64,000 nucleotides of DNA. It comes from an uncultured SAR116 cluster alpha proteobacterium. Its GTDB lineage: Bacteria; Pseudomonadota; Alphaproteobacteria; Puniceispirillales; Marisalimonadaceae. This document shows, one piece after another, positions 1-64,000 of this stretch. The notes below the pieces were generated by a model. It saw only the letters and a program-made list of their open reading frames with translations. It did no database searches and was not told where the DNA came from. The position numbers and the translations under genes are program-made. Where the stretch lies: assembly GCA_902524215.1 (NCBI GenBank), contig CABZCK010000001.1, forward strand, positions 62,001-126,000, read 5' to 3'. Position 1 is the stretch's first letter. Each line of letters starts with the position of its first letter.

Positions 1-109
1 TTGTTACTTCGTGTACTAAATGTCGATCAATATATATTAAAGATGTACCATCATCTTGTTCATTTATTAAATGAGATTGCCAAATTTTATCATACAGAGT
101 TTTAGACAC
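1..109 (-). CDS. leuC: 3-isopropylmalate dehydratase large subunit, N-terminal fragment (runs off window start)
   Basis: Minus-strand reading from GTG at 109 gives [36 protein letters not shown], matching the LeuC N-terminus (YDKxW..H.......[13 protein letters not shown]). Not in the supplied ORF track. Confidence 0.9.
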
Positions 110-126
110 TATTTAAACTCACTAAC

Positions 127-615
127 TTAATCTTTTTTATCTTCAGTTTTAATTTCAGGTTTTTTATCAACTACATTTTTAGATTTAGAAACTGTTTCAG
201 TAACTTTATCTTTTGATAACGATGCAATATCATTTTTTTCGTTAGTTTTTTTCTTAACTTCAATTTTTTCTACTATTCTAGCTGCTTTACCTCTTCTATC
301 TCTTAAGTAGTATAGTTTAGCTCTTCTTACTTTACCTTTTCTAACTAATGTAATAGAGGATATCTTCGGAGAAAATAAAGGGAAAACTCTTTCAACACCT
401 TCGCCATATGAAATTTTCCTAACTGTAAAACTTTTATTAATGCCCTTTCCACCACGCGCAATACAAACACCTTCAAAAGCTTGGATTCTTTCTCTAGTTC
501 CTTCAACGACTTTAACATCAACTTTTATTGTGTCCCCAGGATTGAAATCAGGCATTTGTTTGCCAGAGCTTAATTTTTCTAATTGTTCTTTTTCAATTTT
601 TTCAATGATATTCAT
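127..615 (-). CDS. rplS: 50S ribosomal protein L19 with charged C-terminal extension
   Basis: [31 protein letters not shown]...[18 protein letters not shown] is L19; next to trmD/rimM/rpsP. Confidence 0.97.
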
Positions 616-663
616 GGCTAAAACCTCTCGATGACAATTCTTAACAAAAAAACTTTAAAATAT

Positions 664-1350
664 CTACTTCAATTTTAAATATTTATTCCAAAGATCAGGT
701 CGTCTTTTCATTGTTATATCCTCAGATTGTTTTATTTTCCAGTTTTTTATTTTTTTATGATCTCCTGACAATAATACATCTGGTACTTTATAATTTTTCC
801 ATTCCCTTGGTTTAGTATAAAGGGGATATTCCAACAAATGATTTGTAAAAGTTTCTTCATTTAATGTCAGTGGATTTCCTAAAACATTTGGTAAACACCT
901 GACTACACTGTCAATAAGAACCATTGCTGCCAGATCTCCGCCTGACAATATATAATCACCAATACTAATTTCAATCATATTGTAATGTTTAATAACTCTT
1001 TCATCTACGCCCTCATATTTTCCACAAACTAGCGTCATTCCATCTGATTTTGATATGGAATTAGAGATTTGTGCATCTAATTTAACACCCCTTGGTGATA
1101 AATAGTAAATTGGAAAATCATTTGATTTTAAAGAAAGAAGAGCTCTGTCTATTACATCTGGTTTAATAACCATTCCTGGTCCACCACCAAATGGCGTATC
1201 ATCCACTCTATTATTTTTTTCTGAGAATAATTTTAAATCTGTTATGTTTAAATGCCATTTACCTTTTTTTCTTGCTTCACCCAATACAGAAGATCCTAGA
1301 GGACCTGGATATAAATCTGGAAATAATGTTAAAATATTAGCTGTCCACAT
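664..1350 (-). CDS. trmD: tRNA (guanine37-N1)-methyltransferase
   Basis: TLFPDLYPGPLGSSVLGEARKKG, DDTPFGGGPGMV, GDYILSGGDLAAM motifs. Confidence 0.97.
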   Translation of the reverse strand: MWTANILTLFPDLYPGPLGSSVLGEARKKGKWHLNITDLKLFSEKNNRVDDTPFGGGPGMVIKPDVIDRALLSLKSNDFPIYYLSPRGVKLDAQISNSISKSDGMTLVCGKYEGVDERVIKHYNMIEISIGDYILSGGDLAAMVLIDSVVRCLPNVLGNPLTLNEETFTNHLLEYPLYTKPREWKNYKVPDVLLSGDHKKIKNWKIKQSEDITMKRRPDLWNKYLKLK

Positions 1351-1352
1351 TT

Positions 1353-1859
1353 TTAATTTATTAATGTTTTAATAGAAGAAGATATAGTAATTAATCTTAA
1401 ATCTGGATCTATATTTATAATAAAATTTTTAGAAAAAGGTAGCATCTTTTCTTCATCACCATGTTTAACTCCGATTATTGGACCACCTCCAAAATCATAA
1501 AATTTAACTAATTTACCTAAACACAAACCAGATTCTAATTCTACAGTAAAACTAATTAAATCATTTAAATATATTTCATCTTTATCTGTTTCAGGTAATG
1601 ATGATCTACAAATAAAAATATCTGATTTAACAAAATTTTTAGCCTCTTCCATAGAAGCTATGCCAGCTAACTCGCAAATGAAAACGGATTTTTTATTAAA
1701 CTTTAATATTAAGGAACTAAAACTAATGTTATTAATCACATATTTATCAAAATTGAAAAGATCTTTTGGATTTTCTAAAAAACTTTTGACTTTTATATAA
1801 CCCTTAAGACCGTGAAGGCCCAAAATTGATCCCGCTAAAATAAAATTTTTTTTATTCAA
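1353..1859 (-). CDS. rimM: ribosome maturation factor RimM
   Basis: GSILGLHGLKGYIKVKSF N-terminus; conserved rpsP-rimM-trmD-rplS order. Confidence 0.93.
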   Translation of the reverse strand: MNKKNFILAGSILGLHGLKGYIKVKSFLENPKDLFNFDKYVINNISFSSLILKFNKKSVFICELAGIASMEEAKNFVKSDIFICRSSLPETDKDEIYLNDLISFTVELESGLCLGKLVKFYDFGGGPIIGVKHGDEEKMLPFSKNFIINIDPDLRLITISSSIKTLIN

Positions 1860-2419
1860 TCTTTACTGTGATTTTTTTCTTCTTCAGCTGGGGCTTCCGT
1901 CTTAGCTTCATCAGCAGGAGACTCAGTCTTAGCTTCTTCAGCTGGGGCTTCCGTCTTAGCTTCTTCCACAGGAGCCACGGTCTTAGCTTCATCAGCAGGA
2001 GACTCATTCTTAGTTTCTTCAGCTGGGGCTTCCGTCTTAGCTTCATCAGCAGGAGACTCAGTCTTAGCTTCTTCCACAGGAGCCACAGTCTTAGCTTCTT
2101 CCGCTTCTCTTTCTAAACGTTTTTTCCCTGGGGCGCTTTTTTTAGGCTGTTCATTAATAATTGGTTTATCAACTAACCCATCTTTAGAAATTAACTTGCT
2201 AACTCTTAATGTTGGCTTTGCACCTTTTGATATCCAATATTTTACTCTCTCAGCATCTATTACTAATCTCTGTTTATTATCATGATCTACCATTGGATTA
2301 TAAGACCCAATCTTTTCAACAAATTTACCATCTCTTGGAGATGTAGTTTCTGCTACTACGATCCTATAAAAGGGTTTCTTTTTAGCGCCGCCTCTTGATA
2401 ATCTTATTTTTAATGCCAT
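1856..2419 (-). CDS. rpsP: 30S ribosomal protein S16 with repetitive C-terminal tail
   Basis: MALKIRLSRGGAKKKPFYRIVVAETTSPRDGKFVEKIGSYNP is S16; tail of 9-aa repeats. Confidence 0.97.
   Translation of the reverse strand: MALKIRLSRGGAKKKPFYRIVVAETTSPRDGKFVEKIGSYNPMVDHDNKQRLVIDAERVKYWISKGAKPTLRVSKLISKDGLVDKPIINEQPKKSAPGKKRLEREAEEAKTVAPVEEAKTESPADEAKTEAPAEETKNESPADEAKTVAPVEEAKTEAPAEEAKTESPADEAKTEAPAEEEKNHSKD
1883..2098 (-). repeat. eight tandem 27-bp (9-aa, consensus EAKTEAPAE) coding repeats in the rpsP tail
   Basis: EAKTVAPVE/EAKTESPAD/EAKTEAPAE/ETKNESPAD/EAKTVAPVE/EAKTEAPAE/EAKTESPAD/EAKTEAPAE read directly. Confidence 0.95.
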
Positions 2420-2439
2420 TAAATTTCCTTTTCTATAAT

Positions 2440-3936
2440 TTATTTAATTCTTTTTGACGGCTTTCCAGAAAAACCTGGTAATCCCATTCCACTGAATTTG
2501 TTTGCGCCACCACCCATAGGTAACTTACCCATCATCTTTTGCATTTCCTCAATTGAACCAGGCATACCATTGGGCATGTTACTTTCAGAGTTTCCACCTA
2601 AACCCGAAAACATATTTTTTAGAGCTCCCATTCCTCCAACTTTTCCAACTTTTTTCATCATTCTAGCCATGTCTTGTTGTTGTTTTACCAATCTGTTAAC
2701 CTCGTGTACACTTGAACCAGAACCTGAAGCTATTCTTTTTCTTCTAGATGCATTTAACAAACCAACATTACTTCTTTCTTTTTTTGTCATTGAATAAATA
2801 ATAGCTTCTTGTTTTGCAATAACTTTGTCGTCAAAATTATGAGCTTCCATCTGTTTTTGTAACTTTCCTATACCTGGCAACATTGACATAACACCGCTTA
2901 GTCCACCTAACTTTTTAAGTTGACCAATTTGTTTTAACATATCATTCATATCAAATGAACCTTGAGACAATCTTTTCATCATCTCTTCTGCTTCTTCTTC
3001 AGCAATAGTTTCTTGGGCCTTTTCTACTAACGAAACAACGTCACCCATATCAAGAATTCTTCCAGCCGCTCTCTCTGGATGAAAGGTTTCTAAACCATCT
3101 AATTTCTCTGAAACACCAATGAATTTGATTGGTTTTCCAGTTATTGCTCTCATAGATAACGCTGCACCACCTCTAGCGTCACCATCAGTTCTAGATAAGA
3201 TAACCCCTGTAATATTTACGATTTCTGAAAATGCCTTTGCTGTGTTTACTGCATCTTGTCCAGTCATAGAATCCGCTACTAATAATGTTTCAGAGGGATT
3301 GGAAAGTTTAAAGATATTTTTTGCTTCCGTCATCATTATATTATCTAAAGTGGTTCTTCCTGCAGTGTCTAAAATTAACACATCAACACCTTGAACTTTT
3401 GAAGAAGCAAGGGCTCTTTTAGTAATACTTTCAGGACTTTCACCATCACTATCTGGCAAAACAAGGACCTCAGCCTGTTCACCTAACAATTTTAATTGTT
3501 CTCGAGCAGCTGGTCTGTAAATATCTAATGAGGCCAACATAACTTTCTTTTTTTCTTTACTTTTAAGATGAAGAGCTAATTTACCAGCAGTAGTTGTTTT
3601 ACCAGAACCTTGTAAGCCGACCAATAACATTACAACTGGGGGTGAGTGATTTATCTCCAGTGGAGAATTGGCTGTTCCTAATGCATCAATTAAAACATCA
3701 TTAACAATTTTAACGACTTGTTGACCTGGAGTTACTGATTTTAATACTTCTTGACCAACGGCCCTTTCTCTGACTTTTATTATAAAATCTTTAACAACTT
3801 CTAATGACACGTCTGCTTCTAAAAGAGCTAATCTTACGTCTTTTAAGGCTTCATCAACGTCTTTTTCTGTTAAAGCGCCTCTCTTTTTAAGAGCATTAAA
3901 AACATTACCCAGTTTATTTGTTAAATTTTCAAACAT
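2440..3936 (-). CDS. ffh: signal recognition particle protein
   Basis: GLQGSGKTTTAGKLA, DTAGRT, RTDGDARGGAALS, Met-rich M domain. Confidence 0.97.
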   Translation of the reverse strand: MFENLTNKLGNVFNALKKRGALTEKDVDEALKDVRLALLEADVSLEVVKDFIIKVRERAVGQEVLKSVTPGQQVVKIVNDVLIDALGTANSPLEINHSPPVVMLLVGLQGSGKTTTAGKLALHLKSKEKKKVMLASLDIYRPAAREQLKLLGEQAEVLVLPDSDGESPESITKRALASSKVQGVDVLILDTAGRTTLDNIMMTEAKNIFKLSNPSETLLVADSMTGQDAVNTAKAFSEIVNITGVILSRTDGDARGGAALSMRAITGKPIKFIGVSEKLDGLETFHPERAAGRILDMGDVVSLVEKAQETIAEEEAEEMMKRLSQGSFDMNDMLKQIGQLKKLGGLSGVMSMLPGIGKLQKQMEAHNFDDKVIAKQEAIIYSMTKKERSNVGLLNASRRKRIASGSGSSVHEVNRLVKQQQDMARMMKKVGKVGGMGALKNMFSGLGGNSESNMPNGMPGSIEEMQKMMGKLPMGGGANKFSGMGLPGFSGKPSKRIK

Positions 3937-4010
3937 ACTTAATTACTATTTAATTATCAGTTAAATATATTTTTTTAAGCTTATAGTCAAGGTAAACACG
4001 TATTTCGAAC

Positions 4011-4946
4011 TTATTCTAAATTTAAAAGTGCTTTAGAATAATCATCAGCCTTAAATATATCTAAATCATCAACTTTTTCGCCCACGCCTACTGCGAAAAT
4101 AGGAAGTTTAAATTGTTCAGCTAAAGAAATAATTACTCCTCCTTTTGCGCTTCCATCTAATTTTGTAATTATCATGCCAGTTAGCTGAATTTGTTCATGG
4201 AAGTTTTTTACCTGAGAATGAGCATTCTGCCCTACTGTACCATCTAATACTACTATTTTGTTATGAGGTGCATTTGGATTAAGTTTTGCTATAACACGAC
4301 AAATTTTTGATAGTTCGTCCATAAGTCCAGATTTATTTTGAAGTCGACCAGCTGTATCAACAATTAAATAATCAGCTTTTTCTTTAATAGAATATTCTAA
4401 TGCCTTAAAGGCTACTGAGGCAGCATCTGTACTATTAGTCCCTTTGAAAAATAATGATTTTGTTCTTGATGCCCATTTTTCTAATTGTTCAACAGCAGCA
4501 GCTCTAAAAGTATCACATGCAGCAATTACAACTTTTTTATTTTTTTCTTTAAGCATTGAAGCTATTTTTCCAGCAGTTGTTGTTTTACCAGATCCATTGA
4601 CACCAATTAAAAGAATGACTTGAGGTTTATCATTATTATCATTAAATAAACTTTGTTCAGAATTAATTAGAATTTTATTTAATTCATCCTTAACCACGTG
4701 AAGAATCATCTCTTTTGAAATATCTTTATTTTTTTGCGTTAATTCAAATTTATGATTCCTTAATTTATCAACTATTTTTACTGAGGCATTGACCCCCAAA
4801 TCTGATGATATTAATTGATCTTCAATTTCGGTTAATATACTCTCATTAAGCTTCTTTTTCCCTATTACAGAAGTGAATGCTTTTTCAACTTTTTGTGCAG
4901 ATTTTGAAAGCCCAGTTTTAAGTTTTTTAAACCAATTGAAAGCCAT
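4011..4946 (-). CDS. ftsY: SRP receptor FtsY
   Basis: GVNGSGKTTTAGKIA, DTFRAAAVEQL, DTAGRLQNK, TKLDGSAKGG. Confidence 0.97.
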   Translation of the reverse strand: MAFNWFKKLKTGLSKSAQKVEKAFTSVIGKKKLNESILTEIEDQLISSDLGVNASVKIVDKLRNHKFELTQKNKDISKEMILHVVKDELNKILINSEQSLFNDNNDKPQVILLIGVNGSGKTTTAGKIASMLKEKNKKVVIAACDTFRAAAVEQLEKWASRTKSLFFKGTNSTDAASVAFKALEYSIKEKADYLIVDTAGRLQNKSGLMDELSKICRVIAKLNPNAPHNKIVVLDGTVGQNAHSQVKNFHEQIQLTGMIITKLDGSAKGGVIISLAEQFKLPIFAVGVGEKVDDLDIFKADDYSKALLNLE

Positions 4947-4949
4947 AAA

Positions 4950-6215
4950 TTATAATAATATCCCTTTTAAATTATTATTATTTGAGGAAATTATTTTTGC
5001 TTCTACAAGAGATCCTGATGAAATATTTTCATCAAAATGAACTTTGGAAAAACAATCTGTATAACCTTTATTTCCTTCTTCAACTAATACTTTTTTTTGA
5101 CAATTGATCATTGATTTAAAGTATTTTATTTTATTCTTATAACCAAGATCTCTTATTTCTTTTGCTCTTTCAGTAACTACTTCACTTGATAGCATCTTCA
5201 TATTTGAAGCAGGTGTACCTTTTCGAGGAGAGAATGGAAAAACATGAACAAAATTTATGTTTGCTTCTTTTATTAAATTTAGAGTATTTCTATGAGCTCG
5301 CAAACTTTCAGTTGGAAATCCTGAAATGATATCTGCGCCAAAAGTAATGCCAGGTCTTCTTCTTCTAGCCTCATTAACTAAATTTATTACATCTCTATAA
5401 AGATGTCTTCTTTTCATTCTTTTTAAAATTAAATCATCACCATGTTGAATTGATAAATGAAGATGTGGCATCAATCTATGATCATGTTCTAGAACTTCCA
5501 TTAATTCATAGTCTATTTCAGCTGGATCTATAGAAGAGACCCTTAATCTAGGGAGAGTTTTATATTCATTTAGAATTTTTTTTACGATAAAGCCAAGTGA
5601 AAAACTTTCACCTAAGAATTCTTTACCCCAAGATGTTAAATCTACACCTGTAAGAACAATCTCTTTAAAATTATTATGTAGAGCTTCACTTACATTTTCC
5701 AAGATTTTTTCTGTACTTACAGACCTACTATTTCCTCTGCCATATGGTATTATACAAAATGTACAACGATGATCACAGCCATTTTGTATTTGCAAAAAAT
5801 ACCTTGAATTTTGTTTAGTTAAACCAGTAAAATCAGTTTTATCCTCTTTAACTAACATTATATCCGAGATGTTTAACTCGTTATTTTGATATGAAGCAAA
5901 ATCTTTCCAAAATTCTTTTTTAGTTTTTTCTAAGTTTCCGATTACATTTGACACTTCTTCCATTTCCAACCATTTATTGGGATCTATTTGTGCAGAACAA
6001 CCGGTTACAACAATTTTTGCATTTGGGTTTTCTTTTTTAATCTTTCTAATACTTTGTCTTGCTTTTCTTTCTGCTTCAGATGTAACAGCACAAGTGTTAA
6101 AAATAAAAACATTTTTATCAATTGAATGTTGTTTCAATTGTTGATCAATTAACTCTGATTCAAGATTATTCAGTCTACAACCAAAAGTTATTACTTTTTT
6201 TGATAATTCAGTCAT
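4950..6215 (-). CDS. mtaB: tRNA threonylcarbamoyladenosine methylthiotransferase (MtaB-type radical SAM)
   Basis: TFGCRLNNLESE, CAVTSEAERKARQ, radical SAM CDHRCTFCIIPYGRG. Confidence 0.9.
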   Translation of the reverse strand: MTELSKKVITFGCRLNNLESELIDQQLKQHSIDKNVFIFNTCAVTSEAERKARQSIRKIKKENPNAKIVVTGCSAQIDPNKWLEMEEVSNVIGNLEKTKKEFWKDFASYQNNELNISDIMLVKEDKTDFTGLTKQNSRYFLQIQNGCDHRCTFCIIPYGRGNSRSVSTEKILENVSEALHNNFKEIVLTGVDLTSWGKEFLGESFSLGFIVKKILNEYKTLPRLRVSSIDPAEIDYELMEVLEHDHRLMPHLHLSIQHGDDLILKRMKRRHLYRDVINLVNEARRRRPGITFGADIISGFPTESLRAHRNTLNLIKEANINFVHVFPFSPRKGTPASNMKMLSSEVVTERAKEIRDLGYKNKIKYFKSMINCQKKVLVEEGNKGYTDCFSKVHFDENISSGSLVEAKIISSNNNNLKGILL

Positions 6216-7026
6216 AATAAAAATTACCTTTAAAAACTAATTTAACTTCCCCTGACATAATAACATCTTCACTTTCAAGCCAATTGATAGTTAATTTACC
6301 ACCATCTAGGATTATATCATTTTTTCTCTGTGATAAGTTTTTCTGTTTAGCAGCCACAAGAGTTGCACAAGCCCCTGTTCCACAAGCTAAAGTGCTACCA
6401 GCACCTCTTTCCCATACTTTCATTCTGATTGTTTTATCTTTTAATATAGTGGCAAACTCAACGTTTATGCTTTCTGGAAAAATATCATTGCTTTGTATTC
6501 TCTTGCCAATGCTCTCAATATCAACTTTGTTTAGATCATTTTCATTTTCAAAAAAAATTACGCCATGAGGATTACCCATTGATACACAATATAGCTCAAA
6601 TTGATCAATTTTTATGATTTGTGATTCAATTTTTTTTGCGAGTGGTATTTTTGTCCATTCAAATGCAGGTTTTCCCATATTCACAAAACATTTTTTAGCT
6701 TGAATCCAGCAATCTAAACTACCAGAGATTGTTTTTATTGTAATTTTACTAGTATTTTTTTTATTCATTAAGTATAAGGCAACACATCTTACCCCATTTC
6801 CACATGCGCCTACCTCGGAACCATCATTATTGAATATAGTTATTTCAGCGTTATTGTAATCCTCACTCTCAATAATTAAAATTTGGTCACAACCGACACC
6901 AAAATTTCTTGAGCCAATTTTTTTTAATATTTCTTTGTTTTTAATATCAATAACATTTTCAATATTATTAATTATTACAAAATCATTTCCTAAGCCATGC
7001 ATTTTTATAAATTCAAAATATTTCAT
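6208..7026 (-). CDS. dapF: diaminopimelate epimerase (start taken at MKYFEFIKMHGLGNDF)
   Basis: MHGLGNDFV, NNDGSEVGACGNGVRC, ERGAGSTLACGTGACAT; the ORF-track start at 7074 lies inside xth, so the internal Met is preferred. Confidence 0.95.
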   Translation of the reverse strand: MKYFEFIKMHGLGNDFVIINNIENVIDIKNKEILKKIGSRNFGVGCDQILIIESEDYNNAEITIFNNDGSEVGACGNGVRCVALYLMNKKNTSKITIKTISGSLDCWIQAKKCFVNMGKPAFEWTKIPLAKKIESQIIKIDQFELYCVSMGNPHGVIFFENENDLNKVDIESIGKRIQSNDIFPESINVEFATILKDKTIRMKVWERGAGSTLACGTGACATLVAAKQKNLSQRKNDIILDGGKLTINWLESEDVIMSGEVKLVFKGNFYYD

Positions 7027-7808
7027 ATAGATAAATCTAAAATTAATGGAACGTGATCTGACGGCTTTTCCCAATCTCTAATTTCTTTACAACTTAAGAA
7101 CGATTTCAATTTAGAATCTAAATCTTTTGAAACCCAAATATGATCTAACCTTCTGCCCCTATTTGATTTTTTCCAATCTTTATTTCTATACGACCACCAT
7201 GAATATAACTTTTCATTCTTAGGAAAATATTTTCTTCCAACATCAATCCATTCAGACTCATTTATAAGTTTAATTAAAAGTTCTGTCTCAATTGGTGTAT
7301 GTGAAACAGTTTTCAATAACTGTTTATGAGACCAGACATCATTTTCAAATGGAGCAATATTTAAATCACCAACCAAAACAGTATTTTTGAGTTTAATCTG
7401 ATTAAAATATTTTATCATTTCTATCATAAAATTTATTTTATGATTAAATTTTTCATTAAGCTTAACATCAGGAACATCTCCCCCAGCAGGGACATAAAAA
7501 TTGTGTATTTTAATATTATTTTGTAAGGTTACGCAATTATGCCTAGTATCTTTATATCCGCACCAAAGTTCAAAACTTTGGTCTTTAATTGGCATTTTTG
7601 AGAAAATTGCAACACCGTTATATGACTTTTCTCCCCTTAAATTGTAATAACCCATACCAACATTTACAAATTCGTTGATTGGAAAAAATCTATCTTCAGT
7701 TTTTGTTTCCTGTAAGCATATAACGTCTATATTATAATCTTTTATAAAACGCAGTACATGAACAATTCTAAGCCTTACAGAATTTATATTCCAAGTCGCA
7801 ATTCTCAC
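7023..7808 (-). CDS. xth: exodeoxyribonuclease III
   Basis: TWNINSVRLR, CLQETKTED, GDLNIAP, RRLDHIWVS, SDHVPL. Confidence 0.94.
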   Translation of the reverse strand: MRIATWNINSVRLRIVHVLRFIKDYNIDVICLQETKTEDRFFPINEFVNVGMGYYNLRGEKSYNGVAIFSKMPIKDQSFELWCGYKDTRHNCVTLQNNIKIHNFYVPAGGDVPDVKLNEKFNHKINFMIEMIKYFNQIKLKNTVLVGDLNIAPFENDVWSHKQLLKTVSHTPIETELLIKLINESEWIDVGRKYFPKNEKLYSWWSYRNKDWKKSNRGRRLDHIWVSKDLDSKLKSFLSCKEIRDWEKPSDHVPLILDLSI

Positions 7809-8139
7809 TTATAATTCTCTTCGTTAAATATTCCCAAGTTATTGTTTTTTTTTGCTAACATTTGGATATAAATATTACTAAACTTTGAACAATAACATTA
7901 ACGAGAATATAAAGAAAATTAAGATCTAAAACAACTTTAATAATTTAAAATTTATTAAATAAGCAAACTTAATTAATCGTTGAAATTAAGTCGACACTTA
8001 AATATTAAAATCATGTAAATTTATTCTCAAATATTTTTGATAAATGCCGACCTATAAAACCTTTAAGTATGGTTTTTTTTAAAAGTTATATTAATATTGT
8101 AACTATAATCAAAATAAATTTTAGTTTTAGATGATTATT

Positions 8140-10128
8140 TTATTTTAAATTATCATGATTTCTTATGCCTTCAAGCTCTTTACTGAATTTTTGAGAAAAA
8201 TTTAATAAATAAGCTTCTTCTTTATTACAATCAATAATTGACTTTATCTGACTAAAAGATTTTTTAGAGCTATTTAACTTAGCTAGTAAAAAATTTTCAA
8301 AATTATCTATCTCACGCTTTCCAGAATTAATATCATAATTTAAATTTTTAAATTCTAAGTTAAATTGATCTTTTATAAAATTATTGATTTTTGGATTAAA
8401 TAAATCTCTTCTTTCTTTACCTTTTAAAATTCCTTTAAGGTAAGAGGATAAGGATAGAATTGCTTTTCCATCATCATTTGATGTACTTTTAAAACATGTA
8501 ATTGGATTTAATTGTTTATCTTTTGTTGATCTTAAGAATTTAAAATCTATTAAATTAGCATTATTGTCAGCAGAAATTAAAATATTTTTTTCATGGATAT
8601 CAGAGTGTTTTAATCCTAAATTTTTTAATGAACTCAAAATATTGTTCAACCAATTGTCAATGTCATCACTGGATAGAGATTCTTTGTTTTTGTACACAAA
8701 TAAATCTATTCTCTTACCTAATACAAAAGGTTCAATACAGAATATTAAATCTCCTTTAATTTCCACTTTAAGAGGTACATTTAGGAATTCTGATTTTACT
8801 GTAACACTTTTTAACAAAGATTCTGATAATGTATCTAATATTACTTTATAATTACTATGAAAAACTTTTAAAACGAAATTTAAATTAACATCATCTATTT
8901 TAACGGCAACTTGAAAAAAACCATAATCTAAAAAAGAATGAGACGTAAATATATTGTTAAATCTACTAAATGCTATACACTTTTTGTTTGATTTTAAATA
9001 TTGAGTGGCCATATTTCTTGCTAAATCAACCAGGTTCACATTTTTAATTTCTTTTAAAATATTTTTTTCTATTTCTGGATCGTAAAGTAAATCAACTTTA
9101 TCTAGTTTATTTCTTATGTAATTAACTATGTCTCTATCGAAATACATTTTACGATCAAGAGGTTCAGGTACTGAATAATTATTTTTTTTTAAAAATTTAA
9201 TGAGGTAGTAAACGGAATCTTTTTTATTTGAAAAGTCAATACCTAGTAATTGAGTGTATCCTAATTCTTTGATTATATCTATTATTAACAATTGTGCTTC
9301 CGGGGGGAAGTTACGCTTATGAAGAGTATAATGATACATCAATGAAAATAATAAATCTTCTTTATTTGGTCTAAAAACTTTTTTTTCAGTATCAAACACT
9401 TTATTTTTCAACATGTTTTCACACCATATAGGACAAAATATATTATGATGTACGTTTACAACATCAATAGGGCTCACAAGACTTTTAGGACCAAAAGTTA
9501 GAAATCTAAATCTTTCATGTTTTGCATCAAGGAGTTTTGAAAATTGTTTAGGTGTTTTTCTTGTCAAAACATCTATATCTCCTTTGCTGTAATCTCTTAG
9601 AATTAAATAATCATCTACATCATTAAGAAAGGAAAAAACTTCTTCATTACTATTTAATTTTTCATTAGTGTTTGTGATTTTACAATCAAAATTTCTGCCT
9701 AACAAAATTCTTAAATTACTCTTTGCTTCAATTTGATCGTTTGATGAATGCAACAAAAAAGGGTGTTCTAATAATTTTCTTAATTTTACTTTACAATTAG
9801 AAATTTTTACATTTGTAGTCGTATATCCAGTTCCAAATCTCCATATGTTTTCATACTTAGGATTTTCTTCATATAATATAAAAACAGTAAATGGACCGTA
9901 ACCAGACACACTGATTCTTTCTTGTGCTATATCAGGTGTTATATCATATATTTTGCAAATTTTATTTATGTATAACTTTTTTTCAATTTCTATTGGAAAC
10001 TCATCAAATGTAAGAAAATAATTTTTTAAAACAGATTTGATTTCAGTAATATGTTTTTGCGCATTAGGCCATACTACTAAAATATGATAATCTTGATTTT
10101 GAATTTGTTTTTTTAGGGGTTCTGACAT
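8140..10128 (-). CDS. uncharacterised two-domain protein: N-terminal nucleotidyltransferase-like region and C-terminal kinase-like region
   Basis: ILRDYSKGDIDVLT resembles a nucleotidyltransferase D-x-D segment; C-terminal LGLKHSDIHEKNILISADNNANLIDFKFLRS matches the HxDxxxxN...DF catalytic pattern of LPS/aminoglycoside-type kinases. Confidence 0.55.
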   Translation of the reverse strand: MSEPLKKQIQNQDYHILVVWPNAQKHITEIKSVLKNYFLTFDEFPIEIEKKLYINKICKIYDITPDIAQERISVSGYGPFTVFILYEENPKYENIWRFGTGYTTTNVKISNCKVKLRKLLEHPFLLHSSNDQIEAKSNLRILLGRNFDCKITNTNEKLNSNEEVFSFLNDVDDYLILRDYSKGDIDVLTRKTPKQFSKLLDAKHERFRFLTFGPKSLVSPIDVVNVHHNIFCPIWCENMLKNKVFDTEKKVFRPNKEDLLFSLMYHYTLHKRNFPPEAQLLIIDIIKELGYTQLLGIDFSNKKDSVYYLIKFLKKNNYSVPEPLDRKMYFDRDIVNYIRNKLDKVDLLYDPEIEKNILKEIKNVNLVDLARNMATQYLKSNKKCIAFSRFNNIFTSHSFLDYGFFQVAVKIDDVNLNFVLKVFHSNYKVILDTLSESLLKSVTVKSEFLNVPLKVEIKGDLIFCIEPFVLGKRIDLFVYKNKESLSSDDIDNWLNNILSSLKNLGLKHSDIHEKNILISADNNANLIDFKFLRSTKDKQLNPITCFKSTSNDDGKAILSLSSYLKGILKGKERRDLFNPKINNFIKDQFNLEFKNLNYDINSGKREIDNFENFLLAKLNSSKKSFSQIKSIIDCNKEEAYLLNFSQKFSKELEGIRNHDNLK

Positions 10129-10325
10129 ATTTTTAAGTTGTATATGTTAATACTATGATATTCTATTTTTATTCCTTAACACATGAGAATAATTATGTGA
10201 ATTAATTTTTAAATTAAGAAATGTTGTTCAAAGTTTAAGTATTTTAAATTCTATATAATATTGAATTGTATTGATTTAGTTAATTAATAAATATTATAAT
10301 CTTAAATAATTTAAGATTTAATACA

Positions 10326-11123
10326 TTGCCAACTTTCACAGCTATAACAACCTTTGATTTAAAAAAACACTATTTTTCCAAAGACATGGTAGATAGTTTT
10401 ATTGTAAATTGGCCTAAAAATATAAAATTATTAATATTTTTAGAAAATTCTTATCTATTAAAGGAAAGAAATGTAAACCCTAAAATTGAAATCATTGATT
10501 ATCACGAAAATATTCCTGAATACTATGCTTTTTGTAAAAAATTTAATCATAAAAAAAAGTTTACTGATGATTTTAGATTCAATGTATTTCGTTTTGCATA
10601 TAAAGTTTATGCAATAAAAAAATCTTTTTCATATAATACCTCACAAAATTTAATATGGTTAGATGCTGATGTAAAGACCCATAAGAAAATCCCATATATA
10701 TTTCTAGAAAAATTAATATCAGATAAACATTACTTATCCTATCTTGGAAGAAGTCATGTAAAAACAAAACACTTAAATTACTCTGAATGTGGATTTTTAA
10801 TATTTAATACAAAACATCATCTTCACAGTTTATTTTGGAAAGAGATGATGCACATGTATGACGATGGAATGTTGTTTGAATTATCTGAATGGCACGATAG
10901 TTTTATTTTTGATCATGTTAGAAACAAACTTGAAAAAGAATTTTTTTTAAAAAATATAAACATTACAGACTTTGGACTTGTAGATATTGAATCAAAAAAT
11001 GATGATCATGTTTTTGTATTAAGTGTTTTAGGTGAATTCATGGATCATAAGAAAGGTAATCGAAAAGATATAAAGTGGTCACCAGAATTATTGAAAAGAA
11101 TAAAGAAGGATAGAAAAATTTAA
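10326..11123 (+). CDS. putative glycosyltransferase-like protein (TTG start)
   Basis: IWLDADVKTHKKIP (DxD-type) with ECGFLIFNTKH; neighbours are sugar-transfer genes. Confidence 0.5.
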   Translation: MPTFTAITTFDLKKHYFSKDMVDSFIVNWPKNIKLLIFLENSYLLKERNVNPKIEIIDYHENIPEYYAFCKKFNHKKKFTDDFRFNVFRFAYKVYAIKKSFSYNTSQNLIWLDADVKTHKKIPYIFLEKLISDKHYLSYLGRSHVKTKHLNYSECGFLIFNTKHHLHSLFWKEMMHMYDDGMLFELSEWHDSFIFDHVRNKLEKEFFLKNINITDFGLVDIESKNDDHVFVLSVLGEFMDHKKGNRKDIKWSPELLKRIKKDRKI

Positions 11124-11176
11124 GACAAATTTTTTTCAACAAATTTAGTTTAAGTTTAGTATTTAATTAATATCGC

Positions 11177-11395
11177 TCAGGCTGTCATAATAGGTATTAA
11201 TTGGATAAATCCAATTAAAATTAGAGAAAAACCAAAAATTATTTTTGTTGTGGATTTTGTCAATGGTAAATTATTTAGATCTATTTCTTTTTTTTTGCCT
11301 TGACGAATTCCAAAAAAAATTAAAGTTATGCCTATTATTATTAATAATAATCCTACCTCCCATGGCATTATGGCATTTACTTTAAGACCCTTCAT
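11177..11395 (-). CDS. small protein with two predicted TM helices
   Basis: WEVGLLLIIIGITLIFFGI and IIFGFSLILIGFIQLIPI hydrophobic segments. Confidence 0.5.
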   Translation of the reverse strand: MKGLKVNAIMPWEVGLLLIIIGITLIFFGIRQGKKKEIDLNNLPLTKSTTKIIFGFSLILIGFIQLIPIMTA

Positions 11396-11406
11396 TAATA
11401 AATTCT

Positions 11407-12087
11407 CTAATTTTCTATTCCCTCGAGAAGATTATTATAACTGTTTTTCCAAAATTTAGATAAAGATTTATTTGAATATTCCCTAAAACAAGGTGTGCCT
11501 AAAGTATAATGAATTATATTTGATCTTTCATTGTCTTCGTATTCTATAGCTAACCAGTTCCAAGTTTTAGGTAGTTCACCAATTTCTTTATCGTTTAACC
11601 ACTTAAACCGATGTAGGAAGGATCCTTCTTTTTTACTTATGAAAGAAGGGGTTAGAATTTTATTTTTTGGGTGCTCACAATTCCAAATAATCATACTAGA
11701 CCAATTTTTTCTTGGATAGTCTTCATTTTTTTGGCCAAAGTACTTTGTTTTATGCTTTGTTTTATAATTATGTTTTACAACACTTACAGCAATATTAGGG
11801 TCAAAAAAACTTTTTAGTATTTTAATGTCACTTAAACACACCATATCACCGTCTGCAAAAATTGCCCAACCCTTAAAATTCATTAAGTAGGGAACTAAGA
11901 ATCTGCTGTAAGTAAATTTATTAGTACCATCTGTGTGTTTTTCAGAATACTCGTCTAAATTATTTTCTGCCAGTGGTGTAATACTAATTGGTATTGAAGA
12001 TTTTTCTATTATTGATTGAACAAAGGTGTGATATGCGATTGCTTCTTTTTGATCAAAACCTACAAAAATATTTAACAAATTTGACAC
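11407..12087 (-). CDS. glycosyltransferase-like protein (GT8-like)
   Basis: IFVGFDQKEAIAYHTFVQSI, FTYSRFLVPYLMNFKGWAIFADGDMVCL (DxD). Confidence 0.7.
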   Translation of the reverse strand: MSNLLNIFVGFDQKEAIAYHTFVQSIIEKSSIPISITPLAENNLDEYSEKHTDGTNKFTYSRFLVPYLMNFKGWAIFADGDMVCLSDIKILKSFFDPNIAVSVVKHNYKTKHKTKYFGQKNEDYPRKNWSSMIIWNCEHPKNKILTPSFISKKEGSFLHRFKWLNDKEIGELPKTWNWLAIEYEDNERSNIIHYTLGTPCFREYSNKSLSKFWKNSYNNLLEGIEN

Positions 12088-14018
12088 TTTAAAATTTCCT
12101 CTCTAATCTTTGCTATAGGAATAGTCCAATCTCCTGGTTTCATTTGCTGAAAAATTTTTATCGAAGGATACCAAAGACTATTATTATCATTTGAACTCCA
12201 ATTTAACAATCTTCCTCTTCCCAATGGTAACAATAAAAAAGTTTTTTTACCTAATGCTCCTGATATGTGAGCATTAACATTACTACAAGTAATTATTAAA
12301 TCACAAGCATTAATAATTGATGAAACTCCTAGAATGTTATCAAAATAATCAATTTCGTTAATCCTATGAATTTTCTTTCCTGTCATTTCATAAATATTTT
12401 TTTTATCATCCTGAGAATTTTTATATTCTAGATCGATAAAAGACGTGTTTTTGAGTTTGAATATAGGAATTAAATTTTTACAATTTACACTTTTATCTTG
12501 ACCCAATTCAGCTTTGCTTGTCCATGAAATACCAATTAAAATTTTGTGTTTGTGGAAAAAAGCTTTTCTAATTTTATTAGAAATTTTCTCATTAAAATCG
12601 ATATATGGAAATACTACATTACTAAATTGTTTTTTTTTATATCTTAGAAATTTTCCTAAATCAGCAATAGACAAATGATTTTCAAAGTCAGCTTCATTAA
12701 CTTTATCACTTTGACCAATAAATTTTATTTTTGGATTCTTTTTTTTAAACAAATGAATCAACCTTTTATCAATCCTTACAGTTAATTGTTCACACATTTT
12801 AGAGAATTCATTAAGTAAACTCCCGTACATAATTTGATCGCCTACTCCTTGCTCAGACCATAATAAAATTTTTTTTGTTTTATTTAATTCTTTTAATAAA
12901 CTCTTTGAAGATATATAGGATTTACCTTTAAATTCATTACAAAGCCATCTACTTGCATAATTTTCCCAACCTTTAACAAAATTCATCTGATATAATTGAA
13001 TTTGTCCTAAAACAAATTTTGTTTCATAATCATTAGGATTAATTGTAATAGCTTTTTCAAGATATTTTACAGCTTTATCTAACTTGCCAATATGTGAATA
13101 GACTGTACCAAGATTTCTTAAAGCAAGATCATTATTTTGTTCAGCATTAATTACTTTTTTTAAATTTTTTATAGATTCTCTAAACTTTCCTTGTCTTTCA
13201 AAAATAATTGCCAATGCAATATATCCAGGTAAGAAATTTTCATTAATTGTGAAGCATTTTTCTAAAAACTCAAAGGCTTTCTTATAATCCTTTTTTTCAA
13301 TTTCAATAAGAGAATTGTAATAAAAAACATCAATTTTGTCTTTTTCTTCAGTTAATTCTGTGAGTATTTCTCTTGCTTTTGAGAGGTTATTTGACCTTAT
13401 TAGTTTATAACAATATTTTTTTTTATAGACTGACCCTTTATTTTTTTTTTCTAAAAAAACTAATTTTTCATATAATTCGAAAGACTTATCAAATTTACAA
13501 CTCATGTAACAAACTTCTGCGTAAGATGAAAGAGCTACTTCATCAGTATCATCTAAAAGTAAAGTGAATTCAAATATTTTTGAGCTTATATCTAAAGCTC
13601 CTAAAAATTTGCATGTTTCAGCAAAATTTATATAAAAAGCTTTCTCGTAAGGATTTAAAAATAATGATTTTTCATGATAAAACTTTGCCTGTTTTAATTG
13701 GCCAATTTGTCCATAATAATTACCCAGAAAAGAATTTAAATAAGCATTATTTGGTTCAATCTTTAAAAATTGATCTATTTTAATTTTTACATCATTTTGA
13801 TTTTTATAATGATATAAGCTTTGAATTTTATTTGAACTGATTTTCATTTTTTTAATGTATTTAAGTTTATTTTTGTTAAATAAATCCTCAACTCTTTTAC
13901 TTCGTGGATACTTTTTTTTTAATTCATAAATCAACTGAAAAGCTGATTGAAAATTATTTTTATTAAAACTTTTTTCTATGTTTGATACTTGTTGATCAAT
14001 CATTATTAATTTCTCCAA
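12072..14018 (-). CDS. TPR protein with C-terminal GT9/heptosyltransferase-like region
   Basis: Successive TPRs (LGTVYSHIGKLDKAVKYLEKAITINPND); LLWSEQGVGDQIMYGSLL and GISWTSKAELGQDKSV at the C-terminus. Confidence 0.7.
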   Translation of the reverse strand: MEKLIMIDQQVSNIEKSFNKNNFQSAFQLIYELKKKYPRSKRVEDLFNKNKLKYIKKMKISSNKIQSLYHYKNQNDVKIKIDQFLKIEPNNAYLNSFLGNYYGQIGQLKQAKFYHEKSLFLNPYEKAFYINFAETCKFLGALDISSKIFEFTLLLDDTDEVALSSYAEVCYMSCKFDKSFELYEKLVFLEKKNKGSVYKKKYCYKLIRSNNLSKAREILTELTEEKDKIDVFYYNSLIEIEKKDYKKAFEFLEKCFTINENFLPGYIALAIIFERQGKFRESIKNLKKVINAEQNNDLALRNLGTVYSHIGKLDKAVKYLEKAITINPNDYETKFVLGQIQLYQMNFVKGWENYASRWLCNEFKGKSYISSKSLLKELNKTKKILLWSEQGVGDQIMYGSLLNEFSKMCEQLTVRIDKRLIHLFKKKNPKIKFIGQSDKVNEADFENHLSIADLGKFLRYKKKQFSNVVFPYIDFNEKISNKIRKAFFHKHKILIGISWTSKAELGQDKSVNCKNLIPIFKLKNTSFIDLEYKNSQDDKKNIYEMTGKKIHRINEIDYFDNILGVSSIINACDLIITCSNVNAHISGALGKKTFLLLPLGRGRLLNWSSNDNNSLWYPSIKIFQQMKPGDWTIPIAKIREEILKCQIC

Positions 14019-14622
14019 AATCCTCAGGAAAAAATAAAAGATGAGAATGTTGTGTTCCAGTTATAAGATTTTGAAATGATACTGAAGTTTTGTTATTAAA
14101 TTCGTCAGTTATTTCCCATTTTTTTAATTGTACAGGATTTGTATTAAAAAATAATTGAAAAGAAGTACCCACCATTTCTTCATTTTTTAAGAATTTTAAC
14201 GTAACTACACCATGTTCCTTATTAAACTCCATGTTATACTTGCTGTTATCTAAATCAAATTTTTGATTTAAAAAATTATTTAAAGGGGTTTTACTTAGGG
14301 GATAGTTGTTAGTTTGCTTCAATTTTCTGTCTTGTACTACTAGCCAAAAGCCCATTGAGGTAATTAATAAATCACTAGGATTTTCGTAAGAAATTCGTAG
14401 CTTACCAGGTAAGGTAATATGTATTTTACCTCTTCTGATAGCTCCATCATTAGAAATCTGAATAAAATCCGCACTAAGTGTCTTTAAATCATTTAAATAT
14501 TTTTTCACCTCTAAATAACTCTCATTGCTTCTCGCTTTGCTTAAAGATATATTAAATAATGGACTTATAAGAATTAAAATAAAGAAAACGATGAAACTCT
14601 TTTTTAAATTTTTAGTTATCAT
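13996..14622 (-). CDS. lolA: outer-membrane lipoprotein carrier protein
   Basis: YLNDLKTLSADFIQISNDGAIRRGKIHITLPGKLRISYENPSDLLITSMG, signal peptide, next to ftsK. Confidence 0.85.
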   Translation of the reverse strand: MITKNLKKSFIVFFILILISPLFNISLSKARSNESYLEVKKYLNDLKTLSADFIQISNDGAIRRGKIHITLPGKLRISYENPSDLLITSMGFWLVVQDRKLKQTNNYPLSKTPLNNFLNQKFDLDNSKYNMEFNKEHGVVTLKFLKNEEMVGTSFQLFFNTNPVQLKKWEITDEFNNKTSVSFQNLITGTQHSHLLFFPEDFGEINND

Positions 14623-16988
14623 TTTTGATCCAATATAATTTCTCTTTTACCAGCCCTTCCCGGTTTAGATATAATATTGTTTTCCTCCATTTTTTCTATT
14701 ATAGTTGCAGCTCTATTATAACCAATTCTAAAATGTCTTTGAATAAACGATGTGCTTGCTTTCTGTTCCCTAATTACCAGATCGACTGCTTCCTTATAAA
14801 GCTCATCTCCATTTGAATTATTTAACATATTATTTGATGTTAAATTATCATTATTTTGTTCTTCAGTTATAGTTTGATCATAGTCAGGTATTGATTGTTT
14901 AGTCAAAAAAGATGTAACTTTTTCAACCTCTTCATCATTTAAAAAGGGTCCGTGTACTCTAATTATTTTTCCGCCTCCTGCCATAAACAACATATCACCT
15001 TTTCCTAGAAGTTGTTCCGCACCCTGTTCTCCTAAAATAGTTCTACTGTCAATTTTACTTGTTACTTGAAAAGAAATCCTTGTTGGAAAATTGGCTTTAA
15101 TAGTCCCTGTAATTACATCTACTGAAGGCCTTTGTGTGGCCATAACAACATGTATACCTGCTGCTCTAGCCATTTGAGCTAATCTTTGAACTGCAGCCTC
15201 AATCTCTTTACCAGCAACTAACATTAGATCTGCCACTTCATCAATTAAAATTACAATAAAAGGTAACGGCGTTAAGTCTATTTCCTCTTCTTCAAAAACT
15301 GGTTGCCCAGTTTCACTATCAAAACCAACTTGAATATTTTGAGTTAAAATTTCGCCTTTCCTTCTTGCTAAAATCAATCTTTCATTATAACTCTCAATAT
15401 TTCTTACTGACAATTTACTCATTAATGAGTACCTTTTTTCCATTTCCTTAACTGCCCATTTTAGAGCAGTGATTGCTTTTTTAGGATCTGTAACAACAGG
15501 AGTTAAGAGATGTGGAATACCATCATAGACTGACAATTCCAACATTTTTGGATCAATCATAATAAACCTACAAGTTTCTGGGGTATGTTTATAGAGTAAT
15601 GAAATTATCATTGAATTAACACCAACTGACTTTCCAGAGCCTGTAGTACCTGCAATAAGTAAATGAGGCATTTCACTTAAATCAGCAATAATAGAGTTCC
15701 CAGCAATATCATTACCTAAACAAAGAGGTAATTTTTGATTTGTATTTTTGAATTCATCATTATTTATGATATGCCTTAATGATACTATTTCTCTTACTTT
15801 ATTTGGAAGTTCAATGCCAATTACATTTTTTCCTGGAACCATTGCAACCCTGACAGATTCAGCTAGCATTGATCTAGCAATATCATCAGATAATGACATA
15901 ACTCTCTGACTTCTTAGGCCTGGAGCAGGCTTAAGATCATATCTTGTTACCACAGGTCCTTGTTGAACATTCTCTATTGAACCATCAATAGAGTAATCTT
16001 TTAAAACACTTTCTAGCAGTTTTGCATTAGCATTAAGTACGTCTTTATCAGGCATTAAGTTTTCAATTTTTTGATTAATTAATAAATCAATACTAGGTAA
16101 AAAAAATCCACTTTGAGAGGCGATAGGTAGATTTTGCTGTTTATTTATCTTTTTAATAATTTGTTTATTTTCATTTCTTAATACATGTAAATCATTTACT
16201 TTAATCTCTTCTTTAGGTTGTATTTTTTTATTTTTTCTAATAATTTCATTAAATAGGTCACTCAATTTCTTAATAAGTCCCTTTTCTTTATTCTCTTTGT
16301 AAAAGTGTATTTCTTCTTCAAAATTTATTTTTTTTATTAATAAGTTATTGAGTAATTGTGAAGTCCATATTATTGGTGAATAAAAAGGTTTTAAAATAGT
16401 TTTTAAAAAAATTAATTCCTGAAAATTTGTGGATGCAACATATATAAAAATAAAAATGGAAAAAATTGTTAGGCATAAATTTAATGTAATAATAATTTTG
16501 GTATTTGATAAGTTTAAAGATGTATTTAGATAAGCTAAAATAAACTCATAAGCTGTATAAGAAAAACCTTTATAAGAAAGTATTTTATTTTCTTCAAAAA
16601 AATATGAATCTAAAAGAATATGAAATGGTTGAGACAATAACCCTAACAATATAATTAGAAATAATGTCAATATTAATTTAAGCCATAGTTTTGATATAGT
16701 TTTATTATTAACATATTTAAAACTATACATTAAAAAAATTAAAGCCAAACAAAACGGCGTGAGTAGTCCAAATTCTTTTAGAAGAAATCCTGCGGTATAT
16801 GATCCTAAAATACCAAATATGTTTTTATTTTCTAAATTTGACAATACAAGCCATCCAGTATCATTAAAATTATATGATATTGAAGACAAAATTATAAATA
16901 ATGATATAGCAAAAAAAAATATACCTAATGTAACTGATAAAAATTTTTTCTTAAATGTAAGGTTAGATATATATTCGTTATCATGCAT
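14619..16988 (-). CDS. ftsK: DNA translocase FtsK
   Basis: N-terminal TMs, LIAGTTGSGKSVGVNSMI, ATQRPSVDVITGTIKANFPTRISF, C-terminal gamma domain. Confidence 0.96.
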   Translation of the reverse strand: MHDNEYISNLTFKKKFLSVTLGIFFFAISLFIILSSISYNFNDTGWLVLSNLENKNIFGILGSYTAGFLLKEFGLLTPFCLALIFLMYSFKYVNNKTISKLWLKLILTLFLIILLGLLSQPFHILLDSYFFEENKILSYKGFSYTAYEFILAYLNTSLNLSNTKIIITLNLCLTIFSIFIFIYVASTNFQELIFLKTILKPFYSPIIWTSQLLNNLLIKKINFEEEIHFYKENKEKGLIKKLSDLFNEIIRKNKKIQPKEEIKVNDLHVLRNENKQIIKKINKQQNLPIASQSGFFLPSIDLLINQKIENLMPDKDVLNANAKLLESVLKDYSIDGSIENVQQGPVVTRYDLKPAPGLRSQRVMSLSDDIARSMLAESVRVAMVPGKNVIGIELPNKVREIVSLRHIINNDEFKNTNQKLPLCLGNDIAGNSIIADLSEMPHLLIAGTTGSGKSVGVNSMIISLLYKHTPETCRFIMIDPKMLELSVYDGIPHLLTPVVTDPKKAITALKWAVKEMEKRYSLMSKLSVRNIESYNERLILARRKGEILTQNIQVGFDSETGQPVFEEEEIDLTPLPFIVILIDEVADLMLVAGKEIEAAVQRLAQMARAAGIHVVMATQRPSVDVITGTIKANFPTRISFQVTSKIDSRTILGEQGAEQLLGKGDMLFMAGGGKIIRVHGPFLNDEEVEKVTSFLTKQSIPDYDQTITEEQNNDNLTSNNMLNNSNGDELYKEAVDLVIREQKASTSFIQRHFRIGYNRAATIIEKMEENNIISKPGRAGKREIILDQK

Positions 16989-18189
16989 GATTTATTTTTT
17001 TAAAATAATCTGACATTCTTTGTAAAGCCTCAACTACCATGTCTTCTTTATGTACCAAGGCTATTCTTAGAAATCCTTTGCAAGGGTTTTCACCTGACAC
17101 ATTTTCAGCCATAAAAGTTCCTGGCATTACTCGAACAGAATAATCTGTCCAAAGATCAACAGTCACCTTTAAGTCATCTTTAACAGGTAGCCATAAATAA
17201 AATCCAGCTTTAGGTATTATTAAATTTGGATATGATTCTTTTAATAGATTTTGAGCTATTTTAAAATTCCTATCATAATGTAAACATGTTTCAAAATTAT
17301 GTGTTTCATCTTCATATAATGAGGCTGCTATATTCTGAACAGGTATCGGAACAGGTGAAGCACCATTTGATACTAGTAATTTGTAAACAGAGATTACTTT
17401 TTCGTCCCCTAAAATAAATCCTGCCCTTAGACCAGGAACATTACTTCTTTTTGACAGTGAATTGAAAATTATTAAATTATCTAGATTAGATTGCATTTCT
17501 ATCAAGGCATCTAAAATCCCAATTGGTTTTGGTAAGTATGTCCTATATATATCAATATAGCATTCATCAATAGCAAGAATGAAATCATATTTTTTTGCTA
17601 AATTGACTGCTTTTTTAAGATAATTCATGCTTGCAAGAGCGCCGTGAGGGTTAGAAGGAAAACATAAATACATTATTGTGGTGGATTTTAATGTTTCTGT
17701 TTTCAAATTTTCAACATTTGGAATGTAACTGTTTTCTTGTTTTGCGTTTAGCCATAAAATTTTTGACTCGCTTTGAATAGCACCTGCTTTCCATGCGTGG
17801 TAAAAAGGATTTGTTAAAATTGCCAATGGATTTTTTTTATTTTTATTTTTAGAAATAAGCCCAATTAAATGTAAAGCTTCTCTGGTGCCAGGAACGGGGA
17901 GAATGTTTTTGTCAAAATTAATCAATTTTGTTGAACCAGGAAATCTTTTACTTAAATATGTCTTTATAGCATCTTTTAATTTTGGAATTGGTTCTGATGG
18001 GGGATATTTGCCCCAGTCATCAAAAAAATGATCAAATTTGTGTCTAATAAAGCTAGGAGGGGGAAGTTGAGGTTCACCAATAGACATTTTTAAAACTTCG
18101 AGTTTTGGATTTGGTGATTTACCATCTAATAATGATGCCAAACTTCCAAACATCCAATTCTTTAAAACATCAAAATCTTGATTTATCAT
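16981..18189 (-). CDS. class I/II PLP aminotransferase (N-succinyl-DAP aminotransferase-like)
   Basis: PFYHAWKAGAI, CFPSNPHGALAS, FNSLSKRSNVPGLRAGF. Confidence 0.8.
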   Translation of the reverse strand: MINQDFDVLKNWMFGSLASLLDGKSPNPKLEVLKMSIGEPQLPPPSFIRHKFDHFFDDWGKYPPSEPIPKLKDAIKTYLSKRFPGSTKLINFDKNILPVPGTREALHLIGLISKNKNKKNPLAILTNPFYHAWKAGAIQSESKILWLNAKQENSYIPNVENLKTETLKSTTIMYLCFPSNPHGALASMNYLKKAVNLAKKYDFILAIDECYIDIYRTYLPKPIGILDALIEMQSNLDNLIIFNSLSKRSNVPGLRAGFILGDEKVISVYKLLVSNGASPVPIPVQNIAASLYEDETHNFETCLHYDRNFKIAQNLLKESYPNLIIPKAGFYLWLPVKDDLKVTVDLWTDYSVRVMPGTFMAENVSGENPCKGFLRIALVHKEDMVVEALQRMSDYFKKINHA

Positions 18190-18252
18190 AATTATTTATC
18201 TAGTTAAAACATAGTTTATTTGAAAATTAAATAAAAATAATTTAATTTTTCA

Positions 18253-19443
18253 ATGATGAAAAAATTAGCACAATATAAATTTTATACATTAACAGTTGTT
18301 GGTGGTGGTCTAACAGGTCAATTAATGGTCTCATTGATTTTAAAAAGTAACTTAATAGACGCAGATAAACTTTGCTGGATCAATTTAAATGCAAAAAAAT
18401 CTAAAGATTCAAGAGTAAGCTTTTTAAATATTAATAATTTTTTTCGACTTAAATATAACTTTAAATATCAATTTGATATAAATGATTACTTAAATATTAA
18501 GAAAATTCAGATCCATAATAAGAACGAAAAAGCACCTTTAAGTTTAGAAGAAGATAGCCATGGCGTAATCGTTAAAAATAATACATTAAAAAAAAATTTT
18601 AAAATATCAAAAAAGAATCTAAATATTTTTACTTCAAGAGTAATAAAAACTAAACATGATCAATATAATAGGTATCTATCTCTTGAAGATGGAACTAACA
18701 TCAAAACATCTCTTGTAATTTGTGCTGACGGTAATTCATCAACGCTAAGAGATTTAACTAAAATTAAATATGCTAGCCATAATCTAAACCATACTATTAT
18801 AAGTGGGTACCTTTATTCAAAAAATTTTGATAACGCAGTTGCTAAACAAGTATTTTTAGACGACAGTTATATTGGATTACTCCCAATATCCAAAAATAAT
18901 AATTTAGTTAATTTTGTATGGAGTTTAGATAGTAAAGTCTTGAAGAATAAAAAATCAAACTTCAATTTTCATGATGAGATAGTTAAAAAATTAAATTCCT
19001 TTTTTATTAAATATAATATTTATTTTGAACATCGAAATACAAACAAAACCGATTTTGACAAATTACAAATTTATTCTTCAAATGTTAAATTTGTTAATAA
19101 ACCATTTTCTGAGAGAATTGTTTTAATTGGTGATGCCGCACATACTATTCACCCTCTAGCAGGACAAGGCTTTAATTTATCCATAGAAGATTGCTTTGAT
19201 TTATTGAAATGTATTAATAAGGCGACTTATTATGGGAAAGATTTGGGAGATAATTTTATACTAGAAGAATATAGTAAACTTAGAAGAAAAAGAAAAAACT
19301 TTATCACTTTGATAACGACCTTAATTTTTTATCTCTTTAAAAAAAGATCCAAAAACTTAAATAAAGTAATTAACCTATTTAGCGAAAACTTAAATAAAAA
19401 AGCTAGCAAAAAATTCTTAACTATACTTGCAAGGGGTTATTAG
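18253..19443 (+). CDS. UbiH/UbiF-type FAD-dependent hydroxylase
   Basis: VVGGGLTGQL, GDAAHTIHPLAGQGFNLSIED. Confidence 0.85.
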   Translation: MMKKLAQYKFYTLTVVGGGLTGQLMVSLILKSNLIDADKLCWINLNAKKSKDSRVSFLNINNFFRLKYNFKYQFDINDYLNIKKIQIHNKNEKAPLSLEEDSHGVIVKNNTLKKNFKISKKNLNIFTSRVIKTKHDQYNRYLSLEDGTNIKTSLVICADGNSSTLRDLTKIKYASHNLNHTIISGYLYSKNFDNAVAKQVFLDDSYIGLLPISKNNNLVNFVWSLDSKVLKNKKSNFNFHDEIVKKLNSFFIKYNIYFEHRNTNKTDFDKLQIYSSNVKFVNKPFSERIVLIGDAAHTIHPLAGQGFNLSIEDCFDLLKCINKATYYGKDLGDNFILEEYSKLRRKRKNFITLITTLIFYLFKKRSKNLNKVINLFSENLNKKASKKFLTILARGY

Positions 19444-19448
19444 AAATA

Positions 19449-19658
19449 TTATGACTTATTTAATTTTCTAGCTTCTTTTTCGACCAAAATAGGAATATTA
19501 TTTCTTATTGGATACGCTAATTTCGCCTTTAAACTTATTAACTCTTGTGTTTCTTTATTGTATTTTAAAGAAGATCCTGTTTTAGGACATATAAGTATTT
19601 TTAATAGTTCGTTTATATTTTTGTCATTTTTAGTGTTTGAGTGGTTTTTTTTCTTCAT
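19449..19658 (-). CDS. Trm112-family small protein
   Basis: LLKILICPKTGSSLKYNKETQELISLKAKLAYPIRNNIPILVEKEAR. Confidence 0.8.
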   Translation of the reverse strand: MKKKNHSNTKNDKNINELLKILICPKTGSSLKYNKETQELISLKAKLAYPIRNNIPILVEKEARKLNKS

Positions 19659-20277
19659 TAGATAAAGTTGCATTTTGAAGTATAGATGTTAATAATACAT
19701 ATCTATCATTTGTTGAATTAGATTCAAGTAGCATTTGTTTTTCTTGTACTGAAAAAGGACAAATCATTGATAGTTGATTTACTAAATCAAAATTTGAAGT
19801 TGCATTTATATAGTCCCAATTTGATGATAATTTTTTAACCTTTAAATAACTTTTTAAAATAGTTTTTAGAGCATTACTATTTGAAAACTTGAAGTTTTTA
19901 TTATGATTAATTTCGTCTTTGTCATCTTTAAAGTCATCATCTGATATATGAGATTTTATATAACCTTTTTTGGTTAAAGAGTTTGTCTTGATTCTAAACC
20001 TAGAACGACCTTTTAAAGATATCAAATAAGTTTTTTTTTCTGTTTCTTCAAACTTAACAATTTTTCCATAACAACCAACTATATTTTTAAATGAATTTAA
20101 ATTTGTTTTTATCGTTGAAAGAGGTTGAATAATACCAATTAATCTTGCTTCTGTTTTTAAACAATCATCAATCATATTTAAATATTTTTTTTCAAAGATA
20201 TTTAAAGGTAGTATCGATCCCGGAAAAACAATAACTCCTTCTAATGGAAATATAGGTATTTCAAAATCTGTTTTCAT
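19630..20277 (-). CDS. LON substrate-binding domain protein
   Basis: IPIFPLEGVIVFPGSILPLNIFEKKYLNMIDDCL. Confidence 0.85.
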   Translation of the reverse strand: MKTDFEIPIFPLEGVIVFPGSILPLNIFEKKYLNMIDDCLKTEARLIGIIQPLSTIKTNLNSFKNIVGCYGKIVKFEETEKKTYLISLKGRSRFRIKTNSLTKKGYIKSHISDDDFKDDKDEINHNKNFKFSNSNALKTILKSYLKVKKLSSNWDYINATSNFDLVNQLSMICPFSVQEKQMLLESNSTNDRYVLLTSILQNATLSNEEKKPLKH

Positions 20278-20283
20278 TATACA

Positions 20284-21162
20284 TTAATTAAACAAAATTG
20301 AAGATAATTGTCTTCTGGCTAGTTTTGCTTCATCAGAATTTAAATCATGACTACTTATGAAAGATATTAATTTTTTTCTTGCTTCTTGATCATTCCATTC
20401 TGGGTCAATTTTTATTGCATTAATTAAAAGTGAATAACAATCAGCAATTCTACCTGCACCAAATAATGCGTTTGATAGATCTATGTGTGCTTTTATATCT
20501 TTAGGTTTTTTTTTCAAAGCATCTTCAAAATCGGCAATATTTTTTGACGCATTAAATGAGTTTTCTGCAACATCAATATTAGAATTTAAGTCTTGCATTT
20601 TTTTTTCATTTAAAATTTCTTCAGGCAAAACAGACATAATTTCTTTTGCTTCTTTAAACTTTTGAAGCTCTATTAGTGATCTAATCTTACCATAACATGC
20701 ATCAATGTTATTTTGATCTATGTCTAAAATCAAATTTGAATATTTAAGTGCTTTATCCCAATTTGAGTTAAGAATAGCGTTCTTCAATTCTTCTAAGTAT
20801 TCAGTAATTTCAGCGCTAGGACCACTAAGTTTTGAAACTTTTTTAAAGAAATCTATAACCTCACTTTCAGCTATATTACCTTGAAATCCATCAGCAACTT
20901 GACCATTAAAAAAAGCATAAACCATTGGAATGGATTGAATTTGCATCTGTGCCGCAATCGTTTGATTTTCATCAATATTAATCTTAGCTAATTTAACTTT
21001 ACCTTGTAGAGAATTAGCGGCTTTTTCCAAAATGGGAGTTAATTGTTTACAAGGTGAACACCAAGGGGCCCAAAAATCAACAATTACAGGTATTTTTTCT
21101 GATCCTTTAACTACTAACTCTACAAAATTTTCTTGAGATACTTCTATAATATTTTCAGACAT
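20284..21162 (-). CDS. thioredoxin-TPR co-chaperone (CnoX/YbbN-like)
   Basis: VDFWAPWCSPCKQLTPILEKAA followed by TPR-like C-terminal region. Confidence 0.88.
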   Translation of the reverse strand: MSENIIEVSQENFVELVVKGSEKIPVIVDFWAPWCSPCKQLTPILEKAANSLQGKVKLAKINIDENQTIAAQMQIQSIPMVYAFFNGQVADGFQGNIAESEVIDFFKKVSKLSGPSAEITEYLEELKNAILNSNWDKALKYSNLILDIDQNNIDACYGKIRSLIELQKFKEAKEIMSVLPEEILNEKKMQDLNSNIDVAENSFNASKNIADFEDALKKKPKDIKAHIDLSNALFGAGRIADCYSLLINAIKIDPEWNDQEARKKLISFISSHDLNSDEAKLARRQLSSILFN

Positions 21163-21291
21163 AATTAAAATAGTTCATGCGATTAATAATCATATGTTTA
21201 GTATTGTCAATTAATCAAGAGGTAATATTCATTAATTGTTACAAAAGACTACTATTGACGTCTTAAACTTATGAGGTGTATTTATTTATTA

Positions 21292-22272
21292 ATGTTTACG
21301 AAAAAAATTGGAATAATCGGATTAGGGAGTTGGGGTAAAAATATTTATCGAAACTTAAATTTTTTTAATGTGGTAGAATTAGTATATGATGATGATTTAA
21401 ATAATCAAAATTTCAATTTAGTAGAAAAAAATAAAATAACCAAAAGTGTTAATGATATATTTTTGTCAAAAAAAATTGATAGCGTAATCATTGCAAGCCC
21501 TGCAATAACTCATAAAGATTATATAATAAAATCGCTTATAAATAATAAAAATGTTTTTGTGGAAAAGCCTTTATGCCTATCTCTTAATGATTCTAGAGAA
21601 ATTGAAAGAGTTGCAAAAGAGTTTAAGAAAATCGTATTTACTGGTCACCTTTTACAGTACCACAATGCCTTTCAAGAATTAAAACGGAATATTAAATTTG
21701 GTAAGATTGGACATTTACAGGTAATAAAAGCTAATAGATTAAACTTTGGCGCAATTAGAAAAACAGAATCTGTTTTATATGATTTAGCATCTCACGATAT
21801 ATCTATGATTTTATCAATAACTAATAAACCACCAATAAAAGTCGATGTTAATGCAATTTTTAAAAACTCAGAAAAAATTGCAGATTATATAAATATTATC
21901 TTATATTTTGAAAAAAACCTAATAGCAATTCTTAATGTAGATTGGATTAGTCCATATAAAGAACATAGATTTAGTGTATTTGGATCAAAAGGTAGCTTAA
22001 TATTTGATGACACTAAAAATTGGAAAAACAAACTAATTTTCAATCCAAGTTATCTTAACAAAAAGAATGAAGTTGTTTATAAACCAAACATTTCTATCAC
22101 AATTCAAGAAGAAGAGCCTTTAAGGAAAGAGATGGAATCCTTTTTAAATTGTATTCATCACGGCGATACGCCAATAACTGATATTAATGAAGCTATAAAT
22201 GTTCAAATAGTTTTAGAGATAATAGAAAAAAAATTAATTAGTAAATATGGATTATGTAATGGAATTTATTGA
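21292..22272 (+). CDS. Gfo/Idh/MocA family oxidoreductase (start taken at MFTKKIGIIGLG)
   Basis: IGIIGLGSWGKN Rossmann, VFVEKPLCLSL. Confidence 0.85.
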   Translation: MFTKKIGIIGLGSWGKNIYRNLNFFNVVELVYDDDLNNQNFNLVEKNKITKSVNDIFLSKKIDSVIIASPAITHKDYIIKSLINNKNVFVEKPLCLSLNDSREIERVAKEFKKIVFTGHLLQYHNAFQELKRNIKFGKIGHLQVIKANRLNFGAIRKTESVLYDLASHDISMILSITNKPPIKVDVNAIFKNSEKIADYINIILYFEKNLIAILNVDWISPYKEHRFSVFGSKGSLIFDDTKNWKNKLIFNPSYLNKKNEVVYKPNISITIQEEEPLRKEMESFLNCIHHGDTPITDINEAINVQIVLEIIEKKLISKYGLCNGIY

Positions 22273-23419
22273 CTTAAAAACTCAGCAAAAATTAATTAGA
22301 AAGAATATAGATGAAAGAATTTCTGATGTTCTAAATCATGGCCAATATATTCAAGGCCCGGAAATAAAGGATTTGGAAAACAAACTTTCTATTTTCTCAA
22401 AATCTAAATATGTATTATGTTGTTCTAGTGGAACAGATGCTCTTCTTTTAGGATTAATAGCACTTGGATTAAAACCTGGAGAAGCAGTGATAGTTCCCTC
22501 TTTTACTTTTGCCTCAACTGCTGAAGCAGTTTGTATGTTAGGGGGGATACCTTTTTTTTCAGATGTTAAATTAAACACATTTAATATTTGTGAAAAAAGT
22601 ATTTCTAAATGTATTCAAAAATCTAAAAAATTAGGTATTTCGATAAAGGGAATTATAACAGTTGGTTTGTTTGGTCAACCCTGTGACATGAACAAAATTA
22701 AAGAAGTAGCTGATGCAAATAAAATCTGGATTTTCGACGATGCAGCGCAATCTTTTGGTGCTAAATATAATAATAATATATCAGGAAATTTGTGTGAAAT
22801 TTCTGCAACATCTTTTTTCCCTGCTAAACCTTTAGGTTGCTATGGTGATGGAGGTGCTCTATTCACAAATAATGAAAGTTTTTACAAAATAGCTTATTCT
22901 TGTCATTTACACGGAATGGGAACTGATAAATATAAATATGAAAGAATTGGTCTTAATGGAAGGATTGATACATTACAAGCGGCAATCCTTCTTGAAAAAT
23001 TAAAATTATTTAAATCTGAATTAGTTAAAAGAGATAAAATAGCTAAACATTATAAGAAAGCTTTCCAAACATTGAATACAAATATTAAATTGCCTACAGT
23101 GATACCTAAAACAAAAAGTAGCTGGGCTCAATTTACAATTCAACTCTCAAAAGGTTGTAACAGAGACAAATTACAAGTCGAATTAAAAAATAAGAATATT
23201 CCTACTGCAATATATTATCCAATCCCAATACATTGTCAAACTCCTTATAAAAACTTTCCTATTTCATCTGATAATCTTAAAAATACTAATATTTTATCAA
23301 AAAATGTTATTTCTCTTCCAATGCATCCTTATCTAACAAAACAAAACATTGAGTATATTACACAAACTTTACACAATATTATAAATAACCAAAAACAAAT
23401 AAATTTCTTGCCTACTTAA
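22247..23419 (+). CDS. DegT/DnrJ/EryC1 sugar aminotransferase
   Basis: FIDLKTQQKLIRKNIDERI, CSSGTDALLLGL, FDDAAQSFGAKY, SFFPAKPLGCYGDGGA. Confidence 0.93.
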   Translation: MDYVMEFIDLKTQQKLIRKNIDERISDVLNHGQYIQGPEIKDLENKLSIFSKSKYVLCCSSGTDALLLGLIALGLKPGEAVIVPSFTFASTAEAVCMLGGIPFFSDVKLNTFNICEKSISKCIQKSKKLGISIKGIITVGLFGQPCDMNKIKEVADANKIWIFDDAAQSFGAKYNNNISGNLCEISATSFFPAKPLGCYGDGGALFTNNESFYKIAYSCHLHGMGTDKYKYERIGLNGRIDTLQAAILLEKLKLFKSELVKRDKIAKHYKKAFQTLNTNIKLPTVIPKTKSSWAQFTIQLSKGCNRDKLQVELKNKNIPTAIYYPIPIHCQTPYKNFPISSDNLKNTNILSKNVISLPMHPYLTKQNIEYITQTLHNIINNQKQINFLPT

Positions 23420-23447
23420 ATTTAAATATTTATAAAGATTAAATTAT

Positions 23448-23522
23448 GCGGGCGTAGCTCAGGGGTAGAGCACAACCTTGCCAAGGTTGGGGTCGAGGGT
23501 TCAAATCCCTTCGCCCGCTCCA
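23448..23522 (+). tRNA. tRNA-Gly(GCC), CCA encoded
   Basis: Cloverleaf: acceptor gcgggcg/cgcccgc, anticodon loop ttgccaa (GCC), T-arm gggttcaaatccc, terminal CCA. Confidence 0.97.
23483..23522 (+). repeat. attL core (3' part of tRNA-Gly)
   Basis: aaggttggggtcgagggttcaaatcccttcgcccgctcca, identical to 33835-33874. Confidence 0.95.
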
Positions 23523-23578
23523 GTTCGTCTTCGACAAGTTCTCTCAAATCTTTGGATTTCTAACCTTTTTAAAACTAT

Positions 23579-24751
23579 TTGTTTTTGAAAGGGTTCAAAA
23601 TGGTAGACAAATTGAACTATAAATATCTTTATCGAAAAAGAGATGTTTATTATTTCTCTAAACAAATCCCAAAAGATATTCGAAGCCATTATTTAAAAGA
23701 TCGAATGATCATTTGTTTAAGAACTAAATGCCCTAAAGATGCAACAAAGCTTCGTGATTCAATCTTATCAAAGCTGAATAGTCATTGGTTAAATTTAAGG
23801 ATGCAGAATGATGAGATACCCGGAATATCCTTGCTGAAAAATAGTTCAAATACAAAGAAAATAAACCATATTCCAAGACTCTCAGAAGCTCTTCAAACCT
23901 ATTTTAAGCTAAAAGGTTCAGGAAAAGGTGAGATCTTTTTTAGAGCGTCCAGAAGGGTTGTAAGGGACGTTATAAGCCTATTAAAAGATCGTTCTTTAGA
24001 TGAGTATACAACAACTGATGCATCAAGATTTAGAGATCATTTGCTAAGTAGGGGACTTGTATCATCAACAGTAAGAAGGGTGTTTTCAATCATTCGTGCG
24101 ATCATTAATTTATCCATACAAGAGCATGGATTAGAGTGTAAAAATGCTTTTGCTAAGAGGTATATCCCAGACCTTGAGGACTCTATTCAAAGAATGCCTA
24201 TACCTTTAGAAACAATCAAAGTAATCCAACAAGAATGTATGAAAATTAATGATCCCAATCGATGGCTTATTGCACTCTTATCAGATACTGGCATGCGATT
24301 ATCAGAAGCACTTGGATTAAAAATGGAAGATATAAAACTGAATGAAAAAATACCTCATATAAATTTAATTCCTAACTCTACTCGTAAATTGAAAACGAAA
24401 TCAAGCTCACGACAAATTCCTTTAGTAGGTGCAGCACTATGGGCTGCAAATCAAATCTCATTGAATGTGAAAGATGAATTTGCTTTTCCTCATTATACTA
24501 AAAAGGAATATTGTCATACAAATTCTGCAAGTGCTGCATTAAACAAATGGCTTAAACCAAGAGTTCCCAAAAAATGTGTCATTCATAGTTTTAGACATAG
24601 TATGAGAGATAGATTAAGAGAGATAAATACCCCAAGTGAAATGATTGACCAAATAGGAGGGTGGTCTAATCAATCTATAGGCAAAAATTATGGATCTGGA
24701 TATACATTAAAAAATTTACTTGAAGCAATGCATAAAATTTCAGATGATTAA
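23579..24751 (+). CDS. tyrosine recombinase/integrase
   Basis: LLSDTGMRLSEALGLKMEDI (R), SSSRQIPL, HSFRHSMRDRL (HxxR), GGWSNQSIGKNYG (Tyr); N-terminal YLYRKRDVYYFSKQIPKDIR typical of alphaproteobacterial integrases. Confidence 0.95.
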   Translation: MFLKGFKMVDKLNYKYLYRKRDVYYFSKQIPKDIRSHYLKDRMIICLRTKCPKDATKLRDSILSKLNSHWLNLRMQNDEIPGISLLKNSSNTKKINHIPRLSEALQTYFKLKGSGKGEIFFRASRRVVRDVISLLKDRSLDEYTTTDASRFRDHLLSRGLVSSTVRRVFSIIRAIINLSIQEHGLECKNAFAKRYIPDLEDSIQRMPIPLETIKVIQQECMKINDPNRWLIALLSDTGMRLSEALGLKMEDIKLNEKIPHINLIPNSTRKLKTKSSSRQIPLVGAALWAANQISLNVKDEFAFPHYTKKEYCHTNSASAALNKWLKPRVPKKCVIHSFRHSMRDRLREINTPSEMIDQIGGWSNQSIGKNYGSGYTLKNLLEAMHKISDD

Positions 24752-24754
24752 TAG

Positions 24755-25939
24755 ATGAAATTTATAATAAATATTCTGTTTGTAATGAGTATTTTTATAA
24801 CTCCTCAAACCTTTGCTGACACATTTAAATCTAAACGAGCAGAAGCTATTAAGAATTATAAAAATGGTGAAGTAAAATTAGCTTTTAAAAAATTAGAAGC
24901 TTTAGTGAAAAAAGGCGATAGTGAAGCAGCTCGTGACATGGCACTTATTTTTTTAAAAGGCAAATTAGACAAAGATAAAGCATATGTTTGGTTTGAAAAA
25001 GCAGCAAAAATGTGTAATTCTCGTGCTCTAGAGTATTTAAAAATTATATACTTTGAAAGGGGAAGTTTTTATTTTAAGCCCTCGAGAATTGAATACCTCA
25101 AATCTAAATGTAAGAATTATAAAAATAAAAATATAAAAATATCTGAAAAGCCTAAAAAGAAACTATTTAAAAAGAAAAATTCTAAAAATAAAACTAGCAA
25201 CATTCAAAAGAAACCAACTTTTATAACTAAAAGAGTAGAAAATACGTGGAAACAAATAATTCCTTATAAAAATGAATTAAAAAGAATAGGTCATGGTTCT
25301 GCATTCGCGATCTCAAAGAATGGTCATTTTTTAACAAATGAACATGTAATATCAAGATGCATAGAGGTCGATATCCTATATAATAAAATGCTTGGGAAAG
25401 CCAAGATATTAAAAACGAACAAAAGTTTAGATGTTGCAATTCTTAAAGTAAATGCCTTAACTCCATTCTATTTAAATTTTGATGACAAAAATTATGTCAT
25501 TGGTGAAACGTTATATGCTGCTGGATATCCATTTACTATTAATTTAGTAAGGAAAAAAAATCTTGCCTCCCCAACTTTAGCTTTTTCAAGTGGTGAATTA
25601 GTAAACACAGAACTATTTCAAACAAATAGATTAATTGTCAGTATTCCAATTGCAAGTGGGAATAGTGGCGGTCCTGTGATTGGTAAATATGGTCTTATTA
25701 GAGGACAAATCACTTCAGGTTTTAAAATGGAAGATAGTTTAAAAAAAATTAAGTTAGATAAATACCTCTCAGAAAATATCACATATAGTGTTATGTCATC
25801 ATCTATAATGTTGAAAAAATGGATTAACGATACTAATATATTATTTTTAAGAAAAGGAAGAAGAATTGAAAAATATGATTCTGATGAAATTGGAGAAATA
25901 GCAACGCGAACAGTCGCGTATGTTGCTTGTTATAGATAG
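24755..25939 (+). CDS. secreted Sel1-like/trypsin-like serine protease
   Basis: Signal peptide MKFIINILFVMSIFITPQTFADT; ALKDMAL-type Sel1 region (ARDMALIFLKGKLDKDKAYVWFEKAAKM); protease GHGSAFAISKNGHFLTNEHVIS (H), SLDVAILKV (D), ASGNSGGPVIG (S). Confidence 0.88.
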   Translation: MKFIINILFVMSIFITPQTFADTFKSKRAEAIKNYKNGEVKLAFKKLEALVKKGDSEAARDMALIFLKGKLDKDKAYVWFEKAAKMCNSRALEYLKIIYFERGSFYFKPSRIEYLKSKCKNYKNKNIKISEKPKKKLFKKKNSKNKTSNIQKKPTFITKRVENTWKQIIPYKNELKRIGHGSAFAISKNGHFLTNEHVISRCIEVDILYNKMLGKAKILKTNKSLDVAILKVNALTPFYLNFDDKNYVIGETLYAAGYPFTINLVRKKNLASPTLAFSSGELVNTELFQTNRLIVSIPIASGNSGGPVIGKYGLIRGQITSGFKMEDSLKKIKLDKYLSENITYSVMSSSIMLKKWINDTNILFLRKGRRIEKYDSDEIGEIATRTVAYVACYR

Positions 25940-25941
25940 TT

Positions 25942-27219
25942 ATGAAAAGTTTATTGTCCAAATCGTCTTTAGACAGACTTTTGAAACTAGACGATCAAGA
26001 AAGAAATCGTCTTGAAAGAAAAGGTGTTGAAATGGGAACAATTAATTCGCCTGCACCCTCAGCTAAATCACTTTGCCAATTTGAGTTAGATGAAAAAAAT
26101 AAACTTATTAAAGCATTTAAAAAGTTTAAAAACGATGCATCCAAACAATTAGAAAAACTGAATAAAGAGAAAACACAGTTACATAAAAAATTAGATATTC
26201 AGTTACCAAAATTTGCAGAACGAACTGAAGAAAACATTCAACTAGAAAGAGATCAGACAGAACAAACACTTGGAGAAAAAAGTAGTAAATTTGAAGAGGC
26301 TAAAAGTAAGTATTGGGAATCACACAAAGTTTTATCTACCATTAAAATTCAAGTTAACCAGAGACCTTTAAGTACACAATTTGTAACATTTTATGTACCT
26401 TTTATGATACTTCTTGCTTTTGCAGAAGTTTTTGTAAACAGTTTAGCATTTGAACTTTTCTTTGAATCAAGTCAATTAATATCCATTATTGTAGCAACTG
26501 GGGTTGGAGCAATGCTAGTCTTTTTTGCCCATATCACAGGCTCATCATTTAAAAGAACTCAATCAAAAGAAATACCTGTGTCTAAAGCTAATACTTATTT
26601 GTCAATGGGTGTTTTAAATAGTCTTGTTGTTGTTTTAATTTTTTACTTGTCCAAAATGAGACAAGCATTTGTGTCTATAACTAATCAAGAGGAACAAGGT
26701 TTTGGCATTGATCCAGATAAACTTCTTAGCTCAGACACACCGGGGCTTAATGAAGCACTTGGATCACCAAATATTCTAGATGCTCTTATGCAAGTTAATC
26801 TTGGTCCAGAGGGTATGTTTTTGTTGCTTATCAATGTTGCTGTTTATGTTTGTGGTTTTGTAGCAGCTTTCGTGCGACACGATACTCACCCTGACTATGA
26901 AAGGGCACAAAAAAATTATGATAAAGACCGTAAAGAATTGTTTAAAGTCCGAAAATTATTAGATGATAAGTTAGCTAATATTGATAAAAAAAGAGCAGAT
27001 ATGTATCAAAAAAACAAACAAGAAACAGATATTTCAGAAGAAGATCTTAGTCAAATTGATGAAGAATTAGATGAATTAAATAGTCTTATTTCCGAGCTTA
27101 GTAATAGAGTTAATGAAATTTTTAATGAAAAGTTAAGTATTTTTAGAAATGCAAATATTAATAATAGAAAAAAACCTTCCCCAGAATATTTTAAAGAGGA
27201 TAGTTATAAAATTGTTTAG
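25942..27219 (+). CDS. uncharacterised membrane protein: coiled coil, ~4 TM helices, C-terminal coiled coil
   Basis: Hydrophobic segments FYVPFMILLAFAEVFVNSLAF, SIIVATGVGAMLVFFAH, YLSMGVLNSLVVVLIFYL, MFLLLINVAVYVCGFVAAFV flanked by Lys/Glu-rich heptad-like regions. Confidence 0.75.
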   Translation: MKSLLSKSSLDRLLKLDDQERNRLERKGVEMGTINSPAPSAKSLCQFELDEKNKLIKAFKKFKNDASKQLEKLNKEKTQLHKKLDIQLPKFAERTEENIQLERDQTEQTLGEKSSKFEEAKSKYWESHKVLSTIKIQVNQRPLSTQFVTFYVPFMILLAFAEVFVNSLAFELFFESSQLISIIVATGVGAMLVFFAHITGSSFKRTQSKEIPVSKANTYLSMGVLNSLVVVLIFYLSKMRQAFVSITNQEEQGFGIDPDKLLSSDTPGLNEALGSPNILDALMQVNLGPEGMFLLLINVAVYVCGFVAAFVRHDTHPDYERAQKNYDKDRKELFKVRKLLDDKLANIDKKRADMYQKNKQETDISEEDLSQIDEELDELNSLISELSNRVNEIFNEKLSIFRNANINNRKKPSPEYFKEDSYKIV

Positions 27220-27919
27220 GTTATTATCCATTATTTTTGTTTTTAACCTAACAAGCTTAGGAGTTTTAGCTTCAGAAAAATATTGTCTTAAAGAAGAAAC
27301 TTCTAAACCTATAGTCATTAATATATTTGGAGAAAGTTACCAAAATAAGGACGATAAAAGAGCCTTCTTAAATGGATTAAATAAAATTAGTCAAAGTTTT
27401 AAAGCAGGAAATAGGATTAGAATTGTCACTCATAAGAATGAAAACGCTAAGATTCAAATTGATCAATGTGTACCGGGATGTCCAAAAAAAGATTTTCTCG
27501 ATAAGCTTATTGACACTGATTGTAGTGTTCAGGTTGCAAAAAAAGATATGGTTATTTTTAAGAACAGATATAGCAAAATAATAAAATCTGAATTAGCTAG
27601 AGGGGGTAATGAATACAGCGTTATTGATCATCTATCTAGTTTGGATAATTATTATAGAGGAAGAAACTTAAGTAATCAAAAAACATATATTTTTCATTCA
27701 CTTTTACCATATGATGTTGACCCTAATGATAAAAATTCTTTTAATAAGAACTTTGTTCAAATAACCCAAAGCTTTGACTTATCTGAGATTTCATTGCCTG
27801 ATGTTACCTTTATAAATCCAAATAGAAGTAAAAATACTTTAAAATTTTGGGATGATCTTAAACTTGACGGAGATCAATCGGGCTTACAAGTGGAATTCGA
27901 AACTAAAGTTATTGATTAG
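27213..27919 (+). CDS. secreted vWA-like protein (start uncertain; TTG 27213 overlaps upstream stop, ORF-track start 27149)
   Basis: LFRLLSIIFVFNLTSLGVLAS signal peptide; IVINIFGESYQ, CVPGCPKKDF, late LPDVTFINPNRSKNTLKFWDDL matches the layout of vWA-like proteins with a C.PG and terminal FW motif. Confidence 0.6.
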
Positions 27920-30149
27920 AACTAGAATTACTTATATTACTTTTTGAGGGCTTCTTTTTACAATTGTTTTCCCCTTCAGGACAACATATAGGATTTATTG
28001 TAACTGCATTAATTGCTTGATTTGAAGCAACATCATACATTTTCTTTTTAGTAAGTTGTTTCTTAGCCCAAGCACAAACAGGTCTACATTGGTTAAATAA
28101 AAATTTCTTAAGATCCATCTTTCTATTTGAAAAACAATCTGTTTTTTTTCTGACTTTTGCAGCCAAACTATTCTTTTTTCTTAAAATTTTTATCATTTCT
28201 TCAGCTTGTGGAGTACTTGAGTAACTTGAGAAAATTGGATTTTGATTATATAAATCAAATAACATTGCTGTGCTTTTATCATCTCCAGCTTCATGACCTT
28301 GCATTAGAAAATTAATTACAACTGGTTTAATCTCCTCAGGAGAATAAGCTCTAGCATTGGCTGATAATTGATCTTTCATAATAGTCGCGATTATTTCGCA
28401 TCCAATAGCTTGGTTAGAATCGCAAGCTTTTTCTGAAAGTTCATGAGCCTCATCATAATCTTGGTTATTAAAAGCTATCTCAGCTTTTTTATAAATAACT
28501 GTACCATCATTAGCACATATTTTACCTAGTCTATCAAAATCAACATCTAAATATTGATGGTTTACTCCTAATCTCCACTCTTCAGTTAAATAAACTTCAT
28601 AATCTGAACATGAATTTTTTCCATTTAATCTAATTTCAATTAACACTTTGTTTTTATCGAAATCTATTTGAGCTTGCATCATGAGTGCTTGCATTGATTT
28701 CTTTCCCTTTTTTGAAGGACTGACTACTTTAATGCACTTTCCAGCTAACTTTCTTTGTGCTTTTTGGATTATCTCTATATCAAATTCATTTTTATTAGTG
28801 GCATATTTTAATGCATTACAATCATTATAAATCTTAGTCTCTAAAAATTGACGTGCATATTGACTATCATCTTGTTTAATTAAACCGATATACACTTCCT
28901 TAGAAAATGGAATTTTATTCATATTTCTAACAACTTTTGATGAAGAAATTACTTCAGACATTACCACGTCCTCTTTATATTCTGTTTTAAATAAATATAT
29001 CAAATCCGAGATAGTTTGCGGCTTTAGGACATTCCAATTTATATTACTAAGAACAACACCAACATCTTCTTCTTTACTTGCAAATTCGGTAGGGTTTCCT
29101 TCCGCTAACAGCTCCGCCTCTAACTTCAACTCTTTTCCAATGATTTTTTTGCTTAAAGGAGATGATGAAAGAAAACTCTTAGCTTTTTTAAAATGGGCTC
29201 TTGGATCATTTTCTAAAGATTTCAAAATTGAAGCAAAATCAACGTCATCGCCAGATTCAGCATTTTCCATCATCAGCAACGCTATTTTTTTACTCTTAGG
29301 AAGACCTTTATCGCCATTTCTCCACCATTTAGATACGATAGGAGATGCTTTTGTATCTCCTGCTATTGCAGCGAAGACACAAGACAGAGGATTACCTTTT
29401 GATTTAAAACCTAATTTACTTTTTTTTATATTACATGATTTAAAATCGTAACCGTACTGGTTTGCAATTTTTGATAATTTATTAATTTGTTTATCACTAG
29501 CTTTTTCATAAAATTCTGGCAATTTCTGTACAAGAGGATTTAAATTCGCACCCGATTTCGGCTTTAACATACGATTTGCAGCTTTTATAAAATCATTAGT
29601 ATTTCCTTTATCAAAAGAAATTAGATAATAACTGGATGCATTGCCTTCCAAATGCCCACTAACGATACATCTTGCAATCTTGTTTGCTAATTTTTTGTCT
29701 CTCTTATTATAACTCTTACAAGCTTTTTTACTGATCGCTCCACTTAATTTTATATAAAGTTTGTCTCTTTTCTTTTTACATTTTGATGAACCATTTTCAG
29801 CGCATTTTTCATAATATTTTAATGCAAGTTTATTGTTTTGTTTTGAAAACTCTCCCTCTTCATAGTTTATTGCTAAAAATATTATTGCTTTTTGATAGTC
29901 ATCATCAGCTGCAGATTTTATAAATTTTAAACCTTTTTTAACGTTTTCTTCAGAAGAACCCTCTCCTCCAATTAATATTTTACCTATTATAAAAAGACTC
30001 TCTGGGTCACCATTTAATGCTTTAGCATAACCTAATCTATAGGCTGCATCAAATTCTTCATTTTCATATAAATCTGTTACTTCACCAGCTTTTAATGATC
30101 CTGATATTAAAATAAAAAGTACAACTAATATCTTTTGTAAGAAATTCAT
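27909..30149 (-). CDS. large secreted Sel1-repeat protein
   Basis: Signal peptide MNFLQKILVVLFILISGSLKAG; Sel1-type repeats (AYRLGYAKALNGDPESLFIIGKILIGGEGSSEENVKKGLKFIKSAADDDYQKAIIFLAINYEEGEF). Confidence 0.75.
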   Translation of the reverse strand: MNFLQKILVVLFILISGSLKAGEVTDLYENEEFDAAYRLGYAKALNGDPESLFIIGKILIGGEGSSEENVKKGLKFIKSAADDDYQKAIIFLAINYEEGEFSKQNNKLALKYYEKCAENGSSKCKKKRDKLYIKLSGAISKKACKSYNKRDKKLANKIARCIVSGHLEGNASSYYLISFDKGNTNDFIKAANRMLKPKSGANLNPLVQKLPEFYEKASDKQINKLSKIANQYGYDFKSCNIKKSKLGFKSKGNPLSCVFAAIAGDTKASPIVSKWWRNGDKGLPKSKKIALLMMENAESGDDVDFASILKSLENDPRAHFKKAKSFLSSSPLSKKIIGKELKLEAELLAEGNPTEFASKEEDVGVVLSNINWNVLKPQTISDLIYLFKTEYKEDVVMSEVISSSKVVRNMNKIPFSKEVYIGLIKQDDSQYARQFLETKIYNDCNALKYATNKNEFDIEIIQKAQRKLAGKCIKVVSPSKKGKKSMQALMMQAQIDFDKNKVLIEIRLNGKNSCSDYEVYLTEEWRLGVNHQYLDVDFDRLGKICANDGTVIYKKAEIAFNNQDYDEAHELSEKACDSNQAIGCEIIATIMKDQLSANARAYSPEEIKPVVINFLMQGHEAGDDKSTAMLFDLYNQNPIFSSYSSTPQAEEMIKILRKKNSLAAKVRKKTDCFSNRKMDLKKFLFNQCRPVCAWAKKQLTKKKMYDVASNQAINAVTINPICCPEGENNCKKKPSKSNISNSSSNQ

Positions 30150-30297
30150 ATCAATATTATATTAATGATTCTATTTTCTGCAATAGTATTGAACATGTTT
30201 ATTAATTAACTGTTCTTAGTATAGGCCCTCTGGGACCCTCTTTATTAATATAGTATTCTGAATTGTTATATAAATTACATTAATATAAGTTACCTTT

Positions 30298-31668
30298 ATG
30301 CATTCATTCAATGAATTATGTAAAAAGATATCACATGAAATAGATTCAAAGGATATACGTTCACGTTCAAGAACTGAAAAAGAACAGAAAAGATTTGATT
30401 ATGCTGTCACCCATCAATTAATAGAACTTTGGAAGAAACACTTCACACATCATGATCATGAATCTTCTATACAAAAGAATAAAAATTATTATTCATCTTT
30501 ACAAATATATCGTGATCCTAATCTAACTTACCGTATGGCTATGCAAGTCTTTGAAGGACTGCAAAAATTAAACTTAATTACTGTAACTAAAGAAGGGCAT
30601 TATGACCGAATTAAACTGGAAGGAAATTTAACTCGTTATAAAGCAACTCATGAATTATCTGAATTGTTTAATCAAATAGAAGGGCATCCAGCTATCTCTT
30701 TAAAACCTCACTTAGATATCAATACGATTTTACTAAGAGATAAAGTAGAGGGCAGAAGATTATTAGTTTCTTATGAAGATGATGATGATACCAATAACTG
30801 GAGAAAAAATCTTAAGGATATCAACTCGTGTTTTGCAAGATATATAATTGATTTAAGGTTAAAAGATACAGAGTTTACTTCATTACAAGAAAGATTATTA
30901 AACGATGATGATAGGGAGCCTATAGATCTTTCTAAAAAAGCATTAGTTCGTATTTTTATCAATAACTCCTTCAAACAAGGAGGCAGATTTTATAGAGGAT
31001 GGTGGCAAAATGTACCAAGTGAATTTAGACCATACATAACTATTAACTCAAAAATGACACAAGAATGTGATTACTCACAACTGAATCCTAATATGATTTA
31101 TGCTCTTCATAACCATGAGTTAGGAAGTGAAGATGCTTATTCCAGAGTACTAGGACCTGAACATAGAGATGTGGTTAAAGAAGCTTTTAACGCAATGTTA
31201 CAATCTAACACTGAACTAAAAAGTAAACCCTCAAAATTAAACCTTGATGAAATTGGAATGTCTTGGACTGAACTTAGACAATCTATATTAAATGCCCATA
31301 AACCCATTAAGGACTTATTTTTTACTGGCATAGGTAATAGATTGCAATTCGAAGACAGTATACTTGCAGAGGATGTAATGCTTCATTTTTCAAAGATGGA
31401 TTATCCCGCTTTACCAGTTCACGATAGCTTTATAATTCATCATGCATTCGGATCATCTGGTGAATTAGAAGAAGCAATGAGAAGGGCTTATTACAATAGA
31501 AATGGCAAAGATATTGGTGTCTCTAATGAAATCATAATATATCAAACTGATAATAAAAATAACAATAAATCGGATGAAACATTTGATGATATTTTAAATC
31601 CTGAACCAGAATATTCCCAATGGAGTAACAGAGATGATTTATGGAAAAAAGAAAAGAATAGTATTTGA
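30298..31668 (+). CDS. compact family-A DNA polymerase palm-like protein
   Basis: ECDYSQLNPNMIYAL (motif A-like, D codon 258), HRDVVKEAFNAML (motif B-like, codons 289-301), LPVHDSFIIHH (motif C-like, D codon 376), in polymerase A order; no exonuclease domain. Confidence 0.6.
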   Translation: MHSFNELCKKISHEIDSKDIRSRSRTEKEQKRFDYAVTHQLIELWKKHFTHHDHESSIQKNKNYYSSLQIYRDPNLTYRMAMQVFEGLQKLNLITVTKEGHYDRIKLEGNLTRYKATHELSELFNQIEGHPAISLKPHLDINTILLRDKVEGRRLLVSYEDDDDTNNWRKNLKDINSCFARYIIDLRLKDTEFTSLQERLLNDDDREPIDLSKKALVRIFINNSFKQGGRFYRGWWQNVPSEFRPYITINSKMTQECDYSQLNPNMIYALHNHELGSEDAYSRVLGPEHRDVVKEAFNAMLQSNTELKSKPSKLNLDEIGMSWTELRQSILNAHKPIKDLFFTGIGNRLQFEDSILAEDVMLHFSKMDYPALPVHDSFIIHHAFGSSGELEEAMRRAYYNRNGKDIGVSNEIIIYQTDNKNNNKSDETFDDILNPEPEYSQWSNRDDLWKKEKNSI

Positions 31669-31752
31669 TCTTCGTAGTACTTCTGTGTAATTAGCACTCA
31701 TAACAAATGAATAGTGATTAATTAAAGAGTTTTTTTTGGATAAACTTTTTAA

Positions 31753-32187
31753 CTATTCTTTATCTAATTGGTGATTATAAAAATATGAGCATCTCATAAC
31801 ATTATGTTTTTGAGGATCAATATTCATAGTCATAATTTCTTCTAAAGAATAAGTTCCTAACATTGGACCTTTTACATTTAACCACTTAGGATAGCTACAA
31901 CCATATTTATCAAGTTTCTCATTAGAAATATGATTGTATTCAATTACATCTAGAAAATAATCTTTAAAGTAATACATACCATTCACCAACTCTGGAGGAG
32001 TGAAGCCATTTTTAATAAGATGTTGAACTTTAGAATACATATGTCTTCCGTCCATTGTAGTGAAACGAGTTAATCGTCCATCATCTTCATCAGACATATT
32101 GTCATTAACCCATCCTACCCAACCACCGGGATACTTTTTTCTAATTATATCTTTGGTAGTAAATAAACTTTCGAATAAAGATTTCAT
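31753..32187 (-). CDS. hypothetical protein
   Basis: 144-aa ORF, no recognised family; convergent with the polymerase-like gene. Confidence 0.6.
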   Translation of the reverse strand: MKSLFESLFTTKDIIRKKYPGGWVGWVNDNMSDEDDGRLTRFTTMDGRHMYSKVQHLIKNGFTPPELVNGMYYFKDYFLDVIEYNHISNEKLDKYGCSYPKWLNVKGPMLGTYSLEEIMTMNIDPQKHNVMRCSYFYNHQLDKE

Positions 32188-32255
32188 AAAATAATTGCCT
32201 CAATATTACCTTTTTCTATACCAAATCTAATCACAATTTTAAGAATAATGATATC

Positions 32256-33584
32256 ATGAAACGACAATCCTCCATCGTTTTTATTTTATGCATAAAACTC
32301 CTCGTAGCATTAGCTGTTCAATCAGCTAGTGCTACTAATCAAATAACGAAGTTAAAAATTGGTAAATTCTTTTTAGAATGCGATGGTAAGTGCACAGAAC
32401 TATACAAATTTCGAGATCAAGGATTTTTAAGATTTGGGACTGATAAACAAATTATTACCAATGATGACAGAACCAGTATATTTACCTATCACATAATTAA
32501 TGATTTTCCAGAAAATAAAATTCCACATTTTTGTATTGATGGTGGCCCAGATCTTAAGATAGGTAAAACGATATACTCTTATAAAAAAGAGACTAACACA
32601 TTTTCTTTCTTTAATAATAAACCAACTGCAATAGGAGTATATACATCAAGGTGGGGCGCTACAGGCTGGGGGACCTCGACAGTTCATATTTTTGATACTG
32701 AGACTGGAGAATATTATTCAGAAAAATCTAGTGCTTGTACTTATCCTTTATTTATTAGGAACAAAGATGGTTCTGTACAATATCAAATAAAAAGCGAAAC
32801 TGCGAACTTCTTTGGACCTCCTAATTTTTCACCTGTTTATTTAGATGTTCCGATATCTGTTAAGGATTTGAAAGGTAAATCTCATCCCAATATACTCTCC
32901 TTGCATTATCAAAAAAAATTTATGGATGTAGGATTTGAAGATAGTTTTTTCAGTAACAGAGAAATAAAAGTTTTAGCCAAAATGTTTACACAATGGGATC
33001 TTCAAGATAGATATCCACAAAGGTGGGCCATAGAACTTGATCAAGGTCAAATAGAATTACTTAGACGATTCATTATTGTTGTTGGAATTGATATTCTGCA
33101 AAAAGGTTATTATCCATTAAGTCAACAATTCAAAAGAGATGATTATACAACACTTTTATTGAAAAGAGCTGCAAGACAAATTTCCTATGATTTTCCAGTA
33201 TCTGATTTCGAACTCCAAGAAGATTTTCATCATCGTTACAAATTAGACTTTCTGAAAGAAGTAAACATCAATTTAGACGCATTTATGGATCCACTTTATC
33301 GGGCTCCATATGAAGAAATTTGTAAATTAGCGACCTACGAAAAAAACAATCAAAAATTTTGGAATTTTGATAGTTATAAAAACCTTGCTGCTGTCCAAGT
33401 TGCTAAAGAAAGTAATATTAGTTGTGGGACTAAATTATTTTTAAATGAGTTTGATTTTGAACATATTTGCGACAAGGCGACAACTACAGATGGAAGTTGG
33501 ACAAAAGATGGGGTTTTACAAGAATTTGTAAAAGAAGCTAAAAACAAAAAACTAAATTGCAAAATAATTGAACAGATGTTCTAA
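32256..33584 (+). CDS. hypothetical secreted protein
   Basis: Signal peptide MKRQSSIVFILCIKLLVALAVQSASA; 442 aa with several Cys, no recognised family. Confidence 0.7.
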   Translation: MKRQSSIVFILCIKLLVALAVQSASATNQITKLKIGKFFLECDGKCTELYKFRDQGFLRFGTDKQIITNDDRTSIFTYHIINDFPENKIPHFCIDGGPDLKIGKTIYSYKKETNTFSFFNNKPTAIGVYTSRWGATGWGTSTVHIFDTETGEYYSEKSSACTYPLFIRNKDGSVQYQIKSETANFFGPPNFSPVYLDVPISVKDLKGKSHPNILSLHYQKKFMDVGFEDSFFSNREIKVLAKMFTQWDLQDRYPQRWAIELDQGQIELLRRFIIVVGIDILQKGYYPLSQQFKRDDYTTLLLKRAARQISYDFPVSDFELQEDFHHRYKLDFLKEVNINLDAFMDPLYRAPYEEICKLATYEKNNQKFWNFDSYKNLAAVQVAKESNISCGTKLFLNEFDFEHICDKATTTDGSWTKDGVLQEFVKEAKNKKLNCKIIEQMF

Positions 33585-33664
33585 ATCGAAACAAACATTA
33601 GTAATCAGTTACTTGTACAAGTTATGGTACAACATAAGACGGTTGCACCACCACATGCATATAT

Positions 33665-33685
33665 AGGACACCCTCCCGGTGTCCT
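33665..33685. other. perfect 8-bp stem-loop aggacacc-ctccc-ggtgtcct near attR
   Basis: Inverted repeat read directly; not followed by a T-tract, so terminator status uncertain. Confidence 0.7.
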
Positions 33686-33834
33686 TGCCTCCCCCTAAAT
33701 TAAAATAAATAAGATTACAAAACGGTAGACAAATAGCGAGCACGTTGACAGCGTATTTGAATAAGTTAAAATTAAAAGCAAAAGGTTAAGAGCATGGAAA
33801 GGCAATCAGAGGCTTATATTCAGAGTTACTGACA

Positions 33835-33874
33835 AAGGTTGGGGTCGAGGGTTCAAATCCCTTCGCCCGCTCCA
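33835..33874 (+). repeat. attR core (partial tRNA-Gly copy)
   Basis: Identical 40 bp to attL; no 5' half of the tRNA upstream. Confidence 0.95.
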
Positions 33875-33927
33875 AATGTTACCTAAAAAAAAGAATCATA
33901 GAAAAATAGATATAAAAATAATAAAAT

Positions 33928-34740
33928 GTGAATATGAAAGCTGTAAGTTTTAATATTGCGAGAAAGTTGAGCTCAAAAGAAATAAGAAAGAAGATTAGGT
34001 TAGAACTTTATAATAATCACACCTCGGGTTTGGCGTCTAATAAACTTCAAGCTAACATTGTTATTCTTCCAAAAGAATATGTAAATGATTTTTATAATTT
34101 TTGTAAATTAAATCCAAAATCATGCCCTTTGGTAGGTCAAACAAAATTAAAAAATCCATATTTTGACTCTTTAGGAGATGATATTGATATTAGATTTGAT
34201 GTGCCATTATACAATATTTATAAAAATGGAAATTTAGTTTCTAGTATTCGAAATATTAAAGAATATTGGAATGATAATTTAATAGCTTTTGCCATTGGCT
34301 GTTCTTTTTCATTTGAAGATGCATTATTAAATGCTGGCCTTGAAATTGACCACATTACAAATAACAAAGTTGTTCCAATGTATAGGACAAATATAAAAAA
34401 TAAAAAAAGTGGACCGTTTAACAGTGAAATGGTCGTATCAATGAGAATTTTTAATAGAAAAAATATAGATAAAGTTAAGCAGGTTTCAGGAGATTTTACT
34501 TTTGCTCATGGAGATCCAATTCATATAGGTAATCCAATTGAAATTGGAATTAATAATATATTAAGTCCTGACTGGGGAGACAGTCCTAGAAAAAAAAATG
34601 AAGACGAGGTATATATTTTTTGGGCTTGTGGAGTAACACCTCAAAACGCTATTATAGAAGCAAAGATCCCATTTTGCATTACTCATACACCCGGGCATAT
34701 GTTAATTACAGACATTTCAGAGAATAATTTACATAAATAA
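33928..34740 (+). CDS. DUF1445/YcsI-type putative hydro-lyase (D-glutamate cyclase family)
   Basis: SGLASNKLQANIVILPKEYVNDFYNFCKLNPKSCPLVG, FAIGCSFSFEDALLNAGL, THTPGHMLITD. Confidence 0.88.
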   Translation: MNMKAVSFNIARKLSSKEIRKKIRLELYNNHTSGLASNKLQANIVILPKEYVNDFYNFCKLNPKSCPLVGQTKLKNPYFDSLGDDIDIRFDVPLYNIYKNGNLVSSIRNIKEYWNDNLIAFAIGCSFSFEDALLNAGLEIDHITNNKVVPMYRTNIKNKKSGPFNSEMVVSMRIFNRKNIDKVKQVSGDFTFAHGDPIHIGNPIEIGINNILSPDWGDSPRKKNEDEVYIFWACGVTPQNAIIEAKIPFCITHTPGHMLITDISENNLHK

Positions 34741-34760
34741 TTCATTTAGTTTGGAATAAA

Positions 34761-34925
34761 TTCAGATATACGTATTTAGATAACAAATATTCTTTTGTTA
34801 AGTAATATGGAAGAGATTCAATGTCAAGTTTGCTCTTGGGAAATCGAAACTCAACCTAGAAAGTTGAAGCTATAACCCAAGAAATAATGTTATCTAAATT
34901 CAATCTGAAGTTTAAGAAACTTTTT
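34761..34925 (+). ncRNA. candidate structured RNA between convergent genes
   Basis: Nested pairings ttcagat/atctgaa (34761-67/34903-09), atttagataac/gttatctaaat (34774-84/34889-99), cttggg/cccaag (34835-40/34876-81), tcaac/gttga; then short aagttt-aag-aaactt-ttt hairpin. Confidence 0.5.
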
Positions 34926-35001
34926 ATCAAGATAGACCTGAAAGAAATGTTTTGAGTATCTAATCAAAACTCAATTAATAAGTGATTCTAAATTAGTTCT
35001 G

Positions 35002-36138
35002 TTACATATTTACAACTTTAATTTTTGAAAGTGCCTCTCTAGCTTTTTTAAGATTATCAGCTAAAATCACACCCATTCTTCTATAAGGTTTAGTTTCAGG
35101 TTTACCAAAAATTCTAATATCAATAGTTTTATCTTGAAATGCATTTTCGATTCCTTTAATCAAAAACTTCCCTTTTGCATTTTTATTTGCAAGAATAACT
35201 TGACTAACTCCCTTTTTACAAAGCTCAATTTTGGGTATTGTAAAATCTAATATTGCTCTAGCGTGTAGATCAAATTCACTGAAATTTTGTGTAAACATTG
35301 TAACCATACCAGTATCATGTGGTCTTGGGCTTAATTCACTAAAATAAACCTCTTCTTTTTTTACAAAAAACTCTATACCAAACAATCCCTGACCATTTAA
35401 ATCTTTTACAATTTTTCTAGCTATAGTTTTCATTTTATTAACAATATTTTGTTCACATTTTGCAGGTTGCCAACTATTCTGGTAATCTCCTCTTTCTTGG
35501 ACATGACCTATGGGTGGGCAAAAATGGATTTTACCTTTTGAGTCCAAAATAGTTAGCAGTGTAACTTCATAGTCAAAATTTATAAACTCTTCAATTATAA
35601 CTTTTTTTTTCTTTCCTCTCATGCCATTCAAAGCAAAAATCCAAGCTTTTTTGACTTCAGAAACTGTAGAAGCATAACTTTGACCTTTCCCGGAGGAACT
35701 CATAACTGGTTTGATGGCGACTTTATCATGAATATTATGAAACATTTCTATTAATTCGTTTAAAGTTTCTGCATAACCAAATCTTGCAGTTTTAATCCCA
35801 AGTTCTTTTGCTCTATTTCTTATTTTATCTCTATTCATTGTCATGCTAACCGCTCTAGAAGAAGGAATAACTTTTAGACCTTTTCTTTCAAATCTGACAA
35901 GACTTTCAGTATCAATTGCCTCAATTTCTGGAACTATTAAATCTGGTTTATGTTTATCAATCACCTGTTTTAAATTTTTAGAATTCAACATGTCAAAAAC
36001 TTCACATTCTTGAGAAACTTGCATAGCAGGTGCGTTTTTATATTTATCACATGCAATTATGTAACAGCCAAGTCTTTGAAGACTTATAGTAAGTTCTTTG
36101 CCAAGCTCACCGCTTCCAAGTAATAAAATTTTTTTCAT
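35002..36138 (-). CDS. purT: formate-dependent phosphoribosylglycinamide formyltransferase
   Basis: ILLLGSGELGKELTISLQRLG, KPVMSSSGKGQS, LFGIEFFVKKEEVYFSELSPRPHDTGMVT. Confidence 0.95.
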   Translation of the reverse strand: MKKILLLGSGELGKELTISLQRLGCYIIACDKYKNAPAMQVSQECEVFDMLNSKNLKQVIDKHKPDLIVPEIEAIDTESLVRFERKGLKVIPSSRAVSMTMNRDKIRNRAKELGIKTARFGYAETLNELIEMFHNIHDKVAIKPVMSSSGKGQSYASTVSEVKKAWIFALNGMRGKKKKVIIEEFINFDYEVTLLTILDSKGKIHFCPPIGHVQERGDYQNSWQPAKCEQNIVNKMKTIARKIVKDLNGQGLFGIEFFVKKEEVYFSELSPRPHDTGMVTMFTQNFSEFDLHARAILDFTIPKIELCKKGVSQVILANKNAKGKFLIKGIENAFQDKTIDIRIFGKPETKPYRRMGVILADNLKKAREALSKIKVVNM

Positions 36139-36183
36139 TTAATTTCTCTTTTTAATATTTTTAAAAAATCATATAATTTTAAG

Positions 36184-36831
36184 ATGAATTTGTTTGATGA
36201 ATTAAGTTTCTCTTATCTTGAGTATAAAATCAATAATTCATATACAACTAGATTAATGAAGTATGGAAATAGCCCACAAGGTCTGTTCTGGAAAAATTCG
36301 TTTACCCAAATACATAGATTTGACTTGATAATTACTGCTTTAAATAAATATTCTAATCTTAAAAAATTTACAATTTGTGATATTGGTTGTGGATATGGCA
36401 AATTCTTAGAAATTTTAAGAAATAAATTAAAAAAATCTACTTTTCAATATCAAGGCTGTGACCTAAATAATAAACTAATTGATTACTGCACAAAAAATTA
36501 TTCTAATAAAAACTATCAATTTTATAAAAAATCTTCACCGAAAGGAATTGTAGACTTTTCAGTAATGTCTGGAACTTTTAATTTAAGTGTTACTGATGAT
36601 ATAAATATGTGGGAGAAATATATTTTAAAAAACTTAACTAGTATTTGGAAACAAACAAATAAAGTTATGGCTTTTAATTTGTTAAATCAAAATGAAAGAA
36701 AAATTGAACAAGGATTATATTACACCAACAAAAATTGGATAAAAGATATTTGTGAGCAAAATTTTGGAAAAACTGAAATTATTTTTTCTTCAATTTTACC
36801 AGACGATATTTTAATTATAGTTATGAATTAA
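36184..36831 (+). CDS. SAM-dependent methyltransferase
   Basis: TICDIGCGYGKFLEIL motif I. Confidence 0.75.
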   Translation: MNLFDELSFSYLEYKINNSYTTRLMKYGNSPQGLFWKNSFTQIHRFDLIITALNKYSNLKKFTICDIGCGYGKFLEILRNKLKKSTFQYQGCDLNNKLIDYCTKNYSNKNYQFYKKSSPKGIVDFSVMSGTFNLSVTDDINMWEKYILKNLTSIWKQTNKVMAFNLLNQNERKIEQGLYYTNKNWIKDICEQNFGKTEIIFSSILPDDILIIVMN

Positions 36832-37661
36832 TTCAAATTATTTGCAAAATTAATAATATGGTTGGAAAACTCTTCAGGTTCTTCTAATGGAATTAAATGT
36901 CCACAATTTGGCAGTTCTATTGTTATTGAATTTTTTATTTTTTTTACTAATTCTTCGATGTCCTCTGGAACTCTAAACATTTTATCTAAATGACCAGTCA
37001 TAACTAAAGTTGGAACATTAATTTTAGACCATTCAAAAGACCAGTTTGCAGATAAAGAACCTTCCATAAGCTTAAAAATTCCGTCGTTTTTCTTTAAAGG
37101 TTTATAATTTTCAAAATTTAAAGCATTAGTTTTAACTTTATCTAAAAACTTTGGAGAAGCTATTACTGGCATTCCCATATCCATTATTAATGCACTACCT
37201 CCAAGTTTAGCAGCATTTACCATAACACGATTTATCCAATCTAATCTTGAAGAAGGTTTTCTAAGTGTATTTATCAAAACCAAACCTTTTACATCAATTT
37301 TTTCTAATGAAGCAATAGCTGCATATAAACCACCAATTGATAACCCGCAAAGTATAATATTTTTCAAATTTAAATGATTAATTAATTTTAAAAGATCAGA
37401 AATGATTATTTCAGAATTTAAATTGATACTTTCATCAAAACTTGAATTAATTTGTCCACGAAAATTATACGTCAAATAACCATGACCTGCATCTCTTACT
37501 CTTTTGCCTATTAAGCCATTCCAAGCAGAAGTGTTGCCAGTTAAAGCATTCACAAACACATAAGTATATGTATTTTTTTTACCCTCCTCATATTCGAAAT
37601 ATAAAGAATTTTTTTTATCTATGTCTAAGTTACTCACTAACATTCCTTTTATTTGAAGCAT
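36828..37661 (-). CDS. alpha/beta hydrolase
   Basis: ILCGLSIGGLYAA nucleophile elbow, GHLDKMF, NCGHLIPLEEPEEF. Confidence 0.88.
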   Translation of the reverse strand: MLQIKGMLVSNLDIDKKNSLYFEYEEGKKNTYTYVFVNALTGNTSAWNGLIGKRVRDAGHGYLTYNFRGQINSSFDESINLNSEIIISDLLKLINHLNLKNIILCGLSIGGLYAAIASLEKIDVKGLVLINTLRKPSSRLDWINRVMVNAAKLGGSALIMDMGMPVIASPKFLDKVKTNALNFENYKPLKKNDGIFKLMEGSLSANWSFEWSKINVPTLVMTGHLDKMFRVPEDIEELVKKIKNSITIELPNCGHLIPLEEPEEFSNHIINFANNLN

Positions 37662-38229
37662 CTATTTTTTTTTCACTTAACACATTTTCATCCATTTCAA
37701 TCTTTAAATGAGAAAAATGCGTTTCTAATTCCTGAATTCTTTTATTATTAAAATCTAGATATTTTTTTTGTTCTTCATTCATATCTTGATTTTCTAAACT
37801 ATTTTGATTTTCCAAGTTAACTGGTATTTGGTAATCCAATTCTTCAAAAAATTCTGGTTTTAATGGCTCATCTCCAACCAAATCTTGAAACTGAACTAAA
37901 GCCTCTAAACCTATCCTAATTGCTTTTTTGTCTTCATCATTTTCAGACTCATCATAGCCAACATAAAGTGCATGTATAATATGCTGTTTTGGATCAGGCA
38001 ATAATTGCGTATCATAGATGTAACTATTATGAGCATCTAGATCATTATAAAATTTTGTAAATCTAATTAATAACTCTCTAGTTCTCGAGGGTCCCTCGTT
38101 TTTTGGTTTTGAAACTTCTTTTTCAACATGAACAGAATTATAATTATTCCATATTGAAATAATGACTAGGGCTGTGAATGTAACTAACAAAGCCAAAACA
38201 AATGGGGTTGTGTCTTCAAATGCTGTCAA
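37630..38229 (-). CDS. hypothetical membrane-anchored protein
   Basis: One N-terminal TM (FVLALLVTFTALVIISIW) then acidic soluble region. Confidence 0.6.
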   Translation of the reverse strand: MTAFEDTTPFVLALLVTFTALVIISIWNNYNSVHVEKEVSKPKNEGPSRTRELLIRFTKFYNDLDAHNSYIYDTQLLPDPKQHIIHALYVGYDESENDEDKKAIRIGLEALVQFQDLVGDEPLKPEFFEELDYQIPVNLENQNSLENQDMNEEQKKYLDFNNKRIQELETHFSHLKIEMDENVLSEKKIDASNKRNVSE

Positions 38230-38319
38230 TTATGTCTCCTTATAAATCATATGACCCTAAAAATATAAATTAAATAAATATTTAAAAATATTTTATTCAA
38301 ATATACTAAAATTATGTCT

Positions 38320-38381
38320 TTTTTTTGATGAAAATTTGCAATGAGGTATGTTTTTTTGATGTAAATTTGCAATGAGGTATG
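38320..38381 (+). repeat. tandem 31-bp direct repeat (30/31 identical) containing sigma70-like promoter elements
   Basis: tttttttgatg[a/t]aaatttgcaatgaggtatg twice back to back; each carries TTGATG-16 bp-TATGTT. Confidence 0.85.
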
Positions 38382-38424
38382 TTTTAATGTTAGGCTATTT
38401 TAAATAAAAAATAAGGAGATTATT

Positions 38425-39444
38425 ATGAATCGGATACTCGGGACTGTTATTGTAGCAGTAGCCGTAGCAGTAGGTATTTATTATTATACTGCCGAGAAAA
38501 AAGTTGAAACAGCATGCGGCAAAGTAACTATCGCAGAAATGAATTGGGCTTCTGCAGAACTTATGGCAAATGTTGATAAGATAATTTTAGAAAAGGGTTA
38601 CAATTGTGAAGTTGAATTAGTTGCAGGTGCAACTATGCCAACCTTTACATCAATGAATGAGAAAGGAATGCCTGATATTGCTCCAGAACTCTGGAGTAAC
38701 GCAGTTCAAGGACCACTGTCAAAGGCAAAAGATGAAAAAAGACTTTTTGTTGCAAATTCAGGACCAATCACTGGTTTAGGTGAAGGTTGGTGGGTATCAC
38801 CAAGCGTGGTAAAAAACCATCCCGAACTTAAAACAGTATTAGACATTATTGAGAGACCAGATTTGTTTCCACATCCAGAAGATAGTTCCAAAGGGGGAAT
38901 GATGACATGTCCTGCGGGTTGGAATTGTCAGCTTTCTACAAATAACCTTTTTAGAGCATTTAAGATGGAAGAAAAAGGTTGGAAATTAATTGATCCTGGT
39001 TCAGCTGCAGGTTTAGATGGTGCTATTGCAAAGGCATCAACAAGAAATGAAAATTGGTTTGGTTATTATTGGACGCCAACTTCAGTAGTTGGCAAATATG
39101 GTCTTGTTAAAATTCCATTTGGCGTAGATTATGATGGTGATAACTGGCATAACTGTATTGTTAAACCAGAAAAAGAATGTGCCGATCCAAAACCGACTTC
39201 TTGGACAAAATCAGTAGTTGAAACCGTTGTAACAGATAATTTTATGAATAACGCAGGTGTTGCATCAGATTTTATTAAAAATCGAACTTACCCTGGTGAA
39301 ATTATGAATAAAATGCTTGTATTTATGACTGATCAAAAAGCTACAGGCAAAGATGCTGCTTTTGAGTTCCTTCAAAAACATGAAGATGTTTGGAAAAATT
39401 GGGTAACTGATGAAGCTGCAAAAAAAATTAAAGCAAGCCTATAA
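38425..39444 (+). CDS. glycine betaine/proline-type ABC transporter substrate-binding protein
   Basis: OpuAC-like: KVTIAEMNWASAELMANVDKIILEKGYNCEVELVAGATMPTFTSM; followed by permease and ATPase. Confidence 0.9.
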   Translation: MNRILGTVIVAVAVAVGIYYYTAEKKVETACGKVTIAEMNWASAELMANVDKIILEKGYNCEVELVAGATMPTFTSMNEKGMPDIAPELWSNAVQGPLSKAKDEKRLFVANSGPITGLGEGWWVSPSVVKNHPELKTVLDIIERPDLFPHPEDSSKGGMMTCPAGWNCQLSTNNLFRAFKMEEKGWKLIDPGSAAGLDGAIAKASTRNENWFGYYWTPTSVVGKYGLVKIPFGVDYDGDNWHNCIVKPEKECADPKPTSWTKSVVETVVTDNFMNNAGVASDFIKNRTYPGEIMNKMLVFMTDQKATGKDAAFEFLQKHEDVWKNWVTDEAAKKIKASL

Positions 39445-39456
39445 ATCTTATGATAC

Positions 39457-39491
39457 TGCTCCTATGAATTAAATCGTAGGAGCATTTTTTT
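39457..39491 (+). terminator. hairpin plus T-tract between binding protein and permease
   Basis: tgctccta...taggagca followed by ttttttt. Confidence 0.85.
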
Positions 39492-39499
39492 CTTTTATT

Positions 39500-40378
39500 A
39501 TGGAATGGTTGACAAAATTTCCAGAAATGGATCGAAGTGGCTTAAGAGAGTTTAAGAAAACTGTAGATAATGCTTTTACATCTTTTTCAAGAAATTACGG
39601 CGAAGGCATAGAAAATTTTTTTGATCCTCTTTTAAGTTTTTTAGTTGCATTTGAAAAACTATTTTTAAATACGCCTTGGCCTATTACAATATTTACCATT
39701 TTATTAATATGTTGGTTAGCCTCAAGATCAATGATAATTATTGCAGGAACACTTTTAAGCTTCCTATTAATTGGTTATTTTGGCATGTGGGAAGACACCA
39801 TGTCTACTTTAGCAATAATTTTAGTAGCAACATTGCTTTGTATTTGTATTGGTATTCCTATTGGAATTGCAATGGCAAGAAGTAATAAAGTTCAAACATT
39901 AGTTTTACCAATTTTAGACGTAATGCAAACAATTCCAAGCTTTGTATATTTAATACCAGTAGTAATGCTTTTAGGGATAGGAAAAGTTCCGGGATTAATA
40001 GCTGTGTGCATATATGCGATACCACCAATAGTAAGATTAACTAATCTAGGAATAAGACTAGTTGATAAAGACGTTTTAGAAGCAGCAGAGTCATTTGGAG
40101 CAAATTATTGGCAAAAATTAATTGGTGTACAAATACCTCTTGCATTACCAACAATTTTTGCAGGAATAAATCAAACTATTATGATGGCTCTCGCTATGGT
40201 TGTAATAGCTTCTATGATTGGTGTTCAGGGATTAGGGCTTCCTGTTTTAAGAGCTATTTCAAACCAGTATCTTGCCTTAGGATTAATGAATGGCCTTGCA
40301 ATTGTTGTGTTAGCAATAATTTTTGACAGAGTAACTCAAAGAATCGGAAAAAGAATGCAAAGATATAAGAGTGACTAA
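39500..40378 (+). CDS. glycine betaine-type ABC transporter permease
   Basis: ProW-like EAAESFGANYWQKLIGVQIPLALPTIFAGINQTIMMALAMVVIASMIG. Confidence 0.93.
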   Translation: MEWLTKFPEMDRSGLREFKKTVDNAFTSFSRNYGEGIENFFDPLLSFLVAFEKLFLNTPWPITIFTILLICWLASRSMIIIAGTLLSFLLIGYFGMWEDTMSTLAIILVATLLCICIGIPIGIAMARSNKVQTLVLPILDVMQTIPSFVYLIPVVMLLGIGKVPGLIAVCIYAIPPIVRLTNLGIRLVDKDVLEAAESFGANYWQKLIGVQIPLALPTIFAGINQTIMMALAMVVIASMIGVQGLGLPVLRAISNQYLALGLMNGLAIVVLAIIFDRVTQRIGKRMQRYKSD

Positions 40379-41425
40379 ATGAATAATTTTATTAAAATTA
40401 AAAACTTATATAAAATATTTGGTAATAATACTACCGAAGCTCTAAATTTAGTTAAAACTGGTATAAGTAAAGAAAAGCTTCTTGAAAAAACAAACTGTGT
40501 GCTCGGACTTAATAATATAAACCTTAATATATCAAAGGGTAAAATTCACGTCATCATGGGTCTGTCAGGGTCAGGAAAATCCACACTTATTAGACATTTA
40601 AATAGATTAATCGAACCTACTTTTGGAGAAATAACAATTGATGGTGTAAACGTACTAGAACTTAATAATAAAAATTTATTAGAATATCGACAAAAAAATA
40701 TGTCAATGGTTTTTCAAAAATTTGCACTTTTTCCTCATAAAACAATTCTTGAAAACATTAGCTATGGTTTAATGGTACAAAATATTTCGGAACAAATTTA
40801 TAAAGAAAAAAGTCAATTTTGGTTAAAAAGAGTTGGATTAGAAGGTTACGATGATTATTATCCAAATCAACTTTCAGGAGGAATGCAACAAAGAGTTGGT
40901 CTTGCAAGAGCATTAGCAACTGATGCAGAAATTTTACTTATGGATGAAGCGTTTTCTGCACTAGACCCGCTCATAAGAGCAGAAATGCAAGATGTTCTTA
41001 TTGATTTACAACTTGAATTAAAAAAAACAATCGTATTTATAACCCATGATTTAGACGAAGCTTTGAAAATTGGCGAAAGAATTTCTATACTTAGAGATGG
41101 TTTTGTTGTACAGGATGACAATCCCCAAAATATTATTCTTAATCCCTCTGATGATTACGTATCTGATTTTATAAAAGATATTAATCGTTCAAGAGTTATA
41201 AAAGCAAAGTCAATAATGACTAAATCTGTTTCTATCAAAAAAGAAAATGTTCCTATAATTGATAGTGAAATGGTTCTAGAAGAGGTATTGCAAGAAATTA
41301 CTAAAACAAAAAATTATTTTGTATTGGTTAAAGATAAAAAAGGCAAAATTATCGGAAGAATAACATTAAACGAATTATTGACTGGAATTCAAAGACCTAG
41401 AAAAGAAATTAAAAAATATGCTTAA
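40379..41425 (+). CDS. glycine betaine-type ABC transporter ATP-binding protein with CBS region
   Basis: ProV-like GLSGSGKSTLIRHLNRLIEPT, LSGGMQQRVGLARAL, DEAFSALDPLIR. Confidence 0.94.
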   Translation: MNNFIKIKNLYKIFGNNTTEALNLVKTGISKEKLLEKTNCVLGLNNINLNISKGKIHVIMGLSGSGKSTLIRHLNRLIEPTFGEITIDGVNVLELNNKNLLEYRQKNMSMVFQKFALFPHKTILENISYGLMVQNISEQIYKEKSQFWLKRVGLEGYDDYYPNQLSGGMQQRVGLARALATDAEILLMDEAFSALDPLIRAEMQDVLIDLQLELKKTIVFITHDLDEALKIGERISILRDGFVVQDDNPQNIILNPSDDYVSDFIKDINRSRVIKAKSIMTKSVSIKKENVPIIDSEMVLEEVLQEITKTKNYFVLVKDKKGKIIGRITLNELLTGIQRPRKEIKKYA

Positions 41426-42735
41426 TTGAATGGTCCTCTTCCAATTTGATGCAATGTGATATTTTTATTTATAAAATTTTCAGGATTTAAGGCATTTCTA
41501 AAATCAACAACTACATTTCCTTTCATAAATTTTGATAAATAAATCGCTGATAATGTTCTAAACTCGCTCCATTCAGTCAAAATAATAGTCACATCAACGT
41601 TCTCAATACAATCTTCAATATTGTCTGCAAAATATACATCTTTAATGTATTTAGAGGCTTCATCCATAGCAATAGGGTCATAAACTTTAATTTTTTTTAC
41701 ATTTTTAACTAAGGAAGGAATTAAATCTAGTGAAGGACTCTCTCTCATATCATCTGTCCCAGGCTTAAATGATAGACCTAATATTGCAACATTCATCTCT
41801 TTAATGTCATTTCCTAGTATATGATTTATTTTGTTAATAAGTGATTTCTTTCTATTCTTATTATAAGAAATTACATTATTTATGATTGACAAATCAACAT
41901 TGTTATCTGAAGCAATTTTTGATAATGCAATTGTATCTTTCGGAAAGCATGACCCTCCATACCCAGGACCAGGATGTAAAAACTTGTCGCCAATCCTTTT
42001 ATCTAAACCCATTCCTCTTGATATAAAATGAATATCGGTATTTAGGCTTTCACATAAATCTGCCATTTGATTAATAAAGGAAATTTTCATAGCTAAAAAT
42101 GCATTGGATGCATACTTTATCAATTCAGCTGAATTTAAATCTGTAAATAAAATAGGTGTTTGTATTAAATTAAGAGGTTGATAAATATTTTCCATAATTT
42201 TTTTTGACTTTTCATTTTCACAACCAATAATCACTCGATTAGGCCTCATGAAATCCTCTATAGCACTACCTTCTCTGAGAAATTCAGGATTTGATACTAC
42301 ATCAAAACTTGCATTTCTATTATGCTTTTTAATAATGTTTTTTATTTCTAAGGATGTTCCAACTGGAACTGTTGATTTTGTAATTACAACACAGTATCTT
42401 TTTAAAAGAGGCGAAAGTTCTTTTGCCACTGCGTATACATAAGTCAAATCTGCGTGACCATCACCTCTTCTCTCTGGAGTGCCTACCGCAATGAAAATTG
42501 CATCAGCATCTAATATTGATTTTTCAATTAAATTAGAAAATTTTAATTTACCATTCTTATAATTTTTTTTTACTAATATTTCCAAACCTGGTTCATAGAT
42601 AGGTAAAATCCCATTTTCTAAGTTTTTTATTTTTTCTTTATCATTGTCTACACAAACTACTTCATATCCAAATTCAGAAAAACAGGCACCTGTTACCAAT
42701 CCGACATAACCTGTACCTAACATTACAATTTTCAT
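41422..42735 (-). CDS. ugd: UDP-glucose/GDP-mannose 6-dehydrogenase family
   Basis: GTGYVGLVTGACFSEFGYEV, GPGYGGSCFPKDT. Confidence 0.92.
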   Translation of the reverse strand: MKIVMLGTGYVGLVTGACFSEFGYEVVCVDNDKEKIKNLENGILPIYEPGLEILVKKNYKNGKLKFSNLIEKSILDADAIFIAVGTPERRGDGHADLTYVYAVAKELSPLLKRYCVVITKSTVPVGTSLEIKNIIKKHNRNASFDVVSNPEFLREGSAIEDFMRPNRVIIGCENEKSKKIMENIYQPLNLIQTPILFTDLNSAELIKYASNAFLAMKISFINQMADLCESLNTDIHFISRGMGLDKRIGDKFLHPGPGYGGSCFPKDTIALSKIASDNNVDLSIINNVISYNKNRKKSLINKINHILGNDIKEMNVAILGLSFKPGTDDMRESPSLDLIPSLVKNVKKIKVYDPIAMDEASKYIKDVYFADNIEDCIENVDVTIILTEWSEFRTLSAIYLSKFMKGNVVVDFRNALNPENFINKNITLHQIGRGPFN

Positions 42736-42802
42736 ATTTAATAATTCCTTTTATATGGATATATGCTATTTAAATATATAATTTATATCACATATATATT
42801 AC

Positions 42803-43657
42803 ATGAATGTTAAGAAAGCAATATTCCCAGTAGGAGGACTAGGCACGAGATTTCTTCCTGCCACCAAATCTATGCCTAAAGAAATGCTCCCTATAGTTGA
42901 TAAACCTCTTATTCAATATGCTGTTGAAGAAGCTGCAAATGCAGGTATAGAACAATTTATATTTGTTACAAGCAGAGGAAAATCAGCTATAGAAAACCAT
43001 TTTGATCACTCTTTTGAATTAGAAAACAATTTACTAGCAAAGGGGAAAAGGCAAACTCTAGCATCTGCTCAAGAAATGCTCAAAATACCTGGCAGTTATG
43101 CCTATGTTCGTCAACAAGAACCTGCTGGATTGGGTCACGCAATCTGGTGTGCAAGACATCTAATTCAAAATGAATCCTTTGCCGTTATACTTGCTGATGA
43201 TTTAATTTTTGGACAATCAACAACAAAAGAAATGATTAAAAATTATACTTCAGGAAACATGGTTGCTATTATGGAAGTTGATAAACAAAAAGTTTCATCT
43301 TATGGCATTGTCAAAGTAGATAACAGCAATAAAGATTTAATGCAGGTAAATCAAATGGTTGAAAAACCTTCTGTAGAAAATGCTCCTAGTAATTTAGCAA
43401 TAATTGGAAGGTATATTCTTGATCATAAAGTTTTTGATGTTTTAGAAAAACAAGAACGTGGGGCAAGTCAAGAAATACAACTCACTGACGCAATCTCTTC
43501 TCAATTGGACAGAGTACCTTGTCTCGGATATAGAATCAAAAATGAAAGATTTGACTGTGGATCAAAGCTTGGATTTTTACAAGCTAATATATCATTTGCT
43601 TTAAATAGAAAAGATTTAGATTCTGATCTCAGTAATTGGTTAAAAACGATAGTTTAA
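42803..43657 (+). CDS. galU: UTP-glucose-1-phosphate uridylyltransferase
   Basis: AIFPVGGLGTRFLPATKSMPKEMLPIVDKPLIQYAVEEA. Confidence 0.96.
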   Translation: MNVKKAIFPVGGLGTRFLPATKSMPKEMLPIVDKPLIQYAVEEAANAGIEQFIFVTSRGKSAIENHFDHSFELENNLLAKGKRQTLASAQEMLKIPGSYAYVRQQEPAGLGHAIWCARHLIQNESFAVILADDLIFGQSTTKEMIKNYTSGNMVAIMEVDKQKVSSYGIVKVDNSNKDLMQVNQMVEKPSVENAPSNLAIIGRYILDHKVFDVLEKQERGASQEIQLTDAISSQLDRVPCLGYRIKNERFDCGSKLGFLQANISFALNRKDLDSDLSNWLKTIV

Positions 43658-45066
43658 TCAAAATGTACAAACATAATTTTCATCCTAGCATTTTAAGAGA
43701 ATACGATATCAGAGGCATAATAAATGAAACTCTTTTTGAAAAAGATGCTTTTATGATTGGTTATTTTTTTGGATTAATTTGCAAAGAAAAAAATCTTAAT
43801 AGTGAAACAAATATTGTAATCAGTATGGATGGAAGATTGTCTAGTCCAGATTTAAAAAAACAAACAATATCTGGTTTAACCATATCAGGCTGTAATGTAA
43901 TTGATATAGGATTAAATCCAACACCCATTTTATACTTTGGAAGTCATAATTTACATGCTGATGGCGCAATTCAAATTACAGGGAGTCATAATCCAAAAAA
44001 TTACAATGGTTTTAAAATGATGATAAAAAATGAACCATTTTTTGGAAAAGATATTCAAAAATTAGGAATTAAAGCTAAATCAGGTTCAAACATTAACATG
44101 AATGGTAGTATTGAAAGTTTAGATTTAGATAAAAAGTACTTAGAAAAGATTTTAATGCCATTAGCTAATGCCAAAAATTTAAAAGATAAAAAAATTATTT
44201 GGGACTGCGGGAATGGTGCTACTGGAGATATAATTAATAAAATGGTAAAATTAATACCATGTGAAAATACTGTTTTGTATCCAGAGATAGATGGTAATTT
44301 TCCAAATCATCATCCTGATCCAAGTAACGAAAGTAATTTAATCGAACTTAAACAAGAAGTAAAAAGACAAAATGCTGACTTTGGATTTGCATTTGATGGA
44401 GACGGAGACAGAGTTGGTGTTATAAACAACAAGTTAGAGTTAATTGCAGGCGATGTATTAACAACATTTTTAGCTCAATCTATATCTGAAAAAAAATACC
44501 CAATTATTTTAGATGTGAAATCTAGTCAAAAATGTAAACAATTTTTAGAAAACTTAGACTATGAAGTTTTAATTTGGAAAACAGGACATTCTAACATAAA
44601 AACAAAAATGAAAAAGATTAAGTCTCAATTTGCAGGTGAGATGTCTGGTCATATCTTTTTTGGAGACACATATTACGGATATGACGACGCTATATACTCA
44701 AGTATGAGGTTTCTAGCACTAATTGAACAAAACTATAACTTAAATAAATTTTTGAATTATTTCAAAAATAATTTTTCTACACCAGAAATTAAAATCAAAT
44801 GTTCTGATGATAAAAAATTTAGTGTAATTGAAAATTTAAAACTTAAGATTAAAGATAAATATACAACTAGACATTGTAATTTTATTGATGGTATTAGAGT
44901 AGATTTAGATATTGGCTGGTATCTAATCAGAGCAAGTAATACAGAAAATTCTTTAATTATAAGAATTGATGGTAATACAAAAGAAAATTTTGTAAATTTA
45001 TCTAAAGAAGTTGATGCTTTATTGAAAAGTGAGAAAATAATTGTAAATGATATTTTGCAAGTTTAA
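43636..45066 (+). CDS. phosphomannomutase/phosphoglucomutase
   Basis: REYDIRGI, ITGSHNPKNYNGFKM, FAFDGDGDRVG. Confidence 0.93.
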   Translation: MVKNDSLIKMYKHNFHPSILREYDIRGIINETLFEKDAFMIGYFFGLICKEKNLNSETNIVISMDGRLSSPDLKKQTISGLTISGCNVIDIGLNPTPILYFGSHNLHADGAIQITGSHNPKNYNGFKMMIKNEPFFGKDIQKLGIKAKSGSNINMNGSIESLDLDKKYLEKILMPLANAKNLKDKKIIWDCGNGATGDIINKMVKLIPCENTVLYPEIDGNFPNHHPDPSNESNLIELKQEVKRQNADFGFAFDGDGDRVGVINNKLELIAGDVLTTFLAQSISEKKYPIILDVKSSQKCKQFLENLDYEVLIWKTGHSNIKTKMKKIKSQFAGEMSGHIFFGDTYYGYDDAIYSSMRFLALIEQNYNLNKFLNYFKNNFSTPEIKIKCSDDKKFSVIENLKLKIKDKYTTRHCNFIDGIRVDLDIGWYLIRASNTENSLIIRIDGNTKENFVNLSKEVDALLKSEKIIVNDILQV

Positions 45067-45081
45067 TTGTAAAGGTAGGTT

Positions 45082-47253
45082 ATGGAAAATTTAGAAATTA
45101 AAAGCTCTTTAAAAGTTTCAAAATTGTTAAGTCAATTTTTGGAAAATGAAGTTCTTAATAAGTTGGATTTAAATGTTGATAAGTTTTGGGAAGATTTTGA
45201 TCATGTAATTAAAGTTTTTGCTCCAAAAAATGAAAATCTCTTAAAGAAAAGAGAAGACATAAAAAAGAAAATTGATACATATTATATTTCAAACAAAGAT
45301 AAACCATATAATCATGAAGACTACATCAATTTTCTAAAGGAAATTGATTATATTGTTCCTGAAGGGCCAGACTTCAATATCAGTACAGAAAATGTAGATA
45401 TGGAAATTGCAAATATACCTGGTCCACAACTTGTAGTTCCTGTAACAAATGCAAGGTATTCTATAAATGCGGCTAATGCTAGATGGGGTAGTTTATATGA
45501 TGCATTATATGGTACAGATTTAATATCTGAAGAAAATGGTTGTGAAAAAGGAAATAGTTATAATTCAAAAAGAGGTGAAAAGGTTATAGCTTTTGCTAAA
45601 GATTTTTTAGATAAGTATTTTCCTCTCTCGAATGGATCTCACGCAGAGGTCACAAATTATTCTGTAATAGATAATGAGCTAACAATTAAACTGTCAGATA
45701 ATACTGAAACAAATTTGAGAGAAAATAATAAATACATTGGGTTTAATAAAATTAATGAAGATATTTATGAAGTTCTTTTAAAAAATAATAATCTTCATGT
45801 TATCTTATCATTCGATAAAAACTCCTTGATTGGGTCAAGTGACAAGTCTTCTCTTCAAGATGTTATTCTTGAATCTGCAATAACTACTATCCAAGATTGT
45901 GAAGACTCTGTAGCTACTGTAGATGCAGAAGATAAAATTTTAGCCTATAAGAATTGGCTTGGTTTAATGAAAGGTGATCTTGAAGATACCTTTGAAAAAA
46001 ATGGGAAAAAAATTGTAAGAAAACTTAACAAAACAAAAGTTTTCAAAACAAAAAATGGTGAATTACATTTATCAGGATTGTCCTTAATGCTTATTAGAAA
46101 TGTTGGGCATTTAATGACAAATCCGGCTATTATTTATTCTGAAAATAAAGAAGTACCCGAAGGAATTATGGATACAGTTATTACTACCATGATATCCATG
46201 TTTGATCTTAAAAATGGGAAAAATAACTCTAAAACTGGCTCTGTATATATAGTAAAACCAAAAATGCATGGCCCTGAAGAAGTTGCTTTTACAATTGAAT
46301 TATTTGCTGCAGTTGAAAATATGCTTGGATTATCAAATAATACTATAAAAATTGGTATTATGGATGAAGAAAGAAGAACTACAATAAATTTAAAAGAATG
46401 TATTAGGCATGCTAAAGAACGTCTAGTATTTATCAATACTGGATTTCTAGATAGAACTGGAGATGAAATACATACCGCAATGGAAAGTGGACCCATAATA
46501 CCCAAAGCAGAAATAAAAGGTGCTGAATGGATAAACGCTTACGAAGATAATAATGTTTTAGTAGGACTAAAATGTGGTTTGTCTGGCAAAGCACAAATCG
46601 GAAAAGGTATGTGGGCAATGCCAGATCTGATGAAAGATATGTATGAACAAAAAATACAACATCCTAAAAGTGGTGCAAATACAGCATGGGTACCAAGTCC
46701 AACGGCTGCTACTATACATGCACTTCACTATCATGAAATTGACGTATTTGAGGAACAGAAAAAAATAAGTAATCTAAATAATAACACTGACCTACAGTCA
46801 AAGATTCTTACTCCTCCAATTGCATTTGGTTATAACTGGTCTCCAGAAGATATAGAGAGGGAAATAGACAATAATTCTCAAGGGATTCTAGGTTACGTTG
46901 TGAGATGGGTTGATCAAGGTGTTGGTTGTTCAAAAGTTCCTGATATTAATAATGTAGGTTTAATGGAAGACAGAGCAACATGCAGAATTTCTAGCCAACA
47001 TTTAGCTAACTGGTTACATCATAATATTATTACCAAAGATCAAGCGATTACATCATTAAAAAAAATGGCTAAAATTGTTGATAAACAAAATGAAAATGAT
47101 ACTAATTATAAAAAAATGTCTGAGAATTATGATGGTTCTCTTGCTTTCCAAGCAGCTGTAGACCTTGTTTTTAAAGGTACTACAAGTCCCTCAGGTTATA
47201 CTGAGCCAGTACTTCATGAACGAAGGCTAGAGTTAAAGAGTTTAAGCCGTTAG
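45082..47253 (+). CDS. glcB: malate synthase G
   Basis: [71 protein letters not shown]. Confidence 0.97.
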
Positions 47254-48318
47254 TTTAATTGTATTTCTTAAATGGTCTATTGGTATTAATCTACCAGATC
47301 TATTTATATGCCAAAAGGTCCAGCCATTACAAGCAGGTAGTCCTTGTAATGCCGCGCCTACTGAATGAATAGAGCCTTTATTATCTCTAGAAATTAAACT
47401 TCCATCGGCTCTCACTTTTGCAGTCCATCTTTTTCTCAGATCTGTTAAAATCTCACCTGGAATTATAAGACCTTTTTCTATGAGTGATCCAAATGGAATT
47501 CTTTTCACCTTCTCTTTTGGAGGCATTTGAATCAATTCAACATGCTCGATTTTTTGAGTATTATTTATACGTTCTTGAGCAGAACTGACATAATTTAAAT
47601 CTTGCTCAATACCTATGAAATTTCTATTCAACTTCTTTGCTGCAGCTCCAGTCGTTCCTGTCCCAAAAAAAGGGTCAAGTATAGTATCATTAACATTTGA
47701 GCTAGCTAGCAAAATTCTACTTATTAAACTTTCAGGTTTTTGAGTAGGATGTATCTTTACACCATCCTCATCTTTTAATCTCTCTTTACCATTACATATA
47801 GGAAGATTCCAATCAGATCTCATTTGTAAATCGCCATTAAGAGATTTCATGGATTCATAGTTAAAAGTATATTTTGAGTTTTTATTTTTTGAAACCCAAA
47901 TGATAGTTTCGTGAGCATTTGTAAATCTTTTTCCACGAAAATTAGGCATTGGATTACTCTTGATCCAAACAACATCATTCAAAATCCAAAATCCTAAATT
48001 TTGAAGCATAAAACCAATTCTAAAAATATTATGGTAAGAACCTATAACCCACATAGAACCATGTGATTTTAGAATTTTTCTACAGCTCTTTAACCAACTC
48101 AAAGTAAAATCATCATAATGTTCAAAACTATCGAAATTATCCCAATTTTCTTTCACTCCATCAACTTTAGTTTGATCTGGGCGCAACAAAGTTTTAGATA
48201 ATTGTAAATTATATGGAGGATCTGCAAAAATGAGGTCAACAGAATTTTCAGGGATTTTTTTTAATATATCTAGAGAGTTTCCATGGATAATTTTATTTTT
48301 TATTTTTTCAATATTCAT
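47242..48318 (-). CDS. ccrM: CcrM-type adenine-specific DNA methyltransferase
   Basis: [30 protein letters not shown]-terminal RAMA-like domain ([36 protein letters not shown]). Confidence 0.93.
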
Positions 48319-48436
48319 TGTTTATATCTTGTTAATAAGCACTTAATATAATGTGATAAAATTATAAAAATTCAATCAAGTCAATAGTTTATAATGTAAT
48401 AAATATTTACTAACAATATGTAGATTTATTTTTCCA

Positions 48437-49111
48437 CTAAGTACAAAATATTGTACTTATAGGCTTAAAATTTCTTCTATGAATTTTTGTTATTCCACAT
48501 TTTATAATCATTTCTCTATGCTCTTTTGTTCCATAACCAACATTATTTTTAAAATTATATTGTGGGTACAATAAGTGCTGTTGAAACATTATAGTATCTC
48601 GAGTCTCTTTTGCTATAATACTAGCAAGAGCTATAGACATTACTTTTGAATCTCCTCTAACAATGCTATAAATTTTTATTCTATTTCTAATAAGATCATA
48701 TAATTCTTTAAATATTTTAAATTTTGGCAGTCTATTTCCATCTAAAAATATGTCAAAAAATAATTTTTTTTTAGTTATAAAATTAAAATTTTGAATCATT
48801 AAAACAACTGCCCTAAGTGCAGCTAAATCATTACTTGCATTTATTCCAAATTTTTCAATCTCTTTTACTGTTGAACATCCTATGGAGTATTTGGAAAAAG
48901 TTGATGAGGATACTAATACTTTTCTTCTATCTCTTTTAATCAATTTTTTTGAATCATTTATTTTTGGCAAACTTTTAAATTTGGAAGGATAAATATATGA
49001 TGCACAACTCAAAACTGGGCCTGCCCAACAGCCGCGCCCTACTTCATCAACTCCTATCATTACTCTTTCAGAATTATGAAGATATTTTTTTTCTTCAAAA
49101 AGATCTGGCAC
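48437..49111 (-). CDS. rnhB: ribonuclease HII
   Basis: MIGVDEVGRGCWAGPV, SIALASIIAKETRD, NNVGYGTKEHRE. Confidence 0.95.
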   Translation of the reverse strand: MPDLFEEKKYLHNSERVMIGVDEVGRGCWAGPVLSCASYIYPSKFKSLPKINDSKKLIKRDRRKVLVSSSTFSKYSIGCSTVKEIEKFGINASNDLAALRAVVLMIQNFNFITKKKLFFDIFLDGNRLPKFKIFKELYDLIRNRIKIYSIVRGDSKVMSIALASIIAKETRDTIMFQQHLLYPQYNFKNNVGYGTKEHREMIIKCGITKIHRRNFKPISTIFCT

Positions 49112-49124
49112 TCAATTTAACTTT

Positions 49125-49679
49125 TTATGTTTCATTTAATCTAGGAAGAATTTCTACAAAATTACATGGCTTATGTCTAATATCTAATTGAAATTTTAAT
49201 ATTTCTTCCCAAGCGTCTTTACAAGCAGAAGGAGATCCAGGCAAACAGAATATATATTTTCCATTTTTTGTTCCTGCAATAGCTCTGCTTTGTATTGTAG
49301 AAGTACCAATTTTTTTATATGATATAAATCTGAATAATTCACCAAAGCCATCAATCTTTTTATCAAAATAAGTTTCTAAGACATCTACTGTTATATCTCT
49401 ACCTGTTAATCCTGTTCCACCTGAAGTAATAATGACATCTAGATTTTTATTTTTTATCCATTTATTCAAAATCAATAAAATTTCTCTAGGCTCGTCTTGT
49501 ACAATTTGTCTCAACAAACATGTATGACCGTAATCTTCTATTAGTTTTATTAAAATTGATCCTGATTTATCATTATCAAAGTTTCGTGTATCTGATATTG
49601 TTAATATAGCTATATTAATTCCAAAAAATTCTATTGATTTATCTATCATCTTTATATTCATATTTTGGGATGCTTCCAC
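49125..49679 (-). CDS. moaB: MoaB/Mog-type molybdopterin biosynthesis protein
   Basis: ILTISDTRNFDNDKSG, TSGGTGLTGRD, FCLPGSPSACKDAW. Confidence 0.93.
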   Translation of the reverse strand: MEASQNMNIKMIDKSIEFFGINIAILTISDTRNFDNDKSGSILIKLIEDYGHTCLLRQIVQDEPREILLILNKWIKNKNLDVIITSGGTGLTGRDITVDVLETYFDKKIDGFGELFRFISYKKIGTSTIQSRAIAGTKNGKYIFCLPGSPSACKDAWEEILKFQLDIRHKPCNFVEILPRLNET

Positions 49680-51396
49680 TTGCCAATTTAAATAACAAAT
49701 TAGGTTTTTCTTTTAGTCTAATTTTATATATCCATAAATTCGTAAGTACTAATTTAATGTAATTTCTAGTTTGTCTAGCAGGCAATGTTTCAATCATAAA
49801 AATAGGATCAATTTCAGTTTTATTTAAATTTTTTGACCATTTACTAAAGTTTCCTGGGCCGGCGTTATAAGAGGCTAACATTTTACTTAAATCTTTTTTT
49901 ACTAAATCTAAGTTTAAAAGAAATTTTATATATTTGGACGCAACGTATAAATTTTTTTCTTCATCATATAACATCTCTTTTTTTCGGTAAGCTCTATTTT
50001 TCATTATAAATGAGGCTGTTGACGGTAAAACTTGCATCAAGCCTAATGCATTTGCATAGCTCTTGGCTCTAGGATTAAACCCAGATTCTTGTCTTGATAT
50101 TGAAAATAAAAGAGATTTATCTTTAATTGGCAGAGATGAAAAATTCCAATCTGGAATTGGATATAAGCCTCCTAGAATAATTTTATTGTAATCATTCCTT
50201 AAAATAGCAGATAATCTAAAAGCAAATCCAGGCATGTTATTTTTAGAAGCAAAAGATATAATTTGTGGATATTCTTTTTCATTAAAGTTAAAAATTATTT
50301 TTCTAAATTCTCTAGACGCTTTATGATATTCTGAAATTTGTATTAAAGCTAAAACTCTTCTTCCTCCATTTAATGATTTCAATTTTAAGATAAATTGTTT
50401 TGTTATATTTTCTAAATTAAAATCATAACTATCTTGGTAACCTAGTGCAGCTTTACTTAGTGTGGAATAAAAAGTCCTATCGTATTTAATTGCGCTGTAT
50501 AAATATTTATTTACCTTTTTAAATTCGCCCATATGATAGGCAACCTTTGCTGACCAAAAACTTCCTGCAGATAAAATACTTTCTGGACCTTTTTTTAACT
50601 CCGAAAGGTTTTTGAAAAACCATTTAGCTTCTTTGAGATTTCCTAATCTCCAAGAAGCTAATCCTCCAGACCAAAAAGCTAATGCATTTTCGTGTCCAGA
50701 TAGACTTATTGATATTCTTGCTTGTCTTAAACTTTTTTGATCTTTTTTAAAAATAAAATATGCATGCGCAAGTTCTGACCTTAATTGAGCTAATTCTTGA
50801 GAAGTGAGCTTTTGTTTTGTTTTTTTTGTTGATAGAAAATTATCGGCATAGTCTAGATTTTTTCTTCTAATAGCTCTTCTTACTTTTATTGAAATAATAA
50901 AGGCGTCTTTTTTATATCTTGAATTTGCAAGAGGAAAGGTTGGTTTAATTAAATCTTTAGATATATTTCCATAACCATTTAAAAAGTTTCCAGTCGGCTT
51001 TTTGGGTGATTTTGATTTAACTGGTTTTCTTCTTAACGCAATCCTATGAATTTTGTAAGCATCTGGATGATCATGATACTCATTTAACCAATCTTTTAAT
51101 TCTTTATAAGAACTCCTCCACCCAGTTGGATGTAAATATTTATTAGCATTTAATGTGCCTATTAGGATTTTATTATCAATTTTCTTTTTTAGTTGTTCTA
51201 TTTTTTTCCATGTTTTTGAATTTCTATTTTTAATTTGCTTAGATTGTAATTTAAAAACTTTTTTATATATCTTTATATCGGATTTACTTAATATATTAAT
51301 TTTTAGATTATTGTCTGCAAATGAATAGCTTGAACTTAAATATACACTAAATAACAGAATTAAAAAAAAGTTTAAGTATTTATAATTACGAATCAT
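49639..51396 (-). CDS. soluble lytic murein transglycosylase
   Basis: FSISRQESGFNPRAKSYANALGLMQVLPSTASFI, MLASYNAGPGNFSKW. Confidence 0.92.
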   Translation of the reverse strand: MIRNYKYLNFFLILLFSVYLSSSYSFADNNLKINILSKSDIKIYKKVFKLQSKQIKNRNSKTWKKIEQLKKKIDNKILIGTLNANKYLHPTGWRSSYKELKDWLNEYHDHPDAYKIHRIALRRKPVKSKSPKKPTGNFLNGYGNISKDLIKPTFPLANSRYKKDAFIISIKVRRAIRRKNLDYADNFLSTKKTKQKLTSQELAQLRSELAHAYFIFKKDQKSLRQARISISLSGHENALAFWSGGLASWRLGNLKEAKWFFKNLSELKKGPESILSAGSFWSAKVAYHMGEFKKVNKYLYSAIKYDRTFYSTLSKAALGYQDSYDFNLENITKQFILKLKSLNGGRRVLALIQISEYHKASREFRKIIFNFNEKEYPQIISFASKNNMPGFAFRLSAILRNDYNKIILGGLYPIPDWNFSSLPIKDKSLLFSISRQESGFNPRAKSYANALGLMQVLPSTASFIMKNRAYRKKEMLYDEEKNLYVASKYIKFLLNLDLVKKDLSKMLASYNAGPGNFSKWSKNLNKTEIDPIFMIETLPARQTRNYIKLVLTNLWIYKIRLKEKPNLLFKLASGSIPKYEYKDDR

Positions 51397-52003
51397 CTAA
51401 CTTTACCTTTAATAATTTTAAATTTGACCAAGCCTCTCGTTTTAATCTTTGGTTTTTAATTATATTCGAGACTGAAGGAATTTTAAAATAGTTAAAATTT
51501 AAATTATTTTTATAGACATTTAAATATCGGTTTAATTCATCTGAGCACATATCAATAAAAATTTTAGGTCTTAAAATTGCAAAATATAATTTTAAGATTT
51601 CATTTATTTTTTCAAAGTCGTTTTTTTCCATTTTTGCTAAATCAATATTAATAATAAAAAATTCATCAATATGTTTCCCAATCGAAATAAACATTTTTTC
51701 TAATAACTTTGGTTGATTTTTTTTAAAATGATCGAAATTTGTTGAATTGGTCTCCTCAGATAGTAATAAAATGTTTTTTGAAGAAATATTATAATTTCTT
51801 AAAACTAACTGAAAGTTATTTTTAATTTGCCACTCTTTAACAAAATTATCTACATCTTTAATACTTTTAAAATTTTCTTCTATTTTACTTTGCTTTATTT
51901 TTAAATATTTTTTTTTAGAAAAAGATATATTTAATCCTAAATCTACTAAAAAATTGGTATAATTTTTAACCATTAAAAATTCATTTTCATTTTTTTGTTC
52001 CAT
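51386..52003 (-). CDS. hypothetical protein; degenerate UDG family 4-like relic proposed
   Basis: C-terminal YFKIPSVSNIIKNQRLKREAWSNLKLLK resembles HPAYLLRxPxxKREAWxDLxxL of UDG4; catalytic and Fe-S Cys motifs absent. Confidence 0.45.
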   Translation of the reverse strand: MEQKNENEFLMVKNYTNFLVDLGLNISFSKKKYLKIKQSKIEENFKSIKDVDNFVKEWQIKNNFQLVLRNYNISSKNILLLSEETNSTNFDHFKKNQPKLLEKMFISIGKHIDEFFIINIDLAKMEKNDFEKINEILKLYFAILRPKIFIDMCSDELNRYLNVYKNNLNFNYFKIPSVSNIIKNQRLKREAWSNLKLLKVKLDDS

Positions 52004-52048
52004 TATGATTATGATAGGATAATTTTATGATATCGTATATACTATAAT

Positions 52049-53671
52049 GTGGTACTGGTGAAATTTTTTAAGCTATTTTTTTTATTTTTTATAATTAACT
52101 TTTTTCTTGGTTGTACAAACAGATTAAAAGAAAATAACATTTCATCTAAACTTGAACCAAATTCTAATTTTGGTCGTTTTTTGTCAACGAGATATTCCTT
52201 AAAAGTCGGTGATAATGATGTTGCATCTAAATTAATATCTAAATCCAAAAATTTACACCTTGACTTTACCTTAGCCGAATTAAATTTTAAAAGTTATTTA
52301 ATTAATGGTGATTTTTATAAAGCAAAAAAATTTAAATTAATGGCTCCAAATGGATTAAAAGAACTACCGATGTATGATCTACCTGATTTTATAATGAATT
52401 TAAAAAATGGAAATTTTTTAAAGTCAAACAATTTTAATACCTCAATAAATAAGTTGCCAGGATTTCAAGTAGTATTTCAGAAATTGAATTATATGAAATT
52501 AGTTGAATCTGAGAATATTAAAGAAATTGATATTAATTTAGACAATTCTAATATTTTTAATCTATTGATTTTTGAAAATACAAAAATTGAAAAACAAGTT
52601 TATTCTAAAATGAAAAAAACAAATTTAAGTCTTATCGAAAACATTTTATACTTAGGTTATTTGAAACGAAAAAACCCAAAAAAATTTGATAAAAAAATTA
52701 ATAATTTTAGCTTGAAATTTAACTATGATGTTAATACCTTAAATGCATACTTTGAAGATAAACCTTACATAAAAATGAAACCTAGCAATCAATTTATACT
52801 TGCAAATTTATTTTCTTATATTTCATTCCTTCTTTCTTCTCAAAAAAATTTGCCAAACTCTTACTTAAAGATTTTAAATGAAATTTCACATTACTTAGAG
52901 CCTACTCTTGGAAATAGTAATTATTTTTTGGCTCAAATTTATGCTAATGAAAAAAATTTTCAAATCGCTTTAAACAAATTAAATAGAATAAAAGAAAATT
53001 CCTTTATGTTTTTATATTCAAAAATTAAAAAATATAGGATCTTAAAAACTATTGATAAAAATAAATCGAGCATGCTATTAAAATCAATGCAAAAAGAATA
53101 TCCAAATAATAGTGAGATATTATCTTTAATAGCTAATAATTATAGAAATCAAAATAAATGTATCAAAGCTATAAAAATCTATGACCAGTTAATTGAAAAA
53201 AATATAAATAAGACTAACTATTATTACCTTAAAGCTATTTGTTTGGACAAATTAGATAAATGGAAAGAATCAAGAAAAATATTGCTTCAACTTATTTCTA
53301 AAAACCCAAATGATGCTTATGTTTTAAATTATCTTAGTTATTCCATGGCTATAAGAAATGAAGATTTAATCGAAGCAAAAAAACTGATCATTAGGGCATT
53401 AAGAATTGAAAAGAATAATGGCTTTTTTTTAGATACCCTTGGTTGGATTCAGTTTAAACAAGGTTATGAAGATAAAGCCGTTAGAACAATTCAAAAGGCA
53501 ATCGAATTAGAACCAAATAATTCAGAAATAATAGATCATCTTGGTGATATATATTATAAAATTGGAAGAGTAAAAGAAGCTATTTATGAATGGAATAGAG
53601 CTTTAGATGGAAACGCTGACGATAAATTAAAAGAAGAAATCAAATCTAAATTGAAAAAACATTCTAAATGA
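52049..53671 (+). CDS. TPR lipoprotein-like protein (GTG start)
   Basis: Lipobox-like FFLGCTNR; C-terminal TPRs (GWIQFKQGYEDKAVRTIQKAIELEPNNSEI). Confidence 0.8.
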   Translation: MVLVKFFKLFFLFFIINFFLGCTNRLKENNISSKLEPNSNFGRFLSTRYSLKVGDNDVASKLISKSKNLHLDFTLAELNFKSYLINGDFYKAKKFKLMAPNGLKELPMYDLPDFIMNLKNGNFLKSNNFNTSINKLPGFQVVFQKLNYMKLVESENIKEIDINLDNSNIFNLLIFENTKIEKQVYSKMKKTNLSLIENILYLGYLKRKNPKKFDKKINNFSLKFNYDVNTLNAYFEDKPYIKMKPSNQFILANLFSYISFLLSSQKNLPNSYLKILNEISHYLEPTLGNSNYFLAQIYANEKNFQIALNKLNRIKENSFMFLYSKIKKYRILKTIDKNKSSMLLKSMQKEYPNNSEILSLIANNYRNQNKCIKAIKIYDQLIEKNINKTNYYYLKAICLDKLDKWKESRKILLQLISKNPNDAYVLNYLSYSMAIRNEDLIEAKKLIIRALRIEKNNGFFLDTLGWIQFKQGYEDKAVRTIQKAIELEPNNSEIIDHLGDIYYKIGRVKEAIYEWNRALDGNADDKLKEEIKSKLKKHSK

Positions 53672-54543
53672 AAAATTCTATTTCTTTAATTGCACCAGCT
53701 AAATTAAATCTAAACCTGTATGTTAAAGATAAATTAGAAAACGGTTATCATTCATTGGAAAGTGACGTTTGTTTTTTAGATCTGCATGATGAAATAAACA
53801 TCAAAATTAGCAATATAAATAAAATAAAATTAAGTAGTAAAAGTATTTTTTTTTTAAAAGATGAGAACATTTTATCAAAAACATTAAAATTTTTTAATGA
53901 TGAATTTGGAAAAAATGACAAGTTTAATATTACATTGAAAAAAAATATACCAATAGGAGCTGGACTAGGTGGGGGGTCTTCAGACAGTGCGGCTTTATTA
54001 TTAGGTCTCAGATATTTTTATAATATAAATCCTTTTAATTCAGAAAAAATTTCTTTGAAAAAGCTTAAAGAAATAGGGTTTAAAATTGGGTCTGATGTTC
54101 CAGCGTGTATAATGAGTAAAAGCGTTAAATTAACCGGAATTGGAGAACAATTAAAAAAAATACATATTGAAAAAAATTATAAATTTTTACTAATTTATCC
54201 GAATAAAACATTATCTACACAGAAAGTTTTTAATACTTTTGATTTTAAAAAAGTTAGAAATAAAAAAACTATGTATTTTAACAAAATTAAAATATTTAAT
54301 TCTCTTACATTTACATCTCAATCCATTGAGCCAGAGATAAAAAAAATTTTAAACATTTTGAAATCTTTTGATAAAATTGTAGCTTTTGGTATGTCCGGAA
54401 GTGGTTCAAGTTGTTTTGGTATATTTAAAAACTCTAATGACTTAATTAATGATAAAGAGTTTAAAAAATTGAAATTAAAAAAAAATTATTTTATTTGGCA
54501 TGGAAATAAAAAAGAGTTTGGATATAATAGAATAATATATTAA
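53668..54543 (+). CDS. ispE: 4-diphosphocytidyl-2-C-methyl-D-erythritol kinase
   Basis: APAKLNLNLYVKDKLENGYHSLES, IPIGAGLGGGSSDSAALL. Confidence 0.95.
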   Translation: MKNSISLIAPAKLNLNLYVKDKLENGYHSLESDVCFLDLHDEINIKISNINKIKLSSKSIFFLKDENILSKTLKFFNDEFGKNDKFNITLKKNIPIGAGLGGGSSDSAALLLGLRYFYNINPFNSEKISLKKLKEIGFKIGSDVPACIMSKSVKLTGIGEQLKKIHIEKNYKFLLIYPNKTLSTQKVFNTFDFKKVRNKKTMYFNKIKIFNSLTFTSQSIEPEIKKILNILKSFDKIVAFGMSGSGSSCFGIFKNSNDLINDKEFKKLKLKKNYFIWHGNKKEFGYNRIIY

Positions 54544-54556
54544 ACATGGTTATAAA

Positions 54557-54631
54557 TGGGGTGTAGCCAAGTGGTAAGGCATCGGGTTTTGATCCCGTGT
54601 ACCGTAGGTTCGAATCCTACCACCCCAGCCA
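54557..54631 (+). tRNA. tRNA-Gln(TTG), CCA encoded
   Basis: tggggtg...caccccagcca acceptor, loop ttttgat (TTG), ggttcgaatcc T-arm. Confidence 0.96.
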
Positions 54632-54632
54632 A

Positions 54633-55319
54633 TTAAGTCTTTAGCTCATTAAAATAGTAGCCACCTAGATTGTCTGAACAAATAAAAGAATGGTTGTAGT
54701 CAAATGTATTAAGTTTTTTTTTCAAGCTGTATATATGCGTTTCTAATGTATGAGTATTAATTCTCTCTGTAATTCCCCAAACCTTTATCAAAATTTCATC
54801 CTTTTTTAGAACACTATCTTTATTTTCTAATATAAAATTTAGTAATCGACTTTCTTTTTCAGTAAGATTAATTATGACGTTACTTTTTTTATTTAACAAA
54901 AGTTTAGTCTCTGGCCTAAAAATTAAATTATTTGTAATTTTGATATTTTTTTGATGAGTTTCATAACTTATAAAGAAATCTCTTATAATATCTATCATTT
55001 GGTTCAGTTTGAAAGGTTTAACAACAAAATTGTAATTGCTATATTTTTTTAATTGTGACCTTTCAACTTGATTATCGTACACTATAATAATTTTCGATTT
55101 TTTTCTATTTTCTAAGTCTAGTAGTATATTAGAGTCATCTTTAATAAATTTAAAATTAACTATCGTAAGATCTATTGTATTAAATTCACTGACAACATTG
55201 ATATTATAACTTTTTAAAAATTTTATATTGAAATAATTTTCAAATACAATTGGCATTTGTTGTACAATTAAATCATTCAATAATTTATCATTCTCAATTA
55301 TAACAAATTTTTTTTGCAT
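54633..55319 (-). CDS. OmpR-type response regulator with atypical receiver domain
   Basis: ENDKLLND, DLTIVNFKF, VVKPF, C-terminal winged helix (LTEKESRLLNFILENKDSVLKKDEILIKVWG). Confidence 0.85.
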   Translation of the reverse strand: MQKKFVIIENDKLLNDLIVQQMPIVFENYFNIKFLKSYNINVVSEFNTIDLTIVNFKFIKDDSNILLDLENRKKSKIIIVYDNQVERSQLKKYSNYNFVVKPFKLNQMIDIIRDFFISYETHQKNIKITNNLIFRPETKLLLNKKSNVIINLTEKESRLLNFILENKDSVLKKDEILIKVWGITERINTHTLETHIYSLKKKLNTFDYNHSFICSDNLGGYYFNELKT

Positions 55320-55356
55320 TTTTTATAACTATATATATATCATTAATTATACTGTC

Positions 55357-56463
55357 ATGAAACATAATCTACAATTTGAAAGAATATTATTTGAATTAAA
55401 TAGAGGCCATCATATTATTCTCTTAGATGATGAAAATAGAAGTAACATTCTATTTTCAGCTGCAGAAGCTATTAATGAAAACACTCTAGATTTTCATAGA
55501 AAATTTTCAAAGAGCTTTCCAAGTATTTTATTATCTCCTGAAAGATGTAAAACTTTAAATATTAAAACCGATTATTGCTGTTCTCTATCTATCGATTTCA
55601 AATGGTCAATAAAAAAAATATATAATTTAGCGTTTGGGAGTAGTCTGGATAAGAAATTAAAATTAAATGGAGTTATTGAAGAAAGGTCTAAACTTATAGA
55701 TATAAGTTTACAAATATTAAAAAAAGGTAAATTACTGCCATGTGGAATCTTTTCAATAATTAATAGTTCTGAAAATATTCCAATTGAACAATTAGCCATG
55801 AAGGAAAAGATATTAACTTTCAATATTTCTGAATTTTATGAAATGTTCGGTTTAAAACAACCTAACATTAGTATCGTTACAAGAGCTAAATTGCCAATTA
55901 AAAAAACTGACGATGCAGAAATAATCATTTTTAAATTTAACAATGAACCAAAGGAATATTTTTGTATTTTAATCGGTAAGATTTATGAAAAAAATTCATT
56001 AAATTTATCTCCAACAGTTAGAATACATAGTCAATGTGTTACTGGAGACATATTTCATAGCCTCAAATGTGACTGTGGGGAACAATTAGACAAATCCTTG
56101 GATATAATGGTTCAAAATGGAGAAGGTGTTTTAATTTATTTACCTCAAGAAGGAAGAGATATTGGCCTGACCAATAAGATACGTGCTTATAAACTTCAAG
56201 AAGACGGTATAGATACTGTAGATGCTAATTTAACATTAGGATTTAAAGATGATGAGAGATCATACGATGTAGCTGTTGCAATATTAAAAAAATTAAACTT
56301 TAAAAAGATCAATTTAATTACAAATAATCCAAATAAAATTGAAAAGTTAAATAAAGAGGGATTAAAAGTTTTGAAGGTTATTAAATTAAATATTAAACCT
56401 AATGAAATAAATAAAAATTATTTAAGTACTAAGAAAAATAAATCTAACCATATATTTGATTAG
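55357..56463 (+). CDS. ribA: GTP cyclohydrolase II (with N-terminal RibB-like region)
   Basis: VRIHSQCVTGDIFHSLKCDCGEQLD, LPQEGRDIGLTNKIRAYKLQ; N-terminal region resembles DHBP synthase. Confidence 0.93.
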   Translation: MKHNLQFERILFELNRGHHIILLDDENRSNILFSAAEAINENTLDFHRKFSKSFPSILLSPERCKTLNIKTDYCCSLSIDFKWSIKKIYNLAFGSSLDKKLKLNGVIEERSKLIDISLQILKKGKLLPCGIFSIINSSENIPIEQLAMKEKILTFNISEFYEMFGLKQPNISIVTRAKLPIKKTDDAEIIIFKFNNEPKEYFCILIGKIYEKNSLNLSPTVRIHSQCVTGDIFHSLKCDCGEQLDKSLDIMVQNGEGVLIYLPQEGRDIGLTNKIRAYKLQEDGIDTVDANLTLGFKDDERSYDVAVAILKKLNFKKINLITNNPNKIEKLNKEGLKVLKVIKLNIKPNEINKNYLSTKKNKSNHIFD

Positions 56464-57125
56464 AGTCTTTTGCCAAAAAATGAGCTCCCGATTCTCAAAT
56501 AGGTAGAACCGAATTTAATAGCTTTTGTAAAATCCATAGACATCCCCATAGATAAATCACTTAGTTTAAATTTATTTGCTAATTCTCTTAAAATACAAAA
56601 ATGAATACTAGGTTCTTCGTCTATTGGAGGTAAACACATTAATCCTTTTACAGGTATTTTTAGACTATTCACAAATTTGAAAAATTCTTCAAATTTATTT
56701 AAATTGATGCCAGATTTATTCTCTTCATTTCCAGTGTTGACTTGTATCATGAATGACTTTGTTTTGCTTTTAGATGTTAAATTTTTTGAAATTTCCAAAG
56801 CTAAGTTTTCTCTATCTAAAGTATGAATTACATCGAAGAAATTTAAAGCTTTTTTAACTTTATTGGTCTGTAGATGTCCTATATAATGTAATTCTATATC
56901 ATTATATATATTTAGAAAATTTGACCATCTTTTTATAGCATCTTGCAACTTATTTTCACCATAAATTCTTTGTCCAAATTTTAAAGCATCTAATATTTTT
57001 TCATTAGGCTGTTGTTTTGACACCGCTATAAGTTTAGGCAGAGGGTTTTTAGAATAAAATGATTCATCATGACATTTTTTTATTAATTTATTTAGTTTTA
57101 AATATCTATTTTGAATTTCATCCAT
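56460..57125 (-). CDS. YggS/PLPBP family PLP homeostasis protein
   Basis: LIAVSKQQP, YGENKLQDA, HYIGHLQTNKVK, LSMGMSMDFTKAIKFGSTYLRIGSSFFG. Confidence 0.93.
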   Translation of the reverse strand: MDEIQNRYLKLNKLIKKCHDESFYSKNPLPKLIAVSKQQPNEKILDALKFGQRIYGENKLQDAIKRWSNFLNIYNDIELHYIGHLQTNKVKKALNFFDVIHTLDRENLALEISKNLTSKSKTKSFMIQVNTGNEENKSGINLNKFEEFFKFVNSLKIPVKGLMCLPPIDEEPSIHFCILRELANKFKLSDLSMGMSMDFTKAIKFGSTYLRIGSSFFGKRL

Positions 57126-57301
57126 TGTAAAAGTTTCCTATGTTGCAAATTTACCACAAAAAAAATAAAATGTGATATTTTTGCAATTAAAAGTATGGCA
57201 ATATTACTGATTAATTAGTATATATAACTTATTAATTTTCAAGGGGAAAATTAAGCTAACAAATGTTGTCTATCAACATATTTATAAGAGAGGATTACGT
57301 T

Positions 57302-58294
57302 ATGCGTAAATTATTATTAACATCATCTGCTCTTGTTGCTGCTGCAAGTATATCATCATATGCTGTAGCCGACGTATCAGTAACAGGTGCATTTGAATGG
57401 ACATATAGTTCAACATCTTCAAACATTGCTGCTACAGATGGTGATGCACAAGGTGTTAACAATGAACTTACAATTAAGTTTACAAACAAGACTGATAGTG
57501 GCCTTACTATCACTGGTGTATATGACATTGATGCAGATGCAAGTACAATTGATGAGTCATGGATGTCAATTTCAGGTGGTTTTGGTTCTTTAAAATTAGG
57601 AAAAGACGTGGGTGCTAATGACGATTTCGGTATCGGTGAGCATGATTTAATTGATGAAGATCTTTCAGTCGTTCAAACAGGCTCTGCTTCTATTGTAACT
57701 AACTCTGGTGAGTCAGGTGCTGCTGATACAAATAAGATTAACTACACAACACCATCAATGGGTGGATTTAGAGCTGGTTACTCAATCTATGATAGTGGAA
57801 CAGCAGATGCTGCTACTGACCAAATAGCTATGGGTGCAGAATATACAATGCCAATGGCTGGTGGTTCAATGATGATCAGATATAATAAGCAAACGACAGA
57901 CGGTACTGCTACTAGTGAAACTGAATCATCTAACTATGGTGTTAAGATAACTATGGGTGCATTATCTGCAATTGCTTCTACTGGTAAATCAACAATTGGA
58001 ACTGGTGGATCTCAATCTGATGATCGTAACGCAAGCGGTGTTGGTCTTAAATATGACCTCGGTGGCGGAATGACAATAGCTGCTACTACTATGAAAGCTG
58101 AAGATGATAAAGATCTATCAGGTACACAGAATGAAGAGTACTCAGCAAATCTTGCTGAAGTTGTGTACACTGTTGCTCCTGGTTTAAAAGCTAAAGTAAC
58201 ATACCTGGACTATGATTATAAGGCAGGTGGTGAAAGTGCAGCACAAAATGACTCAGGTTCAAAAACACAATTAACTTTATCAGCTTCATTCTAA
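57302..58294 (+). CDS. Gram-negative porin (start taken at MRKLLLTSSAL)
   Basis: Signal peptide MRKLLLTSSALVAAASISSYAVADVSVTGAFEW; SMGGFRAGYSIYD; terminal aromatic LSASF. Confidence 0.9.
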   Translation: MRKLLLTSSALVAAASISSYAVADVSVTGAFEWTYSSTSSNIAATDGDAQGVNNELTIKFTNKTDSGLTITGVYDIDADASTIDESWMSISGGFGSLKLGKDVGANDDFGIGEHDLIDEDLSVVQTGSASIVTNSGESGAADTNKINYTTPSMGGFRAGYSIYDSGTADAATDQIAMGAEYTMPMAGGSMMIRYNKQTTDGTATSETESSNYGVKITMGALSAIASTGKSTIGTGGSQSDDRNASGVGLKYDLGGGMTIAATTMKAEDDKDLSGTQNEEYSANLAEVVYTVAPGLKAKVTYLDYDYKAGGESAAQNDSGSKTQLTLSASF

Positions 58295-58314
58295 GAAAGC
58301 TGATAAATATAAGA

Positions 58315-58344
58315 AAAAAGGGTAACTTTAAGTTACCCTTTTTT
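58315..58344 (+). terminator. strong rho-independent terminator after porin
   Basis: aaaaagggtaac-tttaa-gttacccttttttt. Confidence 0.93.
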
Positions 58345-58381
58345 ATTTTACATTTAAAAATTTCAGATTATATTTATTAAA

Positions 58382-58846
58382 ATGAAAATCTCAATTACAT
58401 TTCTGATATTTCTTTTACTTATCTCATGTTCATCAGATTATGAAGTTCCTACTGAAAAAAGTGAACCAGGGTTATTCAGTAAAGATAGAAAAAAAGGAAT
58501 GTCTATTACAGATTTTTTAAACAAAGATCCTTACGAAGACAAAAGTTTTTATGTGAACTCTTTCTTGTGGCGAGCAAGCCTTGACGTTTTATCATTTGCA
58601 CCTTTTCAGTCTACAGACGCATTTGGTGGAATATTAGTGACTGAATGGTATAAAAAAAATGATGAACAGATTAAACTAATTGCTACTGTTAAATCTAGAG
58701 AGCTAAGATCAGAAGGAATCAAATTACAAGTATTTATAAAAAATAAGAAAAATGAAATAACAGAAGATATTGTGCTTGCAAAAAAAATTGAAAATTTAAT
58801 TTTAACAAAAGCTAGAAGGCTTAGAATACAAAATAAACTTAATTAA
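58382..58846 (+). CDS. DUF3576-like lipoprotein
   Basis: Lipobox [39 protein letters not shown]. Confidence 0.8.
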
Positions 58847-58860
58847 TTTCTGAGTTTATT

Positions 58861-61410
58861 GTGATAAAATATAATCCATCAAAAATCGAAGAAAAGTGGC
58901 AAAACTATTGGGATAGAAATAAAACCTTCCTATCTAAAATAGACAAAAATTTGAAAAAATATTATGTGTTAGAAATGTTTCCATACCCTTCAGGTGATAT
59001 ACATATGGGACATGTAAGAAACTATACACTTGGTGATCTTATAGCAAGATATAAAAGAGCAAATGGCTTCAATGTTATGCATCCAATGGGTTGGGATTCG
59101 TTCGGAATGCCTGCTGAAAATGCAGCAATATCCAATAATGTTCACCCTAAATCATGGACAGAAAAAAACATTAAGAACATGAAAACTCAACTAAAAAAGA
59201 TGGGGCTGTCATATGATTGGAGCAAAGAAATTTCTACATGTAAATCTGATTACTACAAGCATGAACAGAAAATTTTTATTGAATTTTATAAAAGAGGTTT
59301 AGCTTATCAAAAAGAAACAATTGTGAATTGGGATCCTGTTGAAAAAACTGTTCTGGCAAATGAGCAAGTAATTGATGGCAGAGGATGGCGTTCTGATGCA
59401 ATAATTCAAAAAAAGAAGATGAAAGGTTGGTTTTTAAAAATTACTGATTTTGCTGAAGAACTTCTTAAAGATTTGAAAACACTTAAAAATTGGCCAGAAA
59501 AAGTGAAGTTGATGCAAGAAAACTGGATAGGAAAAAGTTTAGGTGCTCACATTCATTTTTATATACCTAAAACAAATATAAAAATTACTGTTTTCTCAAC
59601 CAGACCAGACACTCTATTTGGTGCATCATTTATTGCGATATCTCCTGAACATAATTTAGTAGACAAACTTAAAAAAGATTATCCCGAAATAAATGAAAAA
59701 CTTACAGAGTTAAATTTAAAAATTACTAATGAGCAAAATTTAGATAAAATTGAAAAGATTGGTCTGAAAACTCCACTTAGCGCATTCCATCCATTTATAA
59801 AAAATAAACTCATTCCTATTTTTATAGCTAATTTTGTCTTAACTGATTATGGAACAGGAGCAGTTTTTGGATGTCCAGCACATGACCAAAGAGATTTTGA
59901 TTTTGCTAAAAAATATAACCTTGAAATTATTCAAGTTGTTAGCAAAGAAAAAAATCAATTTATAAAAAAAGAATTAAAAAGTGCTTACACAGAAAATGGT
60001 TATTTAATAAATTCAGATTTTCTTAATAATCTTACTGTTGACAAAGCAAAAGAAACTTCCATAAGAAAATTAGAAGAATTGAATCTAGGGTCACGTAGTG
60101 TTAATTACAGATTAAAAGACTGGGGTGTATCGAGGCAAAGATATTGGGGTTGTCCTATACCAATTATTTACTGTCAGAGTTGTGGAATACAAACAGTACC
60201 TGAAAAAGATTTACCCGTAAAACTTCCGGAAAGAGTTGATTTTCAAAAATCTGGAAATCCTATATTGAATCAAACTGATTGGATTAGTGTGAAATGTCCA
60301 AAGTGTTTTAAAGATGCAAAAAGAGAAACTGATACTTTTGATACTTTTTTTGAATCGAGTTGGTACTTTGCTAGATTTACAGACCCTAATTATAAAGATG
60401 CTATTAATGAAAATCATGCTAATTATTGGTTGCCAGTTGACCAGTATATTGGAGGTATAGAACATGCTGTATTGCATCTTTTATACTCCAGATTTTTTAT
60501 CAAAGCGATGAACAAATTGAATTTAATTAAACTTAACGAACCATTCAAATCTTTACAAACCCAGGGAATGGTTTGTCATCAAACATATAAAAATAATAAT
60601 AACGAGTGGATATTTCCAAAAGATGTAATAAAAGAAAATGGTAAATTTTTTACAATTGAAGATAAACAAATAGTTACTCCTGGCAGAATCGAAAAAATGA
60701 GTAAATCAAAAAAAAATGTGGTTGATCCTAATACTATTGTTAACAGATTTGGTTCTGACACTGCAAGATTTTTTATTTTGTCTGATTCCCCGCCACAAAG
60801 AGATATGGAATGGACAGATGCAGGTGTTGAAGGAGCATCCAGATTTTTAAATAAAGTTTGGCAACTCATAATTTCCAATGACTATAAAAAAATATCCTAT
60901 CAAAAGATTAAACATCATGATGAAAGCGATTTTAGAATTTTATTATGTAACTATAAAACAATAAAAAATGTTACCCAAGCAATCGAAAACTTTCATTTTA
61001 ATATAGCTATAGCGAACATAAGAACTTTATTTAATGCACTTAATTTATACGTTGCAAAAACGAGTAATAAAAAAATTATTAAAAAATTTTGTATTTCAAA
61101 TTTCCTTATTTTATTAAATCCTATATGTCCTCATATATGTGAAGAAGCTTGGGAAATTTTAGGAAATAAAAACTCTATTTCTAATTCACCATGGCCCAAA
61201 GTTGATTTAGAGTACTTAAATGAAAATCAAGTCACTCTTCCAATTCAAATTAATGGAAAAAGAAGAGGTGAAATTCAAATATCTAAATCTTTAAACAGTG
61301 AAGAAGTAGAAAATTTAGTGTTGAAGCATCAAAATATTGTCAAATATTTAACTCAATCTCCTAAAAAAATTATTTATATTCCAAATAAAATTATTAATAT
61401 CGTGATATGA
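58861..61410 (+). CDS. leuS: leucyl-tRNA synthetase (GTG start)
   Basis: [37 protein letters not shown]. Confidence 0.98.
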
Positions 61411-61871
61411 AAATTATTTCTCAAATTTTAATCTTATCATTTTTCATTGGTTGTAGTAACTTAACTAATAGAACTAATAATCCACCACAAGTGGATCTTG
61501 TTGTCCCACAAGAAAAATACTCCATGATTTTAAAGCACCATTTTTATAAAAATTTTACCGATTATGATAAAAATTTAACTAAATATACCATAGAAACAAA
61601 TTTATCCTTTAATTCAAGCAATGCACTTTCAGTTGGCGGAAATAAAGAATTATATATAGTTAAAGGAACTCTTGACTTTAAAATATTTAATAAATTAAAA
61701 ACAAAAATTATAAAATCAGGAAGTATTTCAAGTTCCATTAATACTGGAAATGTTTCATCATTATATAGTGTCGATGAAAATAATAATTTTGTAAGAGAGA
61801 GATTATCGAAATACTTAGCATCTAAATTGTATAGAACAATTTTATTAAATATTAAATATAGTGAAAATTAA
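61407..61871 (+). CDS. LPS-assembly lipoprotein LptE-like
   Basis: Lipobox FFIGCSN; position between leuS and holA. Confidence 0.75.
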
Positions 61872-62895
61872 CCCACTTAATAAAAATATTTTTTCCAAAA
61901 AAATTGATGAATCTTTCAATATTTTTTATATTTTTGGTAATAATCTTGGTTTGATTGATATATGTTATTCTAAATTAAAGGAAAACTTAAATATTGATTT
62001 GAATGACCCTTTTCAGACAAATTATTTTGATGAAAATAAGTTGTTGCATAATTCCGAAGTCTTTTTTGATGAATTTAACACAATTTCTATATTCGATAAA
62101 AAAAGAACAATAATACTTGATATTAGACAAAGTCATAATAAAAGTGACATAAACAAAATTTTCGCTGATTTTAATTTTTCAAAAATTAAAGATACTCAAC
62201 TTCTAATTGTAAGCTACTATTTTAAACAAACTGACATTTTATCAAAAAAGATATTAAAGAGTGAAAATGCACTTTGTTTTACTTGTTATGATGAAGATGA
62301 GCTTAATATAAAGAATAATTTAAAAAAAGAATTAGTTAAAATGGAACTAAATTTAAATGAACAACAAATTAAAGAATTAACAAGTAAGTTTTCTTACGAC
62401 TCCAAAATAATTCAGAATACCTTTGAAAAAATCAAACTTCAAAATAGAAATAATAATTTAAACTTTGAACAACTTTTGACTTTAATTGATGACAATAATG
62501 ATGAAACTATCTTTGATATGATTAATAAATTATTAACTGGAAATTACTATGAATCTTCAAAATTATTAAACAATTTTAAGCTTAATAATACCTCAAGTGG
62601 TTCAATATTAAATTTGATAAAGTCTAAACTCAAATTATTAAAAACATGTTTAAATATGAAAAAGAATGGTCTCACAAAAAATGCAATAGTAAATTGTAAA
62701 TCTCTAAAAATTTTTTATAAAGAGCATAAATTTTTTTTTAAAATGTTAGATTTGTGGAACTTACGTAAAATTGATGCATGTTTATTTTTTTTATTTAAAA
62801 CAGAACTTAATTGTAAATCAGAAAAAAACTTAGAGTATTTGTTTTTAAATCAATTATTCTTATATATCTATTTTAAAACGAAAGTAAAAAATTAG
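61861..62895 (+). CDS. holA: DNA polymerase III delta subunit (GTG start)
   Basis: FYIFGNNLGLIDICYSKLK, position after leuS-lptE, ~344 aa. Confidence 0.82.
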   Translation: MKINPLNKNIFSKKIDESFNIFYIFGNNLGLIDICYSKLKENLNIDLNDPFQTNYFDENKLLHNSEVFFDEFNTISIFDKKRTIILDIRQSHNKSDINKIFADFNFSKIKDTQLLIVSYYFKQTDILSKKILKSENALCFTCYDEDELNIKNNLKKELVKMELNLNEQQIKELTSKFSYDSKIIQNTFEKIKLQNRNNNLNFEQLLTLIDDNNDETIFDMINKLLTGNYYESSKLLNNFKLNNTSSGSILNLIKSKLKLLKTCLNMKKNGLTKNAIVNCKSLKIFYKEHKFFFKMLDLWNLRKIDACLFFLFKTELNCKSEKNLEYLFLNQLFLYIYFKTKVKN

Positions 62896-63755
62896 TTTAA
62901 CTTTTTCATAATAAAATCTAACTGATCTAAATTTTTAAATTTAATAGTTAATGCACCATTTTTTTTATCTTTATTAAAAGTAATTTTAGTTTTTAGCCCT
63001 ATTTTACTCGATATTTCAGTTTCAATATCTGAATAATCATTAAATTTTGAAGTGTTTTTAAATTTATTGGTTTTTTTTAAAAATTTTTCCACCTCTCTTA
63101 CTGATAAACCTTTTTTAATTATATCTCTTGCTAATTCTAATGAATTTTCACTATTTATTATCGCCCTAGCATGTCCTACAGAAAGTTTTCCACTCACAAT
63201 GTAAGATTTAATTTCATCTTCTAAAGTTAATAATCTCAAGAAATTAGTTATGTAGGGTCTTGATTTGCTAAATATTTTAGCAACTTTTTCTTGGGTATAA
63301 TTATGCTCATTTATTAAATCTTGATACCCTTTTGCTTCTTCTATTGGATTTAAATCTGATCTTTCTAAATTTTCTAATAATGAAATTTCTACGATTTTTT
63401 CTGGTGATAAATCATCTCTTAAAATAATAGGCACTTCGTGTATATTTGCTAATTGTGCTGCTCTCCAACGTCGTTCACCAGCTACAATTTTGTATTTACC
63501 ACTAGCTTTTTTATCTGATATTACAACTATAGGCTGAAATATACCATTATTTTTTATAGATTGAGAAAGGCTATATAGTTCATTTTTATCAAAATTTTTA
63601 CGAACTTGCCATGTACCTGCTGCCAAGAAATCGATAGGCACTATATTCAAATTATTTTTTGAATTTGTGTTAGTTAAATTATCAACATTTGAATTTTCTC
63701 CTAGTAAACTTGATAAACCTCTTCCTAGAGGGTTTTTTTTATTGGTTTTAGGCAT
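62892..63755 (-). CDS. parB: chromosome partitioning protein ParB
   Basis: NPLGRGLSSLLGE, VAGERRWRAAQLA, LLENLERSDLNPIEEAKGY, KLSVGHARAI. Confidence 0.96.
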   Translation of the reverse strand: MPKTNKKNPLGRGLSSLLGENSNVDNLTNTNSKNNLNIVPIDFLAAGTWQVRKNFDKNELYSLSQSIKNNGIFQPIVVISDKKASGKYKIVAGERRWRAAQLANIHEVPIILRDDLSPEKIVEISLLENLERSDLNPIEEAKGYQDLINEHNYTQEKVAKIFSKSRPYITNFLRLLTLEDEIKSYIVSGKLSVGHARAIINSENSLELARDIIKKGLSVREVEKFLKKTNKFKNTSKFNDYSDIETEISSKIGLKTKITFNKDKKNGALTIKFKNLDQLDFIMKKLN

Positions 63756-64000
63756 TTGATTTATTCTCCTGATTTATTATCTCAGCTGCAAGCGATGCAT
63801 AGGCTTGAGAACCAGAACATGAAATATCATACATTAAAATTGGCATCCCATGACTTGGTGCTTCAGATATTTTTACATTTCTAGGAATTATTGTTTTATA
63901 AACTTTTTCTTTAAAAAAATCTTTTACGTCGGATGCTACCAACTCTGATATTTTATTTCTTTTATCATACATCGTTAAAACTATACCTTGTAAATTTAAT
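63748..64000 (-). CDS. parA: chromosome partitioning ATPase ParA, C-terminal fragment (runs off window end)
   Basis: Continuous frame to window edge: LNLQGIVLTMYDKRNKISELVASDVKDFF...TIIPRNVKISEAPSHGMP. Confidence 0.95.
   Translation of the reverse strand, partial: LNLQGIVLTMYDKRNKISELVASDVKDFFKEKVYKTIIPRNVKISEAPSHGMPILMYDISCSGSQAYASLAAEIINQENKSNA

What the first reader, a model, noticed from the sequence alone, without database searches (positions are those of the whole stretch)
23483..33874. Compact tRNA-Gly island without phage structural genes, rich in secreted proteins
A perfect 40-bp direct repeat of the tRNA-Gly 3' end bounds ~10.35 kb. The left copy lies in an intact tRNA with encoded CCA; the right copy lacks the 5' half. 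Eight genes: integrase, secreted Sel1-trypsin, 4-TM coiled-coil protein, secreted vWA-like protein, secreted Sel1 protein, PolA-like protein, one small unknown, one secreted unknown. Four of eight carry apparent signal peptides and one is multi-TM. That is unusual for a satellite or phage remnant and suggests an envelope-directed function (defence, predation resistance or competition; function is inference).
Basis: partly seen in the sequence, partly recalled or inferred. Interest (0 to 1): 0.85.

Follow-up and report, generated by a model that had tools for sequence, protein, structure and literature searches.

The report
Mobile tRNA island with envelope-defence-like module
In the genome of a marine SAR116 bacterium, a 10-kb piece of mobile DNA sits in a glycine-tRNA gene and carries four linked genes for inner-membrane and periplasmic proteins; two of them belong to a little-known gene pair that elsewhere sits beside the motor genes and nucleases of Zorya-like anti-phage systems, so this may be a new, protease-armed kind of envelope defence, though the function is not proven.

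Summary
A perfect 40-bp copy of the tRNA-Gly 3' half bounds a 10,352-bp, eight-gene element in a SAR116 alphaproteobacterium. Its integrase keeps its catalytic residues. The G011 relative carries the same kind of element, bounded by the same repeat, and its right junction lines up with the element-free site of G010. Element genes are 97-98% identical (DNA) to G011 or G009, while the left-flank genes are about 72-75%, so the element has moved recently.

The cargo contains a four-gene module: secreted Sel1-trypsin protease, coiled-coil four-TM protein (tm4), secreted vWA-like protein and convergent secreted Sel1 protein. It recurs in 9 of 136 genomes of the order, at tRNA-Gly and, with a different integrase, at tRNA-Val. 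Its genes are intact and under purifying selection, and survive where integrase and PolA-like genes are lost.

The tm4-vWA pair is homologous to a pair found in other Alphaproteobacteria. In 13 of 29 such pairs the next genes are ZorA-like and usually ZorB-like, often with a staphylococcal nuclease (fused to ZorB in two). I therefore read the module as an envelope conflict system, probably anti-phage, in which periplasmic proteolysis replaces the Zorya-like motor and nuclease. The anatomy is shown; the function is inferred (about 0.4). I found no published description.

The parts
23448..23522 (+). tRNA-Gly (GCC), intact, CCA encoded; integration site, left end
   Evidence: ARAGORN; Rfam tRNA
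23483..23522 (+). left 40-bp repeat (attL core), tRNA positions 36-75
   Evidence: same boundary in G011 and G020
23579..24751 (+). tyrosine integrase with DUF6538 N-terminal domain; R, HxxR and Tyr catalytic residues present
   Evidence: Pfam; PHROG phrog_1; residues; 97% aa identical in G011
24755..25939 (+). module gene 1: secreted Sel1-trypsin protease, triad H197/D226/S304 intact and invariant
   Evidence: Pfam Trypsin_2 1e-15; alignment
25942..27219 (+). module gene 2: tm4, four-TM protein flanked by cytoplasmic coiled coils, motif RHDxHPDYE after the last TM
27206..27919 (+). module gene 3: secreted/periplasmic vWA-like protein (likely start near 27213), conserved cysteines, degenerate MIDAS
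   Evidence: fold not confirmed
27909..30149 (-). module gene 4: secreted Sel1-repeat protein, convergent; conserved N-terminus, strongly divergent allele bodies
   Evidence: Pfam Sel1; alignment
30298..31668 (+). PolA-like protein (phrog_4756): family A polymerase palm, motif A DYSQ, motif B R-x3-K, motif C HDS
31753..32187 (-). 144-aa protein of unknown function that travels with the element (G011, G015, G022, G066)
32256..33584 (+). secreted 442-aa accessory protein; position swapped for other secreted genes in relatives
33835..33874 (+). right 40-bp repeat (attR core), partial tRNA-Gly
33928..34740 (+). right chromosomal flank, D-glutamate cyclase (not part of the element; marks the site)
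   Evidence: Pfam PF07286; site survey
22247..23419 (+). left chromosomal flank, aminotransferase (not part of the element; marks the site)

Best explanation
The region is a tRNA-Gly-targeted integrative element (tyrosine integrase plus PolA-like polymerase) that carries a four-gene envelope conflict module, most likely an anti-phage system. Proposed mechanism: tm4 forms an inner-membrane assembly with cytoplasmic coiled coils and a periplasmic loop, and the periplasmic vWA-like protein sits on it as partner or sensor. A disturbance of the envelope, such as phage adsorption or DNA entry, is passed through this pair and licenses the periplasmic Sel1-trypsin protease. The protease cuts entry proteins or host envelope proteins, which blocks or aborts infection. 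The strongly allelic secreted Sel1 protein would be the recognition or inhibitory subunit. In other Alphaproteobacteria the same tm4-vWA core is paired with a ZorA-like/ZorB-like motor and a staphylococcal nuclease, so the core is shared and the output is exchanged. Shown: mobility, the conserved module, homology and operon context, intact catalytic residues, purifying selection, allele swapping. Inferred: complex formation, sensing, protease activation, defence.
For: Element: 40-bp repeat; same 40-bp boundary in G011 and G020; G011 right junction collinear with the element-free G010 site over 1,549 alignment columns starting at the tRNA 3' half. Transfer: window vs G011 int 98% nt and polA 97% nt; window vs G009 trypsin, tm4 and 442-aa gene 97% nt; left-flank genes only 72-75% against both. 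Module: the four genes recur at tRNA-Gly in seven genomes (sel1 cut by the contig end in G036) and in full at tRNA-Val in G066, bounded by a 64-bp repeat and with a different integrase; G050 shows trypsin and tm4 at a contig end. ORFs intact, dN/dS 0.1-0.4. Zorya link: hhalign tm4 vs plasmid-type tm4 99.1%, E 1e-18; plasmid-type profile A13 without SAR116 rows finds the window tm4 at E 5.5e-14; vWA families linked at 98%. In 29 of 29 distant tm4 pairs a vWA-like gene follows directly, including 10 loci not used to build the models; 13 pairs continue with ZorA-like and mostly ZorB-like genes. ZorB-like proteins match PADLOC ZorB at 1e-25 to 1e-33 in four loci, two of them with the ZorB-like gene fused to SNase.
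Against: No ZorA/B homologue and no nuclease lies in the window element, so the link is by two steps of association. SAR116 vWA alone does not match the distant vWA family; the link needs intermediates L087, L103 and L085. The vWA fold is unconfirmed and its MIDAS is degenerate in SAR116. ZorA matches are weak (about 1e-5 to 1e-6) and partly coiled coil. The trypsin family also serves envelope quality control (HtrA/DegS). No phage-challenge data exist. The module is rare (9 of 136) and several copies appear fixed without an integrase.
Confidence: 0.4

Rival explanations
1. Envelope module for antagonism or resistance to predators, competitors or grazers: secreted Sel1 and protease act on other cells or on surface structures, not on phages.
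For: Secreted protease and Sel1 proteins; the G001 island at the same tRNA is rich in secreted proteins and lipoproteins with several trypsin-like genes.
Against: No secretion system, toxin domain or immunity gene recognised in the element; the core pair keeps company with Zorya-like genes elsewhere.
Confidence: 0.2
2. Envelope stress or quality-control module (HtrA/DegS-like) that gives a niche advantage; the mobile location is incidental.
For: Trypsin domain matches HtrA/DegS-type models; OmpA and glycine-zipper neighbours of the distant tm4-vWA pairs are envelope-maintenance-like; purifying selection.
Against: Patchy, tRNA-island-borne distribution (9 of 136), allele swapping and nuclease, CHAT or caspase neighbours elsewhere fit conflict systems better.
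Confidence: 0.2
3. Phage satellite that hijacks a helper; the secreted genes are its interference or lysogenic-conversion cargo.
For: Compact size, tRNA site, integrase, a polymerase-like gene with remote phage relatives.
Against: No terminase, capsid, packaging or remodelling gene; tm4 and Sel1 have no relatives in phage records and tm4 none in viral contigs; four of the seven tRNA-Gly module loci show no integrase gene.
Confidence: 0.1
4. Decaying, immobile genomic island: cargo is passenger DNA and the repeat a fossil.
For: G009, G015, G033 and G036 lack int; G007 keeps only an int fragment; PolA-like is broken in G009.
Against: In the window int, PolA-like and all module genes are intact; 97-98% nt identity of element genes against 72-75% for left flanks.
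Confidence: 0.08

Closest known systems
Zorya anti-phage systems (ZorAB plus effector; types I-III)
   Same: Envelope-anchored; distant homologues of tm4-vWA sit in operons with ZorA-like, ZorB-like (OmpA) and nuclease genes; effector modules vary, as in Zorya (PMC11890865, PMC8565338).
   Different: The window module has no ZorA, ZorB or nuclease; the output is a periplasmic trypsin-like protease with Sel1 proteins; tm4 and the vWA-like protein are not described Zorya components.
vWA-MoxR ternary conflict systems (Kaur et al. 2020, PMC7159879)
   Same: vWA-like component, trypsin and Sel1 domains, swappable outputs.
   Different: No MoxR NTPase, no VMAP; components are secreted or periplasmic rather than cytoplasmic.
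tRNA-integrating elements of marine bacteria (tycheposons, PICMI and similar)
   Same: Tyrosine integrase, tRNA 3'-end repeat, small size, variable cargo (from general knowledge; the defining papers were not read here).
   Different: PolA-like polymerase family with DUF6538 integrase; no packaging-related genes.
HtrA/DegP/DegS proteases
   Same: Periplasmic trypsin-like fold with intact triad.
   Different: Sel1 N-terminus, no PDZ hit, operon with tm4-vWA.
Family A DNA polymerases
   Same: Palm with motif A Asp, motif B R/K and motif C Asp; best Foldseek hits are Pol I structures.
   Different: Short (456 aa), no Pfam DNA_pol_A hit; motif C reads HDS.

Membership tests
tRNA-targeted integrative element | site-specific recombinase with intact catalytic residues | tested here: met
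   Phage_integrase 4e-16; R, HxxR and Tyr present
tRNA-targeted integrative element | flanking att repeats derived from the tRNA 3' end | tested here: met
   40/40 bp; same boundary in G011, G020
tRNA-targeted integrative element | empty site in relatives | tested here: met
   G011 right junction vs element-free G010 collinear from the tRNA 3' half onward. For the window itself G012 is near-empty, but its flank differs by about 0.5 kb
tRNA-targeted integrative element | excised circular form | not testable with these tools
   no reads available
Zorya system | ZorA (MotA-like) present | tested here: not met
   no ZorA match in the element
Zorya system | ZorB (OmpA/MotB-like) present | tested here: not met
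   none in the element; present beside distant tm4-vWA homologues
Zorya system | cytoplasmic nuclease/helicase effector | tested here: not met
Zorya system | anti-phage activity | not testable with these tools
   needs phage challenge
vWA-MoxR ternary systems | MoxR ATPase and cytoplasmic vWA | tested here: not met
   no ATPase in the element; vWA-like protein has a signal-peptide-like N-terminus
Phage satellite | packaging, capsid-remodelling or helper-interference genes | tested here: not met
   PHROG scan shows only integrase, a protease-like match and unknowns
Trypsin-like serine protease | His-Asp-Ser triad | tested here: met
   H197, D226, S304 invariant
vWA domain | vWA fold / MIDAS motif | tested here: inconclusive
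   no Pfam hit and no vWA-type PDB hit; AF2 pLDDT 34; distant homologues have DxT near strand 1, SAR116 does not
Family A DNA polymerase | palm fold with catalytic aspartates in motifs A and C | tested here: met
   Foldseek Pol I E 5.6e-5; D258 and D376 invariant in 17 sequences

The most novel reading that the evidence does not exclude
tm4-vWA is the core of an undescribed, widespread alphaproteobacterial envelope defence superfamily with exchangeable outputs: ZorAB motor plus staphylococcal nuclease, OmpA lipoproteins, caspase or CHAT proteases and, on SAR116 tRNA islands, a periplasmic trypsin-Sel1 output. The last would be an immune system that acts by proteolysis in the periplasm.
Probability: 0.3. 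Interest if true: 0.85.

Novelty: new variant of a known kind. Interest (0 to 1): 0.6.

Why it matters
If right, it adds two components (tm4 and a vWA-like partner) to Zorya-like envelope systems, gives a set of operons with ZorB-nuclease fusions ready for testing, and shows a branch in which the output moved to the periplasm. It also explains part of the variable gene pool of SAR116, an abundant ocean lineage, through small tRNA-borne elements that swap alleles of one envelope module. The operon family makes the function directly testable in plasmid-bearing laboratory Paracoccus or Rhizobium.

Tried and rejected
AF2 of the vWA-like protein with the three sequences allowed: pLDDT 34, useless. 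Profile searches of tm4 and vWA-like proteins against the PDB: nothing meaningful. tm4 in viral contigs, phages and plasmids with the window sequence: nothing; distant homologues found plasmids. PolA-like by Pfam: no hit; its PDB profile hit to a ribosomal protein is chance. SAR116 vWA alone vs distant vWA: not significant. I considered positive selection on Sel1 and rejected it: synonymous sites diverge too (pS about 0.6-0.7), so it is allele replacement. Rfam: only the tRNA. LeoBC/LmuB PADLOC hits are coiled-coil noise. A literature search for ZorA with thermonuclease or staphylococcal nuclease returned nothing relevant; the library lacks most subscription papers, so absence there is weak evidence.
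Full report
Setting. The window lies in G000:C1 (62001-126000) of a partial genome, 1.23 Mb and 55% complete. Neighbour genomes are SAR116-cluster single-cell genomes (AG-891-N20 contig = G011, AG-914-E17 contig = G009). The host is therefore a marine SAR116 alphaproteobacterium.

Observation. tRNA-Gly(GCC) at 23448-23522 is intact, and its last 40 nt recur without mismatch at 33835-33874, spacing 10,352 bp. Between them are eight genes: integrase, Sel1-trypsin, a four-TM coiled-coil protein (here tm4), a vWA-like protein, a convergent Sel1 protein, a PolA-like protein, a 144-aa and a 442-aa protein. Pfam confirms integrase with DUF6538, Trypsin_2 and Sel1. Hydropathy shows four signal-peptide-like N-termini and the multi-TM core of tm4. 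PHROGs finds no structural or packaging genes.

It is a mobile element. In relatives the site aminotransferase - tRNA-Gly - D-glutamate cyclase is variously near-empty (G012, G008), filled with the same kind of element (G011, G022), filled with rearranged versions (G009, G015) or with other genes (G001, G006, G020). The same 40-bp 3' half (tRNA 36-75) bounds the 11.97-kb G011 element and a 2.6-kb insertion in G020. The G011 right junction is collinear with the element-free G010 site over 1,549 columns, starting at the tRNA 3' half. For the window the right flank is cleanly homologous to relatives from about 14 bp after the repeat, but G012, the closest relative without the element, has about 0.5 kb more between tRNA and cyclase; the exact ancestral empty site was not found.

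Transfer and mosaicism. Against G011, int is 98% and polA 97% identical at DNA level, while the left-flank aminotransferase and oxidoreductase are 75% and 72%; right-flank genes are 85-91%. Against G009, trypsin, tm4 and the 442-aa gene are 97%. A 200-bp scan shows the element switching: int and polA about 98-100% like G011, trypsin-tm4-vWA about 97-99% like G009, and a Sel1 body unlike both (63-75%) behind a nearly identical N-terminus. Synonymous sites diverge equally, so this is allele replacement, not positive selection.

A four-gene module. A tm4 profile finds 9 of 136 genomes of the order. In seven the module lies at tRNA-Gly (G000, G009, G011, G015, G022, G033, G036; sel1 is cut by the contig end in G036). 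In G066 the full module lies at tRNA-Val in an element bounded by a 64-bp tRNA repeat, 15.04 kb, with a different integrase; in G050 trypsin and tm4 are seen at a contig end next to tRNA-Val. G009, G015, G033 and G036 have no recognisable integrase, and G015 and G033 show no PolA-like gene, yet the module ORFs examined are intact, with dN/dS 0.1-0.4. The module is thus kept by selection and has moved between elements. The trypsin triad H197/D226/S304 is invariant.

What the core pair is. More distant tm4 relatives were found in other alphaproteobacterial families and on Paracoccus, Rhizobium, Sinorhizobium, Microvirga and Novosphingobium plasmids. hhalign links SAR116 tm4 to the plasmid type over 361 columns at 99.1%. 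A profile without any SAR116 row finds the window tm4 at E 5.5e-14. The vWA-like families link at 98% when intermediates L087, L103 and L085 are included, but not from SAR116 alone. In 28 distant loci all 29 tm4 genes are directly followed by a vWA-like gene on the same strand; 10 of these loci were not used for the models. Thirteen pairs continue with a ZorA-like gene, mostly followed by a ZorB-like OmpA gene; ten carry an OmpA lipoprotein instead; six have neither, among them loci next to a caspase-FGE gene (L107) or a possible TIR/deoxyribosyltransferase-like gene (L103, read by eye, no Pfam hit). SNase genes are adjacent or close in eight loci and fused to the ZorB-like gene in two more, L104 and L165. 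ZorB matches reach 1e-25 to 1e-33 in four loci tested, against about 1e-15 for the OmpA-lipoprotein type used as yardstick; some ZorB-like genes of the set match weakly or not at all, and ZorA matches are weak.

PolA-like gene. Family phrog_4756 is present in 29 of 61 relatives, often in several copies and mostly without the module. AF2 (pLDDT 71) and Foldseek place it with family A DNA polymerases. Motifs DYSQ, R-x3-K and HDS are conserved. A DUF6538-type integrase lies near some of these genes (L066, L068 and, by eye, L098). I infer that it serves replication or maintenance of the element.

Mechanism. I propose that tm4 and the vWA-like protein form an envelope sensor or scaffold, and that in SAR116 the output is the periplasmic Sel1-trypsin protease, with the allelic Sel1 protein setting specificity or inhibition. 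In relatives the output is a ZorAB-like motor plus nuclease. Everything after homology and context is inference; the defence reading rests on association with Zorya-like genes, mobile location and allele swapping.

Comparison. It is a member of the tRNA-targeted integrative elements. It is not a Zorya system: ZorA, ZorB and the nuclease were looked for in the element and are absent. It is not a vWA-MoxR ternary system: MoxR is absent (PMC7159879). Published Zorya work found in the library describes ZorAB with ZorCD, ZorE or ZorFG (PMC11890865, PMC8565338) and, in the passages searched, no tm4 or vWA component.

Verdict. Observation confirmed; interpretation partly supported and refined. Interest 0.6: the link to an apparently undescribed tm4-vWA-ZorAB-SNase operon family is the most valuable part.

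Noticed in passing
L131 6929-12084; L132 4070-8817; L134 6935-12494; L130 6944-11248; L104 5295-10572; L160, L162, L164-L167: Apparently undescribed operon family tm4-vWA-ZorA-like-ZorB-like, often with a staphylococcal nuclease, in other Alphaproteobacteria and on plasmids; ZorB-like fused to SNase in L104 and L165.
   Followed up: partly
L132 4070-11052 and 17502-20935: Sinorhizobium fredii plasmid carries two different tm4-vWA operons about 9 kb apart, with a CHAT-domain protein and a thermonuclease nearby.
   Followed up: partly
L140 1862-4548: G020: 2.6-kb insertion at the same tRNA-Gly bounded by 76-bp repeats (95%), with secreted Sel1-type genes and no integrase; may be moved in trans.
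   Followed up: partly
L138 and L054 (G001:C5:19288-36010): G001 has a 16.6-kb stretch at the same tRNA-Gly rich in secreted proteins and lipoproteins, with several trypsin-like genes.
   Followed up: no
window 32256-32340; L055 12020-12940; L084 6147-7067: Similar signal-peptide leaders (MKRQSSIVF...) precede otherwise unrelated secreted proteins, as if bodies are swapped behind a fixed leader.
   Followed up: no
L061-L069, L098-L101: PolA-like phrog_4756 family is abundant in SAR116 relatives and occurs in viral-labelled contigs; L098 has two copies with a DNA methyltransferase-like gene and an integrase near by.
   Followed up: partly
L107 5961-11000: tm4-vWA pair beside caspase-FGE and FGE genes.
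   Followed up: no
L055 13235-14074: G011 accessory gene contains six tandem 108-bp (Sel1-length) repeats, 77-83% alike.
   Followed up: no
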